Assembly (NCBI GenBank): GCA_949293295.1 | Contig: CASFCG010000018.1 | Location: 1-52,114, forward strand | Source of the DNA: an uncultured Cetobacterium sp. | GTDB lineage: Bacteria > Fusobacteriota > Fusobacteriia > Fusobacteriales > Fusobacteriaceae | DNA: 52,114 nt | Direction of reading: 5' to 3' | Shown here: positions 1-52,114 of the stretch, piece by piece | Numbering within the stretch: the stretch's first letter is position 1 | Layout: every line of letters starts with the position of its first letter | Notes under the pieces: generated by a model | What the model saw: only the letters and a program-made list of their open reading frames with translations | Database searches by the model: none | What the model was told of the DNA's origin: nothing | Program-made: the position numbers and the translations under genes

Positions 1-145
1 AGTAGAAATGGTAATGCCAGGGGATAACATAGAGATGAACGTAGAATTAATCCACCCAATCGCGATGGAACCAGGATTAAGATTTGCGATAAGAGAGGGA
101 GGAAGAACGGTAGCATCAGGAGTAGTTGCTGAAATTACTAAGTAA
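1..145 (+). CDS. tuf: Elongation factor Tu, C-terminal fragment (5' end outside window)
   Basis: An open frame from base 2 gives 47 residues, ending GVVAEITK before TAA at 143-145. The stretch [20 protein letters not shown] followed by [12 protein letters not shown] is the conserved last strand region of EF-Tu domain III. EF-Tu carries aminoacyl-tRNA to the ribosome in the cytoplasm. Only the end of the gene is present, so domains I and II cannot be checked. A strong terminator follows 14 bases after the stop, so tuf closes the operon to its left. Confidence 0.97.
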
Positions 146-159
146 TAATAAAAGTAGAA

Positions 160-187
160 GAGAGCAGAGTTTTTCTGCTCTCTTTTT
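160..187 (+). terminator. Intrinsic terminator of tuf
   Basis: GAGAGCAG (160-167) pairs perfectly with CTGCTCTC (175-182) across a 7-nt loop and is followed by TTTTT. This is a canonical Rho-independent terminator placed just after tuf. Confidence 0.93.
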
Positions 188-402
188 ATGCTCTAAGTTT
201 TGTAAGTTGTTTTTATATAAATAGTTATATCAATAAAAAACTTAGAAAAAATATTGGAATATAAAATTTAGTTACAAGATTTTCTTTTCATATTTCCTCT
301 TCTTTTCAATAAATGTATTAAGAAATAAGATGTACATCTTGTTAATGAATCTATATTATCATAATTTTTGAAAAAAATAATTATATTTCAAAAAAATAAA
401 AA

Positions 403-431
403 TTTATTTTCAAAATAGAATGTTGTATAAT
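403..431 (+). promoter_or_regulatory. Probable promoter of the mccB-mccC-like pair
   Basis: A perfect TATAAT lies at 426-431. A poor -35 match (TTTATT, 403-408) lies 17 bp upstream. Start of transcription would be near 438, giving a short leader before the ATG at 475, which has the strong ribosome binding site AAGGGGGG at 464-471. No operator-like palindrome is visible. Confidence 0.5.
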
Positions 432-474
432 TTATTCAATTATATTTTATAACGTATGTCTATAAGGGGGGATT

Positions 475-1518
475 ATGAAATTTAAAACGTCATATTTAGC
501 GAGTTTGCAAAAGTTAGAAGAAGATAGTTATCTGCTTGGATATGGAACTTTTCAAGATGAAATTTCGAAAGTAAAGGCAGAAAAAATCTACAAAATACTA
601 AATTACACTAAGATTGAACGAACAGAAAAAGAAATAAAAAAATTTTTAGAAAAAAATAAAATAGAAATGTCATTGACTGATTATTTATTGATACATAAGC
701 AATTAACTGTGACAGAATCATTGTTCCTAAAAACTGAGGCTCCAGAGTTTAAATCTTTCTTGTTTTTAGAGTCGATATTTGATAATGTGGAAAAAATTAT
801 TAAAAATTTTAGAAAAACTAATTTTTATATAATAGGTTGTGGAGGAATAGGAAATAATATATCTTACGCTATTGCTTCATATATGCCTAAAAAAATAGTT
901 TTGGTAGATGGAGATATAATAGCCAGTAGCAATTTGAATCAACAATTTTTATTTGACGAAAGATGTGTAGGAAAACCTAAAGCAGAAATTTTAACTGAAA
1001 AACTTAGGGCGAGATTTAAAGAGGTAGAAATTGAATATCATAATGAATTCTTAAATGAAAAATTATTAGAAAAGATAATTAATTCAGAAGAAAAAAATAT
1101 ATTTTTAATTTCGGGAGATGAGGGAAAAGTGTTGGAAATTGGAATGAAAATGGCAGTAAAAACTAAGAGTCCACTACTAAATATAGGGTATTTAAATGAT
1201 ATTTCAGTAATTGGTCCATTTTATATTCCTGATTTGTCAGCGTATCCATTTTGTAGTAATATAGGTGCTAGTGAAAATAATGAAAATAGTTTTAGAATAG
1301 ATAGTTATAGCCCACCATCAAGCTATATAAATAATACTTTAGCAACCAATATGGTTTTAATAGATATTTTGTATTTTTTAAAAGAAGAATATGACAAAAT
1401 AACTTCGTTAAATAAAAGAGTAGGAATAGAGTGTAAAAATTTTATAAAACAAGAGATTTTAGTAGCTAAAGCGGGAAAATGTGAAATATGTGGAGGTAGG
1501 AATGAAGATAACAAATAA
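475..1518 (+). CDS. MccB-like ThiF/E1-family adenylyltransferase (microcin C-type peptide modification)
   Basis: The 347-residue protein is an E1-like enzyme. The nucleotide-binding loop GCGGIGN is at 121-127, the acidic VDGD follows at 144-147, then SSNLNQQFLF and VGKPKAE, and ISGD ends at the likely Mg/ATP Asp214. Beyond the general ThiF fold it shares segments I recall from E. coli MccB: GYLNDISVIGPFYIP (238-252), SLNKRVGI (311-318) and a terminal CxxC (336-339), at nearly the same total length (about 350). MccB adenylylates the C-terminal Asn of a heptapeptide to make microcin C7. The N-terminal 110 residues match the position of MccB's peptide-clamp domain. One Cys of the first zinc pair is missing (AYPFC at 256-260). 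The next gene is an MFS exporter overlapping by 17 bp, as in mcc operons. Function is inferred; a related ThiF activity on another peptide is possible. Confidence 0.8.
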   Translation: MKFKTSYLASLQKLEEDSYLLGYGTFQDEISKVKAEKIYKILNYTKIERTEKEIKKFLEKNKIEMSLTDYLLIHKQLTVTESLFLKTEAPEFKSFLFLESIFDNVEKIIKNFRKTNFYIIGCGGIGNNISYAIASYMPKKIVLVDGDIIASSNLNQQFLFDERCVGKPKAEILTEKLRARFKEVEIEYHNEFLNEKLLEKIINSEEKNIFLISGDEGKVLEIGMKMAVKTKSPLLNIGYLNDISVIGPFYIPDLSAYPFCSNIGASENNENSFRIDSYSPPSSYINNTLATNMVLIDILYFLKEEYDKITSLNKRVGIECKNFIKQEILVAKAGKCEICGGRNEDNK

Positions 1519-2671
1519 GAAATCTTACTATTTCAATATATTTCTGGTAACAGTAGCTATAACTATTCCACATTCGATTTTGACAATAATATTGCTAGGA
1601 AAAGGAATAACCTTATCACAGATAGCTTTTATACAGTCGATGTACAGTCTAGCAATAATTTTATTTGAATTTCCTAGTGGAGTTTTATCTGATTTAACCT
1701 CAAGAAAGAAAATATATCTCTTGTCACTACTCTTTCAAATAATAGGGTTTTCCTTTATTTTATATTTTTCGAATTTTTATCTCTTGTGTGCAGCTTGGTT
1801 TTTATATGGGATATCTACAGCTTTAGATTCTGGAACTTTAGACTCCGAGATTTTGGTAGAATTAAAAAGCAAAAATGAGGATATAATGGACTTTATGAAA
1901 AACTCTGAGCAACTTAGGTTAGTAAGTGCTATTATTGGAGCAGGAAGTGGATTTTATCTATATAATAAGATTGATATTAATATTTATTATGTTTCCTTAG
2001 GATTTTTATTAACTTCATTAATTTGGGTATATACAACATTTAAAAGTGACAAAAGCGAGAAAAAACGTGAAACTGGAATAAAGAAACATATAAAAGAACT
2101 ACTTTTAGAAATAAGAGAAAAACCACAAATCAAATATTTAATAGTTGGAAAGGGGATTTTTCAGATATTTGTTCAAGTACATTTTCAATTTTGGCAAGGA
2201 ATATTTTTATATAAAAATATAAGTAAAGAGTATTTTTATCTGTTTTACTTAGTTTTTCAATTTGTAACTATTTTTTCGTACAAGACAAATATAAAAAAGG
2301 TAGATATAAAAAAGATGCTATTTTTATATGGGGTATGTTTAGTTACAATACTTTCTTTAAAGACAGAAGCTATTAATAATGTTGTGTTTTTAACTATGTA
2401 TTTTGCTATAGTGTTTATGATGTTTATAGTGAGTTATATTTATGACTACTGGTTTAATATTGTGATAGATATAGATAGAATAAGTTCTTTAACCTCTCTA
2501 ATGTCAACTATATCAAGAGTTTTTTCTTTTGCTACACTACTTATATTGGGAATAGAATTAAAGTATTTTTCAATAATTAATATATTTATAATAAATACAG
2601 TTCTGTCCCTGACACTTGTTCTAATAATATTCATAAAACTATATTTAAATTATAGTAAAGTGAAAAAATAA
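1502..2671 (+). CDS. MFS transporter, MccC-like putative exporter
   Basis: The start chosen is ATG 1502, preceded by GGAGG at 1492-1496, giving 389 residues. An upstream in-frame codon at 1481 has no binding site. The protein is highly hydrophobic with about 12 membrane spans and shows the MFS loop signature GVLSDLTSRKK (residues 60-70) between spans 2 and 3. It starts inside the 3' end of the mccB-like gene, so the two are translationally coupled. In microcin C clusters the MFS protein MccC exports the nucleotide-peptide and gives partial self-immunity. That role is inferred here from context only. No MccE/MccF-type immunity gene lies alongside. It may equally export another small molecule. 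Confidence 0.75.
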   Translation: MKITNKKSYYFNIFLVTVAITIPHSILTIILLGKGITLSQIAFIQSMYSLAIILFEFPSGVLSDLTSRKKIYLLSLLFQIIGFSFILYFSNFYLLCAAWFLYGISTALDSGTLDSEILVELKSKNEDIMDFMKNSEQLRLVSAIIGAGSGFYLYNKIDINIYYVSLGFLLTSLIWVYTTFKSDKSEKKRETGIKKHIKELLLEIREKPQIKYLIVGKGIFQIFVQVHFQFWQGIFLYKNISKEYFYLFYLVFQFVTIFSYKTNIKKVDIKKMLFLYGVCLVTILSLKTEAINNVVFLTMYFAIVFMMFIVSYIYDYWFNIVIDIDRISSLTSLMSTISRVFSFATLLILGIELKYFSIINIFIINTVLSLTLVLIIFIKLYLNYSKVKK

Positions 2672-2782
2672 AAAATAATACAATTCAAAATGTGGAAGAC
2701 AGTATTTAAACTTATAGTTTTGGACAAACTTTTCTCCAAAAAAGTAAGTCAAATAGAACAAGAAAGAAAAATAAAAATTTAG

Positions 2783-2811
2783 TTGACAAAAAAAGATAAG
2801 TATGATATCTT
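2783..2811 (+). promoter_or_regulatory. Promoter of the hrcA-grpE-dnaK operon
   Basis: TTGACA at 2783-2788, a 17-bp spacer and TATCTT at 2806-2811, with TG in the extended -10 position (2803-2804). The predicted transcription start is immediately upstream of the CIRCE operator, the usual arrangement for HrcA repression. Confidence 0.85.
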
Positions 2812-2822
2812 GTATCTAGATG

Positions 2823-2849
2823 TTAGCACTCGCTATTAAAGAGTGCTAA
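2823..2849 (+). promoter_or_regulatory. CIRCE operator (HrcA binding site)
   Basis: TTAGCACTC (2823-2831), a 9-bp spacer and GAGTGCTAA (2841-2849) form the exact CIRCE consensus. HrcA binds this inverted repeat and represses the heat-shock operon; GroE-dependent folding of HrcA sets the response. It lies in the 5' leader of hrcA, so the operon is autoregulated. No second copy was seen upstream of dnaJ. Confidence 0.98.
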
Positions 2850-2870
2850 TAAAAAGGAAAGGTGGATTGT

Positions 2871-3848
2871 ATGGTCAGTGAAAGAGAAAAATTAGTGCTA
2901 GGAGCTATTATAGATTTCTATTTACTTTCTGGGGAAACTATTGGTTCAAGGACATTAGTAAAAAAATATAATATTGACCTGTCATCTGCTACAATTAGGA
3001 ATGTTATGTCAGATTTGGAAGATATGGGATTTATAGCTAAAACTCATACATCTTCGGGAAGAATACCAACAGATAAAGGATATAGATTTTACTTGGAGGA
3101 GCTTTTAAGGATAGAAAAACTATCGCGAGATGAATTGAATAGGATAAATGCCACATATGAGTTTAAGGTGAGAGAGATTGAAGCTATATTGAAAAAAACT
3201 TCAACCTTGGTTTCAAAATTGACAAACTGTATAGGAGTAGTGATTGAACCGACACATAGAAAAGAGGAGATTAGAAAGGTGGAGTTGATACACATAGATA
3301 ACTATATGGCGTTGGCGGTTATAGTTATGGAAAATAGAAGTGTTAAGACAAAAAAAATCTATTTTGATAATCCTTGTAGTGAGGTTGAGTTGTTTGAACT
3401 TACAAAGAAAATAAATTCAGAACTTAAAGAGAAAAAAATAAATGAAGAGCTGGAATTAATCTTGAATAATCTTTATGATGAGGTTGAAGGGCAGCTATTT
3501 TTAGAAAGTTCAGCGGAGATTTTTAAAAATAAAGAGATAGATGAGATAAGTGATGCTTTGGGAATATTTTCTAATAAGGCGAAAATGAGAGAGGTGTTTG
3601 AAAATGCCGTAAAATTTAAGCCCTTAAAAAACGGTGAAGTGAATGTTATTTTTGGGGATGAGTTGGATATGAGAGGTCTGGAAAATTACAGTTTTGTATA
3701 TTCAATGTATAATTTTGATGGCTCACCTGGTATTATAGGTGTCGTTGGTCCTAAGAGGATGGCTTATTCTAAAACAATAGGAGTGATAAAGCATATTACA
3801 GAAGAGGTTAATAAAGCGATAAAATTAATAGGCTGTAAAGGAGAGTAA
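2871..3848 (+). CDS. hrcA: Heat-inducible transcription repressor HrcA
   Basis: The start is taken at ATG 2871, with AGGTGG at 2860-2865; a GTG at 2862 is in frame but lies in the binding site. The 325-residue product begins VSEREKLVLGAIIDFYLLSGETIGSR and contains the winged-helix segment SSATIRNVMSDLEDMGF with the HTSSGRIPTDKGYR wing, all diagnostic of HrcA. The C-terminal GAF-like part carries EVNVIFGDE and the GIIGVVGPKRMAYSK motif. It is the first gene of hrcA-grpE-dnaK and binds the CIRCE element just upstream. Confidence 0.97.
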   Translation: MVSEREKLVLGAIIDFYLLSGETIGSRTLVKKYNIDLSSATIRNVMSDLEDMGFIAKTHTSSGRIPTDKGYRFYLEELLRIEKLSRDELNRINATYEFKVREIEAILKKTSTLVSKLTNCIGVVIEPTHRKEEIRKVELIHIDNYMALAVIVMENRSVKTKKIYFDNPCSEVELFELTKKINSELKEKKINEELELILNNLYDEVEGQLFLESSAEIFKNKEIDEISDALGIFSNKAKMREVFENAVKFKPLKNGEVNVIFGDELDMRGLENYSFVYSMYNFDGSPGIIGVVGPKRMAYSKTIGVIKHITEEVNKAIKLIGCKGE

Positions 3849-3849
3849 A

Positions 3850-4419
3850 ATGAGCGAAAAAGAGATAAAAGATGAGAGATTGGAAGAGGATGTAGAGAAG
3901 ATTGAAGAGCTTGAGGTAGTTGAGGAAAAAGAGGAAGATGGGAAAAAAGAAGAAAATGGCTTAGAAAAAGAGGTTGAAAAACTGAAGATTGAGCTTGAGG
4001 ACTGGAAAAACTCATATCTTAGGAAGCAAGCAGAGTTTCAAAATTTTACAAAAAGAAAAGAGAAAGAGTTTGAGGATTTAAAGGCTTTTGCATCGGAAAA
4101 AATAATTATAAAACTTTTGGATATTATTGATAACTTGGAGAGAGGAATAACAGCTTCATCAGAAACAAAAGATTTCGATTCATTAGTAAAGGGTGTCGAG
4201 TTAACTTTATCACAGATGAAAGGGACAATATCAAGTGAGGGAGTAAAAGCTATTGTAACAGAGGGAGAGTTATTTGACCCACATCATCATATGGCAGTAG
4301 CAGTGGAGGATTCAGAAGAGCATAAAAATGATGAGATTATAGCAGAACTTCAAAAGGGATACAAGATGAAAGGAAAAGTTATAAGACCATCAATGGTTAA
4401 AGTTTGTAAGAAAAGTTAA
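3850..4419 (+). CDS. grpE: Nucleotide exchange factor GrpE
   Basis: The 189-residue protein starts one base after hrcA stops, with AAGGAG upstream. The first 55 residues are very rich in Glu and Lys and probably form the disordered/coiled-coil tail. The core follows with the GrpE dimer helix (WKNSYLRKQAEFQNFTKRK) and the beta-domain signature FDPHHHMAV and KGYKMKGKVIRPSMVKV. GrpE releases ADP from DnaK. Cotranscription with hrcA and dnaK places it under CIRCE control. Confidence 0.97.
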   Translation: MSEKEIKDERLEEDVEKIEELEVVEEKEEDGKKEENGLEKEVEKLKIELEDWKNSYLRKQAEFQNFTKRKEKEFEDLKAFASEKIIIKLLDIIDNLERGITASSETKDFDSLVKGVELTLSQMKGTISSEGVKAIVTEGELFDPHHHMAVAVEDSEEHKNDEIIAELQKGYKMKGKVIRPSMVKVCKKS

Positions 4420-4462
4420 ATTTAGTTAAAAACAGAATTTATTATAGATTAAATAATTTTAG

Positions 4463-6280
<1,818 letters not shown>

Positions 6281-6303
6281 TTTGATAGTGGAAAGTTGAT
6301 AGA

Positions 6304-6334
6304 GGGAATGGGGTATTTTACTCTGTTCCCTTTT
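6304..6334 (+). terminator. Terminator after dnaK
   Basis: GGGAATGGGGT (6304-6314) pairs, with some G-U pairs, with ACTCTGTTCCC (6320-6330), followed by TTTT. It separates the CIRCE operon from the ogt/dnaJ pair, though some readthrough into ogt is likely because no other promoter for ogt is obvious. Confidence 0.8.
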
Positions 6335-6362
6335 AACTAATGTTGATTTGAAGAGAGAGAAA

Positions 6363-6830
6363 ATGAAAGGAAGAGGCTATTTAGAGGTAAAAGGACTAGG
6401 TTTGATTGAGATATGTGAAAAAGAGAATGGAATTAGCAGTATCACTTTTGAAGAAAATAGGTTGGAGGAGATATATTCTGAAGAGGTAGAAAAATGTGTA
6501 GAGCAGTTGAAAGAGTATTTTGCTGGAAAAAGAAGAGATTTTAATATAAAACTGGATATAAGTCAAGGTACTGAATTTCAACAGAAAGCTTGGAGAGCTT
6601 TGTTGAAGATACCTTATGGAGAGACAAGAAGTTATCAGGAACAAGCAAAAACTATAGAAAAACCAAAAGCTGTTAGAGCTGTTGGAGGAGCTAATAACAA
6701 AAATCCAATCTCAATTATAATACCTTGCCATAGAGTTATAGGAAAAAATGGAAAATTAGTAGGATATGGAGGTGGGGTTTTTAGAAAAGAGTATCTACTA
6801 AAGTTGGAAAGTGCAAAATATAAAAAATAG
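6363..6830 (+). CDS. ogt: Methylated-DNA-[protein]-cysteine S-methyltransferase
   Basis: The start at ATG 6363 (GAGAGAG upstream) gives 155 residues; an in-frame TTG at 6348 lies too close to the terminator. The active-site motif IIPCHRVIG places the alkyl-accepting Cys at 122, followed by the GYGGGVFRKEYLLKLE helix. The helix-turn-helix part reads FQQKAWRALLKIPYGETRSY. The enzyme removes alkyl groups from O6-alkylguanine and is used once. It sits between dnaK and dnaJ, an unusual interruption of the chaperone cluster. It could be named ogt or adaB; the choice cannot be made from sequence alone. Confidence 0.93.
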   Translation: MKGRGYLEVKGLGLIEICEKENGISSITFEENRLEEIYSEEVEKCVEQLKEYFAGKRRDFNIKLDISQGTEFQQKAWRALLKIPYGETRSYQEQAKTIEKPKAVRAVGGANNKNPISIIIPCHRVIGKNGKLVGYGGGVFRKEYLLKLESAKYKK

Positions 6831-6879
6831 GGGAAAATCTTAGAGAGTTAAGTAATTATATATTATTATTGATAAAATA

Positions 6880-6888
6880 TGCTATAAT
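6880..6888 (+). promoter_or_regulatory. Extended -10 promoter of dnaJ
   Basis: TGCTATAAT at 6880-6888 is a perfect extended -10 element. No good -35 lies at the right distance (the TTGATA at 6869 is only 8 bp away). There is no CIRCE copy here, so dnaJ may be expressed partly apart from dnaK. Confidence 0.65.
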
Positions 6889-6921
6889 TTATGTCAGACT
6901 AAGAATGGAGGAAATATTAAA

Positions 6922-8088
6922 ATGGCTAAAAGAGATTTTTATGAAGTATTAGGCGTTTCAAAAAATGCTTCTGATGCAGAGATAAAAAAAGCTTATAGAA
7001 AAGCAGCGATGCAATATCATCCAGATAAGTTCAGTGGAGCTAGTGAGAAAGAGAAAAAAAATGCAGAAGAAAAGTTTAAAGAGATAAATGAAGCTTATCA
7101 AATTTTATCAGATGAAAATAAAAAGGCTCAATATGATAGATTTGGACACGCTGCTTTTGAAAATGGTGGTGGAGCTGGAGGCTTTAACGGTAATTTTAGT
7201 GGTGGATTTGAAGATTTAGGAGATATTTTTAATTCTTTCTTTGGTGGAGGAGGTGGATTCGGGGGATTTGGTAGTTCAACATCCTATGAGAGAATGGCTC
7301 AGCCCGGAGAGGATTTAAGGTATAATCTTGAGCTTACTTTAGAAGAGGTAGCAAAAGGAGTAGAAAAAACTTTAAAATATAAGAGAAGAGGAAAATGTAA
7401 AAAGTGTAATGGAAGTGGAGCAGAGCCAGGAACACAACTAAAAACATGTTCTAAATGTAATGGAAGTGGTCATATAAAAGTTACACAAAATAGCTTTTTT
7501 GGAGCGATACAGACAGTAAAAGAGTGTGATGTTTGTCATGGAAAAGGAAAGATTCCGGAGAAGAAATGTAAATCTTGTCATGGAACGGGACTTGAAACAG
7601 AGGTTATAGAAAAAACTGTAAAAATACCGGCAGGACTAGAGGATGGACAAAAAGTAAGATTGGCAGGGATGGGAAATATAAGTTCTGAAGGTGGCGATAA
7701 TGGTGATTTATACATTTTTATAAAAGTAAAAAAACACCCGCTATTCGAGAGAGATGGAGTAGATATAGTTTGTGAGGTTCCAATCACATTTGCTCAAGCA
7801 ACTTTAGGAGCGGAGATTGAAATACCAACGTTAAATGGAAAGAAAACCATAAAGATACCAGCTGGAACACAAAATGATAAACTGTTTAGATTAAAAGGAG
7901 AAGGAATAAAGCATCCTAGAAGTCCGTATACGGGTGATGAGATAATAAAAGTGAAAATAGAGGTTCCAGTTAATTTAAGCAATGAACAAGAGGAACTTTT
8001 AAGGAGATTTGACGAGAGTTTAAAGGAAAAAAATCATAAAGAGAATAAGAGTTTTTTAAATAAACTAAAAGATTTTTTTCACAAGTAA
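6922..8088 (+). CDS. dnaJ: Chaperone protein DnaJ (Hsp40)
   Basis: The 388-residue protein has the full type I layout. The J domain carries HPD at 33-35. A Gly/Phe-rich linker spans about 75-118. Four zinc repeats CKKCNGSG, CSKCNGSG, CDVCHGKG and CKSCHGTG follow, then the C-terminal substrate-binding domains. GGAGG at 6907-6911 precedes the ATG. DnaJ stimulates the DnaK ATPase and delivers substrates. A good terminator follows 35 bases after the stop. Confidence 0.98.
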   Translation: MAKRDFYEVLGVSKNASDAEIKKAYRKAAMQYHPDKFSGASEKEKKNAEEKFKEINEAYQILSDENKKAQYDRFGHAAFENGGGAGGFNGNFSGGFEDLGDIFNSFFGGGGGFGGFGSSTSYERMAQPGEDLRYNLELTLEEVAKGVEKTLKYKRRGKCKKCNGSGAEPGTQLKTCSKCNGSGHIKVTQNSFFGAIQTVKECDVCHGKGKIPEKKCKSCHGTGLETEVIEKTVKIPAGLEDGQKVRLAGMGNISSEGGDNGDLYIFIKVKKHPLFERDGVDIVCEVPITFAQATLGAEIEIPTLNGKKTIKIPAGTQNDKLFRLKGEGIKHPRSPYTGDEIIKVKIEVPVNLSNEQEELLRRFDESLKEKNHKENKSFLNKLKDFFHK

Positions 8089-8123
8089 AGCAAAATATAT
8101 AAAAGTAATGAAGAAAATATTTT

Positions 8124-8156
8124 AAGCTGTAGACATTTTGTCAAACAGCTTTTTTA
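8124..8156 (+). terminator. Terminator after dnaJ
   Basis: AAGCTGT (8124-8130) pairs with ACAGCTT (8145-8151) and runs into a T tract. It isolates the heat-shock genes from the carAB promoter 23 bp further on. Confidence 0.88.
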
Positions 8157-8178
8157 TTGTAATCCAATGGTTTTATAT

Positions 8179-8207
8179 TTGACATTTAGAGGAAAAACAT
8201 ATATAAT
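8179..8207 (+). promoter_or_regulatory. Strong promoter of the carAB leader
   Basis: A perfect TTGACA (8179-8184), 17-bp spacer and perfect TATAAT (8202-8207). Transcription should start near 8214, so about 165 nt of leader RNA are made before carA. A consensus promoter upstream of an attenuator is the pattern of an operon controlled mainly by termination. Confidence 0.92.
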
Positions 8208-8242
8208 ATTTCTCAATGAATATAAAAAAGGTGGTGGAAAAG

Positions 8243-8386
8243 ATGAAAAAAAAGGCTAAGTTTTATTATAAAAGTGTCGATTTTTTGTTCTTTTCATCAT
8301 TTATATATTATTTAATGATTTTTATTTTAAAGTATGATTTTAAATCATACTTTTTTTTTAAAATTTTTATAGGAGGAAATGAATGA
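8243..8386 (+). CDS. carAB leader peptide, 47 codons, U-rich and running through the attenuator
   Basis: An ATG at 8243, preceded by AGGTGGTGG (8229-8237), opens a frame of 47 codons. It begins MKKKAKFYYKSVDF, continues with Phe/Tyr/Ile codons that make the transcript extremely U-rich, reads straight through the terminator hairpin at 8330-8359, and stops with TGA at 8384-8386, overlapping the carA ATG at 8383. A leader ORF that crosses the terminator and whose RNA contains U-runs for polymerase pausing is the arrangement of the E. coli pyrBI leader (44 codons), where low UTP stalls polymerase so the ribosome can block hairpin formation. That mechanism is inferred here. The peptide itself resembles nothing I know. 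Confidence 0.72.
   Translation: MKKKAKFYYKSVDFLFFSSFIYYLMIFILKYDFKSYFFFKIFIGGNE
8330..8359 (+). terminator. Attenuator (intrinsic terminator) in the carAB leader
   Basis: AAGTATGATTT (8330-8340) and AAATCATACTT (8342-8352) are perfect complements, followed by a run of nine T (8351-8359). The hairpin lies 24 bases before the carA start and inside the leader ORF. A ribosome translating the leader would cover the stem, which is the basis for the attenuation model. Confidence 0.9.
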
Positions 8387-9441
8387 ATGGAAAATTAATT
8401 CTGGAAAATGGTTTAACTTTTAATGGAACAATTTTTGGAACGCTGGGAGAGAGCGTAGGAGAGTTAGTATTTAATACTGGAATGACAGGATATCAAGAGC
8501 TTTTGACAGACCCATCATATGAAGGACAGATTGTTGTGATGACTTATCCTCTTATTGGTAATTACGGTATTAATTTAGATGATTTGGAATCTGACGGAGT
8601 TAAAGTGAGAGGATTTGTGATTAAAGAAGAAGCAAAATTGCCGAATAATTTTAGGTGTGAGATAACTTTGGAAGGTTTTTTGAGACAACATAACATAGTG
8701 GCTTTTAAAGGTATTGATACTAGATATTTAACAAAAGTTATTAGAGATAATGGTTCAATGAAAGCTATAATAACAGACAGAGATTTGACACAAAGTGAGA
8801 TTAAAGAGAGATTTGAGAGTTTTAATAATGATGATGCAGTTTCAAAAGTAAGTACAAAATTGATATATGAAATAAAGGGAGAGGGCTTGAGAATAGGAGT
8901 TTTTGATTTTGGAGTAAAAAAGAATATTCTCAGAAATTTCCAAAAAAGAGGATGTCATTTGGTGGTTTTTCCATGGGATACACCAGCAGATATTGTAAAA
9001 AATTACAATCTAGATGGTATCTTTTTGTCAAATGGTCCAGGAGACCCTGCAAAATTAACTGGTGTTATAGAAAATATTAAAAAATTTGTTGGAAAATTAC
9101 CAATAGTAGGAATTTGTTTGGGGCATCAACTTTTAGCATGGGCTCTAGGAGGAACTACGAAAAAATTAAAATATGGACATAGAGGTTGTAATCATCCAGT
9201 AAAAGATTTAGAGAAAAATAGAATTTTTATTACTTCACAAAATCATGGATATGTTGTAGATAAAGTGCCAGAATCTATGAAGATTACACATATCAATTTA
9301 AATGATAACTCTATTGAGGGGATGAAAAGTGATGAGTTAAAGATAGCTTGTGTTCAGTATCATCCAGAAGCTTGGCCAGGTCCGTCAGATTCAGAGTATT
9401 TATTTGATGATTTTTTAGATATTATAAGAGGAGGAAAATAG
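8383..9441 (+). CDS. carA: Carbamoyl-phosphate synthase, small (glutaminase) subunit
   Basis: The 352-residue protein has an N-terminal CarA domain (FNTGMTGYQELLTDPSY) and a class I glutamine amidotransferase domain. The nucleophile Cys245 is in VGICLGHQ, and His327 and Glu329 are in VQYHPEAWPGP. It hydrolyses glutamine and passes ammonia to CarB to make carbamoyl phosphate for pyrimidine and arginine synthesis. AGGAGG at 8371-8376 lies 6 bases before the ATG. The leader ORF's stop overlaps this start, so carA translation may be coupled to it. carB follows after 3 bases. Confidence 0.97.
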   Translation: MNGKLILENGLTFNGTIFGTLGESVGELVFNTGMTGYQELLTDPSYEGQIVVMTYPLIGNYGINLDDLESDGVKVRGFVIKEEAKLPNNFRCEITLEGFLRQHNIVAFKGIDTRYLTKVIRDNGSMKAIITDRDLTQSEIKERFESFNNDDAVSKVSTKLIYEIKGEGLRIGVFDFGVKKNILRNFQKRGCHLVVFPWDTPADIVKNYNLDGIFLSNGPGDPAKLTGVIENIKKFVGKLPIVGICLGHQLLAWALGGTTKKLKYGHRGCNHPVKDLEKNRIFITSQNHGYVVDKVPESMKITHINLNDNSIEGMKSDELKIACVQYHPEAWPGPSDSEYLFDDFLDIIRGGK

Positions 9442-9444
9442 AGA

Positions 9445-12400
9445 ATGATGGATAAATCAATAAAAAAGACACTTGTTATAGGTTCGGGGGCAATTGTTAT
9501 TGGACAGGCAGCAGAGTTTGACTATTCAGGAACTCAAGCTTGTGAAACATTAAAAAAAGAGGGGATAGAGGTTGTCTTAGTAAATTCAAATCCGGCTACA
9601 ATTATGACAGATAAGAGTGTTGCGGATAGAATATATATAGAGCCTATCACTGTTGAGTATCTTGAAAAAATTATAGCAAAAGAACGTCCAGATTCAATAT
9701 TGGCTGGAATGGGAGGACAAACAGCTTTAAATATGGTTGTAGAGTTAAATGATAAAGGAATTTTGGAAAGATATGGTGTTAAAGTTATTGGAACATCCAT
9801 TGAAGCAATTAAACGCGGAGAGGACAGAGAGTTATTTAGAGCTGCAATGGAAAAAATAGGAGAACCGACTATTAAGAGTGAGATTGTAGAGGATTTAGAA
9901 ACAGGTTTTAAAGTAGCTAGAGAGATTGGGTATCCAGTTGTAGTGAGACCAGCTTATACTCTTGGAGGAACAGGGGGAGGGATTGCAACAAATCCAACTG
10001 AACTGGAAGAGATATTGTTAAAAGGGTTGAAACTTTCAAGAGTAGGACAGGTTTTGATTGAGAAATCTATTTTAGGTTGGAAAGAGATAGAATATGAGAT
10101 AATAAGGGATTGTCATGGGAACTGTATTACAGTTTGTAATATGGAAAATATTGACCCTGTTGGAATACATACAGGAGACTCGATTGTGGTTGCTCCATCT
10201 CAAACCTTATCAGATAGAGAGTATCAAATGCTTAGAACCTCTGCAATAAAAATTATAAATGAGATAGAAGTTATCGGAGGATGTAATGTTCAGTTTGCTT
10301 TAAATCCCAAGTCTTTTGAGTATGCAATAATAGAGATTAATCCTAGAGTTTCACGTTCTTCAGCTCTTGCATCTAAAGCCACAGGGTATCCGATTGCAAG
10401 GGTTGCTACAAAGTTATCTTTAGGATATGGATTAGATGAAGTAGTAAATGAGGTAACGGGAAAAACCTTTGCTTGTTTTGAACCTACTCTGGATTATGTA
10501 GTAGTTAAAATACCTAAATGGCCGTTTGATAAATTTAAAAATGCAGATAAAAGATTGGGAACAAAGATGATGGCAACGGGTGAAATAATGGCTATCGGAA
10601 ACAATTTTGAAGCAGCATTTTTAAAAGGAATTCGTTCTTTAGAGATAGGAAAATATAATCTTAATTCCCAAAATTTGAAAAAATATTCAATTGGAGAATT
10701 AAAAGAGATGGTTGTAAAACCAGATGATGAGAGGATTTTTGTTGTAGCTGAGATGTTAAGAAGAGGATTCATAAAGGAAAAATTACAAAAAATTACAGGG
10801 ATTGACAAATTCTTTATGGAAAAAATAGAATGGATTGTGAAAAAAGAGGATATCATTAAAAACTTAAGTTTTAATCAATTAGATTACAAATTGTTGAAAG
10901 AGCTGAAATATAAAGGATTTTCAGATAGAGGAATTGCAGAATTGATGAATGTAACAGAAGATGATATTAGAAAAAAACGGAGAGAACTTGGTGTTCTGCC
11001 TGTATATAAAATGGTTGATACATGTGCTGGAGAGTTTGAGGCGGACTCATCATATTTTTATTCTACATACGACCAATTCGATGAGGTCAATGTGGGTAAT
11101 AAAAGAAAAGTTATTGTTATAGGTTCTGGACCAATTAGAATTGGACAAGGGATTGAGTTTGATTATTGTACTGTTCATTCAATAAAAACTTTAAAATCTA
11201 TGGGAATAGAAAGTATTATAATCAATAATAATCCAGAAACTGTATCGACTGATTTTTCGACAGCAGATAAGCTTTATTTTGAACCCTTAATTTTAGAGGA
11301 TGTTTTGAATATTATTGAAAAGGAGAAACCAGAAGGTATTATTTTACAGTTTGGAGGACAGACAGCGATAAAGCTTGCTAATGATTTGGATAAAAGAGGT
11401 GTTAAAATATTGGGAACCTCTTCTGAAATGATTGATGCAGCTGAGGATAGAGAGAAGTTTGAAGAGATTATGGAACAGTTGAATATAAACAGACCAAAGG
11501 GAAGAGCTGTTTGGGATGTTGAAACAGGAATAAAAATAGCTAAAGAGATTGGATATCCTTTACTTGTAAGACCATCATATGTTTTGGGAGGGCAAGGAAT
11601 GGAGATTTGTTATGAAGAGATAAATCTTATAAAATACCTTCAAGCTTCATTTGAAAGAGATAGTGAGAATCCTGTACTTATAGATAAGTATTTAAATGGG
11701 ATAGAGGTAGAGATAGATGCAATTTGTGATGGTGAGGATATACTAATTCCAGGAATAATGGAACATCTTGAGAGAGCTGGGATTCATTCAGGAGATTCAA
11801 TAACAATCTATCCACCTCAAAATATTGATGAAAATATAGAGGAAAAAATTATTGAAATATCTAAAAAAATAGCTAATAAATTACAGATAAAAGGTATGAT
11901 GAATATTCAATTTATTGTCTATGAAAATGAAGTGTATGTGATAGAGGTAAATCCACGTTCTTCAAGAACAGTACCATATATCTCTAAAATGTCAGGAGTA
12001 CCAATAATTGAATTGGCAACAAAGATTCTCATGGGAGAGAGATTGAAAGAGTTAAACTATGGAGTAGATGTTTATAAAAAACCGACTTCGGTATCTGCAA
12101 AAGTTCCAGTATTTTCAACTGAAAAATTAGGAAATGTAGAGGTTTCATTGGGACCAGAGATGAAATCAACAGGTGAAGTTTTAGGAGTTGGAAACAACTT
12201 TGAAGAAGCAGTATATAAAGGATTATTAGCGAGTGGAAGAGTTAAAGAGGTAAAAAATAAGAGGATATTGTTGACATTGAGAGATGAGGACAAGAGAGAG
12301 TTTTTATCTATTGCGAATGAACTGATTAAATTAAATTGTGAACTTTATGCAACAGATGGAACATCTAAGTTTTTGAAAGATAATGGAATAAAAACAATAA

Positions 12401-12651
12401 GAGTGAACAAAATTTCTGAAAAATCACCGAATATACTGGATATTTTAAGGAATAGAGAGGTTTCTTTGTTGATAAATACACCTACGAAAGCTAATGATGC
12501 TCAAAGAGATGGATTCAAAATAAGAAGAACAGCAATAGAGTATGGAGTAGAGGTGTTGACTTCACTTGATACACTTAAAGCCATAATAAAGACACAAAAT
12601 TTAAATATTGATGAAAAAGAGTTAGATATATTTGATATTTCGAGGATATAA
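9445..12651 (+). CDS. carB: Carbamoyl-phosphate synthase, large subunit
   Basis: The 1068-residue protein has two homologous ATP-grasp halves. The first opens [23 protein letters not shown] and the second [22 protein letters not shown] at about residue 550. [20 protein letters not shown] and [20 protein letters not shown] mark the metal/ATP sites of the two halves. The C-terminal 130 residues form the MGS-like allosteric domain ([11 protein letters not shown]). It makes carbamoyl phosphate from bicarbonate, ammonia and two ATP. ATG ATG occurs at the start; 9445 follows GAGGAGG. Confidence 0.98.
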
Positions 12652-13058
12652 ATCAATGAATTTTGAATTATAATTATTTGTGTAAAAAGACTAAAAAATG
12701 TGGATATTTGATAGAAAAAGGGATATTTTCAATTCAAGTGGAAAAAAGTTTTAAGAGAAAAAGTATAAAGATATAATGATTGAGGATAACGTATTGTGAT
12801 GAACTATTAGAACTTCTTTATATTATTCCGAAAACTTGAAAATCTTAACTATTAGAGAATATTGAGTTTATAGGAGAGTTTTATTAAGAAGAGTTGATGA
12901 ATAATAGGTATTTATAGTTAAAGTTGTTAGCTATACATAATTTATCCAAGTTTAAAAATAGAATTTGTAAATTTAATTAAGTCAGTGGAAACTATTGATA
13001 GAAAAGAAATTTACACAAATCATATAATCTATTTAATAATCAAAAGTGTTTTAGATAC
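12652..13058 (+). other. Gene-free stretch between carB and the rpmG promoter
   Basis: About 400 bp without a supportable gene on either strand. I looked for tRNA cloverleaves, because tRNA-Trp often lies near secE, and for a carB terminator, and found neither. The motif AACTATTAGA occurs twice about 45 bp apart (near 12802 and 12848), which may be chance in such AT-rich DNA. The absence of a strong terminator after carB is notable. Confidence 0.5.
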
Positions 13059-13087
13059 TTGACAAAGTAAAAAAAAAATAGTAGGAT
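13059..13087 (+). promoter_or_regulatory. Promoter of rpmG-secE-nusG-rplKA
   Basis: TTGACA at 13059-13064, 17-bp spacer, TAGGAT at 13082-13087. The leader then contains a possible small hairpin (CCATAC 13138-13143 with GTATGG 13153-13158) before the rpmG binding site GGAGGTG at 13189. Confidence 0.7.
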
Positions 13088-13201
13088 GTTTATTATCTTT
13101 AAAAATTTTTAAGTGGCAGATAGAGGACTCTGTTTACCATACAAGATAAGTCGTATGGGAGGATTTTAAAAATATCCGTTAGATGAGTGGAGGTGTGAGT
13201 A

Positions 13202-13354
13202 GTGAGAGTAAATATTCAATTAGAGTGTACAGAGTGTAAAAGAAGAAATTACAGTACTTCAAAAAATAAGAAAAATACTACTGAGAGATTAGAGCTAAAT
13301 AAATACTGTAAATGGGATAAAAAAGTAACATTACACAAAGAAACTAAAAAATAA
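13202..13354 (+). CDS. rpmG: 50S ribosomal protein L33
   Basis: This 50-residue gene starts with GTG at 13202, 8 bases after GGAGG (13189-13193). The sequence opens [17 protein letters not shown] and contains [12 protein letters not shown], the L33 signature, ending [10 protein letters not shown] CxxC pair is present near the N-terminus (CTEC), but the second pair has only one Cys (YCKWD), so a complete four-Cys zinc ribbon is not visible. Its place before secE-nusG is standard. Confidence 0.95.
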
Positions 13355-13397
13355 GTAGAGAATCTTGTAGATTTGTGTATTTATAAGTAAAAGAGTT

Positions 13398-13440
13398 ACA
13401 GGTCAAATTTTAAAGGGAGTGATTTTACTATTTGACCTGT
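13398..13440 (+). other. 11-bp perfect stem-loop in the rpmG-secE spacer
   Basis: ACAGGTCAAAT (13398-13408) is a perfect complement of ATTTGACCTGT (13430-13440), with a 21-nt loop. There is no T tract after it, so it is not a simple terminator. It lies 25 bases before the secE start. It could be an RNase processing site or a regulatory RNA structure; function unknown. Confidence 0.75.
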
Positions 13441-13465
13441 GTTTAGTTGTTTGTAGGTGATATTA

Positions 13466-13648
13466 ATGGGAATATTTAATGATGTAAGAAGAGAATATTC
13501 AAAGGTTCAATGGCCTAGAAGAAAAGAGGTAGTTGCCGCAACAACTTGGGTTGTTGTGATGGGTGTATTTTTAGGAGTATACCTAGGAGTTTTCGATATA
13601 GTTGCTACAAAAGTTTTAAAGATGCTTGTATCTCTCTTTGGAGGATAG
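13466..13648 (+). CDS. secE: Preprotein translocase subunit SecE
   Basis: ATG 13466 lies 6 bases after AGGTG (13455-13459), giving 60 residues. A GTG at 13457 is in frame but lies inside the binding site. The signature VRREYSKVQWPRRKEV precedes a single membrane span of about 20 residues (WVVVMGVFLGVYLGVFDIVA). SecE stabilises SecY in the membrane. It sits directly before nusG, the near-universal arrangement, with one base between the genes. Confidence 0.97.
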   Translation: MGIFNDVRREYSKVQWPRRKEVVAATTWVVVMGVFLGVYLGVFDIVATKVLKMLVSLFGG

Positions 13649-13649
13649 G

Positions 13650-14240
13650 ATGAAAAAAGAAATAGTAAAGAGATGGTTTATGATTCATACTTATTCGGGG
13701 TATGAAAAAAAGGTACAGAAAGATTTAGAGCAAAAAATAGAAACATTAGGAATGACAGATATTGTTACTCGAATTATGGTACCTGAAGAGGAAATAGTAG
13801 AAGAGAGAAGAGGAAAGAAAAAAATAATCTTAAGGAAGTTATTTCCTGGGTATGTAATGTTAGAGATGGAAGCTGTTAGAGAAGAAACTGAGGATGGAAT
13901 TAATTTCAAGGTGGATTCAGAGGCTTGGTATGTGGTTAGAAATACGAATGGAGTAACAGGATTTGTTGGGGTTGGTTCTGACCCGATTCCAATGGAGGAA
14001 GAGGAAGTGCAAAATGTGTTCTCTGTGATAGGTTATGATGTGGAGAAGACAAAGAAAGAAGTAGTAAAATTGGATTTTACAAAAGGAGAATATGTTAAAA
14101 TCTTGTCTGAGGGATTTGAAAATCAAGAAGGCGAGGTTGTTGAGATTGATATAGAGCACAGAAAAGTCAAAGTTTTACTAGAGATGTTTGGAAGATTGAC
14201 TCCAGTAGAGTTTGACTTTGAGAATGTTAAGAAAGCCTAA
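13650..14240 (+). CDS. nusG: Transcription termination/antitermination protein NusG
   Basis: ATG 13650 is used, with GGAGG at the end of secE, giving 196 residues; an upstream in-frame codon at 13626 lies inside secE. The NGN domain has RWFMIHTYSGYEKKV and LFPGYVMLEM, with WYVVRNTNGVTGFVG. The C-terminal KOW domain reads FTKGEYVKILSEGFENQEGEV. NusG contacts RNA polymerase and affects pausing and elongation. It is followed by an odd 224-bp spacer before rplK. Confidence 0.97.
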   Translation: MKKEIVKRWFMIHTYSGYEKKVQKDLEQKIETLGMTDIVTRIMVPEEEIVEERRGKKKIILRKLFPGYVMLEMEAVREETEDGINFKVDSEAWYVVRNTNGVTGFVGVGSDPIPMEEEEVQNVFSVIGYDVEKTKKEVVKLDFTKGEYVKILSEGFENQEGEVVEIDIEHRKVKVLLEMFGRLTPVEFDFENVKKA

Positions 14241-14269
14241 AAGAGTTTTTTTAGTGCGGTTTTGTGTTG

Positions 14270-14412
14270 TAAAACGTGAAAGCATTGATAAACAAAATGT
14301 TGAATTATTATGTGAATTCAGGCTAGGGACTAGCCGTAGAGCTTGGTAAATATAACTAAGTTGTTGGTTATTTTCCAAGAAGCTCCCACTTCTTAAAGTG
14401 GTGAGTAGTTCA
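14270..14412 (+). mobile_element. Probable IS200/IS605 right-end remnant (tnpB tail and RE hairpin)
   Basis: In the nusG-rplK spacer, CTCCCACT (14383-14390) pairs with AGTGGTGAG (14397-14405) leaving one bulged T, followed by TAGTTCAC. A short hairpin with an extrahelical T before TTCAC is what I recall of IS200/IS605 right ends and the 3' end of TnpB-associated guide RNA. Upstream, one frame from 14276 to about 14350 reads like a degraded TnpB tail (NSG, a stop, GLAVEL). No transposase gene is left. Assignment rests on remembered motifs. Confidence 0.5.
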
Positions 14413-14424
14413 CGCAAGTGGGAG
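14383..14424 (+). repeat. Perfect 9-bp inverted repeat upstream of rplK
   Basis: CTCCCACTT (14383-14391) is matched by AAGTGGGAG (14416-14424). It competes with the bulged hairpin at 14383-14405, so the transcript can fold two ways 40 bases before the rplK start. There is no T run after it. Confidence 0.8.
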
Positions 14425-14464
14425 AGTAAAATCATACCACAATTTATGGAGGTGTAAGTAAAAA

Positions 14465-14890
14465 ATGGCAAAAGAAGTGATAGGATTAATAAAATTACAA
14501 TTACAAGCTGGAAAGGCGAATCCTGCTCCACCTGTTGGACCAGCTCTTGGACAGCACGGAGTTAATATAATGGAGTTTTGTAAGGCGTTTAATGCGAAAA
14601 CTCAAGATAAGGCTGGATGGATAATCCCAGTTGAAATCTCTGTATATAATGATAGAAGTTTTACATTTGTCTTAAAAACTCCGCCAGCTTCAGATTTATT
14701 GAAAAAAGCTGCTGGAATCCAATCAGGGGCTCAAAACTCTAAAAAAGAGGTTGCTGGAAAGATTACAACTGCGAAATTAAAAGAGATAGCAGAGACTAAA
14801 ATGCCAGATTTAAATGCTGGGTCTGTTGAAGCTGCAATGAAAATAATAGCTGGGTCAGCTAGATCTATGGGAATAAAGATTGAAGACTAA
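14465..14890 (+). CDS. rplK: 50S ribosomal protein L11
   Basis: The 141-residue protein begins [35 protein letters not shown], the L11 N-terminal domain that contacts GTPase-associated rRNA. The C-terminal RNA-binding domain ends [21 protein letters not shown] precedes the start. It is cotranscribed with rplA, and the conserved hairpin between the two genes suggests L1 autoregulation. Confidence 0.98.
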
Positions 14891-14921
14891 TAGATAAAAA
14901 GGGCGTATTTGTGAGATAAAA

Positions 14922-14949
14922 GTGGTAGGATTAATACTCCGTTGACCAC
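14922..14949 (+). promoter_or_regulatory. L1-binding-type mRNA hairpin between rplK and rplA
   Basis: GTGGT (14922-14926) pairs with ACCAC (14945-14949), and GGA (14928-14930) with TCC (14938-14940). The internal loop is asymmetric: one A on one side and GTTG on the other. This two-stem shape with an asymmetric loop imitates the rRNA site of L1, and a similar element lies before rplA in Firmicutes. The rplA binding site follows at 14953-14957, so L1 could block translation. Confidence 0.65.
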
Positions 14950-14965
14950 AGAAGGAGGAAAAATA

Positions 14966-15670
14966 ATGGCTAATAAAAGAGGTAAAAAATACCTAGAGAT
15001 TGCTAAATTAGTTGAAGAAGGAAAATTATATGATGTAAAAGAAGCATTAGAACTTGTAAAGAAAACAAGAACAGCAAAATTTGTGGAAACTGTAGAGGTT
15101 GCTTTGAGATTAGGTGTTGACCCAAGACATGCAGACCAACAAGTAAGAGGAACAGTTGTTCTTCCGCATGGAACAGGAAAAACAGTTAAAATTTTAGCTA
15201 TCACTTCAGGAGCGAATATTCAGAAAGCTTTAGAAGCTGGAGCGGACTATGCAGGAGCGGAAGAGTATATTGAAAAAATCCAACAAGGTTGGTTTGATTT
15301 TGATATTGTAATTGCAACACCTGATATGATGCCTAAATTGGGAAAATTAGGAAGAATTTTAGGAACAAAGGGATTAATGCCTAACCCTAAATCTGGAACA
15401 GTAACTCCAGATATTGCAACAGCAGTGTCAGAGTTCAAAAAAGGTAAGTTAGCGTTTAGAGTGGACAAATTAGGTTCTATTCATGCTCCAATAGGGAAAG
15501 CTGACTTCTCAGATGAGGCTATTTTAGAAAACTTTACTGCTTTTATAAATGAGATTATTAGATTAAAACCTGCTGCATCTAAAGGGCAGTATTTGAGAAC
15601 AGTAGCGGTTTCTTTAACAATGGGACCTGGGGTGAAAATGGACCCTGTTTTAGTAGTAAAAAATATTTAA
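14966..15670 (+). CDS. rplA: 50S ribosomal protein L1
   Basis: ATG 14966 follows GGAGG and gives 234 residues, the normal L1 length; an upstream in-frame start at 14942 lies in the regulatory hairpin. It contains [37 protein letters not shown] and the closing [10 protein letters not shown] motifs of L1. L1 forms the mobile stalk of the 50S subunit and is usually the repressor of the L11-L1 unit. Confidence 0.98.
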
Positions 15671-15678
15671 AATTCTGC

Positions 15679-15707
15679 TTGAAAAACAGAGAAGAATATG
15701 ATAGAAT
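15679..15707 (+). promoter_or_regulatory. Promoter of rplJ-rplL(-rpoBC)
   Basis: TTGAAA at 15679-15684, 17-bp spacer, TAGAAT at 15702-15707. It starts 8 bases after the rplA stop and lies about 45 bp upstream of the L10 leader RNA, as expected for a separate rplJ promoter. Confidence 0.72.
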
Positions 15708-15752
15708 TGAAAATACTTGTAGTGAAATTTGGATAGTTAATTAAATTATAGA

Positions 15753-15880
15753 TCCAAACCAGAGACCGCAGGTGACGTAGAGTCTTAATTTCCTGCCGAG
15801 GTTGGAAGAAGGTATCACTAACCTCATATGGTAGAGATTAATGCCTCCGTTCCTTCCTTGGAATGGGGGTAATTTTAGAG
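15753..15880 (+). ncRNA. Ribosomal protein L10 leader RNA
   Basis: The stretch carries the conserved blocks of the L10 leader: AGACCGCAGGTG (15763-15774), TTCCTGCCGAGGTT (15790-15803) and CCTCCGTTCC (15844-15853) with a matching GGAATGGGGG strand (15860-15869). CCGCAGG pairs with CCTGCCG. Excess L10(L12)4 complex binds this structure and represses rplJ and rplL. It ends just before the rplJ binding site. Confidence 0.9.
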
Positions 15881-15900
15881 TAAAAGAGGAGGTGAATCAA

Positions 15901-16425
15901 ATGGCAACTCAAATGAAAAAAGAGCTAGTAGCTGAATTAGTTGAAAAAATATCAAAAGCTCAGTCAATAGTTTTGGTAGATTATCAAGGAATAAAAGTTA
16001 ATGAAGAAACAGCTCTAAGAAAGCAAATGAGAGATAATGGAGCGGAGTATTTAGTAGCTAAAAACAGATTGTTTAAAATAGCTTTGGCAGAAGCTGGAAT
16101 TGAGGACAAATTTGATGATTTATTAGAAGGGACTACAGCTTTTGCTTTTGGATATAATGACCCAGTTACTCCAGCGAAAGTGGCTTATGAAGTAGAGACA
16201 GAGCAGGCAAGAATTAATGCAAAGGCGAAAAAGACTGTTTTTACAATAAAAGGTGGATTATTGACAGGAAAAAGAGTTGATGCTAGTGAAGTAGTAGCAT
16301 TAGCTAAGTTACCATCTAGAGAACAACTTCTTTCTATGGTTCTTAATGGAATGCTTGGACCAGTTAGAAAACTTGCTTATGCGACTGTGGCAATCGCTGA
16401 TAAAAAAGAGAACAGTGCTGAATAG
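15901..16425 (+). CDS. rplJ: 50S ribosomal protein L10
   Basis: The true start is ATG 15901 after GAGGAGGTG (15887-15895). The open frame extends 5' to 15841, but that part is the L10 leader RNA, not protein. The 174-residue product contains KAQSIVLVDYQGIKVNEETALRKQMRDNGAEY and AKLPSREQLLSMVLNGM, typical of L10. L10 anchors the L7/L12 dimers in the ribosomal stalk. Confidence 0.97.
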   Translation: MATQMKKELVAELVEKISKAQSIVLVDYQGIKVNEETALRKQMRDNGAEYLVAKNRLFKIALAEAGIEDKFDDLLEGTTAFAFGYNDPVTPAKVAYEVETEQARINAKAKKTVFTIKGGLLTGKRVDASEVVALAKLPSREQLLSMVLNGMLGPVRKLAYATVAIADKKENSAE

Positions 16426-16480
16426 TATGTTTTGTTGTTTAGTAATATTATAGTATAGAATAATAAGGAGGATAAGTAAA

Positions 16481-16846
16481 ATGGCATTTAATAAAGAGCA
16501 ATTTATAGCTGATTTAGAAGCTATGTCAGTATTAGAATTAAGAGAATTAGTAACAGCTTTAGAGGAGCATTTTGGAGTTACTGCAGCGGCTCCAGTTGCA
16601 GTTGCAGCAGCGGGACCAGTTGCGGCAGCAGAAGAGAAAACAGAATTTGATGTTGTTTTAACTTCAGGAGGAGCTAATAAAATAGCTGTAATTAAAGAAG
16701 TTAGAGGAATTACAGGACTTGGGTTAAAAGAGGCTAAGGAATTAGTTGATAACGGTGGAACAATAAAAGAGGGAGCTTCTAAAGAGGAAGCAGAAGCTAT
16801 TAAAGCTAAATTAACTGAAGCTGGAGCAACAGTAGAGGTTAAATAA
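16481..16846 (+). CDS. rplL: 50S ribosomal protein L7/L12
   Basis: The 121-residue protein has the N-terminal dimerisation helix ([20 protein letters not shown]), an Ala-rich hinge (about 35-50) and the C-terminal domain with [20 protein letters not shown] and [19 protein letters not shown] precedes the start. L12 recruits translation factors. A hairpin 45 bases downstream acts as the usual rplL/rpoB attenuator. Confidence 0.98.
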
Positions 16847-16893
16847 TAGAGTTTTATTGTTGTAGTAGATTTCAGTTGTACAATAGTAAAGAA

Positions 16894-16923
16894 AATAGGC
16901 ACTCACGCTGGGTGCCTATTTTA
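16894..16923 (+). terminator. Attenuator between rplL and rpoB
   Basis: AATAGGCAC (16894-16902) and GTGCCTATT (16912-16920) form a 9-bp stem followed by a short T run. A partial terminator here is the standard way to make far more ribosomal protein than RNA polymerase from one transcript. A lone TATAAT at 17058-17063 without a -35 could give some extra rpoB transcription. Confidence 0.85.
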
Positions 16924-17081
16924 CTCATTTCTAGTTTAATGGACTTTGAACTTGATTAAGAGTTATAGTAAAGAGAAACAATTTTGATAAGTCAATGCTT
17001 AATCTTTTGAAAATAAAAGTCTAACCTATTTTCCAAAGATTAGGTATTGATGAACTATATAATAGTAAGGAGTGTGAATTA

Positions 17082-20000
17082 ATGGGGAAACTTATTGAAA
17101 GATTGGACTTTGGAAGAATTAAAGAGAGAGGACAGATGCCTCATTTTTTAGAGTTTCAATTGGATTCCTATGAAGATTTTCTTCAAGCTAAAGTTAAGCC
17201 AACAGAGAGAAAAAATAAAGGGCTTGAGGCGGCTTTTAGAGAGGTATTCCCTATTGAATCTTCAAATGGAGATATAAAATTAGAATATGTAAGTTATGAA
17301 CTTGATGAGGCAGAACCACCTTTAAATGATGAATTAGAGTGTAAAAAAAGAGGAAAAACATATTCGGCAGCTTTGAAAGTGAAATTGAGACTTACTAATA
17401 AAAAGGCGGGAAATGAAATTCAAGAAAGTTTGGTTTATTTTGGAGAAGTTCCATTAATGACAGATAGAGCTACTTTTATAATAAATGGAGCTGAAAGAGT
17501 AGTTGTATCGCAATTACACAGGTCACCGGGGGTATCATTTAACAAAGAAGTTAATATTCAGACGGGAAAAGACCTATTTTCTGGAAAAATCATTCCTTAC
17601 AAAGGAACTTGGTTGGAATTTGAGACTGACAAAAGTGATTATTTAAATGTTAAGATAGATAGAAAGAAAAAGGTTTTAGCAACTGTATTTTTAAAAGCTG
17701 TTGATTTTTTTGAGACAGATGAAGAGATTTTGGATGAGTTTTTAGAGACAAAAGTTATAGAGTTTGATGAATATTATGAGAAGTATAAGAGACCAGAAGA
17801 TTTACTGAGTGTATTAAAAACAGCTTTCGAAGGTAGTTTTTTGAAAGATGATATTCTTGATGAAGAGACTGGAGAGATTCTTTTTGAGAGTAAGACAGTT
17901 TTAAGAGAAGAGATAATTCAGCTTTTGATAGACAAAAAAGTATCAACTTTACAAATTTGGGAGGTTAAGCCTGAGAACCAAATCCTAGCAAATACGATAA
18001 CAAAAGAGATGGAAGAGAGAAAAGAAGAAGCTGTAATGGAGGTTTTCAAAAAATTGAGACCTGGGGATTTGGTATCTGTTGAATCAGCAAGGTCTTTAGT
18101 AAAGCAGATGTTTTTCAATCCTCAGAGATATGATTTAGAGCCAGTTGGAAGATATAAAATGAACAAAAGATTAAAAATAGACCTTCCAGAGAATGAGATT
18201 CTTTTAACAAAAGAGGATACGTTGGCAACAATAAAATATGTTATAGGTTTAGCTAATGGAGTAGGACATACGGATGATATTGATAACCTATCTAACAGAA
18301 GAGTTAGAGGTGTAGGAGAGCTACTTTTAATGCAGATAAAAGCTGGTTTGGCTAAAATGAGCAAAATGGTAAAAGAAAAAATGACAATTCAAGATATGGA
18401 GACAGTGATACCTCAATCGCTATTGAATACTAGACCATTGAACGCTTTAATATTAGATTTCTTCGGTTCTGGACAACTTTCGCAGTTTATGGATCAATCT
18501 AATCCATTAGCGGAGTTAACACATAAAAGAAGAATATCGGCTCTTGGACCAGGAGGATTGTCGAGAGAGAGAGCAGGTTTTGAAGTTAGAGACGTTCATG
18601 ATTCACATTATGGAAGAATATGTCCAATAGAGACACCAGAGGGTCCAAACATTGGTTTAATTGGTTCATTGGCAATATATGCGAAAGTTAATTCATACGG
18701 ATTTATAGAAACTCCGTATATAAAGGTTGAAAATGGTGTAGCAAAATTTGATGAGATACATTATCTTGGGGCTGATGAAGAGGATGGATTATTCATAGCT
18801 CAGGCGGATACTAAATTGGATAAAAAAGGAAAGCTTTTGGGGGATGTTGTATGTAGATATGGACATGAGATAGTGAATATTTCAGGTGATAAAGTTCATT
18901 ATCTAGATATATCACCTAAACAGGTTGTATCTGTATCAGCCGGATTAATTCCATTCTTGGAACATGATGACGCAAACAGGGCGTTGATGGGTTCAAACAT
19001 GCAGAGACAAGCAGTACCATTATTGAGAACAGAGGCACCATATATAGGGACTGGATTAGAAAGAAAGGTTGCAATTGATTCAGGAGCGGTTGTTTCATCT
19101 AAAGCAAAAGGAAAGGTTACAAAAGTTGATGCAAAAGTAATTGAGATAGAGGATGAGAAAGGAAAGATTCATAAACATAGATTATTAAATTTTGAGCGTT
19201 CTAACCAATCAATGTGTTTGCATCAAACACCGTTGGTTGATTTAGGTGATAAAGTAGAGAAAGGACAGGTTATAGCTGACGGTCCAGCTACAAAAGGTGG
19301 AGATTTGGCTCTAGGTAGAAATATCCTGATGGCATTCATGCCTTGGGAGGGATATAACTATGAGGATGCGATTTTGATATCAGATAGATTAAGAAAAGAT
19401 GATGTATTTACTTCTATTCACATCGAAGAGTATGAGATTGAGGCTAGAAATACAAAATTAGGTGATGAAGAGATTACCAGAGAGATTCCAAACGTGTCTG
19501 AGGAGGCATTAAAAAATCTAGATGCAAGAGGAATAATTGTTGTTGGATCGGAGGTTGAAGCTGGAGATATTCTTGTAGGAAAAACAGCTCCAAAGGGTGA
19601 AACAGAGCCACCAGCAGAGGAAAAACTGTTGAGAGCGATATTTGGTGAAAAAGCTAGAGATGTTAGAGATACATCTTTGAGAATGCCACATGGTTCGAAA
19701 GGAACAGTTGTTGAAGTTCTAGAGTTATCAAGAGAAAATGGTGATGAGCTGAAAGCTGGGGTAAATAGAAGTATCAGGGTGTTTATCGCAGAAAAGAGAA
19801 AGATAACTGTTGGGGATAAAATGTCTGGAAGACACGGTAATAAAGGTGTTGTTTCAAGAGTTTTACCAGCAGAAGACATGCCGTTTTTAGAGGATGGGAC
19901 ACATTTAGATGTTGTTATAAATCCGCTGGGAGTTCCGTCTCGTATGAATATTGGACAGGTATTAGAGGTTCATTTGGGAATGGCTATGGGAAAACTAGAT

Positions 20001-20582
20001 GGTGGAACATATCTATCCACTCCAGTATTTGATGGGGCGACAGAGGAACAGGTTAAAGATTATCTAGAGAAAGCCGGATATCCAAGAAAAGGGAAAGTTA
20101 CACTGTATGATGGAAGAACAGGAGATAAATTTGACAATCCTGTAACGGTTGGTAGAATGTATATGTTAAAATTACACCATTTAGTAGAGGATAAGATGCA
20201 TGCAAGAGCAATAGGACCTTATTCATTAGTAACACAGCAACCACTTGGAGGAAAAGCTCAATTTGGAGGTCAAAGACTTGGAGAGATGGAAGTTTGGGCA
20301 TTAGAAGCATACGGAGCTTCAAATATCCTTCAAGAGATGTTGACTGTAAAATCAGATGATGTTACAGGAAGAACAAAAACATATGAAGCTATTGTAAAAG
20401 GAGAAGAGATGCCAGGAGCTGACTTGCCAGAATCTTTTAAGGTTTTGTTAAAGGAGTTCCAAGCGTTGGCGTTAGATGTTGAATTATTTGATTCAGAGGA
20501 TAATTTAATAAATGTGGATGAAGAGTTGAGTAAAGAGGATATGTTGTTGGAATATTCTTTATCCGATATAATTGAAGAGTAA
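17082..20582 (+). CDS. rpoB: DNA-directed RNA polymerase subunit beta
   Basis: The 1166-residue protein shows the beta hallmarks: [13 protein letters not shown] in the N-terminal lobe, the rifampicin region [47 protein letters not shown], the active-site-near [11 protein letters not shown], and [11 protein letters not shown] with [13 protein letters not shown] near the C-terminus. Asp, His and Ser are present at the classical rifampicin contact positions. The length is that of the compact Firmicutes-like form. AAGGAG lies 9 bases before ATG. Confidence 0.98.
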
Positions 20583-20650
20583 TAAAATATAATAAAAATG
20601 TATGATGATAGGTAAAACTTTATCTCATTTAAGGAGGACTTGTATTTAAT

Positions 20651-23600
20651 ATGGGAATAAAAAGTTTTGAGAGAATAAAAATCAAATTAGCTTCTCCAGA
20701 AAAAATAGAGGAATGGTCATATGGAGAGGTTACTAAACCAGAAACGATAAACTATAGAACATTAAATCCAGAAATGGAAGGATTATTTTGTGAGAGAATT
20801 TTTGGACCATCAAAAGATTGGGAGTGCTCTTGTGGAAAATATAAAAGAATGAGATATAAAGGGCTTATTTGTGAAAAGTGTGGAGTAGAGGTAACTAAAT
20901 CAAAAGTTAGAAGAGAAAGAATGGGGCATATTGTACTGTCTGCTCCAGTTGCTCATATTTGGTATTCAAAAGGAACTCCAAATAAGATGGCAACAATTTT
21001 AGGAATATCTCCAAAAGAGTTGGAATCAGTATTATATTTTGCAAGATATATAGTGATAATGAGTGAAGAATCTTCGTTAAATGTGGGAAAAATAATCACT
21101 GAGAAAGAGTATAAACTGTTTAAGCAGATGTATGGAAAAAGCTTTGAAGCTAAAATGGGAGCAGAGGCAATTTTAAGATTGTTAGAGCTTTTAGATTTAG
21201 ATAAGATGAGAGCAGAATTAGAAGCGGAGTTAGAAGAAGCAAATTCAGCTCAAAAGAGAAAAAAGATAGTGAAGAGATTAAAAATTGTGAGAGATTTTAT
21301 CTCATCGGGAAATCTACCTCAATGGATGATATTGAGAAATATTCCAGTTATACCAGCTGATTTAAGACCTATGGTTCAATTAGATGGTGGAAGATTCGCG
21401 ACATCTGACTTAAATGACCTTTATAGAAGAGTTATTAATAGAAATAACAGATTAAAAAGATTGTTGGAGATAAAAGCTCCAGAGATTGTTGTAAAAAACG
21501 AGAAAAGAATGTTACAAGAAGCGGTGGATGCTCTAATTGACAATGGAAGAAGAGGAAAGCCAGTAGTAGCACAGAATAACAGAGAGTTAAAGTCTTTATC
21601 TGATATGTTAAAGGGAAAACAAGGAAGATTTAGACAAAATCTATTAGGAAAAAGGGTTGATTATTCAGCAAGGTCAGTTATAGTCGTAGGACCATCATTA
21701 AAAATGCATCAGTGTGGAATTCCTAAAAAGATGGCATTAGAGCTTTATAAACCTTTTATAATGAGAGAGTTAGTGAAAAGAGAGTTAGCGACTAATATAA
21801 AGACAGCTAAGAAATTGGTTGAAGAAGCTGATGATAAAGTTTGGGATGTAATAGAGGATGTTATACAGGATCATCCGGTATTGTTGAATAGAGCTCCGAC
21901 ACTACATAGGTTATCAATTCAAGCATTTGAGCCTGTTTTAATAGAGGGAAAAGCAATAAGGTTGCATCCGTTGGTATGTTCAGCATTCAATGCAGACTTC
22001 GATGGAGACCAAATGGCAGTACATTTGATGTTATCGCCAGAAGCGATAATGGAAGCTAAACTTTTAATGCTAGCACCAAATAATATAATATCTCCGTCAA
22101 ATGGAGAACCGATAGCAGTACCATCTCAGGATATGGTTATGGGATGTTTCTACATGACAAAAGATAGACCAGGTGCAAAAGGAGAGGGAAAAGCTTTTTC
22201 TAATAAAGAGCAAGCTTTAGCTGCTTATGACAGAGGAATAATAGATACTCACGCAGTTATAAATGTTAGAATAAATGGAGAATTAATAAAAACTACTGCT
22301 GGTAGAATAATGTTTAATGATATGCTGCCAGAAGAAAATAAACAATACGATGTAACATTTGGTAAATCTCAGTTGAAAAAGTTGATAGGGAAACTATATG
22401 AGATGCATGGATTTACAAAAACAGCTGAGTTAATAAATGATATTAAAAACTTTGGATATCACTATGCTACGTTTGCAGGGGTATCAGTTGGAATAGAGGA
22501 TTTAGAGATACCAGCATCTAAAAAAGATATTTTAGAGGAAGCAGATAGAAAAGTAGCTGAGATTGAAGCTGATTATAAGGCAGGAAAAATTATAAATGAG
22601 GAAAGATACAGAAAAACTGTTGCGCTTTGGTCTGAAACTACAGATAAAGTAACGAAAGCTATGATGGATGGACTTGACCAGTTTAATCCGGTATATATGA
22701 TGGCAAACTCTGGAGCCAGAGGTTCTATTGCACAGATGAGACAACTTGCTGCAATGAGAGGAAATATGGCAGATACACAGGGAAGAATTATTGAAGTTCC
22801 TATTAAAGCAAACTTTAGAGAGGGATTGACAGTTTTAGAGTTTTTTATGTCCTCACACGGGGCAAGAAAAGGATTAGCTGATACAGCGTTAAGAACAGCG
22901 GATTCTGGATATTTAACGAGAAGGCTTGTAGATATATCTCACGAAGTTATAGTAAATTCTACTGATTGTGGAACAGATGAGGGGATAGAGGTAGCTGAGC
23001 TTATATCTGATGGAAAGGTTATTGAAAAACTATCAGAGAGATTGGTAGGAAGAGTTCCAGCGGAGGATGTTGTCTTTGATGGCGAAGTTATAGCTAATAA
23101 AAATGAGATGTTTACAAAAGCACAGATAGAAAAGATAACAGAATTAGGGATAAAGAAAGTTAAAATTAGGTCTCCGTTGACATGTGCTTTGGAAAAGGGA
23201 GTGTGTCAAAAATGTTATGGAATGGACTTAGCTAATCATAAGGAGATACATTTAGGGGAAGCGGTTGGAGTTATAGCTGCTCAATCAATCGGAGAACCTG
23301 GTACACAGCTTACAATGAGAACTTTCCATACAGGAGGAGTTGCGACAGCTACAGCTGCATCAACAACAATAAAAGCTGAAAATGCTGGAAGAATTATATT
23401 TAAAGATGTGAAAACATTGGAGAATGAAGAGACAAAAGAAAGAATTGTAGTTTCTCAATCAGCTAAGATTATAATTGGAAACTATGATTATGAGATTGCA
23501 TCAGGGTCTGTTTTAAAGGTAGAAGAAGGGGATAAAGTAAAAGTTGGAGATGTTCTGGTAACTTTTGACCCTTATCATATACCAATTATAACAAACCAAG

Positions 23601-24604
23601 AGGGAAGAATTGAGTATAGAGAACTTCATGTGAAAGAAAACTATGATGAGAAATATGGTGTTGTCGAGTATAGAGCTATCAAAACAATTGAATCAGCGGA
23701 TTCCAATCCTCGAGTTGTTATTTTGGATGATAAGAATAATATAAAAGAGAGTTATTCAATCCCATTTGGAGCTTACCTGATGGTTAGAGAGGGAGAGAGT
23801 GTAAAAATTGGGCAGACAATAGCTAAGATAATTAAAGAGGGAGAGGGAACAAAAGATATTACAGGTGGTCTTCCAAGAATTCAGGAGCTGTTCGAAGCAA
23901 GAAATCCAAAAGGAAGAGCTATCCTATCAGAGATAGATGGTAAGGTAGAGGTTACAAACAACAAGAAAAAAGGTATGAGAGTAATCATCATAAGGTCAAC
24001 ATCAAATTATGAGGATTATAAGGAGTATCTGGCACCTGTAGGAGAACATCTGGTTGTAACTGACGGAATGCTTATAAAAGCTGGAGATAAGATAACTGAT
24101 GGGGCAATATCTCCGTTTGATGTTTTAAATATAAAAGGACTTGTTGCAGCAGAACAGTTTATACTGGAATCAGTTCAGCAAGTTTATAGAGACCAAGGGG
24201 TTACAGTAAACGATAAACATATTGAGATTATAGTAAAACAGATGTTTAAGAAAGTAAGAGTTATAGACTCTGGGGCTTCGTTATTCTTAGAGGATGAATT
24301 AGTAGAGAAAAGAATAGTTGATTTGGAAAATGAAGAGTTGAGAGCCTTAGGAAAAGCTGAAATAAAATATGTTCCAGTGATTCAAGGTATTACAAAAGCT
24401 GCAGTTAATACTGGAAGTTTCATCTCTGCTGCTTCATTCCAAGAGACAACTAAAGTATTATCAAACGCTGCTATAGAGGGAAAAGATGACTATCTTGAGG
24501 GATTAAAAGAGAATGTAATTATTGGTAAGAAAATCCCAGCAGGGACAGGATATAGAATTTATAAAAATATAGCTCCTATTAAGTTGGAAGAGGAAGAGGC
24601 ATAA
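20651..24604 (+). CDS. rpoC: DNA-directed RNA polymerase subunit beta'
   Basis: The 1317-residue protein has the N-terminal zinc site ([20 protein letters not shown]), the catalytic NADFDGD at 447-453 that binds Mg2+, [15 protein letters not shown], the bridge-helix/trigger-loop region with [13 protein letters not shown], and the second zinc Cys cluster around [11 protein letters not shown]. It lies 68 bases after rpoB with AAGGAGG before ATG. A terminator directly after the stop ends this long transcription unit. Confidence 0.98.
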
Positions 24605-24632
24605 AAATAGGCGACACAGTCGCCTATTTTGG
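24605..24632 (+). terminator. Terminator after rpoC
   Basis: AAATAGGCGAC (24605-24615) and GTCGCCTATTT (24619-24629) form an 11-bp perfect stem with a 3-nt loop and TTTT. The T run is short, so some readthrough into gmk is possible. Confidence 0.87.
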
Positions 24633-24662
24633 CATATTGATTATTGAATCAAGGAGAGAAAT

Positions 24663-25229
24663 ATGAGTAAAGGAAGATTATTTATAGTTTCAGGACCGAG
24701 TGGAGCTGGAAAGTCAACTATATGTAGAATTGTAAGAAAACAATTAGGAATAAATTTAGCTACCTCAGCTACAACTAGAGCACCGAGAGAGGGCGAGGTA
24801 AATGGTATTGATTACTATTTTTTGACGGTTGAAGAGTTCAAAAGAAAGATTGAAAATAAAGAGTTTTTAGAGTACGCAACAGTCCATACCAATTATTATG
24901 GAACATTAAAATCTGAGGTAGAAGCAAGATTAGCATCGGGAGAGAATGTTATCTTGGAGATAGATGTTCAGGGTGGATTGCAGGTCAAAGAGGTATACCC
25001 AGATGCACATCTAATATTTTTTAAAACACCAACTATGGAGGATTTGGAAAGAAGACTCAGAGGAAGGAAAAGTGATAGTGAAGAAACTATCAAATTGAGA
25101 TTAAAAAATTCACTAAAAGAATTGGAAATAGAGGAAAAATATGATATTACAATCATAAATTATACGGTTGAAAAATCTTGTGAGGAGTTAGTAAAAATAA
25201 TTAATTCTAACAGTAAGGAGGAGAAATGA
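24663..25229 (+). CDS. gmk: Guanylate kinase
   Basis: The 188-residue enzyme phosphorylates GMP to GDP. The P-loop GPSGAGKST is at 11-19, the GMP-binding segment SATTRAPREGEVNGIDYYF follows, and EIDVQGGLQV and RLRGRKSDSEETI mark the rest of the core. CAAGGAGAG precedes ATG. The stop overlaps the rpoZ start by 4 bases, the common gmk-rpoZ pairing. Confidence 0.97.
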   Translation: MSKGRLFIVSGPSGAGKSTICRIVRKQLGINLATSATTRAPREGEVNGIDYYFLTVEEFKRKIENKEFLEYATVHTNYYGTLKSEVEARLASGENVILEIDVQGGLQVKEVYPDAHLIFFKTPTMEDLERRLRGRKSDSEETIKLRLKNSLKELEIEEKYDITIINYTVEKSCEELVKIINSNSKEEK

Positions 25230-25447
25230 AAAAAAGAATAACTTATGATGAATTATTAGATAAAATACCAAATAAATATGAATTGACGATTACAGCTGGA
25301 AAAAGAGCAAGAGAGTTAGGAAGAGGAGAACCAGTTTTAACGACTTGCTTGAAAAAAGATACAATCGTAACTAGAACATTTAGAGAGATAATTGATGGGA
25401 AGATTGGTTGTGGAGAGAGATTGGAGCTGGAAAATGAACAGGAGTAG
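25226..25447 (+). CDS. rpoZ: DNA-directed RNA polymerase subunit omega
   Basis: The 73-residue protein starts at an ATG overlapping the gmk stop, after GGAGG. It carries the omega core ITYDELLDKIPNKYELTITAGKRARELG. Omega helps beta' fold. It is cotranscribed with gmk, a common link between nucleotide supply and RNA polymerase. The apbE gene begins inside its last codons. Confidence 0.92.
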   Translation: MKKRITYDELLDKIPNKYELTITAGKRARELGRGEPVLTTCLKKDTIVTRTFREIIDGKIGCGERLELENEQE

Positions 25448-26429
25448 AAAGATAGTTCTACTCTTTTTACTTTTTTTTATGATGACTGCTTGTAGAGAAA
25501 AATTAAAAAAAGTGGAGATGGAAAGATTTGCATTTGGTACATTTTTCAAGATAGTGATATACTCTGAAAATAAATTGGAAGCAAAAAGATATCTGGAAGA
25601 GGCTTTTAAAGAGATAGAGAGAATAGATAATAGATATAATAGTAAAAAGAAAGGTTCTCTAATAGATATTTTGAATGGAAAAGGCGAAATGGTTTTAGAT
25701 TTAGAGGGAATAGAGATTTTGAAGAAAGTAAGAGATACATATTTTTTATCTGGAAAGAGATATGATGTTACAATAGAGCCATTGTTAGAGGTTTGGGGCT
25801 TAACAGAGAGTGATAATCAGTTGAAAGAGCTTCCGAAAGATGAGATACTAAAAATTGCACAGAAAAAGGTTGATTTTTCAAAGATAGAGGTTTTAGAAAA
25901 TGGAAAAGTTACTGCAAAAGATGGAATAAAAATAGACACAGGCTCATTTTTAAAAGGGTACGCTATAGAGAAAGCCAAGGAAAAACTAGTAGCTTTGGGT
26001 GTGAAAAACGGTTTTATTTCAGCTGTCTCAAGTATTGCAACGATTGGAACAAAAGGGAATGGAGAGAGTTGGAGAATAGGGCTCCAAAATCCAAGTAATT
26101 TAAAGGAGATATTAGGAGTAGTAGAATTAAACAATAAAAGTTTAGGTGTTTCTGGTGATTATCAAAATTATATAGAGATAGCTGGAAAAAAATATCATCA
26201 TATCTTAGACAAAGAAAGTGGTTATCCAGTGAAAGATAAAAAAATGGTAGCAGTATTATGTGAAGATAGTTTTAAGGCTGACTTATATTCAACTGCATTT
26301 TTTCTCATGGATGATAAAGAGATTTTTAAAGCTATAGAAAAGATGAAAGAAGTGGAAGTTTTGATTGTTAAGAGCAATGGAGAAATAATTAAATCAAAAA
26401 ATTTTAATATAAAGACTAGTTTTAAGTAG
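25434..26429 (+). CDS. apbE: FAD:protein FMN transferase (ApbE lipoprotein)
   Basis: The start is taken at ATG 25434 (GGAG upstream), overlapping rpoZ by 14 bases; an earlier in-frame start at 25392 would destroy the signal sequence. The 331-residue product has a lipoprotein signal ending MMTAC (Cys20). The ApbE domain shows FGTFFKIVIYS, IDTGSFLKGYAIEKA and HHILDKESGYPV. ApbE attaches FMN to Thr/Ser of membrane flavoproteins such as RnfD/RnfG or NqrB/C. Its target is not in this window, but a Na+-dependent organism is expected to have Rnf. Confidence 0.93.
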   Translation: MNRSRKIVLLFLLFFMMTACREKLKKVEMERFAFGTFFKIVIYSENKLEAKRYLEEAFKEIERIDNRYNSKKKGSLIDILNGKGEMVLDLEGIEILKKVRDTYFLSGKRYDVTIEPLLEVWGLTESDNQLKELPKDEILKIAQKKVDFSKIEVLENGKVTAKDGIKIDTGSFLKGYAIEKAKEKLVALGVKNGFISAVSSIATIGTKGNGESWRIGLQNPSNLKEILGVVELNNKSLGVSGDYQNYIEIAGKKYHHILDKESGYPVKDKKMVAVLCEDSFKADLYSTAFFLMDDKEIFKAIEKMKEVEVLIVKSNGEIIKSKNFNIKTSFK

Positions 26430-26476
26430 TTCATTTATGGAGCAAAAAAAGGTAAAAAAAAGATATATATTAATTC

Positions 26477-26505
26477 TTGACTTAGAAAAATATATGAGAT
26501 AGAAT
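26477..26505 (+). promoter_or_regulatory. Promoter of pyk-eno
   Basis: TTGACT at 26477-26482, 17-bp spacer, TAGAAT at 26500-26505. Transcription would start near 26512, leaving a leader of about 105 nt without an obvious hairpin or ORF. Confidence 0.8.
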
Positions 26506-26616
26506 TTAAAATAGTCGAAGTGCGAATATTAATTTAAGGGTAAAAATAGCTATTTTTTTGAGAAGAATTTAAAAGAATAGTTTATAAATAAAACAGCCAA
26601 ATTTTAGGAGGAAATA

Positions 26617-28026
26617 ATGAAAAAAACCAAAATTGTATGTACAATAGGACCAAAAACTGAAAGTGTAGAGATGTTGTCAGAGCTATTGAAAGCTGGAATG
26701 AACGTAATGAGAATGAATTTTTCACATGGTTCTCATGAAGAGCATAAACAAAGAATAGTGAATTTGAAAAAAGCATGCGAGTTGACAGGATTAAAAGCTG
26801 CAGTGTTGTTGGATACAAAGGGTCCAGAGATTAGGACAATAAAATTGAAAGATGGAAAAGATGTTGATTTGGTAGCAGGTCAGAAGTTTACAATAACAAC
26901 TGATTCAACTGTGGTTGGAGATGAAACTAGAGTTGCTGTTACATATAAAGGATTGACAAAAGACTTGAAAGCTGGGGATATCGTACTTATAGATGATGGA
27001 TTAATTGAGATGCAAGTTGAGGAGATATCGGGTGAGGAAGTGAGATGTATAGTAAAAAATAACGGAGCATTAGGAGAGAATAAGGGTGTAAATCTTCCAA
27101 ATGTATCTGTTCAGCTTCCGGCACTTGCTGAAAAAGATTTAAGTGATTTAAAATTTGGTTGTGAGGAAAAGGTAGATTTTGTTGCGGCTTCATTTATTAG
27201 AAAAGCTGATGATGTGAGAGAAGTTAGGGAGTTTTTAGACGCAAACGGTGGAAAAGATATAAAAATAATATCAAAGATTGAAAACCAAGAGGGATTAGAT
27301 AATTTTGATGAAATTTTAGAGTTATCTGATGGAATAATGGTAGCTAGAGGAGATTTGGGAGTGGAGATACCTGTTGAAGAGGTTCCATTTGCTCAAAAAA
27401 TGATGATTGAAAAGTGTAATTTAGCAGGAAAGGTTGTTATTACGGCAACTCAGATGTTGGATTCAATGATAAAAAATCCGAGACCAACAAGAGCAGAGGC
27501 AACAGATGTTACAAATGCTATCTTAGATGGAACAGATGCTATAATGCTTTCAGGTGAGACAGCAAAAGGAAAATATCCTGTTGAAGCAGTAACAGTAATG
27601 AGAAAAATAGCTGAAAAAACAGATCCAGCTGTGAAGTTTGATATTGAAATAGAAGAGGGAATGTCAATAACAGAAGCTATGGCGAGTGGAGTAGTAGATG
27701 CATCAGAAGCTTTGAATGCTAAGGTTATTGTTACAGGAACAGCTTCAGGAAAATCAGCAATGGCAATAAGAAGATTATTCCCAGAAGCGTATATATTAGC
27801 TATAACAAATTGTGAAAAAACATTTAATCAAATGGCTTTAGTAAGAGGAGTGATACCTTATTTAGATAAGACTGCTACGAAATTGGATGAGTTCTATAGA
27901 TTGGCGGAGGAGAAAGCTATAGAGTTGAAGCTAGTTAATAGTGGAGATATAATTGTGGCAACTTGTGGAGAGCAAGTATTTATCAGTGGTACAAGTAACT
28001 CGATGAAAGTTATAAAAGTAAAATAA
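26617..28026 (+). CDS. pyk: Pyruvate kinase
   Basis: The 469-residue enzyme makes pyruvate and ATP from phosphoenolpyruvate and ADP. Motifs seen: [38 protein letters not shown], the active-site signature [12 protein letters not shown] with the catalytic Lys, [15 protein letters not shown], and [18 protein letters not shown]. The length is that of the form without the extra PEP-utiliser domain found in Bacillus. AGGAGG precedes the start, and eno follows after 18 bases. Confidence 0.98.
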
Positions 28027-28032
28027 GATTAA

Positions 28033-29352
<1,320 letters not shown>

Positions 29353-29359
29353 TAAAAGA

Positions 29360-29385
29360 AATGGAGCCCTTAAGCTCCATTTTTT
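29360..29385 (+). terminator. Convergent terminator for eno and the GntR gene
   Basis: AATGGAGC (29360-29367) pairs with GCTCCATT (29374-29381), followed by TTTTT on the plus strand and by an A/T-rich tract on the minus side. The minus-strand gntR-type gene ends at the same place, so the hairpin probably serves both. Confidence 0.88.
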
Positions 29386-30025
29386 AATCAATAAAACTGT
29401 TAAAAAATCCTTCTTTTGCTTTTAAGTTATGGTATTTAAGTTCTTTAATTGCCTTTTGAAGATTATTTTCAAGAATAGCATCAATGATTTTTATGTGTTC
29501 TTTTGAAGCATTAATTCTTCTTGATTTGGGCTGCGAACTTAAAGTTCTTATCCTCATATTATGTTCATAAATATTTTTCATCATTTTAATAATAAAATTG
29601 TTATTACAATTTTTTAAGATAAGAGAGTGAAAGCTATTATCTAAATAGTCAAAGTTTAAATTATCCTGGTTGGAATGTTCCTTTTTATTTATGAAGTCGA
29701 GAAAACCATTTTTTAGCTCAATAAGCTCATCTTTATTTAATTGTTCGAAAGCCATTTCTAAAATAATAGGTTCAAAATGTGTTCTGATTTGAAAAACATC
29801 TTTAATCTCCTTTAATGAAATATTACTAACAAAAATTCCTTTTCTTGGGATAATATTTATCCAATCCTCTTGTTTTAATTGATTAATTGCCTCTCTTATT
29901 GGTGTTCTACTAACTTTTAAAAGTGCTGTCAAAACCTCTTCATCTATTCTCTCATTGGATTTTAATTTTCCAGATACAATCATCTCTTTAATCTGTTCAT
30001 ACGCTTTCTCTTTTAAACTTTTCAT
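29384..30025 (-). CDS. GntR-family (FadR/FCD type) regulator of the exuronate operon
   Basis: The 213-residue protein has an N-terminal winged helix with the recognition part LKVSRTPIREAINQLKQEDWI (residues 36-56) and the wing RKGIFVSNIS. The C-terminal alpha-helical FCD domain carries His133, His177 and His199, which with a nearby Asp would bind a metal and ligand. It is divergent from the uxaB operon, and a near-perfect palindrome covers the uxaB -10 region. Family members such as UxuR, ExuR and KdgR-like proteins respond to hexuronates, so I infer repression of this operon relieved by a uronate. Confidence 0.9.
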   Translation of the reverse strand: MKSLKEKAYEQIKEMIVSGKLKSNERIDEEVLTALLKVSRTPIREAINQLKQEDWINIIPRKGIFVSNISLKEIKDVFQIRTHFEPIILEMAFEQLNKDELIELKNGFLDFINKKEHSNQDNLNFDYLDNSFHSLILKNCNNNFIIKMMKNIYEHNMRIRTLSSQPKSRRINASKEHIKIIDAILENNLQKAIKELKYHNLKAKEGFFNSFID

Positions 30026-30059
30026 AATATCATGCTCCTAGTATTTGTTTATAATTCAT

Positions 30060-30088
30060 AGTATATAATAAAAAATAAAAAAAACCAA
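30060..30088 (-). promoter_or_regulatory. Promoter of the GntR-type regulator
   Basis: On the minus strand TTGGTT (30088-30083), 17-bp spacer and TATACT (30065-30060). It is about 110 bp from the uxaB promoter and does not overlap the palindrome, so autoregulation through that site would need looping or another site. Confidence 0.6.
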
Positions 30089-30194
30089 TAGTGAAAGTAA
30101 AAAAATAAAAAATTATTTTCCAAAACGACAGTGTTTTAAAATAGAACTTATAAGTTTAAAAGTGTCAGAAAAAGACAAAAAAATAAAAAATAAC

Positions 30195-30223
30195 TTGATT
30201 GTTTTATAAAAATTTGATATATT
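30195..30223 (+). promoter_or_regulatory. Promoter of the uxaB-uxaA-TRAP-uxaC operon
   Basis: TTGATT at 30195-30200, 17-bp spacer, TATATT at 30218-30223, with TG at the extended -10 position (30215-30216). The -10 lies within the palindromic operator. Confidence 0.78.
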
Positions 30224-30244
30224 TGTGATATATTACAAATATAT
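30217..30244 (+). promoter_or_regulatory. Probable GntR operator over the uxaB promoter
   Basis: Half-sites ATATATTTGT (30217-30226) and ACAAATATAT (30235-30244) are perfect complements around an 8-bp centre; 13 of 14 base pairs are symmetric. The site covers the -10 and the start of transcription, an ideal place for a repressor. The divergent GntR/FCD protein is the natural candidate. Confidence 0.78.
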
Positions 30245-30265
30245 TTAAAAATGAAGGAGTTTAGA

Positions 30266-31702
30266 ATGTTAAATAGAGAGAAGATGAATCTGCCTAAATA
30301 TACAGAGAGGGTAATACAATTTGGAGAGGGAAATTTTTTAAGGTGCTTCTTTGATTGGCAATTAGATATTATTAATAAAAACAGTGATTTAGATGCAGGA
30401 GTTGCTGTCATAAGACCAATAGATTATGATACGATACCTTTGTTGGATATTCAAGATGGTTTATATACTACTATTATTAGAGGGATTAATGAAAGTGGAG
30501 AGATTGTAAAAGATAGTAGAGTTATCTCTTCAATTAATAGAGAGATACCTATTTATCAACAATTTGAGGAGTATTTAAGATTAGCTCATAATCCAGATAT
30601 GAGGTTTATAGTATCAAATACAACAGAGGCTGGAATTGTCTTTAGTGATGAGGACAGATATGAGGATAAACCTCAAAAAACATTTCCAGCTAAATTGACA
30701 AGACTTCTACATGAAAGATTTTTAGCATTTAATGGAGATAAGGATAAAGGATTTATTCTAATGCCATGTGAGCTTATAGATTATAATGGGGAAGAGTTAA
30801 AGAGAATAGTTTTGAAATATGTAGAACTTTGGAATTTAGGAAAAGAGTTTGAAAACTGGATAAATGAAGCTAATATCTGGTGTTCAACGTTGGTAGATAG
30901 AATTGTAACTGGGTATCCAAGAGCTGAGAAAGATGAGTTAGTAAAAGAGTTAGGTTATGAAGATAACTTTATGACAACTGGAGAGTATTTTTATCTATTT
31001 GTTATTCAAGGACCAAAGGATATTTTAACAAAAGAGTTAAGATTGGATAAAGTAAATTTAAATATCTTGATTGTGGATGATTTAAAACCATATAAAATGA
31101 GAAAAGTAGGGATTTTAAATGGGGCTCATACAGCAATGGTGCCGGTAGCTTATCTATATGGGATTGATACAGTGAGAGAGGGAATGGAAAATCCTGAAAT
31201 ACAAAATTTTGTTGAGAGAGCAATTGATGAAGAGATTATTCCGGCTTTAAATATGGATAAAAAAGAGTTAATAGATTTTAAAGATGCGGTAATAAAAAGA
31301 TTTCAAAATCCATATGTAAAACATATGTTGATTGATATCTCATTAAACTCAATGTCAAAGTATAAATCAAGAATTTTACCACAAGTTTTGGAGTTTCATA
31401 ATAAAACTGGAAAACTACCTAAAAAATTGTTATTTTCGTTAGCTGCACTGATTAGATTTTATAAGGGGGTAAGAGAAAATGGTATTCCAATTAATCTAAG
31501 AGATGATAAGATTCACTTAGATATGTATAAAAATCTGTGGAAGACGGATAATTATGAAGAGATTGTGAAGACTGTTTTAGGTTTAGAAGCTCATTGGGAG
31601 ATTGATTTAAATAAAGTACCTGGAATGACTGAGTTAGTAACTGAATATTTAGAAAAAATAGATAGATTAGGGGTAAAAAAAGCTTTGGAAGAGGTTAAAT
31701 AA
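30266..31702 (+). CDS. uxaB: Tagaturonate reductase (altronate oxidoreductase)
   Basis: The start is ATG 30266, 6 bases after AAGGAG (30254-30259), giving 478 residues; an in-frame ATG at 30251 precedes the binding site. The protein belongs to the mannitol dehydrogenase family: VIQFGEGNFLRCFFDWQLD near the N-terminus is the NAD-binding segment, and KVGILNGAHTAMVPVAYL with KRFQNPYVKHMLIDISLNSMSK is the catalytic domain. It reduces tagaturonate to altronate with NADH. Fructuronate reductase (UxuB) is related, but the next gene, altronate dehydratase, supports UxaB. Confidence 0.92.
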   Translation: MLNREKMNLPKYTERVIQFGEGNFLRCFFDWQLDIINKNSDLDAGVAVIRPIDYDTIPLLDIQDGLYTTIIRGINESGEIVKDSRVISSINREIPIYQQFEEYLRLAHNPDMRFIVSNTTEAGIVFSDEDRYEDKPQKTFPAKLTRLLHERFLAFNGDKDKGFILMPCELIDYNGEELKRIVLKYVELWNLGKEFENWINEANIWCSTLVDRIVTGYPRAEKDELVKELGYEDNFMTTGEYFYLFVIQGPKDILTKELRLDKVNLNILIVDDLKPYKMRKVGILNGAHTAMVPVAYLYGIDTVREGMENPEIQNFVERAIDEEIIPALNMDKKELIDFKDAVIKRFQNPYVKHMLIDISLNSMSKYKSRILPQVLEFHNKTGKLPKKLLFSLAALIRFYKGVRENGIPINLRDDKIHLDMYKNLWKTDNYEEIVKTVLGLEAHWEIDLNKVPGMTELVTEYLEKIDRLGVKKALEEVK

Positions 31703-33192
31703 TGAAAGAGTATATAAAAATTAATCCTAAAGATAATGTAGTTATAGTTTTAAGAGATTATAAAAAAGATGAGATAATTGAATTGGATGATTTAGAGATA
31801 AAACTGCTTGAAGATGTGGATAAAGGTCATAAAATAGCAATTAAAAATATCTCTGAAGGGGAGAATCTTTTCAAGTATGGAATGATGATAGGTCATGCAA
31901 CAAAAGATATAAAAGCTGGAGAATGGGTACATACTCACAATATGAAAACTAATCTAAAAGATTTGGATAGTTATATTTATACCCCAGAGTTTGAAAAGGT
32001 ATCATTAGTTCATGAAAAAAGAGAGATAAATATATACAAAAGAGAAAATGGAGATGTAGGGATTAGAAATGAGTTGTGGATAGTTCCAACAGTTGGATGT
32101 GTCAATGGAATCGCAAACTTGATAAAAGAGGCTTTTTTAGAAGAGATAGGCGAGTTAAAAATAGACGGAGTGAATGTTTTAACTCATAACTATGGTTGTT
32201 CTCAACTTGGTGAAGACCATGAAAACACCAAAATAATACTGCAAAATACTGTAAAACATCCAAATGCGGGAGGTGTTTTGGTTCTTGGATTGGGATGTGA
32301 AAACAATCAAGTTTCAGAGTTTATAAAGAGTTTAGGAGAGTATGATAACAAAAGAGTAAAATTTTTGGTATCTCAAGAGGTTGAAGATGAAGTAGAGAGT
32401 GGAAAACAGATTTTATTAGAGTTATACAAAAAAATGTTAGAGGATAAAAGAGAAAAAGGATATCTAAGTGAAATTAACTTTGGATTGGAGTGCGGTGGTT
32501 CAGATGGACTCTCCGGAATAACAGCTAATCCAATGCTAGGATATTTTTCAGATTATGTTATAGCTCAAGGGGGAACAACAGTTTTAACGGAGGTTCCAGA
32601 GATGTTTGGAGCGGAAACCTTACTGATGAAAAGGTGCCAGAATAAAGAGATTTTTGAAAAGTGTGTGAATTTAATAAATGATTTTAAAGAGTATTTCATA
32701 AGACATGACCAGGAGATATATGAGAATCCATCTCCAGGGAACAAAAAAGGTGGAATAACTACTCTTGAAGAAAAGTCATTAGGTTGTACACAAAAATCTG
32801 GAGTATCAGAGGTAATAGATGTTCTTAAGTATGGAGAGGTATTGAAGAAAAAAGGATTAAATCTGTTATCAGCTCCCGGGAATGATTTGGTCGCTACAAC
32901 AGCTCTAGCTGCGGCGAAATGTCATATGGTACTTTTTACTACCGGAAGAGGAAATCCATATGGAGGATATGTTCCAACTGTAAAAATCTCTACCAATAGT
33001 GAGTTATACAGAAGAAAAAGAAAATGGATAGATTTTGATGCTGGAAGACTGGTTTCTGAAGATATCAGTATGGAGGAGTTAACAAAAGAGTTTGTTGATT
33101 ATGTAATAAAAGTTATAAATGGAGAGAGAACAAGTAACGAGAAAAATAGATTTCAAGAGATAGCTATATTTAAATCTGGAGTAACTTTATAG
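31702..33192 (+). CDS. uxaA: Altronate dehydratase
   Basis: The 496-residue enzyme dehydrates altronate to 2-keto-3-deoxygluconate. The N-terminal SAF domain is at about 1-95 (IGHATKDIKAGEWVHTHNM). The large domain has GIRNELWIVPTVGCVNG, LTHNYGCSQLGEDHENT, GLECGGSDGLSGITANP and TTGRGNPYGGYVPTVKIS, all typical of UxaA/GarD. Its ATG overlaps the uxaB stop (TAATG), so translation is coupled. Product processing needs KdgK and KdgA, which are not in this window. Confidence 0.95.
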   Translation: MKEYIKINPKDNVVIVLRDYKKDEIIELDDLEIKLLEDVDKGHKIAIKNISEGENLFKYGMMIGHATKDIKAGEWVHTHNMKTNLKDLDSYIYTPEFEKVSLVHEKREINIYKRENGDVGIRNELWIVPTVGCVNGIANLIKEAFLEEIGELKIDGVNVLTHNYGCSQLGEDHENTKIILQNTVKHPNAGGVLVLGLGCENNQVSEFIKSLGEYDNKRVKFLVSQEVEDEVESGKQILLELYKKMLEDKREKGYLSEINFGLECGGSDGLSGITANPMLGYFSDYVIAQGGTTVLTEVPEMFGAETLLMKRCQNKEIFEKCVNLINDFKEYFIRHDQEIYENPSPGNKKGGITTLEEKSLGCTQKSGVSEVIDVLKYGEVLKKKGLNLLSAPGNDLVATTALAAAKCHMVLFTTGRGNPYGGYVPTVKISTNSELYRRKRKWIDFDAGRLVSEDISMEELTKEFVDYVIKVINGERTSNEKNRFQEIAIFKSGVTL

Positions 33193-33212
33193 ATTTATTT
33201 GAGGGAGGAAGG

Positions 33213-34184
33213 ATGAAAAAAATACTATTAATTTTAATAGTGCTATTAATGGGATTAACAGGTTGTGGTAAGAATACAGGTACGACGAAATTAAAGTTGG
33301 CTCATGCCTTAACGGAAGGGCATCCAGTTCATTTGGCAATGGTTGAGTTTGCAAAAGAGGTACATGAGAGAACAAATGGAAAGATAGAGATATTAATATT
33401 TCCAAATGGACAGCTAGGAGGAGAAAGAGAGATAACAGAACTTATGCAGGCAGGGGCGATAGATATTATAAAAACAAATGCTGGACCGATGGAGAGTTTT
33501 GCAAAAGAGTATTCAGTGTTGTCATTACCTTATCTATTTAAGGATATTCATCACAATTTGAGGGTATTAAAGTCTGAAATAGGAGAGAGTATATTAGAAG
33601 CTACAAAAGACAGAGGATTTATAGGATTAACTTACTATAACTCTGGGACGAGAAATATGTATATGAAATCGCCAGTTAAATCGGTTGCTGATTTACGTGG
33701 AAAGAAGATAAGAGTTCAAACGAGTAAAACTATGGTAAAGATGACTGAGTTATTAGGAGGAAGTCCATCCCCACTAAGTTTTGGGGAGATATACACAGCA
33801 ATACAACAGGGAGTTGTAGATGGAGCAGAAAATAATTTGATATCTTATGCAGAATCAAAACATTATGAGGTTGCACCATATTTTACATTTGATGAGCACT
33901 CCATATCTCCGGATGTTATGATAATGAATATGAAAAAATGGAATAGACTTTCTGATGATGAAAAAAGAATAATAAAAGAGGCAGCTTTAAACTCTTTTGA
34001 TTATCAAAATAAGATTTGGTTTGAGGCAGAAGAAAAATTAGTTGATAATTTGAAAGGGAAAGGAGTACAGTTTTTTTTAGTGGATAAAGAGAGCTTTGTT
34101 CAAAGAGTACAACCGTTATACGATGAAATAATGAAAGATCCAATGATGAAAGAGTATATAGAAAAAATCAAAAATTTTGAATAG
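33213..34184 (+). CDS. TRAP transporter solute-binding lipoprotein (DctP family), probably hexuronate
   Basis: The 323-residue protein has a lipoprotein signal ending LTGC (Cys18). The DctP fold shows KLKLAHALTEGHPVHLAMVEFAKEV, the conserved Arg region GTRNMYMKSPVKSVADLRGKKIRVQTSK that clamps the carboxylate, and QQGVVDGAENNLISYAESKHYEV. In Gram-negative-type envelopes such as Fusobacteriota it is tethered in the periplasm. Substrate is inferred from its place between uxaA and uxaC: galacturonate, glucuronate or tagaturonate. Confidence 0.93.
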   Translation: MKKILLILIVLLMGLTGCGKNTGTTKLKLAHALTEGHPVHLAMVEFAKEVHERTNGKIEILIFPNGQLGGEREITELMQAGAIDIIKTNAGPMESFAKEYSVLSLPYLFKDIHHNLRVLKSEIGESILEATKDRGFIGLTYYNSGTRNMYMKSPVKSVADLRGKKIRVQTSKTMVKMTELLGGSPSPLSFGEIYTAIQQGVVDGAENNLISYAESKHYEVAPYFTFDEHSISPDVMIMNMKKWNRLSDDEKRIIKEAALNSFDYQNKIWFEAEEKLVDNLKGKGVQFFLVDKESFVQRVQPLYDEIMKDPMMKEYIEKIKNFE

Positions 34185-34198
34185 AAAGGGTCAAAAGT

Positions 34199-34675
34199 AT
34201 GAAGAAAGTAAGAGAGATTATAAATAAGATAATTTTTGTAATAGGAGCTGTTTTGTTAATAGCAATAACATTAACAGTAACTTGGCAGGTAGTTTCAAGG
34301 TATATTTTTAATAAACCGAGTATCTTTACAGATGAGTTAGCAAGATTTTTATTAATGTGGATAGGAATGTTAGGAACAACTTATGCTTTTGGCTCTAAAT
34401 CACATTTATCCATGGATTACTTACACACTTTGTTAAAACCAAGCATAGTTAAGTTAATAAGAATAATACTTCCGATATTAGGGATAATATTTGTAGCTTC
34501 AGTAATGGTAGGAGGGGGAACACTTCTAACTATAAATACAATGCAACAACTATCACCAGTATTATTTATTCCTATGGGATATGTATATCTGATTCTACCA
34601 ATAACAGGTGTAATAAATATATTATATCTGATTAGCTATGTTGTCGAAGAGTGTAAAGAGAGAGGTGAGAATTAA
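34199..34675 (+). CDS. TRAP transporter small membrane subunit (DctQ family)
   Basis: The 158-residue protein has four predicted membrane spans and the DctQ signature WQVVSRYIFNKPSIFTDELARFLLMWIGMLGTTYAF. It pairs with the large subunit encoded next, overlapping by one base (TAATG). TRAP systems take up acids with Na+, which fits the Na+ economy shown by the ATP synthase. Confidence 0.95.
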   Translation: MKKVREIINKIIFVIGAVLLIAITLTVTWQVVSRYIFNKPSIFTDELARFLLMWIGMLGTTYAFGSKSHLSMDYLHTLLKPSIVKLIRIILPILGIIFVASVMVGGGTLLTINTMQQLSPVLFIPMGYVYLILPITGVINILYLISYVVEECKERGEN

Positions 34676-35982
34676 TGGGAGTTAGCATTGGAATAGTAGC
34701 GATAGTATTATTTATAAGTTTTCTTGTATTTTTAACACTGGGATTGCAAGTATCGCTAGGAATAGGGTTAGCGTCTTTTATAGCATTACTTTTATCTTTA
34801 CCTTTTGATATGACGGTTATAGCGTCAGCTCAAAAAATGATTACCGGGCTTGATAATTTTGCTCTTTTAGCAATTCCATTTTTTATACTGTCAGGAAATA
34901 TAATGAACAATGGTGGAATAGCGATAAAACTTGTTAATTTTGCAAAGCTTGTGGGAGGAAGATTACCAGGTTCATTGGCACAAGTAAATATTTTAGGAAA
35001 TATGCTTTTTGGAGCGATATCAGGTTCAGCAGTAGCGGCAGAAGCAGCTATTGGAGGAACAATATATCCACTGCAAAAGAAAGAAGGATATGACCCTAAA
35101 TATTGTGCAGCGGTAAATATAACATCTTGTCCAACGGGACTTTTAATCCCTCCAAGTAATGTTCTTATTGTATTTGCTTTAGTAAGTGGTGGAACATCAA
35201 TAGGAGCACTTTTTATAGCAGGATATCTACCTGGAATAATAATGGGACTAGGTATTATGATACTAGCTTACCTTTTTGCAAAGAAAAACAACTATCCAGT
35301 TGAGAAGAAACAATCATTTTCAGAGGCAGTAAAAATAACTTTGGATGCAATTCCAAGTTTATTATTGATAGTAGTAGTAATAGGTGGAATAATAAAAGGA
35401 GCTTTTACAGCAACTGAAGGTTCTGGGATAGCAGTTATATATACATTAGTTTTATCTTTAATTTATAAAAATTTAAATGCAAAAGTTATAAAGAAAATAA
35501 TTGATGATACTATAAAAATGACTGGAATAATAATGTTTTTGATGGCAGCTTCAAGCATTATGTCTTGGGCGTTGGCTTACTCTCAAATCCCTCAATATAT
35601 CACTAATTTGTTGTTAGGAATATCCGATAATAAATATGTTATTTTATTGATAATAAATATGCTATTACTTGTGGTTGGAACGTTTATGGATATGACGCCT
35701 GCAGTTTTAATATTTACACCAATATTTTTACCAGTAGTAACTAAATTAGGAATGCATCCAGTACATTTTGGAATAGTGATGGTTTATAACCTATGTATAG
35801 GGCTTTGTACTCCACCTGTTGGAAATGCTCTTTTCTTAGGTTGTGCAATAGCAGATTTAAAAATAGAGGAGATAATAAAGACGATTTTACCTTATTTTAT
35901 AGTTATGTTAATAGGGTTGTTACTAGTTACATATATACCAGCGATAAGCTTAATTTTACCAAAACTATTTGGATTAATATAA
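34675..35982 (+). CDS. TRAP transporter large membrane subunit (DctM family)
   Basis: The 435-residue protein is highly hydrophobic with about 12 spans. Motifs include PFFILSGNIMNNGGIA, GAISGSAVAAEAAIGG (Na+-binding region), CPTGLLIPPSNVLIVFALVSGG and LCTPPVGNALFLGCAIA. It is the transport channel of the TRAP system with the preceding P and Q subunits. Transport of a hexuronate is inferred from the operon. Confidence 0.96.
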   Translation: MGVSIGIVAIVLFISFLVFLTLGLQVSLGIGLASFIALLLSLPFDMTVIASAQKMITGLDNFALLAIPFFILSGNIMNNGGIAIKLVNFAKLVGGRLPGSLAQVNILGNMLFGAISGSAVAAEAAIGGTIYPLQKKEGYDPKYCAAVNITSCPTGLLIPPSNVLIVFALVSGGTSIGALFIAGYLPGIIMGLGIMILAYLFAKKNNYPVEKKQSFSEAVKITLDAIPSLLLIVVVIGGIIKGAFTATEGSGIAVIYTLVLSLIYKNLNAKVIKKIIDDTIKMTGIIMFLMAASSIMSWALAYSQIPQYITNLLLGISDNKYVILLIINMLLLVVGTFMDMTPAVLIFTPIFLPVVTKLGMHPVHFGIVMVYNLCIGLCTPPVGNALFLGCAIADLKIEEIIKTILPYFIVMLIGLLLVTYIPAISLILPKLFGLI

Positions 35983-36008
35983 AAGTATAAAAAAGTGAGG
36001 TTGAGAAG

Positions 36009-37409
36009 ATGAAACCATTTATGTGTGAAGATTTTTTATTAAATACAGAAACAGCGAAAAAATTGTATCATGAATATGCAAAAAATATGCCGATATATGA
36101 CTTCCATTGTCATTTAAATCCAAAAGAGATATTTGAAAATAAAAAATATAAAAATATTACTGAGATTTGGCTAGGAGGAGACCACTATAAATGGAGAGCA
36201 ATGAGAAGTAATGGTGTGTCGGAAGATTATATAACTGGAGATAAAAGTGATAAAGAAAAATTTATAAAATGGGCGGAAACTATGGATGAGTGCTATGGAA
36301 ATCCTTTATTTCATTGGACTCATTTGGAGTTAAAAAGATTTTTTGGAATAGATACTATACTTTCTAAAGAAACCGCAGAGGAGATTTGGGAAAAAACAAA
36401 TGAAAAGTTAGCAACTGATGCATTTACAGCAAGAGAACTAATAAAAAGAGCCAATGTAAAAACTTTATGTACGACAGATGACCCAGTTGACTCTTTAGAG
36501 TATCACATTGGAATAAAAAATGATAAAACTTTTGATGTGGAGGTAAGACCAACTTTTAGACCTGATAAAGGTATAAGAATTGATAAAGAGGATTATATGC
36601 CATGGTTAAATAAGCTAGAAGAATTACATGAAAAGAAAATAGATTCGATAGCTGAGTTTAAAAAGGCACTACTTGAAAGAATAGAGTTTTTCCATGAGGT
36701 AGGCTGTAGAATATCAGACCATGCTCTTGACCCGGTTGTTTTCGAAATGGGAACAGAGGAGGAAGCGGATAGAATTTTTAAGAAGAGAATCTCTGGAGAA
36801 GAACTGACAGAAAATGAGGTTAAAATCTACAAAACTAATATATTACTTTTCTTAGGAAGAGAGTATAATAAAAAAGGTTGGGTAATGCAATATCATATTG
36901 GATGTATAAGAAATAACTCTACTAGAATGTATAAAAAATTGGGTCCAGATACAGGGTTTGATGCGATTGCAGATGAAACATTTGTATTTGCTCTTTCAAG
37001 AATTTTAGATACACTAGATGATACAGATGAGTTACCAAAAACCATTTTATATAATTTAAATCCTAGAGAAAACGAAACTTTAGGAACTTTGATAGGATGT
37101 TTCCAGGGAGGGGGAATTCCGGGAAAGATTCAATTGGGTTCTGGTTGGTGGTTCTTAGATCAGAAAGATGGAATGATAAAGCAGATGACAGCTTTAGCGA
37201 ACTTAGGATTACTTTCAAGGTTTGTGGGAATGCTGACTGACTCAAGAAGTTTCCTATCATATACAAGACATGAATATTTTAGAAGAATTTTATGTAATTT
37301 GTTAGGGGATTGGGTAGAGAATGGAGAACTACCTAACGATATGAATAAGCTTGGAAAAATGGTAGAAAATATTTGTTATAACAATATAAATAATTACATA
37401 GTAAAGTGA
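36009..37409 (+). CDS. uxaC: Glucuronate/galacturonate isomerase
   Basis: The 466-residue enzyme turns galacturonate into tagaturonate, or glucuronate into fructuronate. It shows YDFHCHLNPKEI (metal-binding His33 and His35), NVKTLCTTDDPVDSLEYH, GCRISDHALDP, MQYHIGCIRNNSTRM, GWWFLDQKDGM and LTDSRSFLSYTRHEYFRRILC, diagnostic of the UxaC amidohydrolase-superfamily branch. It is the last gene of the operon, 26 bases after the TRAP subunit. With UxaB and UxaA it completes galacturonate conversion to 2-keto-3-deoxygluconate. Confidence 0.97.
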   Translation: MKPFMCEDFLLNTETAKKLYHEYAKNMPIYDFHCHLNPKEIFENKKYKNITEIWLGGDHYKWRAMRSNGVSEDYITGDKSDKEKFIKWAETMDECYGNPLFHWTHLELKRFFGIDTILSKETAEEIWEKTNEKLATDAFTARELIKRANVKTLCTTDDPVDSLEYHIGIKNDKTFDVEVRPTFRPDKGIRIDKEDYMPWLNKLEELHEKKIDSIAEFKKALLERIEFFHEVGCRISDHALDPVVFEMGTEEEADRIFKKRISGEELTENEVKIYKTNILLFLGREYNKKGWVMQYHIGCIRNNSTRMYKKLGPDTGFDAIADETFVFALSRILDTLDDTDELPKTILYNLNPRENETLGTLIGCFQGGGIPGKIQLGSGWWFLDQKDGMIKQMTALANLGLLSRFVGMLTDSRSFLSYTRHEYFRRILCNLLGDWVENGELPNDMNKLGKMVENICYNNINNYIVK

Positions 37410-37417
37410 CTGGTTTT

Positions 37418-37456
37418 AAGATAGGAAAATTATTTTCCTATCTTAATTTTTATTTT
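37418..37456 (+). terminator. Terminator of the exuronate operon
   Basis: AAGATAGGAAAA (37418-37429) pairs perfectly with TTTTCCTATCTT (37433-37444) across three bases, followed by AATTTTTATTTT. It starts 8 bases after the uxaC stop. Confidence 0.9.
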
Positions 37457-37486
37457 AAACTAATACAACAAAAAATTTCAGTATAA

Positions 37487-37527
37487 AAAAAAGACAATCT
37501 TACCTCTCAGGAGTTGTCCTTTTTTTA
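37487..37527 (-). terminator. Terminator of rpmB (usable on both strands)
   Basis: On the minus strand AAAGGACAA and TTGTCTTTT form a 9-bp stem followed by a long T run. The plus strand also gives a stem followed by seven T, so this hairpin may back up the uxaC terminator. Confidence 0.82.
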
Positions 37528-37532
37528 AAAAC

Positions 37533-37790
37533 CTATTTACTTAAAATTTTTCTTAATCTCTCGCTTAAAGTATTAGAGTTTGCCTTTAAGATTTGCATAA
37601 CTTCAGTCTCATTAGCTCCCTTTAAGCTTTTTAAAGTTTTAGTACAAACTTTAACTTTAACAAGATTACCATTGATAACTATTTTAGTAGATTGTAGATT
37701 TGGTTTCCAAACTCTTCCAGTTACTCTGTGAGAGTGAGAGATTTGATTTCCAAATGCAATCCCTTTTCCAGTAATTTCACATCTTTGCAT
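37533..37790 (-). CDS. rpmB: 50S ribosomal protein L28
   Basis: The 85-residue protein begins [33 protein letters not shown], the L28 signature, and contains [15 protein letters not shown]. It lacks the paired CxxC of the zinc form, having isolated Cys residues only. It is a monocistronic gene with its own strong promoter and terminator. Its C-terminal tail (residues about 60-85) is longer than in the shortest L28 proteins. Confidence 0.95.
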
Positions 37791-37826
37791 CCTTTACACC
37801 TCACCTTCATAATTAAAATGCAAATT

Positions 37827-37855
37827 ATTATACCATTTATAAGAGAAAAATTCAA
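37827..37855 (-). promoter_or_regulatory. Promoter of rpmB
   Basis: On the minus strand TTGAAT (37855-37850), 17-bp spacer and TATAAT (37832-37827), with TGG before the -10 giving an extended element. About 30 nt of leader precede the ATG, including GGTGAGG. Confidence 0.87.
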
Positions 37856-38015
37856 GTATTAAAATTAATAGTCAATAATTATGTAAGAAAAATTTTAGTA
37901 AAAATTTTCTATCTAATTTGGAGATTGCATAGTTATTGTCATAAAACAACCTATTTTTTGTCCTAAAAAGGAATAAAAAATAAAATTTTTTGATAAAATT
38001 AATCCGATATCCATT

Positions 38016-38038
38016 TAGGGTATACCCTAGATAGACAC
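38016..38038. repeat. Repeat copy 1 with palindromic core GGGTATACCC
   Basis: TAGGGTATACCCTA is a 14-bp perfect palindrome, followed by GATAGACAC. The same element with two changes recurs 136 bp downstream at 38152. It resembles a protein-binding site rather than a transposon end, but no partner protein can be named. Confidence 0.8.
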
Positions 38039-38151
38039 AAAAAATTATGGGCGCTTTAAAAAATTTATGAATAAAATGATTAAATTTTATAGTTTTTTCA
38101 TACTTTTTATACCAAAAAAATTTTTTTGATTCCTATATTTTTCTGTTTAAA

Positions 38152-38174
38152 TAGGGTATACCCCAAATAGACAC
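38152..38174. repeat. Repeat copy 2 with palindromic core GGGTATACCC
   Basis: TAGGGTATACCCC then AAATAGACAC matches copy 1 (38016-38038) at 21 of 23 positions, in the same orientation. Both copies are followed by A- or T-runs. Confidence 0.8.
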
Positions 38175-38246
38175 TTTTTTATTTTTAGAGCTGATATTGC
38201 TGAAAATATCTGTGTTTAAGATAAAAACTAGATAAGTTTTGAGTTC

Positions 38247-38302
38247 ACCCAGCCAAAATTTTTTTCATAATTTAAAAACCCCAGCTTTCTTATTGGCTGG
38301 GT
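38247..38302. repeat. 10-bp inverted repeat ACCCAGCCAA/TTGGCTGGGT
   Basis: Arms at 38247-38256 and 38293-38302 are perfectly complementary. A second CCCCAGC at 38279-38285 can pair with the same right arm, so two exclusive hairpins are possible, as in an attenuator or small RNA. No downstream gene on either strand explains it. Confidence 0.7.
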
Positions 38303-38410
38303 ATTTAATAGGATTTTATAGATTAGAGGAAAAGTTTTGAATAATTTAGAGTTACAAAAAATAGTAAATGAGGATAGAATTAAGTTTCTATTCTCTTTTA
38401 TTTTTCTCTA

Positions 38411-38456
38411 AATAAAAAATTGTTACAACGCCCTGTCAAGCTTTTGTAACAATTTT
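38411..38456 (-). terminator. Terminator of the atp operon
   Basis: AAAATTGTTACAA (38416-38428) and TTGTAACAATTTT (38444-38456) form a 13-bp perfect stem. On the minus strand it starts 4 bases after the atpC stop and runs into TTTTTTATTT. Confidence 0.92.
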
Positions 38457-38459
38457 GTT

Positions 38460-38867
38460 TTATAGGTATTTTTCAGCTATTTTTACTTTTGTTAAAGCTC
38501 TAGTTAACTTTTTTTGGATATTTATAAATTCCATATCCTCATTAGCTTTTTCTAGTTTTTTCTTAGCAATTTCAGCTTCTTTCTTTGCTAACTCTAAATC
38601 TATATCTTTTGCATCCATTGCTTCATCCGCTAAGATAGTTACAATATTTTCTGAAATCTCCACAAATCCACCAGAAACATAGTAAAAACTTTCTTTTCCT
38701 TTTATTCTGACTTTCATTTCACCTGTTGCTAATCCAGCCACAAAAGGAGAGTGATTTGGAAGAATCCCCATATCTCCTTCTGTAGTTCTTAGCATTATAA
38801 ATTCAACCTCTTCAGATAAAATTTTTGCTAGCGGTGTTACCAGTTCTAATTTGAATGAGTTTGCCAT
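38460..38867 (-). CDS. atpC: ATP synthase F1 subunit epsilon
   Basis: The 135-residue protein has the N-terminal beta-sandwich (FKLELVTPLAKILSEEVEFIMLRTTEGDMGILPNHSPFVAGL) and a C-terminal helical hairpin from about residue 90. Epsilon couples the c-ring to gamma and can inhibit ATP hydrolysis. It is the last gene of the atp operon and starts 2 bases after atpD ends. Confidence 0.97.
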   Translation of the reverse strand: MANSFKLELVTPLAKILSEEVEFIMLRTTEGDMGILPNHSPFVAGLATGEMKVRIKGKESFYYVSGGFVEISENIVTILADEAMDAKDIDLELAKKEAEIAKKKLEKANEDMEFINIQKKLTRALTKVKIAEKYL

Positions 38868-38869
38868 AA

Positions 38870-40288
<1,419 letters not shown>

Positions 40289-40298
40289 TTACTCTTTT

Positions 40299-41150
40299 TT
40301 AATTTAATGCTGATGCTCCTCCAACAATCTCAGTTATCTCTTGAGTTATTGAAGTTTGTCTTCTTCTGTTATACTCTAATGTCAATCCTTTTATCATCTC
40401 TTCGGCATTATCAGTTGCAGTTTTCATAGCGTTTTTTCTGGCTGAATGCTCACTAGCTGTATTATCTAATAATGCTTTATATAGTTCAATATTTAAATAT
40501 TTTGGTAGTAAGGATGATAAAATATCCTCTGGTGATGGCTCAAAAATATATGATTTATTTGTTGTTCCTTCTACTCTTTCGATTGGAATTAGCTTTTTCA
40601 CTGTTAAATCACTGGCTAAAGCTGACACGAACTTGTTATATATAACATATACCTCATCAAAAATATTATCATAATAACATTTAACTATGTTTTTGCTAAT
40701 CTCCTTAGCACTACTAAACATAGTTTCTGGAATAAGTTGAGTATATTCAGATTTTAAGTTGTAATTTCTTTTCAAACAATAATCTCGTGCTTTTCTTCCA
40801 ATTGCTATTATTGAGATATCTTTTCCACTATTTTCTTCAATCAATTTTTCTAGCCTTTTTAATGTATTACTATTAAAGCTTCCCGCAAGTCCTCTATCAG
40901 ATGTCATTACAACTATTCCAATTTTTTTTACTTCATTTCTTCCGTCAAAAAGAGGGTGTTTTTCGCTCTTTATACCAGAAGCTATATTTTGTAAAATATT
41001 AGTTATGCTTTCAGAATACGGCTTTGATTGAGCTACTACTGTTGAAAACTTTTTAAATTTTGTAGTAGAAACTATCTCCATAGCTTTTGTGATTTGGTGA
41101 GTAGACTGAACGCTTTTTATTCTATTTTTTATCTCTCTTGTTCCAGCCAT
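40299..41150 (-). CDS. atpG: ATP synthase F1 subunit gamma
   Basis: The 283-residue central-stalk subunit begins [33 protein letters not shown] and ends [22 protein letters not shown], the two coiled-coil helices that turn inside alpha3beta3. The middle [12 protein letters not shown] is also typical. It lies between atpA and atpD as usual. Confidence 0.98.
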
Positions 41151-41164
41151 TTTCCCACCCCTTT

Positions 41165-42667
41165 TTAATTAAAATTTTTCTTGAAATTTATAATTGTATT
41201 GCTAATTTTTTCTTCTAGTTCTTTTGATAAAGCTTTTTTCTCTAAAATTTCATCTAAGATAGTAGTTGTATTTTTTATCTCAACTAGAAGTTCTCTTTCA
41301 AATCTTCTAACATCTTCAAGAGCAATATCATCAAGGTAACCATTTATTACCATATAGAAAGATATAACCTGTTGTTCAACTGGATATGGATTATATTGAG
41401 ATTGTTTTAGTACCTCCATGATTCTATGTCCTCTTTCCAATTGAGCTTTAGTAGCTTTATCCAAATCTGAACCAAATTGAGCAAACGTTAACAGCTCTGT
41501 ATATTGAGCTAATTCTAATTTTACTTTTGCCGCAACTTGTTTCATAGCTTTTATCTGTGCAGAACCTCCAACCCTTGATACAGATATTCCAGCATTAATA
41601 GCTGGTCTAAATCCAGAGTTAAACAGTTGCGCATCTAAGAATATTTGTCCATCTGTAATTGAAATAACATTTGTAGGAATATATGCAGATACATCTCCTG
41701 CCTGTGTTTCAATTATCGGTAAAGCTGTAATTGACCCTCCACCTAATTCATCAGAAAGTTTTGCAGCTCTTTCTAATAATCTTGAGTGTAGATAGAATAC
41801 ATCTCCTGGATATGCTTCTCTTCCAGGTGGTCTTTTTAACAATAGAGACATCTCTCTATAAGCCACCGCATGTTTAGATAAATCATCATATATGATTAGA
41901 ACAGCTTCTCCTTTATCCATAAAATACTCTCCCATAGCCACTCCAGAGTATGGTGCTAAGTATTGTAATGGTGCTGATTCGGAAGCAGTAGCAGCTACAA
42001 CTATTGTATACTCCATAGCTCCTGCATCTTCCAATCTTTTTACGATTTGAGCAACTGTAGACCTTTTTTGTCCAATAGCTACGTAGATACATTTTACCCC
42101 TGTACCTTTTTGATTTATTATAGCGTCGATAGCTACTGCTGTTTTTCCAGTTTGTCTATCTCCTATAATCAACTCTCTTTGTCCTCTTCCGATAGGAACC
42201 ATTCCATCTATTGATTTTATACCAGTTTGTAATGGTTCAGATACCGGCTTTCTAGAGATAATTCCAGAGGCTTTTCTCTCTATCTCCATATATTTCTCAA
42301 ATTTTATTTCACCTTTTCCGTCTATAGGTTCTCCTAGGGCGTTTACTACTCTTCCTAATAAGGATTCACCAGCTGGAACAGAAGCGATTCTTCCAGTTGC
42401 ATTAACCTCATCTCCCTCTTTAATCTTTGTATAATCTCCAAGTATAACAGCACCTACATTATCCTCTTCTAAGTTTAGAACCATTCCTGTTATTCCGTTA
42501 GGAAACTCTAGTAATTCTCCAGCCTTTGCACTACTTAATCCATAGATTCTGGCAATACCGTCTCCTACTTCTAATACAGAACCGGAAGTTTTTACATCAA
42601 GACTTTTTTTATAGTTCTCAATCTCAGTTTTTATTATATTGCTTACCTCTTCTGGTCTGATATTCAA
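41165..42667 (-). CDS. atpA: ATP synthase F1 subunit alpha
   Basis: The 500-residue protein has the P-loop [37 protein letters not shown], and [29 protein letters not shown]. The start is TTG, about 10 bases after AGGAGG, a less usual choice that together with GTG for atpD could tune F1 subunit output. It forms the non-catalytic nucleotide sites. Confidence 0.98.
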
Positions 42668-42687
42668 CTGAATTACACCTCCTAATT

Positions 42688-43212
42688 TTATCTATGTGTT
42701 AGAGTTTCTAGTTGTTTCTTGATACTTCCATCAATAACTTTATCCCCTATTTTTATAACTCCTCCACCTATTAGAGATTTATCAACTTTTACAGTCAATT
42801 TAACTTTTTTCCCTGTATTTCTTTCTAATTTTTCTATTAGTTTTGTTTTTTGTTCCTCTGTTAATTCAGAAGCAAAAAAACTTTCCACATCTAAAATTCT
42901 ATTTTTAGCGTAGTCAATTTTTACAAATTCTGCAACAATCTCTCTTATTTCAGAGATTCGTCCTTTTTCTAAAATGTAAAAAAGAGTATTTAACCCCTCT
43001 TCAGATGAGTTTGAAAATAGTTTTTTTAAGCTTTCTTTCTTTTGCTCTGTCTTAATTAAAGGATGAGTTATAAAGTTCTTAAAATCGACATTTGTTTTAT
43101 AAAGTTCCATTACCGAATTTAATACTTCATATATTGATTTTACTTCATTCTTTTCTTCTGCTATCTCATAGATTGCTTCAGCATATCTTTTTCCAATTTG
43201 ATTTCCTATCAT
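42688..43212 (-). CDS. atpH: ATP synthase F1 subunit delta
   Basis: The 174-residue protein begins [19 protein letters not shown] and ends [23 protein letters not shown], both typical of the delta (OSCP) subunit that joins F1 to the peripheral stalk. Its start overlaps the atpF stop by 4 bases. Confidence 0.96.
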
Positions 43213-43715
43213 CTTAGTTCCCCTACCTCATCTATAAATTTATCAGTTAGGGCTGTTGTTAAATCTGAGTTTAAGTTCTCTTTTATTATTTTTTCAGCCA
43301 ATGAAACAGCGAGTTTACTCATCTCTTTTTCTAACTCTTTTTTTGCAGATTGTTTCATTTTTTCTATTTCAGCTTCCGCTGATTTTATCATTTTTTCTCT
43401 TTGAGTTGTTGCTTCAGAGATAATAGCTTCTTTCCTTTCTTCAGCTTTTCTTTCTGCTAATTGTACTATTTCAGATGCTTCTTTTTTAGCGTTCTTTAGT
43501 ATTATATTTGCTTCTTCTTTATCAGAGAAAGCTTTTTCGTTATTTCTTTTTGCTTCCAAAATCTCTTCAGCAATCTTCTCTCTTCTCTTTTTTATAATTA
43601 TCATAAGTGGCTTTTTTAAAAATTTATTGAACAGAAATACTAATATAAAGAAGTTTATTATCTGCCAAAACATATTGATATCTATTGATACAGCTGGCAT
43701 ATTTGTTGGTGTCAA
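43209..43715 (-). CDS. atpF: ATP synthase Fo subunit b
   Basis: The 168-residue subunit has one N-terminal membrane span (WQIINFFILVFLFNKFLKKPL) followed by a long charged coiled-coil rich in Lys, Glu and Ala. A single b gene is present, so the stalk is probably a homodimer. The genes lie in the order atpE-atpF-atpH. Confidence 0.96.
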   Translation of the reverse strand: MTPTNMPAVSIDINMFWQIINFFILVFLFNKFLKKPLMIIIKKRREKIAEEILEAKRNNEKAFSDKEEANIILKNAKKEASEIVQLAERKAEERKEAIISEATTQREKMIKSAEAEIEKMKQSAKKELEKEMSKLAVSLAEKIIKENLNSDLTTALTDKFIDEVGELR

Positions 43716-43763
43716 GTTTCTCCCTCCTTTCTAATAGCTTTAATTTTAACAACTTTAATCTGT

Positions 43764-44048
<285 letters not shown>

Positions 44049-44059
44049 CTAAATATTTT

Positions 44060-44875
44060 TTATTTTGTGATTTCAGGACACTCTGCGTCCCCTAATGAAC
44101 CTTGAATATATACCATACTCAACATTAAAAATACGAAACTTTGAACAACTCCACTAAATATATCAAAATATAGATGTAATGGTGCTGGTATAACCATTGG
44201 AGCTGCCTTATAGATAAGTCCCATTATTACCATTCCTGCAAACATATTTCCAAACAAACGGATAGATATATTTGTTGGTTTTGCCAACTCTCCAACTATG
44301 TTAATTGGTAACATAAATGGCATTGGCTCTAACAACCCTTTAAAATATCCTAGTACTCCATTTATTTTGAAACTTGTTCCCAAGAATACAGCTGTTGTAA
44401 GTAATGCTAAACCTACGGTTGTATTTAAATCAGCTGTTGGAGCTCTGAAAGCTGGTGCAATAGAAAATATCCCATCCTTTATAGTTGCCCAAGGTATTGG
44501 AATGAATGACAAAAGATTACATCCCAATATAAATAGGAATAGTGTTGATAAGAATGAAAAATATTTATCTACCCAACCTCCGAGCATCTGTTTAATTATT
44601 CCATATAAGAAATCATATAATGATTCTAAAGCCACTTGTAAATTCCCTGGTACTACCTCTAATTTTTTTGTTCCTATTTTAAAGATAAGCCCTAACAGAA
44701 ATATTACAAACCAAGTACTTATGACAGTTATCGTAACAGGTAAACCGTATTTTCCGTCAGCATATTGCATAACAAATGGCATATTAGATAAAAAGTCTGG
44801 TAATGGAATAAAAAATAGTATTGCTGGTCCTTCAACCAATGGTGGTGTAATAAACTCAATTGGTCCTATTCTCAT
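44060..44875 (-). CDS. atpB: ATP synthase Fo subunit a
   Basis: ATG 44875 is 9 bases after AGGAGG; a GTG directly before it (44878) is also possible. The product has about 271 residues and six or so spans. ELAKPTNISIRLFGNMFAGMVIMGLIY contains the essential Arg that faces the c-ring carboxylate. Subunit a forms the Na+ half-channels. The gene is first in the atpBEFHAGDC block, and a 374-bp spacer separates it from atpI. Confidence 0.97.
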   Translation of the reverse strand: MRIGPIEFITPPLVEGPAILFFIPLPDFLSNMPFVMQYADGKYGLPVTITVISTWFVIFLLGLIFKIGTKKLEVVPGNLQVALESLYDFLYGIIKQMLGGWVDKYFSFLSTLFLFILGCNLLSFIPIPWATIKDGIFSIAPAFRAPTADLNTTVGLALLTTAVFLGTSFKINGVLGYFKGLLEPMPFMLPINIVGELAKPTNISIRLFGNMFAGMVIMGLIYKAAPMVIPAPLHLYFDIFSGVVQSFVFLMLSMVYIQGSLGDAECPEITK

Positions 44876-45249
44876 CACTTTTCACCTCCTCTCGTATAAG
44901 TAATGATTCTTTTTAGCTCATATTCAGAGCTAGAAGTTTTTGTGAAAAATTCACTATAGATATAATAATAAATAAAATTATTATTTGAAACTATCTTTAA
45001 TTATTTAGTTGTCAGCATAATATATTTATTGTAAAGCTCTCCCGCTTGAAATTTTGAAGTAGGAGTTTCTTTTATATATCCAATTTATGAAACAATCTTT
45101 TTTATTTAATTTCCAGTTGTTCAGAAAACTAATTTTTTCATCTATCTTTATAGTTTTCTATATCAAGTCATTTATATAACCCTGCTCTTTAGAAAACAAT
45201 GAGGGAATTTATTATCATAGATGAACAATCATGTTAAATTAGACTAAAA
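44876..45249 (-). other. 374-bp spacer between atpI and atpB
   Basis: No gene is visible. It holds two minus-strand hairpins: one with arms at 45039-45047 and 45057-45065 that looks like the IS605-type hairpin near rplK, and TAGCTC/GAGCTA at 44914-44932, shortly before the atpB binding site. No strong promoter was found, though a main atp promoter could be here. Such a long spacer inside an atp operon is unusual. Confidence 0.55.
45039..45065 (-). repeat. Hairpin resembling the rplK-upstream IS605-like element
   Basis: On the minus strand CTCCTACTT and AAGCGGGAG form a stem with one mismatch and one G-U pair, followed by AGCTTTAC. The surrounding GAAACTCCTACTT and GGGAGAG match the layout at 14381-14426 (GAAGCTCCCACTT and GGGAGAG). 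It may be a second relic of the same element family. Weak evidence. Confidence 0.35.
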
Positions 45250-45624
45250 TCAAGAGTTTCGGTTTTGTATAAATCTTTTTATACTATTGGAGAAAGTGAT
45301 TATTAGAATGTTTATCTTTATATTCAGTAATCCAATTACTCCCCCAATTAGCATCGGTAAACCATAAAACTTTGTGAGTAATGCCAGAAACGCCCCATAG
45401 AGTATATATCTTTTTAAATATCCGGTTACTCCTGCTTTAAAAGGCGAATTTGAAACCAAACTTGCTCTCGCGTCAAGATATATCATGTAAAATCCCAAAA
45501 TGGAGAGTAATGCTCCCAAAAACATTCCAATATATAGATATTTATTGTTTGTTAATACTCCATAAATTAAAATTATTATCGCTACAATCATAGCTCTTTT
45601 CATAATTATTTTTAACTGTTCCAT
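45250..45624 (-). CDS. atpI: ATP synthase subunit I family membrane protein
   Basis: The 124-residue protein has four predicted membrane spans and lies directly upstream of atpB, where AtpI normally occurs. The segment GMFLGALLSILGFYMIYLDARA fits the ATP_synt_I family pattern. AtpI assists assembly of the c-ring. Sequence identity in this family is low, so the call leans on position and topology. Confidence 0.8.
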   Translation of the reverse strand: MEQLKIIMKRAMIVAIIILIYGVLTNNKYLYIGMFLGALLSILGFYMIYLDARASLVSNSPFKAGVTGYLKRYILYGAFLALLTKFYGLPMLIGGVIGLLNIKINILIITFSNSIKRFIQNRNS

Positions 45625-45635
45625 ATATCACGTTC

Positions 45636-45845
45636 CTATTTTTTCATTATTAATCTATAACAGTTGTAAAATCCACTTATAATGCCAATTATCAAAAATA
45701 GTAAAAATAGAGCGTCGCTTTTATAAAGACATCTTCCAATTAGGTAATTTATAAACAAAAAAAATCCTATATTCCCTATCATAACAAAACCTAAAAAACC
45801 TAATAATGAGAAATAGCGCATAAAATCCTTATTAAAAAGTAACAT
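45636..45845 (-). CDS. AtpZ-like small membrane protein
   Basis: The 69-residue protein has two membrane spans and ends GIISGFYNCYRLIMKK, close to the Gly-rich GxxxGFxxxYR end of the AtpZ (ATPase gene 1) family. In other bacteria AtpZ and AtpI form a cation-handling or assembly module before atpB. The order atpZ-atpI-atpB supports the call. Confidence 0.75.
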   Translation of the reverse strand: MLLFNKDFMRYFSLLGFLGFVMIGNIGFFLFINYLIGRCLYKSDALFLLFLIIGIISGFYNCYRLIMKK

Positions 45846-45852
45846 CTTTACC

Positions 45853-46566
45853 TCACATCTTCTTTACTATATAGAAATCTCTCTCCCCAGCTATTTTAAC
45901 ACTTTTATCAATACATAACAAGTTTAATTTATTTTTTTCAATTTTAGTTCGGATTTCGTACTCAGAAAATAATCTTTTTTCATACACCTCTTCTAATTTC
46001 TCAAAATAACCCGTCTTGCTCTTTATAAAATAAGTAGCTTCAATAATATCTAAATCATCCTCTCGAAAAAGTTCCCAAATAATAGTCATATCCTCTCTAT
46101 TATCATAGTAAATGGAGTTTGGAAACATCTCATCCATAAATTTTCTATCCACCACATCAAAAATCAATATTCCGTTTGGATTCAGATTTTTGGAAATGCT
46201 GTCGAAAAAGTCCTCTAAATCTTCTAAGGAAGTCAAGTGATTTACAGTGTCAAATAGTGCCACCACTATATCATATTTTTCCCCAGTATCAAACTCTCTC
46301 ATATCACCTAAAAACAAGGGAATATTCATATTTTTTAATTTTTTATGTGCTATTTTTAGCATATCCTCTGAAAGGTCTAAACCTGAACACTTAAATAGGT
46401 TTTTTAATCTCAGAATTATCTCTCCAGTTCCACATCCAACTTCCAATAGATTTTTTCCATGTGGATTATACTCTATAATTTTACTTTTTACGTAATCTGT
46501 CCATTCATCATAGTTGCAATGACTCATAAACCTGTCATATATTTTGGCAAAATTTTTATAATCCAT
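45853..46566 (-). CDS. Class I SAM-dependent methyltransferase
   Basis: The 237-residue protein has the SAM-binding motif LLEVGCGTGEIILRL (about 40-54), the acidic LDLSEDML (motif II) and VVALFDTVNHL (motif IV-like). It belongs to the UbiE/Methyltransf_25-type group of small-molecule enzymes; the substrate cannot be told. It lies between glmM and atpZ with 8-base spacings and is probably part of the same minus-strand transcript. Confidence 0.88.
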   Translation of the reverse strand: MDYKNFAKIYDRFMSHCNYDEWTDYVKSKIIEYNPHGKNLLEVGCGTGEIILRLKNLFKCSGLDLSEDMLKIAHKKLKNMNIPLFLGDMREFDTGEKYDIVVALFDTVNHLTSLEDLEDFFDSISKNLNPNGILIFDVVDRKFMDEMFPNSIYYDNREDMTIIWELFREDDLDIIEATYFIKSKTGYFEKLEEVYEKRLFSEYEIRTKIEKNKLNLLCIDKSVKIAGERDFYIVKKM

Positions 46567-46574
46567 TTTGTCTC

Positions 46575-47939
46575 CTAGCTTAATTCATTTTTTATAATAT
46601 TAGCTATCTCTTTTGATATTTTTTCAACCTGTTCTTTGAGCTTTCCTTCAACCATAACTCTTACAATAGGTTCAGTTCCAGATGTTCTAACTATAACTCT
46701 TCCTAATCCTACCATTTCTCGTTCTTTCAGAGTTATAAATTCCAGTATTTTTTCATTTTTATTCCATAGGTTTTTCTTATGATTATCAACAGATACATTT
46801 ATTAAAATTTGCGGCCAATCAACAATATCTTTCACTAGTTCATTCAATTCAAGTTTTGAATCTCTAATGGCTTCAACTAATTTGACTGATGTTAAAACAC
46901 CGTCCCCTGTTGTTCCATAATCAGACAAGATAATATGTCCGGATTGTTCTCCGCCAATAGTTGCCCCAATCTCCTTCATTTTTTCCAATACATACCTATC
47001 TCCAACATTTGCTCTGATTAGTTTTAATCCTTGCTTCGATAGATAGTCTTCAAACCCCATATTACTCATAATAGTTGTTACTACCTGATTATTTTTAAGT
47101 TCGCCACTTTTTTTCATAGAGGTTGCCAAAATAGCTATTATCTTATCACCATCAACTATATTTCCATACCTATCCACTGCGATTACTCTATCAGCATCCC
47201 CATCATAAGCTATACCTAAATCAGCTTCATATCCAACGACAACTTTTGATAAAATTTCTGGATGAGTTGAACCACATTTTACATTTATATTTTTTCCATT
47301 AGGAGCGTCATTTATTATTACAACCTCAGCTTTTAAAGCTAAGAAGACTTGTTTTGCCACCCTGTAAGCTGCCCCATTAGCAGCATCTAATATTATTTTT
47401 ATCCCGGAAAAATCTCCATTAATTGATGAAATAATGTGTTCTCTGTAGTGGTAATACTCATCCTCAACATAGGTAAATCTTCCAACCTCATCCCCGGCAA
47501 TCAGGTTTTCTTGTTTAATAGTATCACTTATATCCATTAATTTTTCAATCTCTAACTCCAATTCATCAGGAAGTTTATAGCCATCCTCTCCAAATATTTT
47601 AATTCCATTATCTCTAGCCGGATTGTGAGATGCTGATATCATAATACCAGCTTTTGCTTGAGTTGTTTTTGTTAAATATGCTACCGCTGGAGTAGGTAAA
47701 ACCCCCACAAAATCTATACTCACTCCCATTGAATTTAGTCCAGCTGAGAGTGCAGACCTAAGCATATAACCAGACCTTCTTGTGTCTGACCCCATTATTA
47801 TTTTTAAACCTTTTTCATTTGGATATCTATTTTTTAAAATATATCCAAGTGCAAATCCAAGTTTTAACGCTAAATCCACTGTTAATTCTTTATTTGCTTC
47901 TCCTCTAATTCCATCCGTTCCAAAATACTTTCTTATCAA
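46575..47939 (-). CDS. glmM: Phosphoglucosamine mutase
   Basis: The 454-residue enzyme begins MIRKYFGTDGIRGEANKELT and has the active-site loop GIMISASHNPARDNGIK with phosphoserine Ser104, the metal loop AYDGDADRVIAVD, IGGEQSGHIIL and the phosphate loop VRTSGTEPIVRVMVE. It makes glucosamine-1-phosphate for peptidoglycan and lipopolysaccharide precursors. Its start overlaps the upstream gene by 4 bases. Confidence 0.98.
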   Translation of the reverse strand: MIRKYFGTDGIRGEANKELTVDLALKLGFALGYILKNRYPNEKGLKIIMGSDTRRSGYMLRSALSAGLNSMGVSIDFVGVLPTPAVAYLTKTTQAKAGIMISASHNPARDNGIKIFGEDGYKLPDELELEIEKLMDISDTIKQENLIAGDEVGRFTYVEDEYYHYREHIISSINGDFSGIKIILDAANGAAYRVAKQVFLALKAEVVIINDAPNGKNINVKCGSTHPEILSKVVVGYEADLGIAYDGDADRVIAVDRYGNIVDGDKIIAILATSMKKSGELKNNQVVTTIMSNMGFEDYLSKQGLKLIRANVGDRYVLEKMKEIGATIGGEQSGHIILSDYGTTGDGVLTSVKLVEAIRDSKLELNELVKDIVDWPQILINVSVDNHKKNLWNKNEKILEFITLKEREMVGLGRVIVRTSGTEPIVRVMVEGKLKEQVEKISKEIANIIKNELS

Positions 47940-48448
47940 AATCTTTTCTCCTCTCTCAATGATAAAAATTCACATAGAATCCCAGTAATTAAACCTGAAA
48001 TAACCCCAAGAGATAAAAATATTATCACAAAACTGATAACTCCTCTATTCATTATCTCGATGTTTCTGAATAACAACAGATATACTACAATCAATTGAAT
48101 TAGATTGTGGACTAAGGCACTGCACATGGATATACTTAGGAGAGATAGATATCTTCTATATCTAAATAAACCCATAGTTGTGAATAGTGCCCCAAGACCT
48201 GAGATTAAGCTTATTATAAAGCCAGGAGAGAAAATTGTTCCTAGAACAATTCCCAGTGTTATAACTCTCAATAATAGAATTTCCAACGCCATCTTTTTGT
48301 CATATTTCTGTAGGATAATGATTGTTACTATGTTCGAAAGTCCCAATTTTAACCAAGGAAATGGTTTAGGTATAAAACTTTCTATTAAAGAGAGATAGAG
48401 AGATAATAGCACAAAAGCGACTATATATTTTTTTCTTTTCTTTTGCAT
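47936..48448 (-). CDS. Gx transporter family membrane protein
   Basis: The 170-residue protein has five or six predicted membrane spans. The N-terminal ESFIPKPFPWLKLGLSNIVTIIIL is the signature of the family once annotated heptaprenyl diphosphate synthase component I and now called Gx transporters, S-component-like proteins often beside ApbE/NusG-domain proteins. The ligand is unknown. It sits between purB and glmM. Confidence 0.82.
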   Translation of the reverse strand: MQKKRKKYIVAFVLLSLYLSLIESFIPKPFPWLKLGLSNIVTIIILQKYDKKMALEILLLRVITLGIVLGTIFSPGFIISLISGLGALFTTMGLFRYRRYLSLLSISMCSALVHNLIQLIVVYLLLFRNIEIMNRGVISFVIIFLSLGVISGLITGILCEFLSLREEKRF

Positions 48449-48450
48449 AA

Positions 48451-49878
48451 TTAAACCTTTAATTCTGAGTCCATACCTAACAATGCATCATATTTTTTTA
48501 AAACAGGTTCCACCTCATTTTTTATAAAATCAACTACTTGTTCAGGTGCAAATCCGATAAAGTTCTTCGGTTCTAGTATCTCTTCTAAACGTTTTTTTTC
48601 TATATTTATCCTTGGATCATCTAACAGCCTCTTTATCAGATCGTTTTCTAGTCCGTCTATTTTTACTTTTTTTCCAGCCTCCATAGAGTGTTGCCGTATT
48701 ATTTCGTGAAGTTCTTGTCTATCTCCGCCATTTTTAACGCCTTCCATTATTATATATTCTGTTGCCATAAATGGAAGTTCTGCCATTATATGCTTTTCTA
48801 TCATCTTAGGATAAACAACTAATCCCTCTAAAATATTTTTCCATATGATTAAAATTGCATCCACAGCTAAGAAAGCTTGAGGCAACGCCAATCTTTTATT
48901 TGCTGAATCATCTAAAGTTCTTTCAAACCATTGAGTTGAACTTGTCATAGCTGTACTCTGTTGTAGTGCTATGACAAATTTTGCAAGAGATGAGATTCTT
49001 TCACTTCTCATGGGATTTCTTTTATAAGCCATTGCGGAAGAACCTATTTGATTTTTCTCAAATGGTTCTTCAATCTCCTTTAGATGTTGTAGAAGCCTTA
49101 AATCATTTGTAAACTTATGAGCTGATTGAGCAATATTTGCTAGTAAATTAGATATTTCAGAATCTACTTTTCTATCATATGTTTGTCCAGTTACCAAAAA
49201 TCTTTTTTTAAATCCCATTTTTTCCGCTACTTTTTCATCTAATAACTTAACCTTTTCAAAATCCCCGTTGAATAACTCTTGAAATGAAGCTTGAGTTCCT
49301 GTGGTACCTTTAACGCCTCTAAATCTCAAATTATCCTCTTTAAACTCCAACTCTTCTAAATCTAACATCAAACTTTGTAGCCATAGTGTAGCTCTTTTTC
49401 CTACTGTTGTTAGTTGTGCAGCCTGAAAATGTGTAAATCCCAGTGTTGGCAACGCTTTATATTCAAGTGCGAATTTTGTTAAACTATCAATCACATTTAT
49501 CATTTTTTTCTTAATCAGTGCTAATCCCTCTTTGATTTGGATTAAGTCAGTATTATCCCCAACAAATGCACTTGTTGCCCCTAGATGAATTATTGGTTTG
49601 GCTTTGGGTGCTATTACTCCGAATGTATGTACATGAGCCATGACATCATGTCTAAACTTTTTTTCCATCTCTTCAGCCAATTTGAAATCTATATTATAGA
49701 TATTTTCTTTCATCTGTTTTAACTGTTCATCTGTAATATCAAGTCCCAATTCTTTTTCTGTTTCAGCTAAAGCATACCATAGTTTCCTCCATGTTGAAAA
49801 TTTAAACTTTGGTGAAAAAATTTCTAGCATCTCTGTTGAACTATATCTTTCAGCTAACGGATTTGAATATTTATTCAT
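48451..49878 (-). CDS. purB: Adenylosuccinate lyase
   Basis: The 475-residue enzyme acts twice in purine synthesis, on SAICAR and on adenylosuccinate. It has HDVMAHVHTFG, HLGATSAFVGDNTDLI, the catalytic GSSAMAYKRNPMRSE loop and TLDDSANKRLALPQAFL. The length and motifs match the PurB form common in Firmicutes and Fusobacteria. GGGGAGG precedes the ATG. It stops 3 bases before the next gene. Confidence 0.97.
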   Translation of the reverse strand: MNKYSNPLAERYSSTEMLEIFSPKFKFSTWRKLWYALAETEKELGLDITDEQLKQMKENIYNIDFKLAEEMEKKFRHDVMAHVHTFGVIAPKAKPIIHLGATSAFVGDNTDLIQIKEGLALIKKKMINVIDSLTKFALEYKALPTLGFTHFQAAQLTTVGKRATLWLQSLMLDLEELEFKEDNLRFRGVKGTTGTQASFQELFNGDFEKVKLLDEKVAEKMGFKKRFLVTGQTYDRKVDSEISNLLANIAQSAHKFTNDLRLLQHLKEIEEPFEKNQIGSSAMAYKRNPMRSERISSLAKFVIALQQSTAMTSSTQWFERTLDDSANKRLALPQAFLAVDAILIIWKNILEGLVVYPKMIEKHIMAELPFMATEYIIMEGVKNGGDRQELHEIIRQHSMEAGKKVKIDGLENDLIKRLLDDPRINIEKKRLEEILEPKNFIGFAPEQVVDFIKNEVEPVLKKYDALLGMDSELKV

Positions 49879-49888
49879 TTTTCCTCCC

Positions 49889-50308
49889 CTAAATAGTTTT
49901 ATTTTTTAGTTGCATTATAACAGCTGTTTCCCCATTTGAGTAGTAATTTTTACGTTTTGAAATCTCTTTAAATCCTATTTTTTTATACAGACCTATTGCT
50001 GTATGATTTGTTTCTTTTACTTCTAAAAACAAATCTTGAGTGAAATTATCCAAATAGAATTGAAAAAGTGCTTTTGCTCGACCCTTTCCTCGTTCATTTT
50101 GAAGAACTCCGATTTTAATCACCTCATAAAGTTCAATGGCATCATATAGAATCAAATAAGAGGTTATCTCTTTATCAACAAGAAAGATATACCTATCATT
50201 CTCAAACATCTGTTTAAAATTCTCATAACTGTATGCTTCTTTTTGAAATATATCTTTTTCTAGCGTATAGATATTATCCAGTAATCTCTTGGTAACTATC
50301 TCTATCAT
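49889..50308 (-). CDS. GNAT-family N-acetyltransferase (RimI-like)
   Basis: The 139-residue protein has the acetyl-CoA loop VLQNERGKGRAKALFQFYLD and the C-terminal LEVKETNHTAIGLYKKIGFKEISKRKNYY, the layout of RimI-type ribosomal protein acetyltransferases. The exact RimI identity is uncertain because small GNAT enzymes look alike. Its start overlaps the lepB stop (TAATG). Confidence 0.85.
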   Translation of the reverse strand: MIEIVTKRLLDNIYTLEKDIFQKEAYSYENFKQMFENDRYIFLVDKEITSYLILYDAIELYEVIKIGVLQNERGKGRAKALFQFYLDNFTQDLFLEVKETNHTAIGLYKKIGFKEISKRKNYYSNGETAVIMQLKNKTI

Positions 50309-51234
50309 TATTTTAACAATCCTATTCTATTTAGAGGCCAGAATCTAACCATAGCTTTTCCTTTTATTCTACTATCTTTTACAAAGCCCCACATTCTTGA
50401 ATCATAACTACCTTGCGTATTATCTCCTAACATAAAATAACAATCCTCGTCTAGTACAACAGTTACGCTTTCTCCAGCCAACAATTTTTTTAAAATCTCT
50501 TTGTCATGGATATAATCTAGTATCATACCAGTTTCGACACCGTTTACTTTAAATTTTATATCAGGTAATAACTGAGATAGATAAGTTGTATTTTTAGCTA
50601 AAGTCTCCTGAATTTTTGCTATATCTAGATTTTTCATTTTGAACATCATATTATAATTTTGCCCTGGAACTATTGTGATTGTATCTCCCTTTTTAGGAAC
50701 TATCCACTCTTTATCATATATCTCTCTTAGGGGGAGATATTTTCTGTCAGATATTTTTTCTCCATTCACAAATAATCTTTCATTTTTTATTTGAATCTTT
50801 TCTCCTGGAAGTCCCATTAGTCTCTTTGTGTATAAAACCTTATTTTCAATAGGTTCTCTAAAAACAACTATATCCTCTCTTTTTGGGGCTTTGAAATTAT
50901 ATATTACCATATTTCCGAATAATCTATCTCTTGGAACTATTGTTGGAATCATCGACCCTGTTGGCACTAAAAAATTTCCAATATAAAACTTTTGAATAAT
51001 TAAAACCAGGATTAAAGCTGTTCCGATGCTTTCCACAAATTTAAGAACTTTTCTTAAAATTTTCTCTTTAGTTGTTTCATATAAATCAAATCTATCAACT
51101 AAATAATCCTCTAATTTTCTTCTTTTTTCTCCTATTTTAGCAATAAGTTTTTTTTCATTGACGAAGATATAGATAAAAAATATCGTTAGTAAAATATAAA
51201 AAATTGTGTTTAAAATTATATTTTCTCTTGACAT
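50308..51234 (-). CDS. lepB: Signal peptidase I
   Basis: ATG 51234 is chosen because GGAGG lies 5 bases upstream; a longer frame to 51285 would run into the rplS terminator. The 308-residue product has two N-terminal membrane spans (about 7-25 and 67-86), then the catalytic Ser94 in NFLVPTGSMIPTIVP and Lys137 in VLYTKRLMGLPGEK, and the GDNTQGSYDSRMWGFV box near the end. It cleaves signal peptides at the outer face of the inner membrane. Confidence 0.96.
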   Translation of the reverse strand: MSRENIILNTIFYILLTIFFIYIFVNEKKLIAKIGEKRRKLEDYLVDRFDLYETTKEKILRKVLKFVESIGTALILVLIIQKFYIGNFLVPTGSMIPTIVPRDRLFGNMVIYNFKAPKREDIVVFREPIENKVLYTKRLMGLPGEKIQIKNERLFVNGEKISDRKYLPLREIYDKEWIVPKKGDTITIVPGQNYNMMFKMKNLDIAKIQETLAKNTTYLSQLLPDIKFKVNGVETGMILDYIHDKEILKKLLAGESVTVVLDEDCYFMLGDNTQGSYDSRMWGFVKDSRIKGKAMVRFWPLNRIGLLK

Positions 51235-51258
51235 GGTATCCTCCAAAAATAAATTCTC

Positions 51259-51300
51259 TTTAAATAAGAAAAAGCTAAGGCACAACCTCCCCTTAGCTTT
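51259..51300 (-). terminator. Terminator between rplS and lepB
   Basis: AAAGCTAAGG (51271-51280) and CCTTAGCTTT (51291-51300) form a 10-bp stem. On the minus strand it begins 6 bases after the rplS stop and ends in TTTTTCTTATTT. lepB then needs readthrough or its own promoter, which is not obvious. Confidence 0.87.
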
Positions 51301-51306
51301 AACCCT

Positions 51307-51657
51307 CTATTTTCTAATCTCTTTAATTCTTGCTTTTTTACCAGAAAGCCCTCTTAAGTAGTAAAGTTTAGACCTTCTTACTTTTCCTATTTTTAATACT
51401 TCGATTTTTTCAATCATTGGAGAGTTAATAGGTATGATTCTTTCTACTCCTATTCCAGCAGTAACTTTTCTTACTGTGAAAGTTTTTGCAACTCCACCAC
51501 CATTTACTCTAATTACTACTCCTTCAAATAATTGAATTCTTTCTTTGTTTCCCTCTTTAACTTTGTAGTAAACTCCGATCGTATCTCCAGCTTTAAACTT
51601 AGGGATATCAGTTCTCAAATAATCTTTTTCAACTAGTTCAATTAATCTTTCTTTCAT
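51307..51657 (-). CDS. rplS: 50S ribosomal protein L19
   Basis: The 116-residue protein contains [53 protein letters not shown] and [17 protein letters not shown], the full L19 signature. GAGGAAG precedes ATG. The gene has a consensus promoter and its own terminator. Confidence 0.98.
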
Positions 51658-51681
51658 CTCTTCCTCCTTGAATATTCATTT

Positions 51682-51705
51682 AATATTCCATTAAAGCGGA
51701 ATATT
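51682..51705 (-). repeat. Inverted repeat in the rplS leader
   Basis: AATATTCC (51682-51689) and GGAATATT (51698-51705) are perfect 8-bp arms in the 5' leader of rplS, between promoter and start. A GAATATTC motif recurs next to it (51670). It may be a small leader hairpin of unknown role. Confidence 0.6.
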
Positions 51706-51723
51706 CATAAATCAATCGAAAAA

Positions 51724-51752
51724 ATTATACTATTTTTTTGATTTTATGTCAA
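51724..51752 (-). promoter_or_regulatory. Consensus promoter of rplS
   Basis: On the minus strand a perfect TTGACA (51752-51747), 17-bp spacer and perfect TATAAT (51729-51724). About 60 nt of leader follow. Confidence 0.93.
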
Positions 51753-51818
51753 ATAAATTTATTTGGAATTTTGAACCGTAATTTACAATTATATCTATTT
51801 TTAACTTCTTGTTGAATG

Positions 51819-51848
51819 TTGAAAAAAATGTTAGAATAATTTTAAAAT
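51819..51848 (+). promoter_or_regulatory. Possible promoter of the hsdS region
   Basis: TTGAAA at 51819-51824, 18-bp spacer and TAAAAT at 51843-51848, 25 bp upstream of the 32-codon ORF. The match is fair only, in very AT-rich DNA. Confidence 0.45.
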
Positions 51849-51873
51849 AGAGTCAATTGAAAAAATAATATAA

Positions 51874-51972
51874 ATGAAAAGAGTTAGAGTTTTGACAGAT
51901 AAAAATTTAATAAACTTAATAAATAAAGTTAAAAAAATAAGGATAATAGTAGAAAGTGAGATAAGAGAATGA
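51874..51972 (+). CDS. Hypothetical 32-residue ORF overlapping hsdS start
   Basis: An ATG at 51874 opens 32 codons, beginning MKRVRVLTDKNLINLINKVK, very basic, and ends in TGA that overlaps the hsdS ATG (ATGA), suggesting translational coupling. There is no clear ribosome binding site before 51874. It could be a short coupling cistron, the stump of a lost gene such as hsdM, or chance. No homology recognised. Confidence 0.35.
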   Translation: MKRVRVLTDKNLINLINKVKKIRIIVESEIRE

Positions 51973-52114
51973 GAAAAGTGCCTAAGTTAAGATTTAAAGA
52001 GTTTAGTGATGAGTGGGAAGAGAAAAAGCTGGGGGAAATAAGTGAGGTTAAAGACGGAACACATGATTCTCCTAAATATATTGAGGTTGGTTTTCCTTTG
52101 ATAACTTCTAAAAA
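51969..52114 (+). CDS. hsdS: Type I restriction specificity subunit HsdS, N-terminal fragment
   Basis: The first 48 codons read MRKVPKLRFKEFSDEWEEKK, then LGEISEVKDGTHDSPKYIEVGFPLITSK and out of the window. This is the usual opening of an HsdS target-recognition domain. HsdS sets the DNA sequence recognised by the HsdM/HsdR complex. The hsdM gene is not upstream here, so hsdS may be first in the locus, a spare specificity gene of a phase-variable set, or a fragment. AAGTGAGATAAGAG precedes ATG. Confidence 0.88.
   Translation, partial: MRKVPKLRFKEFSDEWEEKKLGEISEVKDGTHDSPKYIEVGFPLITSK

Follow-up and report, generated by a model that had tools for sequence, protein, structure and literature searches.

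The window, that is, the whole stretch of 52,114 nt that was analysed, is one contig of a draft genome of 1.18 Mb and 82.8% completeness. It begins inside tuf, whose C-terminal part occupies positions 8-145, and hrcA lies at 2862, followed by grpE and dnaK. Between tuf and hrcA are two plus-strand genes, for which ORF calling returned the same coordinates (475-1518 and 1502-2671), 17-bp overlap and location as the earlier note had given. The second gene runs from an ATG at 1502 to a stop at 2671, the mechanical start being a GTG at 1481. The features of the region are the following:

158-184, no strand assigned: terminator hairpin of tuf, terminator-like also for a minus-strand transcript (hairpin/terminator scan)
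192-246, no strand assigned: hairpin downstream of MKRKSCN, with 92% complementarity between its 13-nt arms (hairpin scan)
268-291, minus strand: divergent precursor candidate MKRKSCN, 7 aa, with ATG start and C-terminal Asn (precursor scan, shuffles)
296-299, minus strand: Shine-Dalgarno (SD)-like GAGG, 4 nt ahead of the ATG of MKRKSCN, with no other SD-like site on either strand between 149 and 462
327-340, no strand assigned: 14-bp perfect palindrome AAGATGTACATCTT, the only exact copy in the genome data examined
475-1518, plus strand: MccB-like RRE-ThiF nucleotidyltransferase, 347 aa (ORF call, PDB, H. pylori alignment, RRE match, tree)
940-942, plus strand: codon CAA, encoding Gln156, which aligns with Arg157 of E. 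coli MccB (Arg in 39/39 other aligned rows)
1243-1245, plus strand: codon TAT, encoding Tyr257 where E. coli MccB has the zinc-type Cys257 (alignment)
1502-2671, plus strand: MccC-like MFS exporter, 389 aa (ORF call, homology)

By descent, the 475-2671 segment is almost certainly mccBC. The first protein is close in length to E. coli MccB (350 aa), and its top PDB matches are structures of that enzyme (E 6e-29), followed by E1 enzymes (about 1e-9) and by MoeB and ThiF (about 1e-5). Across residues 3-343 it is 37% identical to the MccB of an H. pylori plasmid. The motifs GYLNDISVIGPFYIP, SLNKRxG and a terminal CxxC, on which the earlier note had based its assignment to MccB, are indeed common to H. 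pylori and/or E. coli MccB. In a maximum-likelihood tree of 13 rows, the protein fell inside the MccB clade (support 98/94), in a subclade with the MccBs of H. pylori, Borrelia and another Fusobacteriota genome, G096 (99/97), and apart from the other ThiF-like enzymes found in Fusobacteriota. A housekeeping enzyme of the MoeB, ThiF or HesA type, activating a sulfur carrier and lying by accident beside an unrelated MFS pump, would also carry the PF00899 ThiF domain found here. Such an identity is practically excluded by the NCBIfam ThiF and MoeB models, the best of which reached 56 bits against cut-offs of 159-275, by the tree, and by a PDB ranking in which MccB leads by 20 orders of magnitude; the presence of an RRE and the kinship of the MFS protein with MccC also speak against it. 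The subfamily comparison recommended in the earlier note has come out in favour of MccB.

The N-terminal residues 3-99 match residues 4-97 of H. pylori MccB (28% identity, pairwise E 2e-12), which points to an RRE or peptide-clamp domain at the level of sequence. The fold, which the earlier note had proposed to predict, is unconfirmed: the AF2 model, built on a two-sequence alignment, had a mean pLDDT of 51 with a poorly modelled RRE region, and Foldseek ranked E. coli MccB first for this low-quality model. Comparisons with the E. coli MccB RRE (direct and profile) and with that of a related locus, L040 (profile), were not significant. The MFS protein is 36% identical both to H. pylori MccC and to the MFS protein of G096; its match in H. 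pylori P12 is annotated as MccC, and its plasmid matches are limited to Helicobacter, Borrelia and Borreliella records. Judged by homology, an exporter of the MccC type adjoins mccB, as in microcin-C-type clusters, where MccC exports the product (PMC7157772).

The Fusobacteriota origin assumed in the earlier note finds support in the neighbouring genes on the contig (hrcA, grpE, dnaK), of which hrcA is about 70% identical to that of genus members. Since mccBC, hrcA and core genes share one contig, the pair appears to be chromosomal and is not obviously a contamination. tuf is multi-copy and breaks the assembly: the window contig (C18) and C19 start, and C8 ends, in identical tuf 3' sequence. 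In the one genus member examined in detail, hrcA is preceded by a divergent, ptsP/ptsI-like gene (named by eye from its sequence), and in three relatives with comparable positions tuf is located about 12.5 kb from hrcA with its 3' end directed away from it. This spacing and orientation, together with the different gene upstream of hrcA, indicate that the gene order in the window is rearranged. The neighbourhood comparison suggested earlier recovered the mccB-mccC overlap in G096; MccB was absent at a comparable level from all 11 other genus genomes, and among 97 other Fusobacteriota genomes it occurred in G096 alone. A scan of the genome collection with the window MccB as query gave a single distant ThiF, and the phage records searched contained no match. 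Among the window ORFs of at least 150 aa, mccC ranks first and mccB third in AT-richness. Overall, mccBC were likely gained by horizontal transfer. No mccDE adjoin the pair, and the draft genome has no MccF-type gene (PF02016). The palindrome at 327-340 was considered as a regulator site and rejected, as an equally long one occurs in 17% of shuffles.

The earlier note overlooked two substitutions in MccB: a Gln at the universal Arg of the NLxRQ motif (Arg157 in E. coli) and a Tyr at the first Cys of the inner CxxC (Cys257). Besides the window protein, the alignment at Arg157 comprised E. coli MccB, Exiguobacterium and 37 ThiF-like ORFs (n=39), and three further H. pylori plasmid copies of MccB retain the equivalents of both residues. 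The window keeps 35 of the 39 MccB-invariant columns, including K170, D214, N241, D242 and R322, invariance being defined on six clear MccBs (two of them near-identical) and wider ThiF relatives only; the four changed columns are R157Q, C257Y, N95S and L134I, the last two conservative or of unknown weight. Of the ATP-site trio, Lys170 and Asp214 are in place and the Arg is replaced, and three of the four zinc-type cysteines (257, 260, 343, 346) remain. In the related enzyme EnfB, an Arg and a Lys at equivalent spacing are reported to be essential for ATP binding (PMC12250964, review). The window protein also has the longest terminal branch in its clade (1.08 versus 0.69-0.73). Both replacements and the long branch suggest relaxed constraint or altered chemistry, short of proving inactivity, and with Gln at the ATP site the protein is better labelled an MccB by descent than a working MccB. 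The active nucleotide-peptide product implied in the earlier note is thus unsupported, since at two functional positions the protein departs from an otherwise invariant residue, and the enzyme is probably weakened or dead today. Its decay, if any, would be recent, because both frames are intact and most of the invariant residues remain.

Altered chemistry might mean that the protein has shifted from nucleotidylation and become another kind of RiPP enzyme, comparable to EnfB, IndF or GrcB, which with changed ATP and zinc sites would act on the C-terminus of an unrecognised substrate. ThiF-like RiPP enzymes are versatile, deriving several chemistries from one adenylation step (PMC12150305, PMC12250964), and both replaced residues sit exactly in functional sites. 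Against this, the protein branches within MccB, near H. pylori, its MccB signature GYLNDISVIGPFYIP is intact, and the Arg persists in those ThiF-like enzymes of Fusobacteriota that fall outside MccB, so that its loss does not resemble a known specialisation; such a conversion therefore seems very improbable.

A central question for this locus is whether it has, or had, a precursor gene. MccA is usually 7, rarely 8 residues long, starts with Met, ends in Asn, is led by a strong SD and is found no more than 300 bp from mccB, the same strand being preferred (PMC6495379). The scan accordingly looked for SD-led peptides of 7-8 (or 17-56) aa with a terminal Asn inside about 300 bp of mccB, with preference for the mccB strand. 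It recovered the in-line MRTGNAN of E. coli and MKLSYRN of H. pylori and gave in-line candidates in Borrelia/Borreliella (MLGKNFN, MRGKTLN, MSGKTLN) and in G096 (GTG-started MIFTVVKN); the sequence upstream of mccB in L040 reads MLGKTRN, and the Exiguobacterium locus, with a more distant enzyme, yielded none. Every comparison locus having a precursor carries it on the mccB strand. On that strand of the window, there was no precursor and no SD-like word before the ribosome site of mccB; the in-line peptides MSIRGDYEI (456-485), MNLYYHNF (345-371) and MWKTVFKL...KIKI (2690-2782) were rejected, each being without an SD and a C-terminal Asn. The description of the pair as lacking a recognisable precursor, therefore, holds for the coding strand and is too strong for the locus as a whole, because the minus strand offers MKRKSCN.

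This heptapeptide (291-268, ATG AAA AGA AAA TCT TGT AAC TAA) lies 183 bp from the mccB start. Its SD-like site consists of overlapping GAGG and AGGA, the single such site on the minus strand and, besides that of mccB, the only SD-like word in the tuf-mccB intergenic region. No other ATG-started heptapeptide ending in Asn was found in 44.8 kb of intergenic DNA of the same genome (drawn from about 343 kb). In Markov shuffles, the SD-led feature had a P of 0.0007, and any start with 7-8 aa a P of 0.006; allowing for both strands and the places looked at, our own estimate is near 0.01. Such a low chance probability argues that the gene set is still complete. Its resemblance to known precursors carries little weight as evidence (P 0.19 for the best match, 0.028 for the mean). 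Two hairpins follow downstream on the same strand, one of them the tuf terminator read backwards. No promoter rose above chance on either strand: the TATAAT at 426-431 lacks a good -35, and three promoter-like sites compare with 3.2 in shuffles, so that the 'own promoter' of the earlier note was not borne out. An invertible mccA segment, bounded by imperfect repeats at 260-273 and 438-451, would put MKRKSCN in line; it was rejected, as such repeats occur in about half of the shuffles. A scan of viral contigs with a degenerate heptapeptide pattern gave three matches. There is about an even chance that MKRKSCN is, or was, the MccA of this mccBC.

If the system works, MKRKSCN would be expressed from its own minus-strand transcript, the Gln-bearing MccB would nucleotidylate its Asn and MccC would export the product. 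The right length, start, C-terminal Asn and SD of the peptide, its rarity, its exclusive SD-like words, the downstream hairpins with their terminator-like site and the intactness of both genes are all consistent with this. However, the in-line position of all comparison precursors, the weakness of the SD (GAGG at 4-nt spacing), promoter signals no better than chance and the R157Q and C257Y replacements render a working divergent system rather unlikely. If real, it would bring a new gene arrangement, with a divergent precursor, and a catalytic MccB variant without the Arg and with three Cys.

Alternatively, mccA may have been lost altogether, with MKRKSCN a coincidence, MccB dying and the MFS gene drifting or serving in generic efflux. 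The missing in-line precursor, the two substitutions at otherwise invariant functional residues, the long branch and the reduced, AT-rich draft genome agree with such a history, for which the frameshift-split mccB genes among the Borrelia relatives offer a parallel. Against it stand an SD-led heptapeptide of about 1% chance, 2.2 kb free of stops and frameshifts and the conservation of 35 of the 39 invariant residues, and we consider complete loss of the precursor possible but not probable. The estimates for the precursor and for the state of the enzyme overlap, because the precursor may be real while the enzyme has recently become impaired.

Taken together, the pair is interpreted as mccBC by ancestry, an operon of the minimal mccABC kind found on H. 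pylori plasmids. With the ATP-site Arg and one zinc-type Cys gone from its MccB, the locus is most likely much weakened or at an early stage of decay. In this family, MccB uses two ATP to adenylate the peptide at its C-terminal Asn, via a succinimide, and the microcin C product poisons aspartyl-tRNA synthetase once a cell has imported and trimmed it (PMC12250964); a precursor, an adenylating enzyme and a pump should suffice for production (PMC6495379). By analogy with the family, the N-terminal clamp of the ancestral MccB would have bound a short (formyl) peptide ending in Asn, for which the divergent MKRKSCN is the best candidate in this genome. The E1-like domain would then have spent two ATP on converting the Asn to an isoasparaginyl-nucleotide, MccC would have exported the product and peptidases of a sensitive cell would have freed an inhibitor of aspartyl-tRNA synthetase. 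In a decaying locus, MccC may still be of use as an efflux gene. The Arg157-to-Gln enzyme represents a natural test of whether MccB chemistry depends on the E1-type arginine.

Few lineages have yielded characterised peptide-nucleotide antibiotics, and the literature searched contained no report of a Fusobacteriota example. The window contributes an mccBC from this phylum, of the minimal mccABC kind already known, in a chromosomal position and in a lineage where the other sequenced members of the genus (n=11 checked) lack it. The search for relatives also led to a Fusobacteriota locus more complete than this one and to plasmid loci of Borrelia in which the heptapeptides are clear:

L037:6919-9254 (G096): apparently complete mcc locus, with mccB at 7012-8067 and mccC at 8064-9254
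L039:2507-4848, L041:1681-1704, L042:1652-1675, L045:1324-3647 and L046:1327-3650: Borrelia/Borreliella loci

Because its catalytic residues are kept and an in-line 8-aa precursor candidate is present, G096 is the better test case and a stronger Fusobacteriota microcin-C candidate than the window. On Borrelia/Borreliella linear plasmids, SD-led heptapeptides stand directly upstream of MccB-like genes, several of which are followed by MccC-like MFS genes; no publication on these loci was found in the literature searched. A putative viral contig from IMG/VR (L040:2749-5003) carries MLGKTRN, a terminator-like hairpin, MccB and an MFS gene, so that a mobile element may be carrying an mccABC-like set, unless the contig is in fact non-viral. 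Two Fusobacteriota genomes have tandem RRE-ThiF-like pairs beside a large ORF (L102:1370-5908, 364 + 363 aa; L103:1077-5476, 367 + 374 aa), with all four zinc-type Cys; the large ORF of L102 looks UvrA-like (780 aa) and might provide self-resistance in a RiPP cluster. In L004 (G018), residues 32-218 of the window MccB are matched at 34% through seven stop codons, which may represent a decayed relative, or the N-terminal part may be a chance match beside a 226-aa ThiF-like ORF.

Among known systems, the H. pylori plasmid mccABC (P12 plasmid HPP12, MccA MKLSYRN) resembles the window in MccB (37%, RRE included), in MccC (36%), in the B-C gene order and in the minimal set without MccD, MccE or MccF. 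It differs in being plasmid-borne rather than chromosomal, in having, 85 bp upstream, an in-line mccA led by a strong SD, where the window offers a divergent candidate, and in the Arg157 and Cys257 equivalents of its MccB. With E. coli microcin C7 (mccABCDEF; 3h5a, 3h5n, 3h9j, 6om4) the window shares the domain layout of MccB, Asp214, Lys170 and most invariant residues, at 25% identity over the alignment, whereas the mccDEF of C7 have no counterpart as adjoining mccDE or as a PF02016 gene in the draft genome. The MccB-MFS pairs of Borrelia/Borreliella plasmids form a sister group to the window protein in the tree (99/97) and have the MFS neighbour in intact copies, but they have in-line heptapeptides with a strong SD, and several copies are frameshift-split, neither of which is seen in the window. 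G096 comes closest, with the highest MccB identity (39-41%), an mccB-mccC overlap and chromosomal-type neighbours; in contrast to the window, its MccB retains the Arg and Cys residues, and MIFTVVKN lies in line, with the SD GAGGTGA and a hairpin before mccB.
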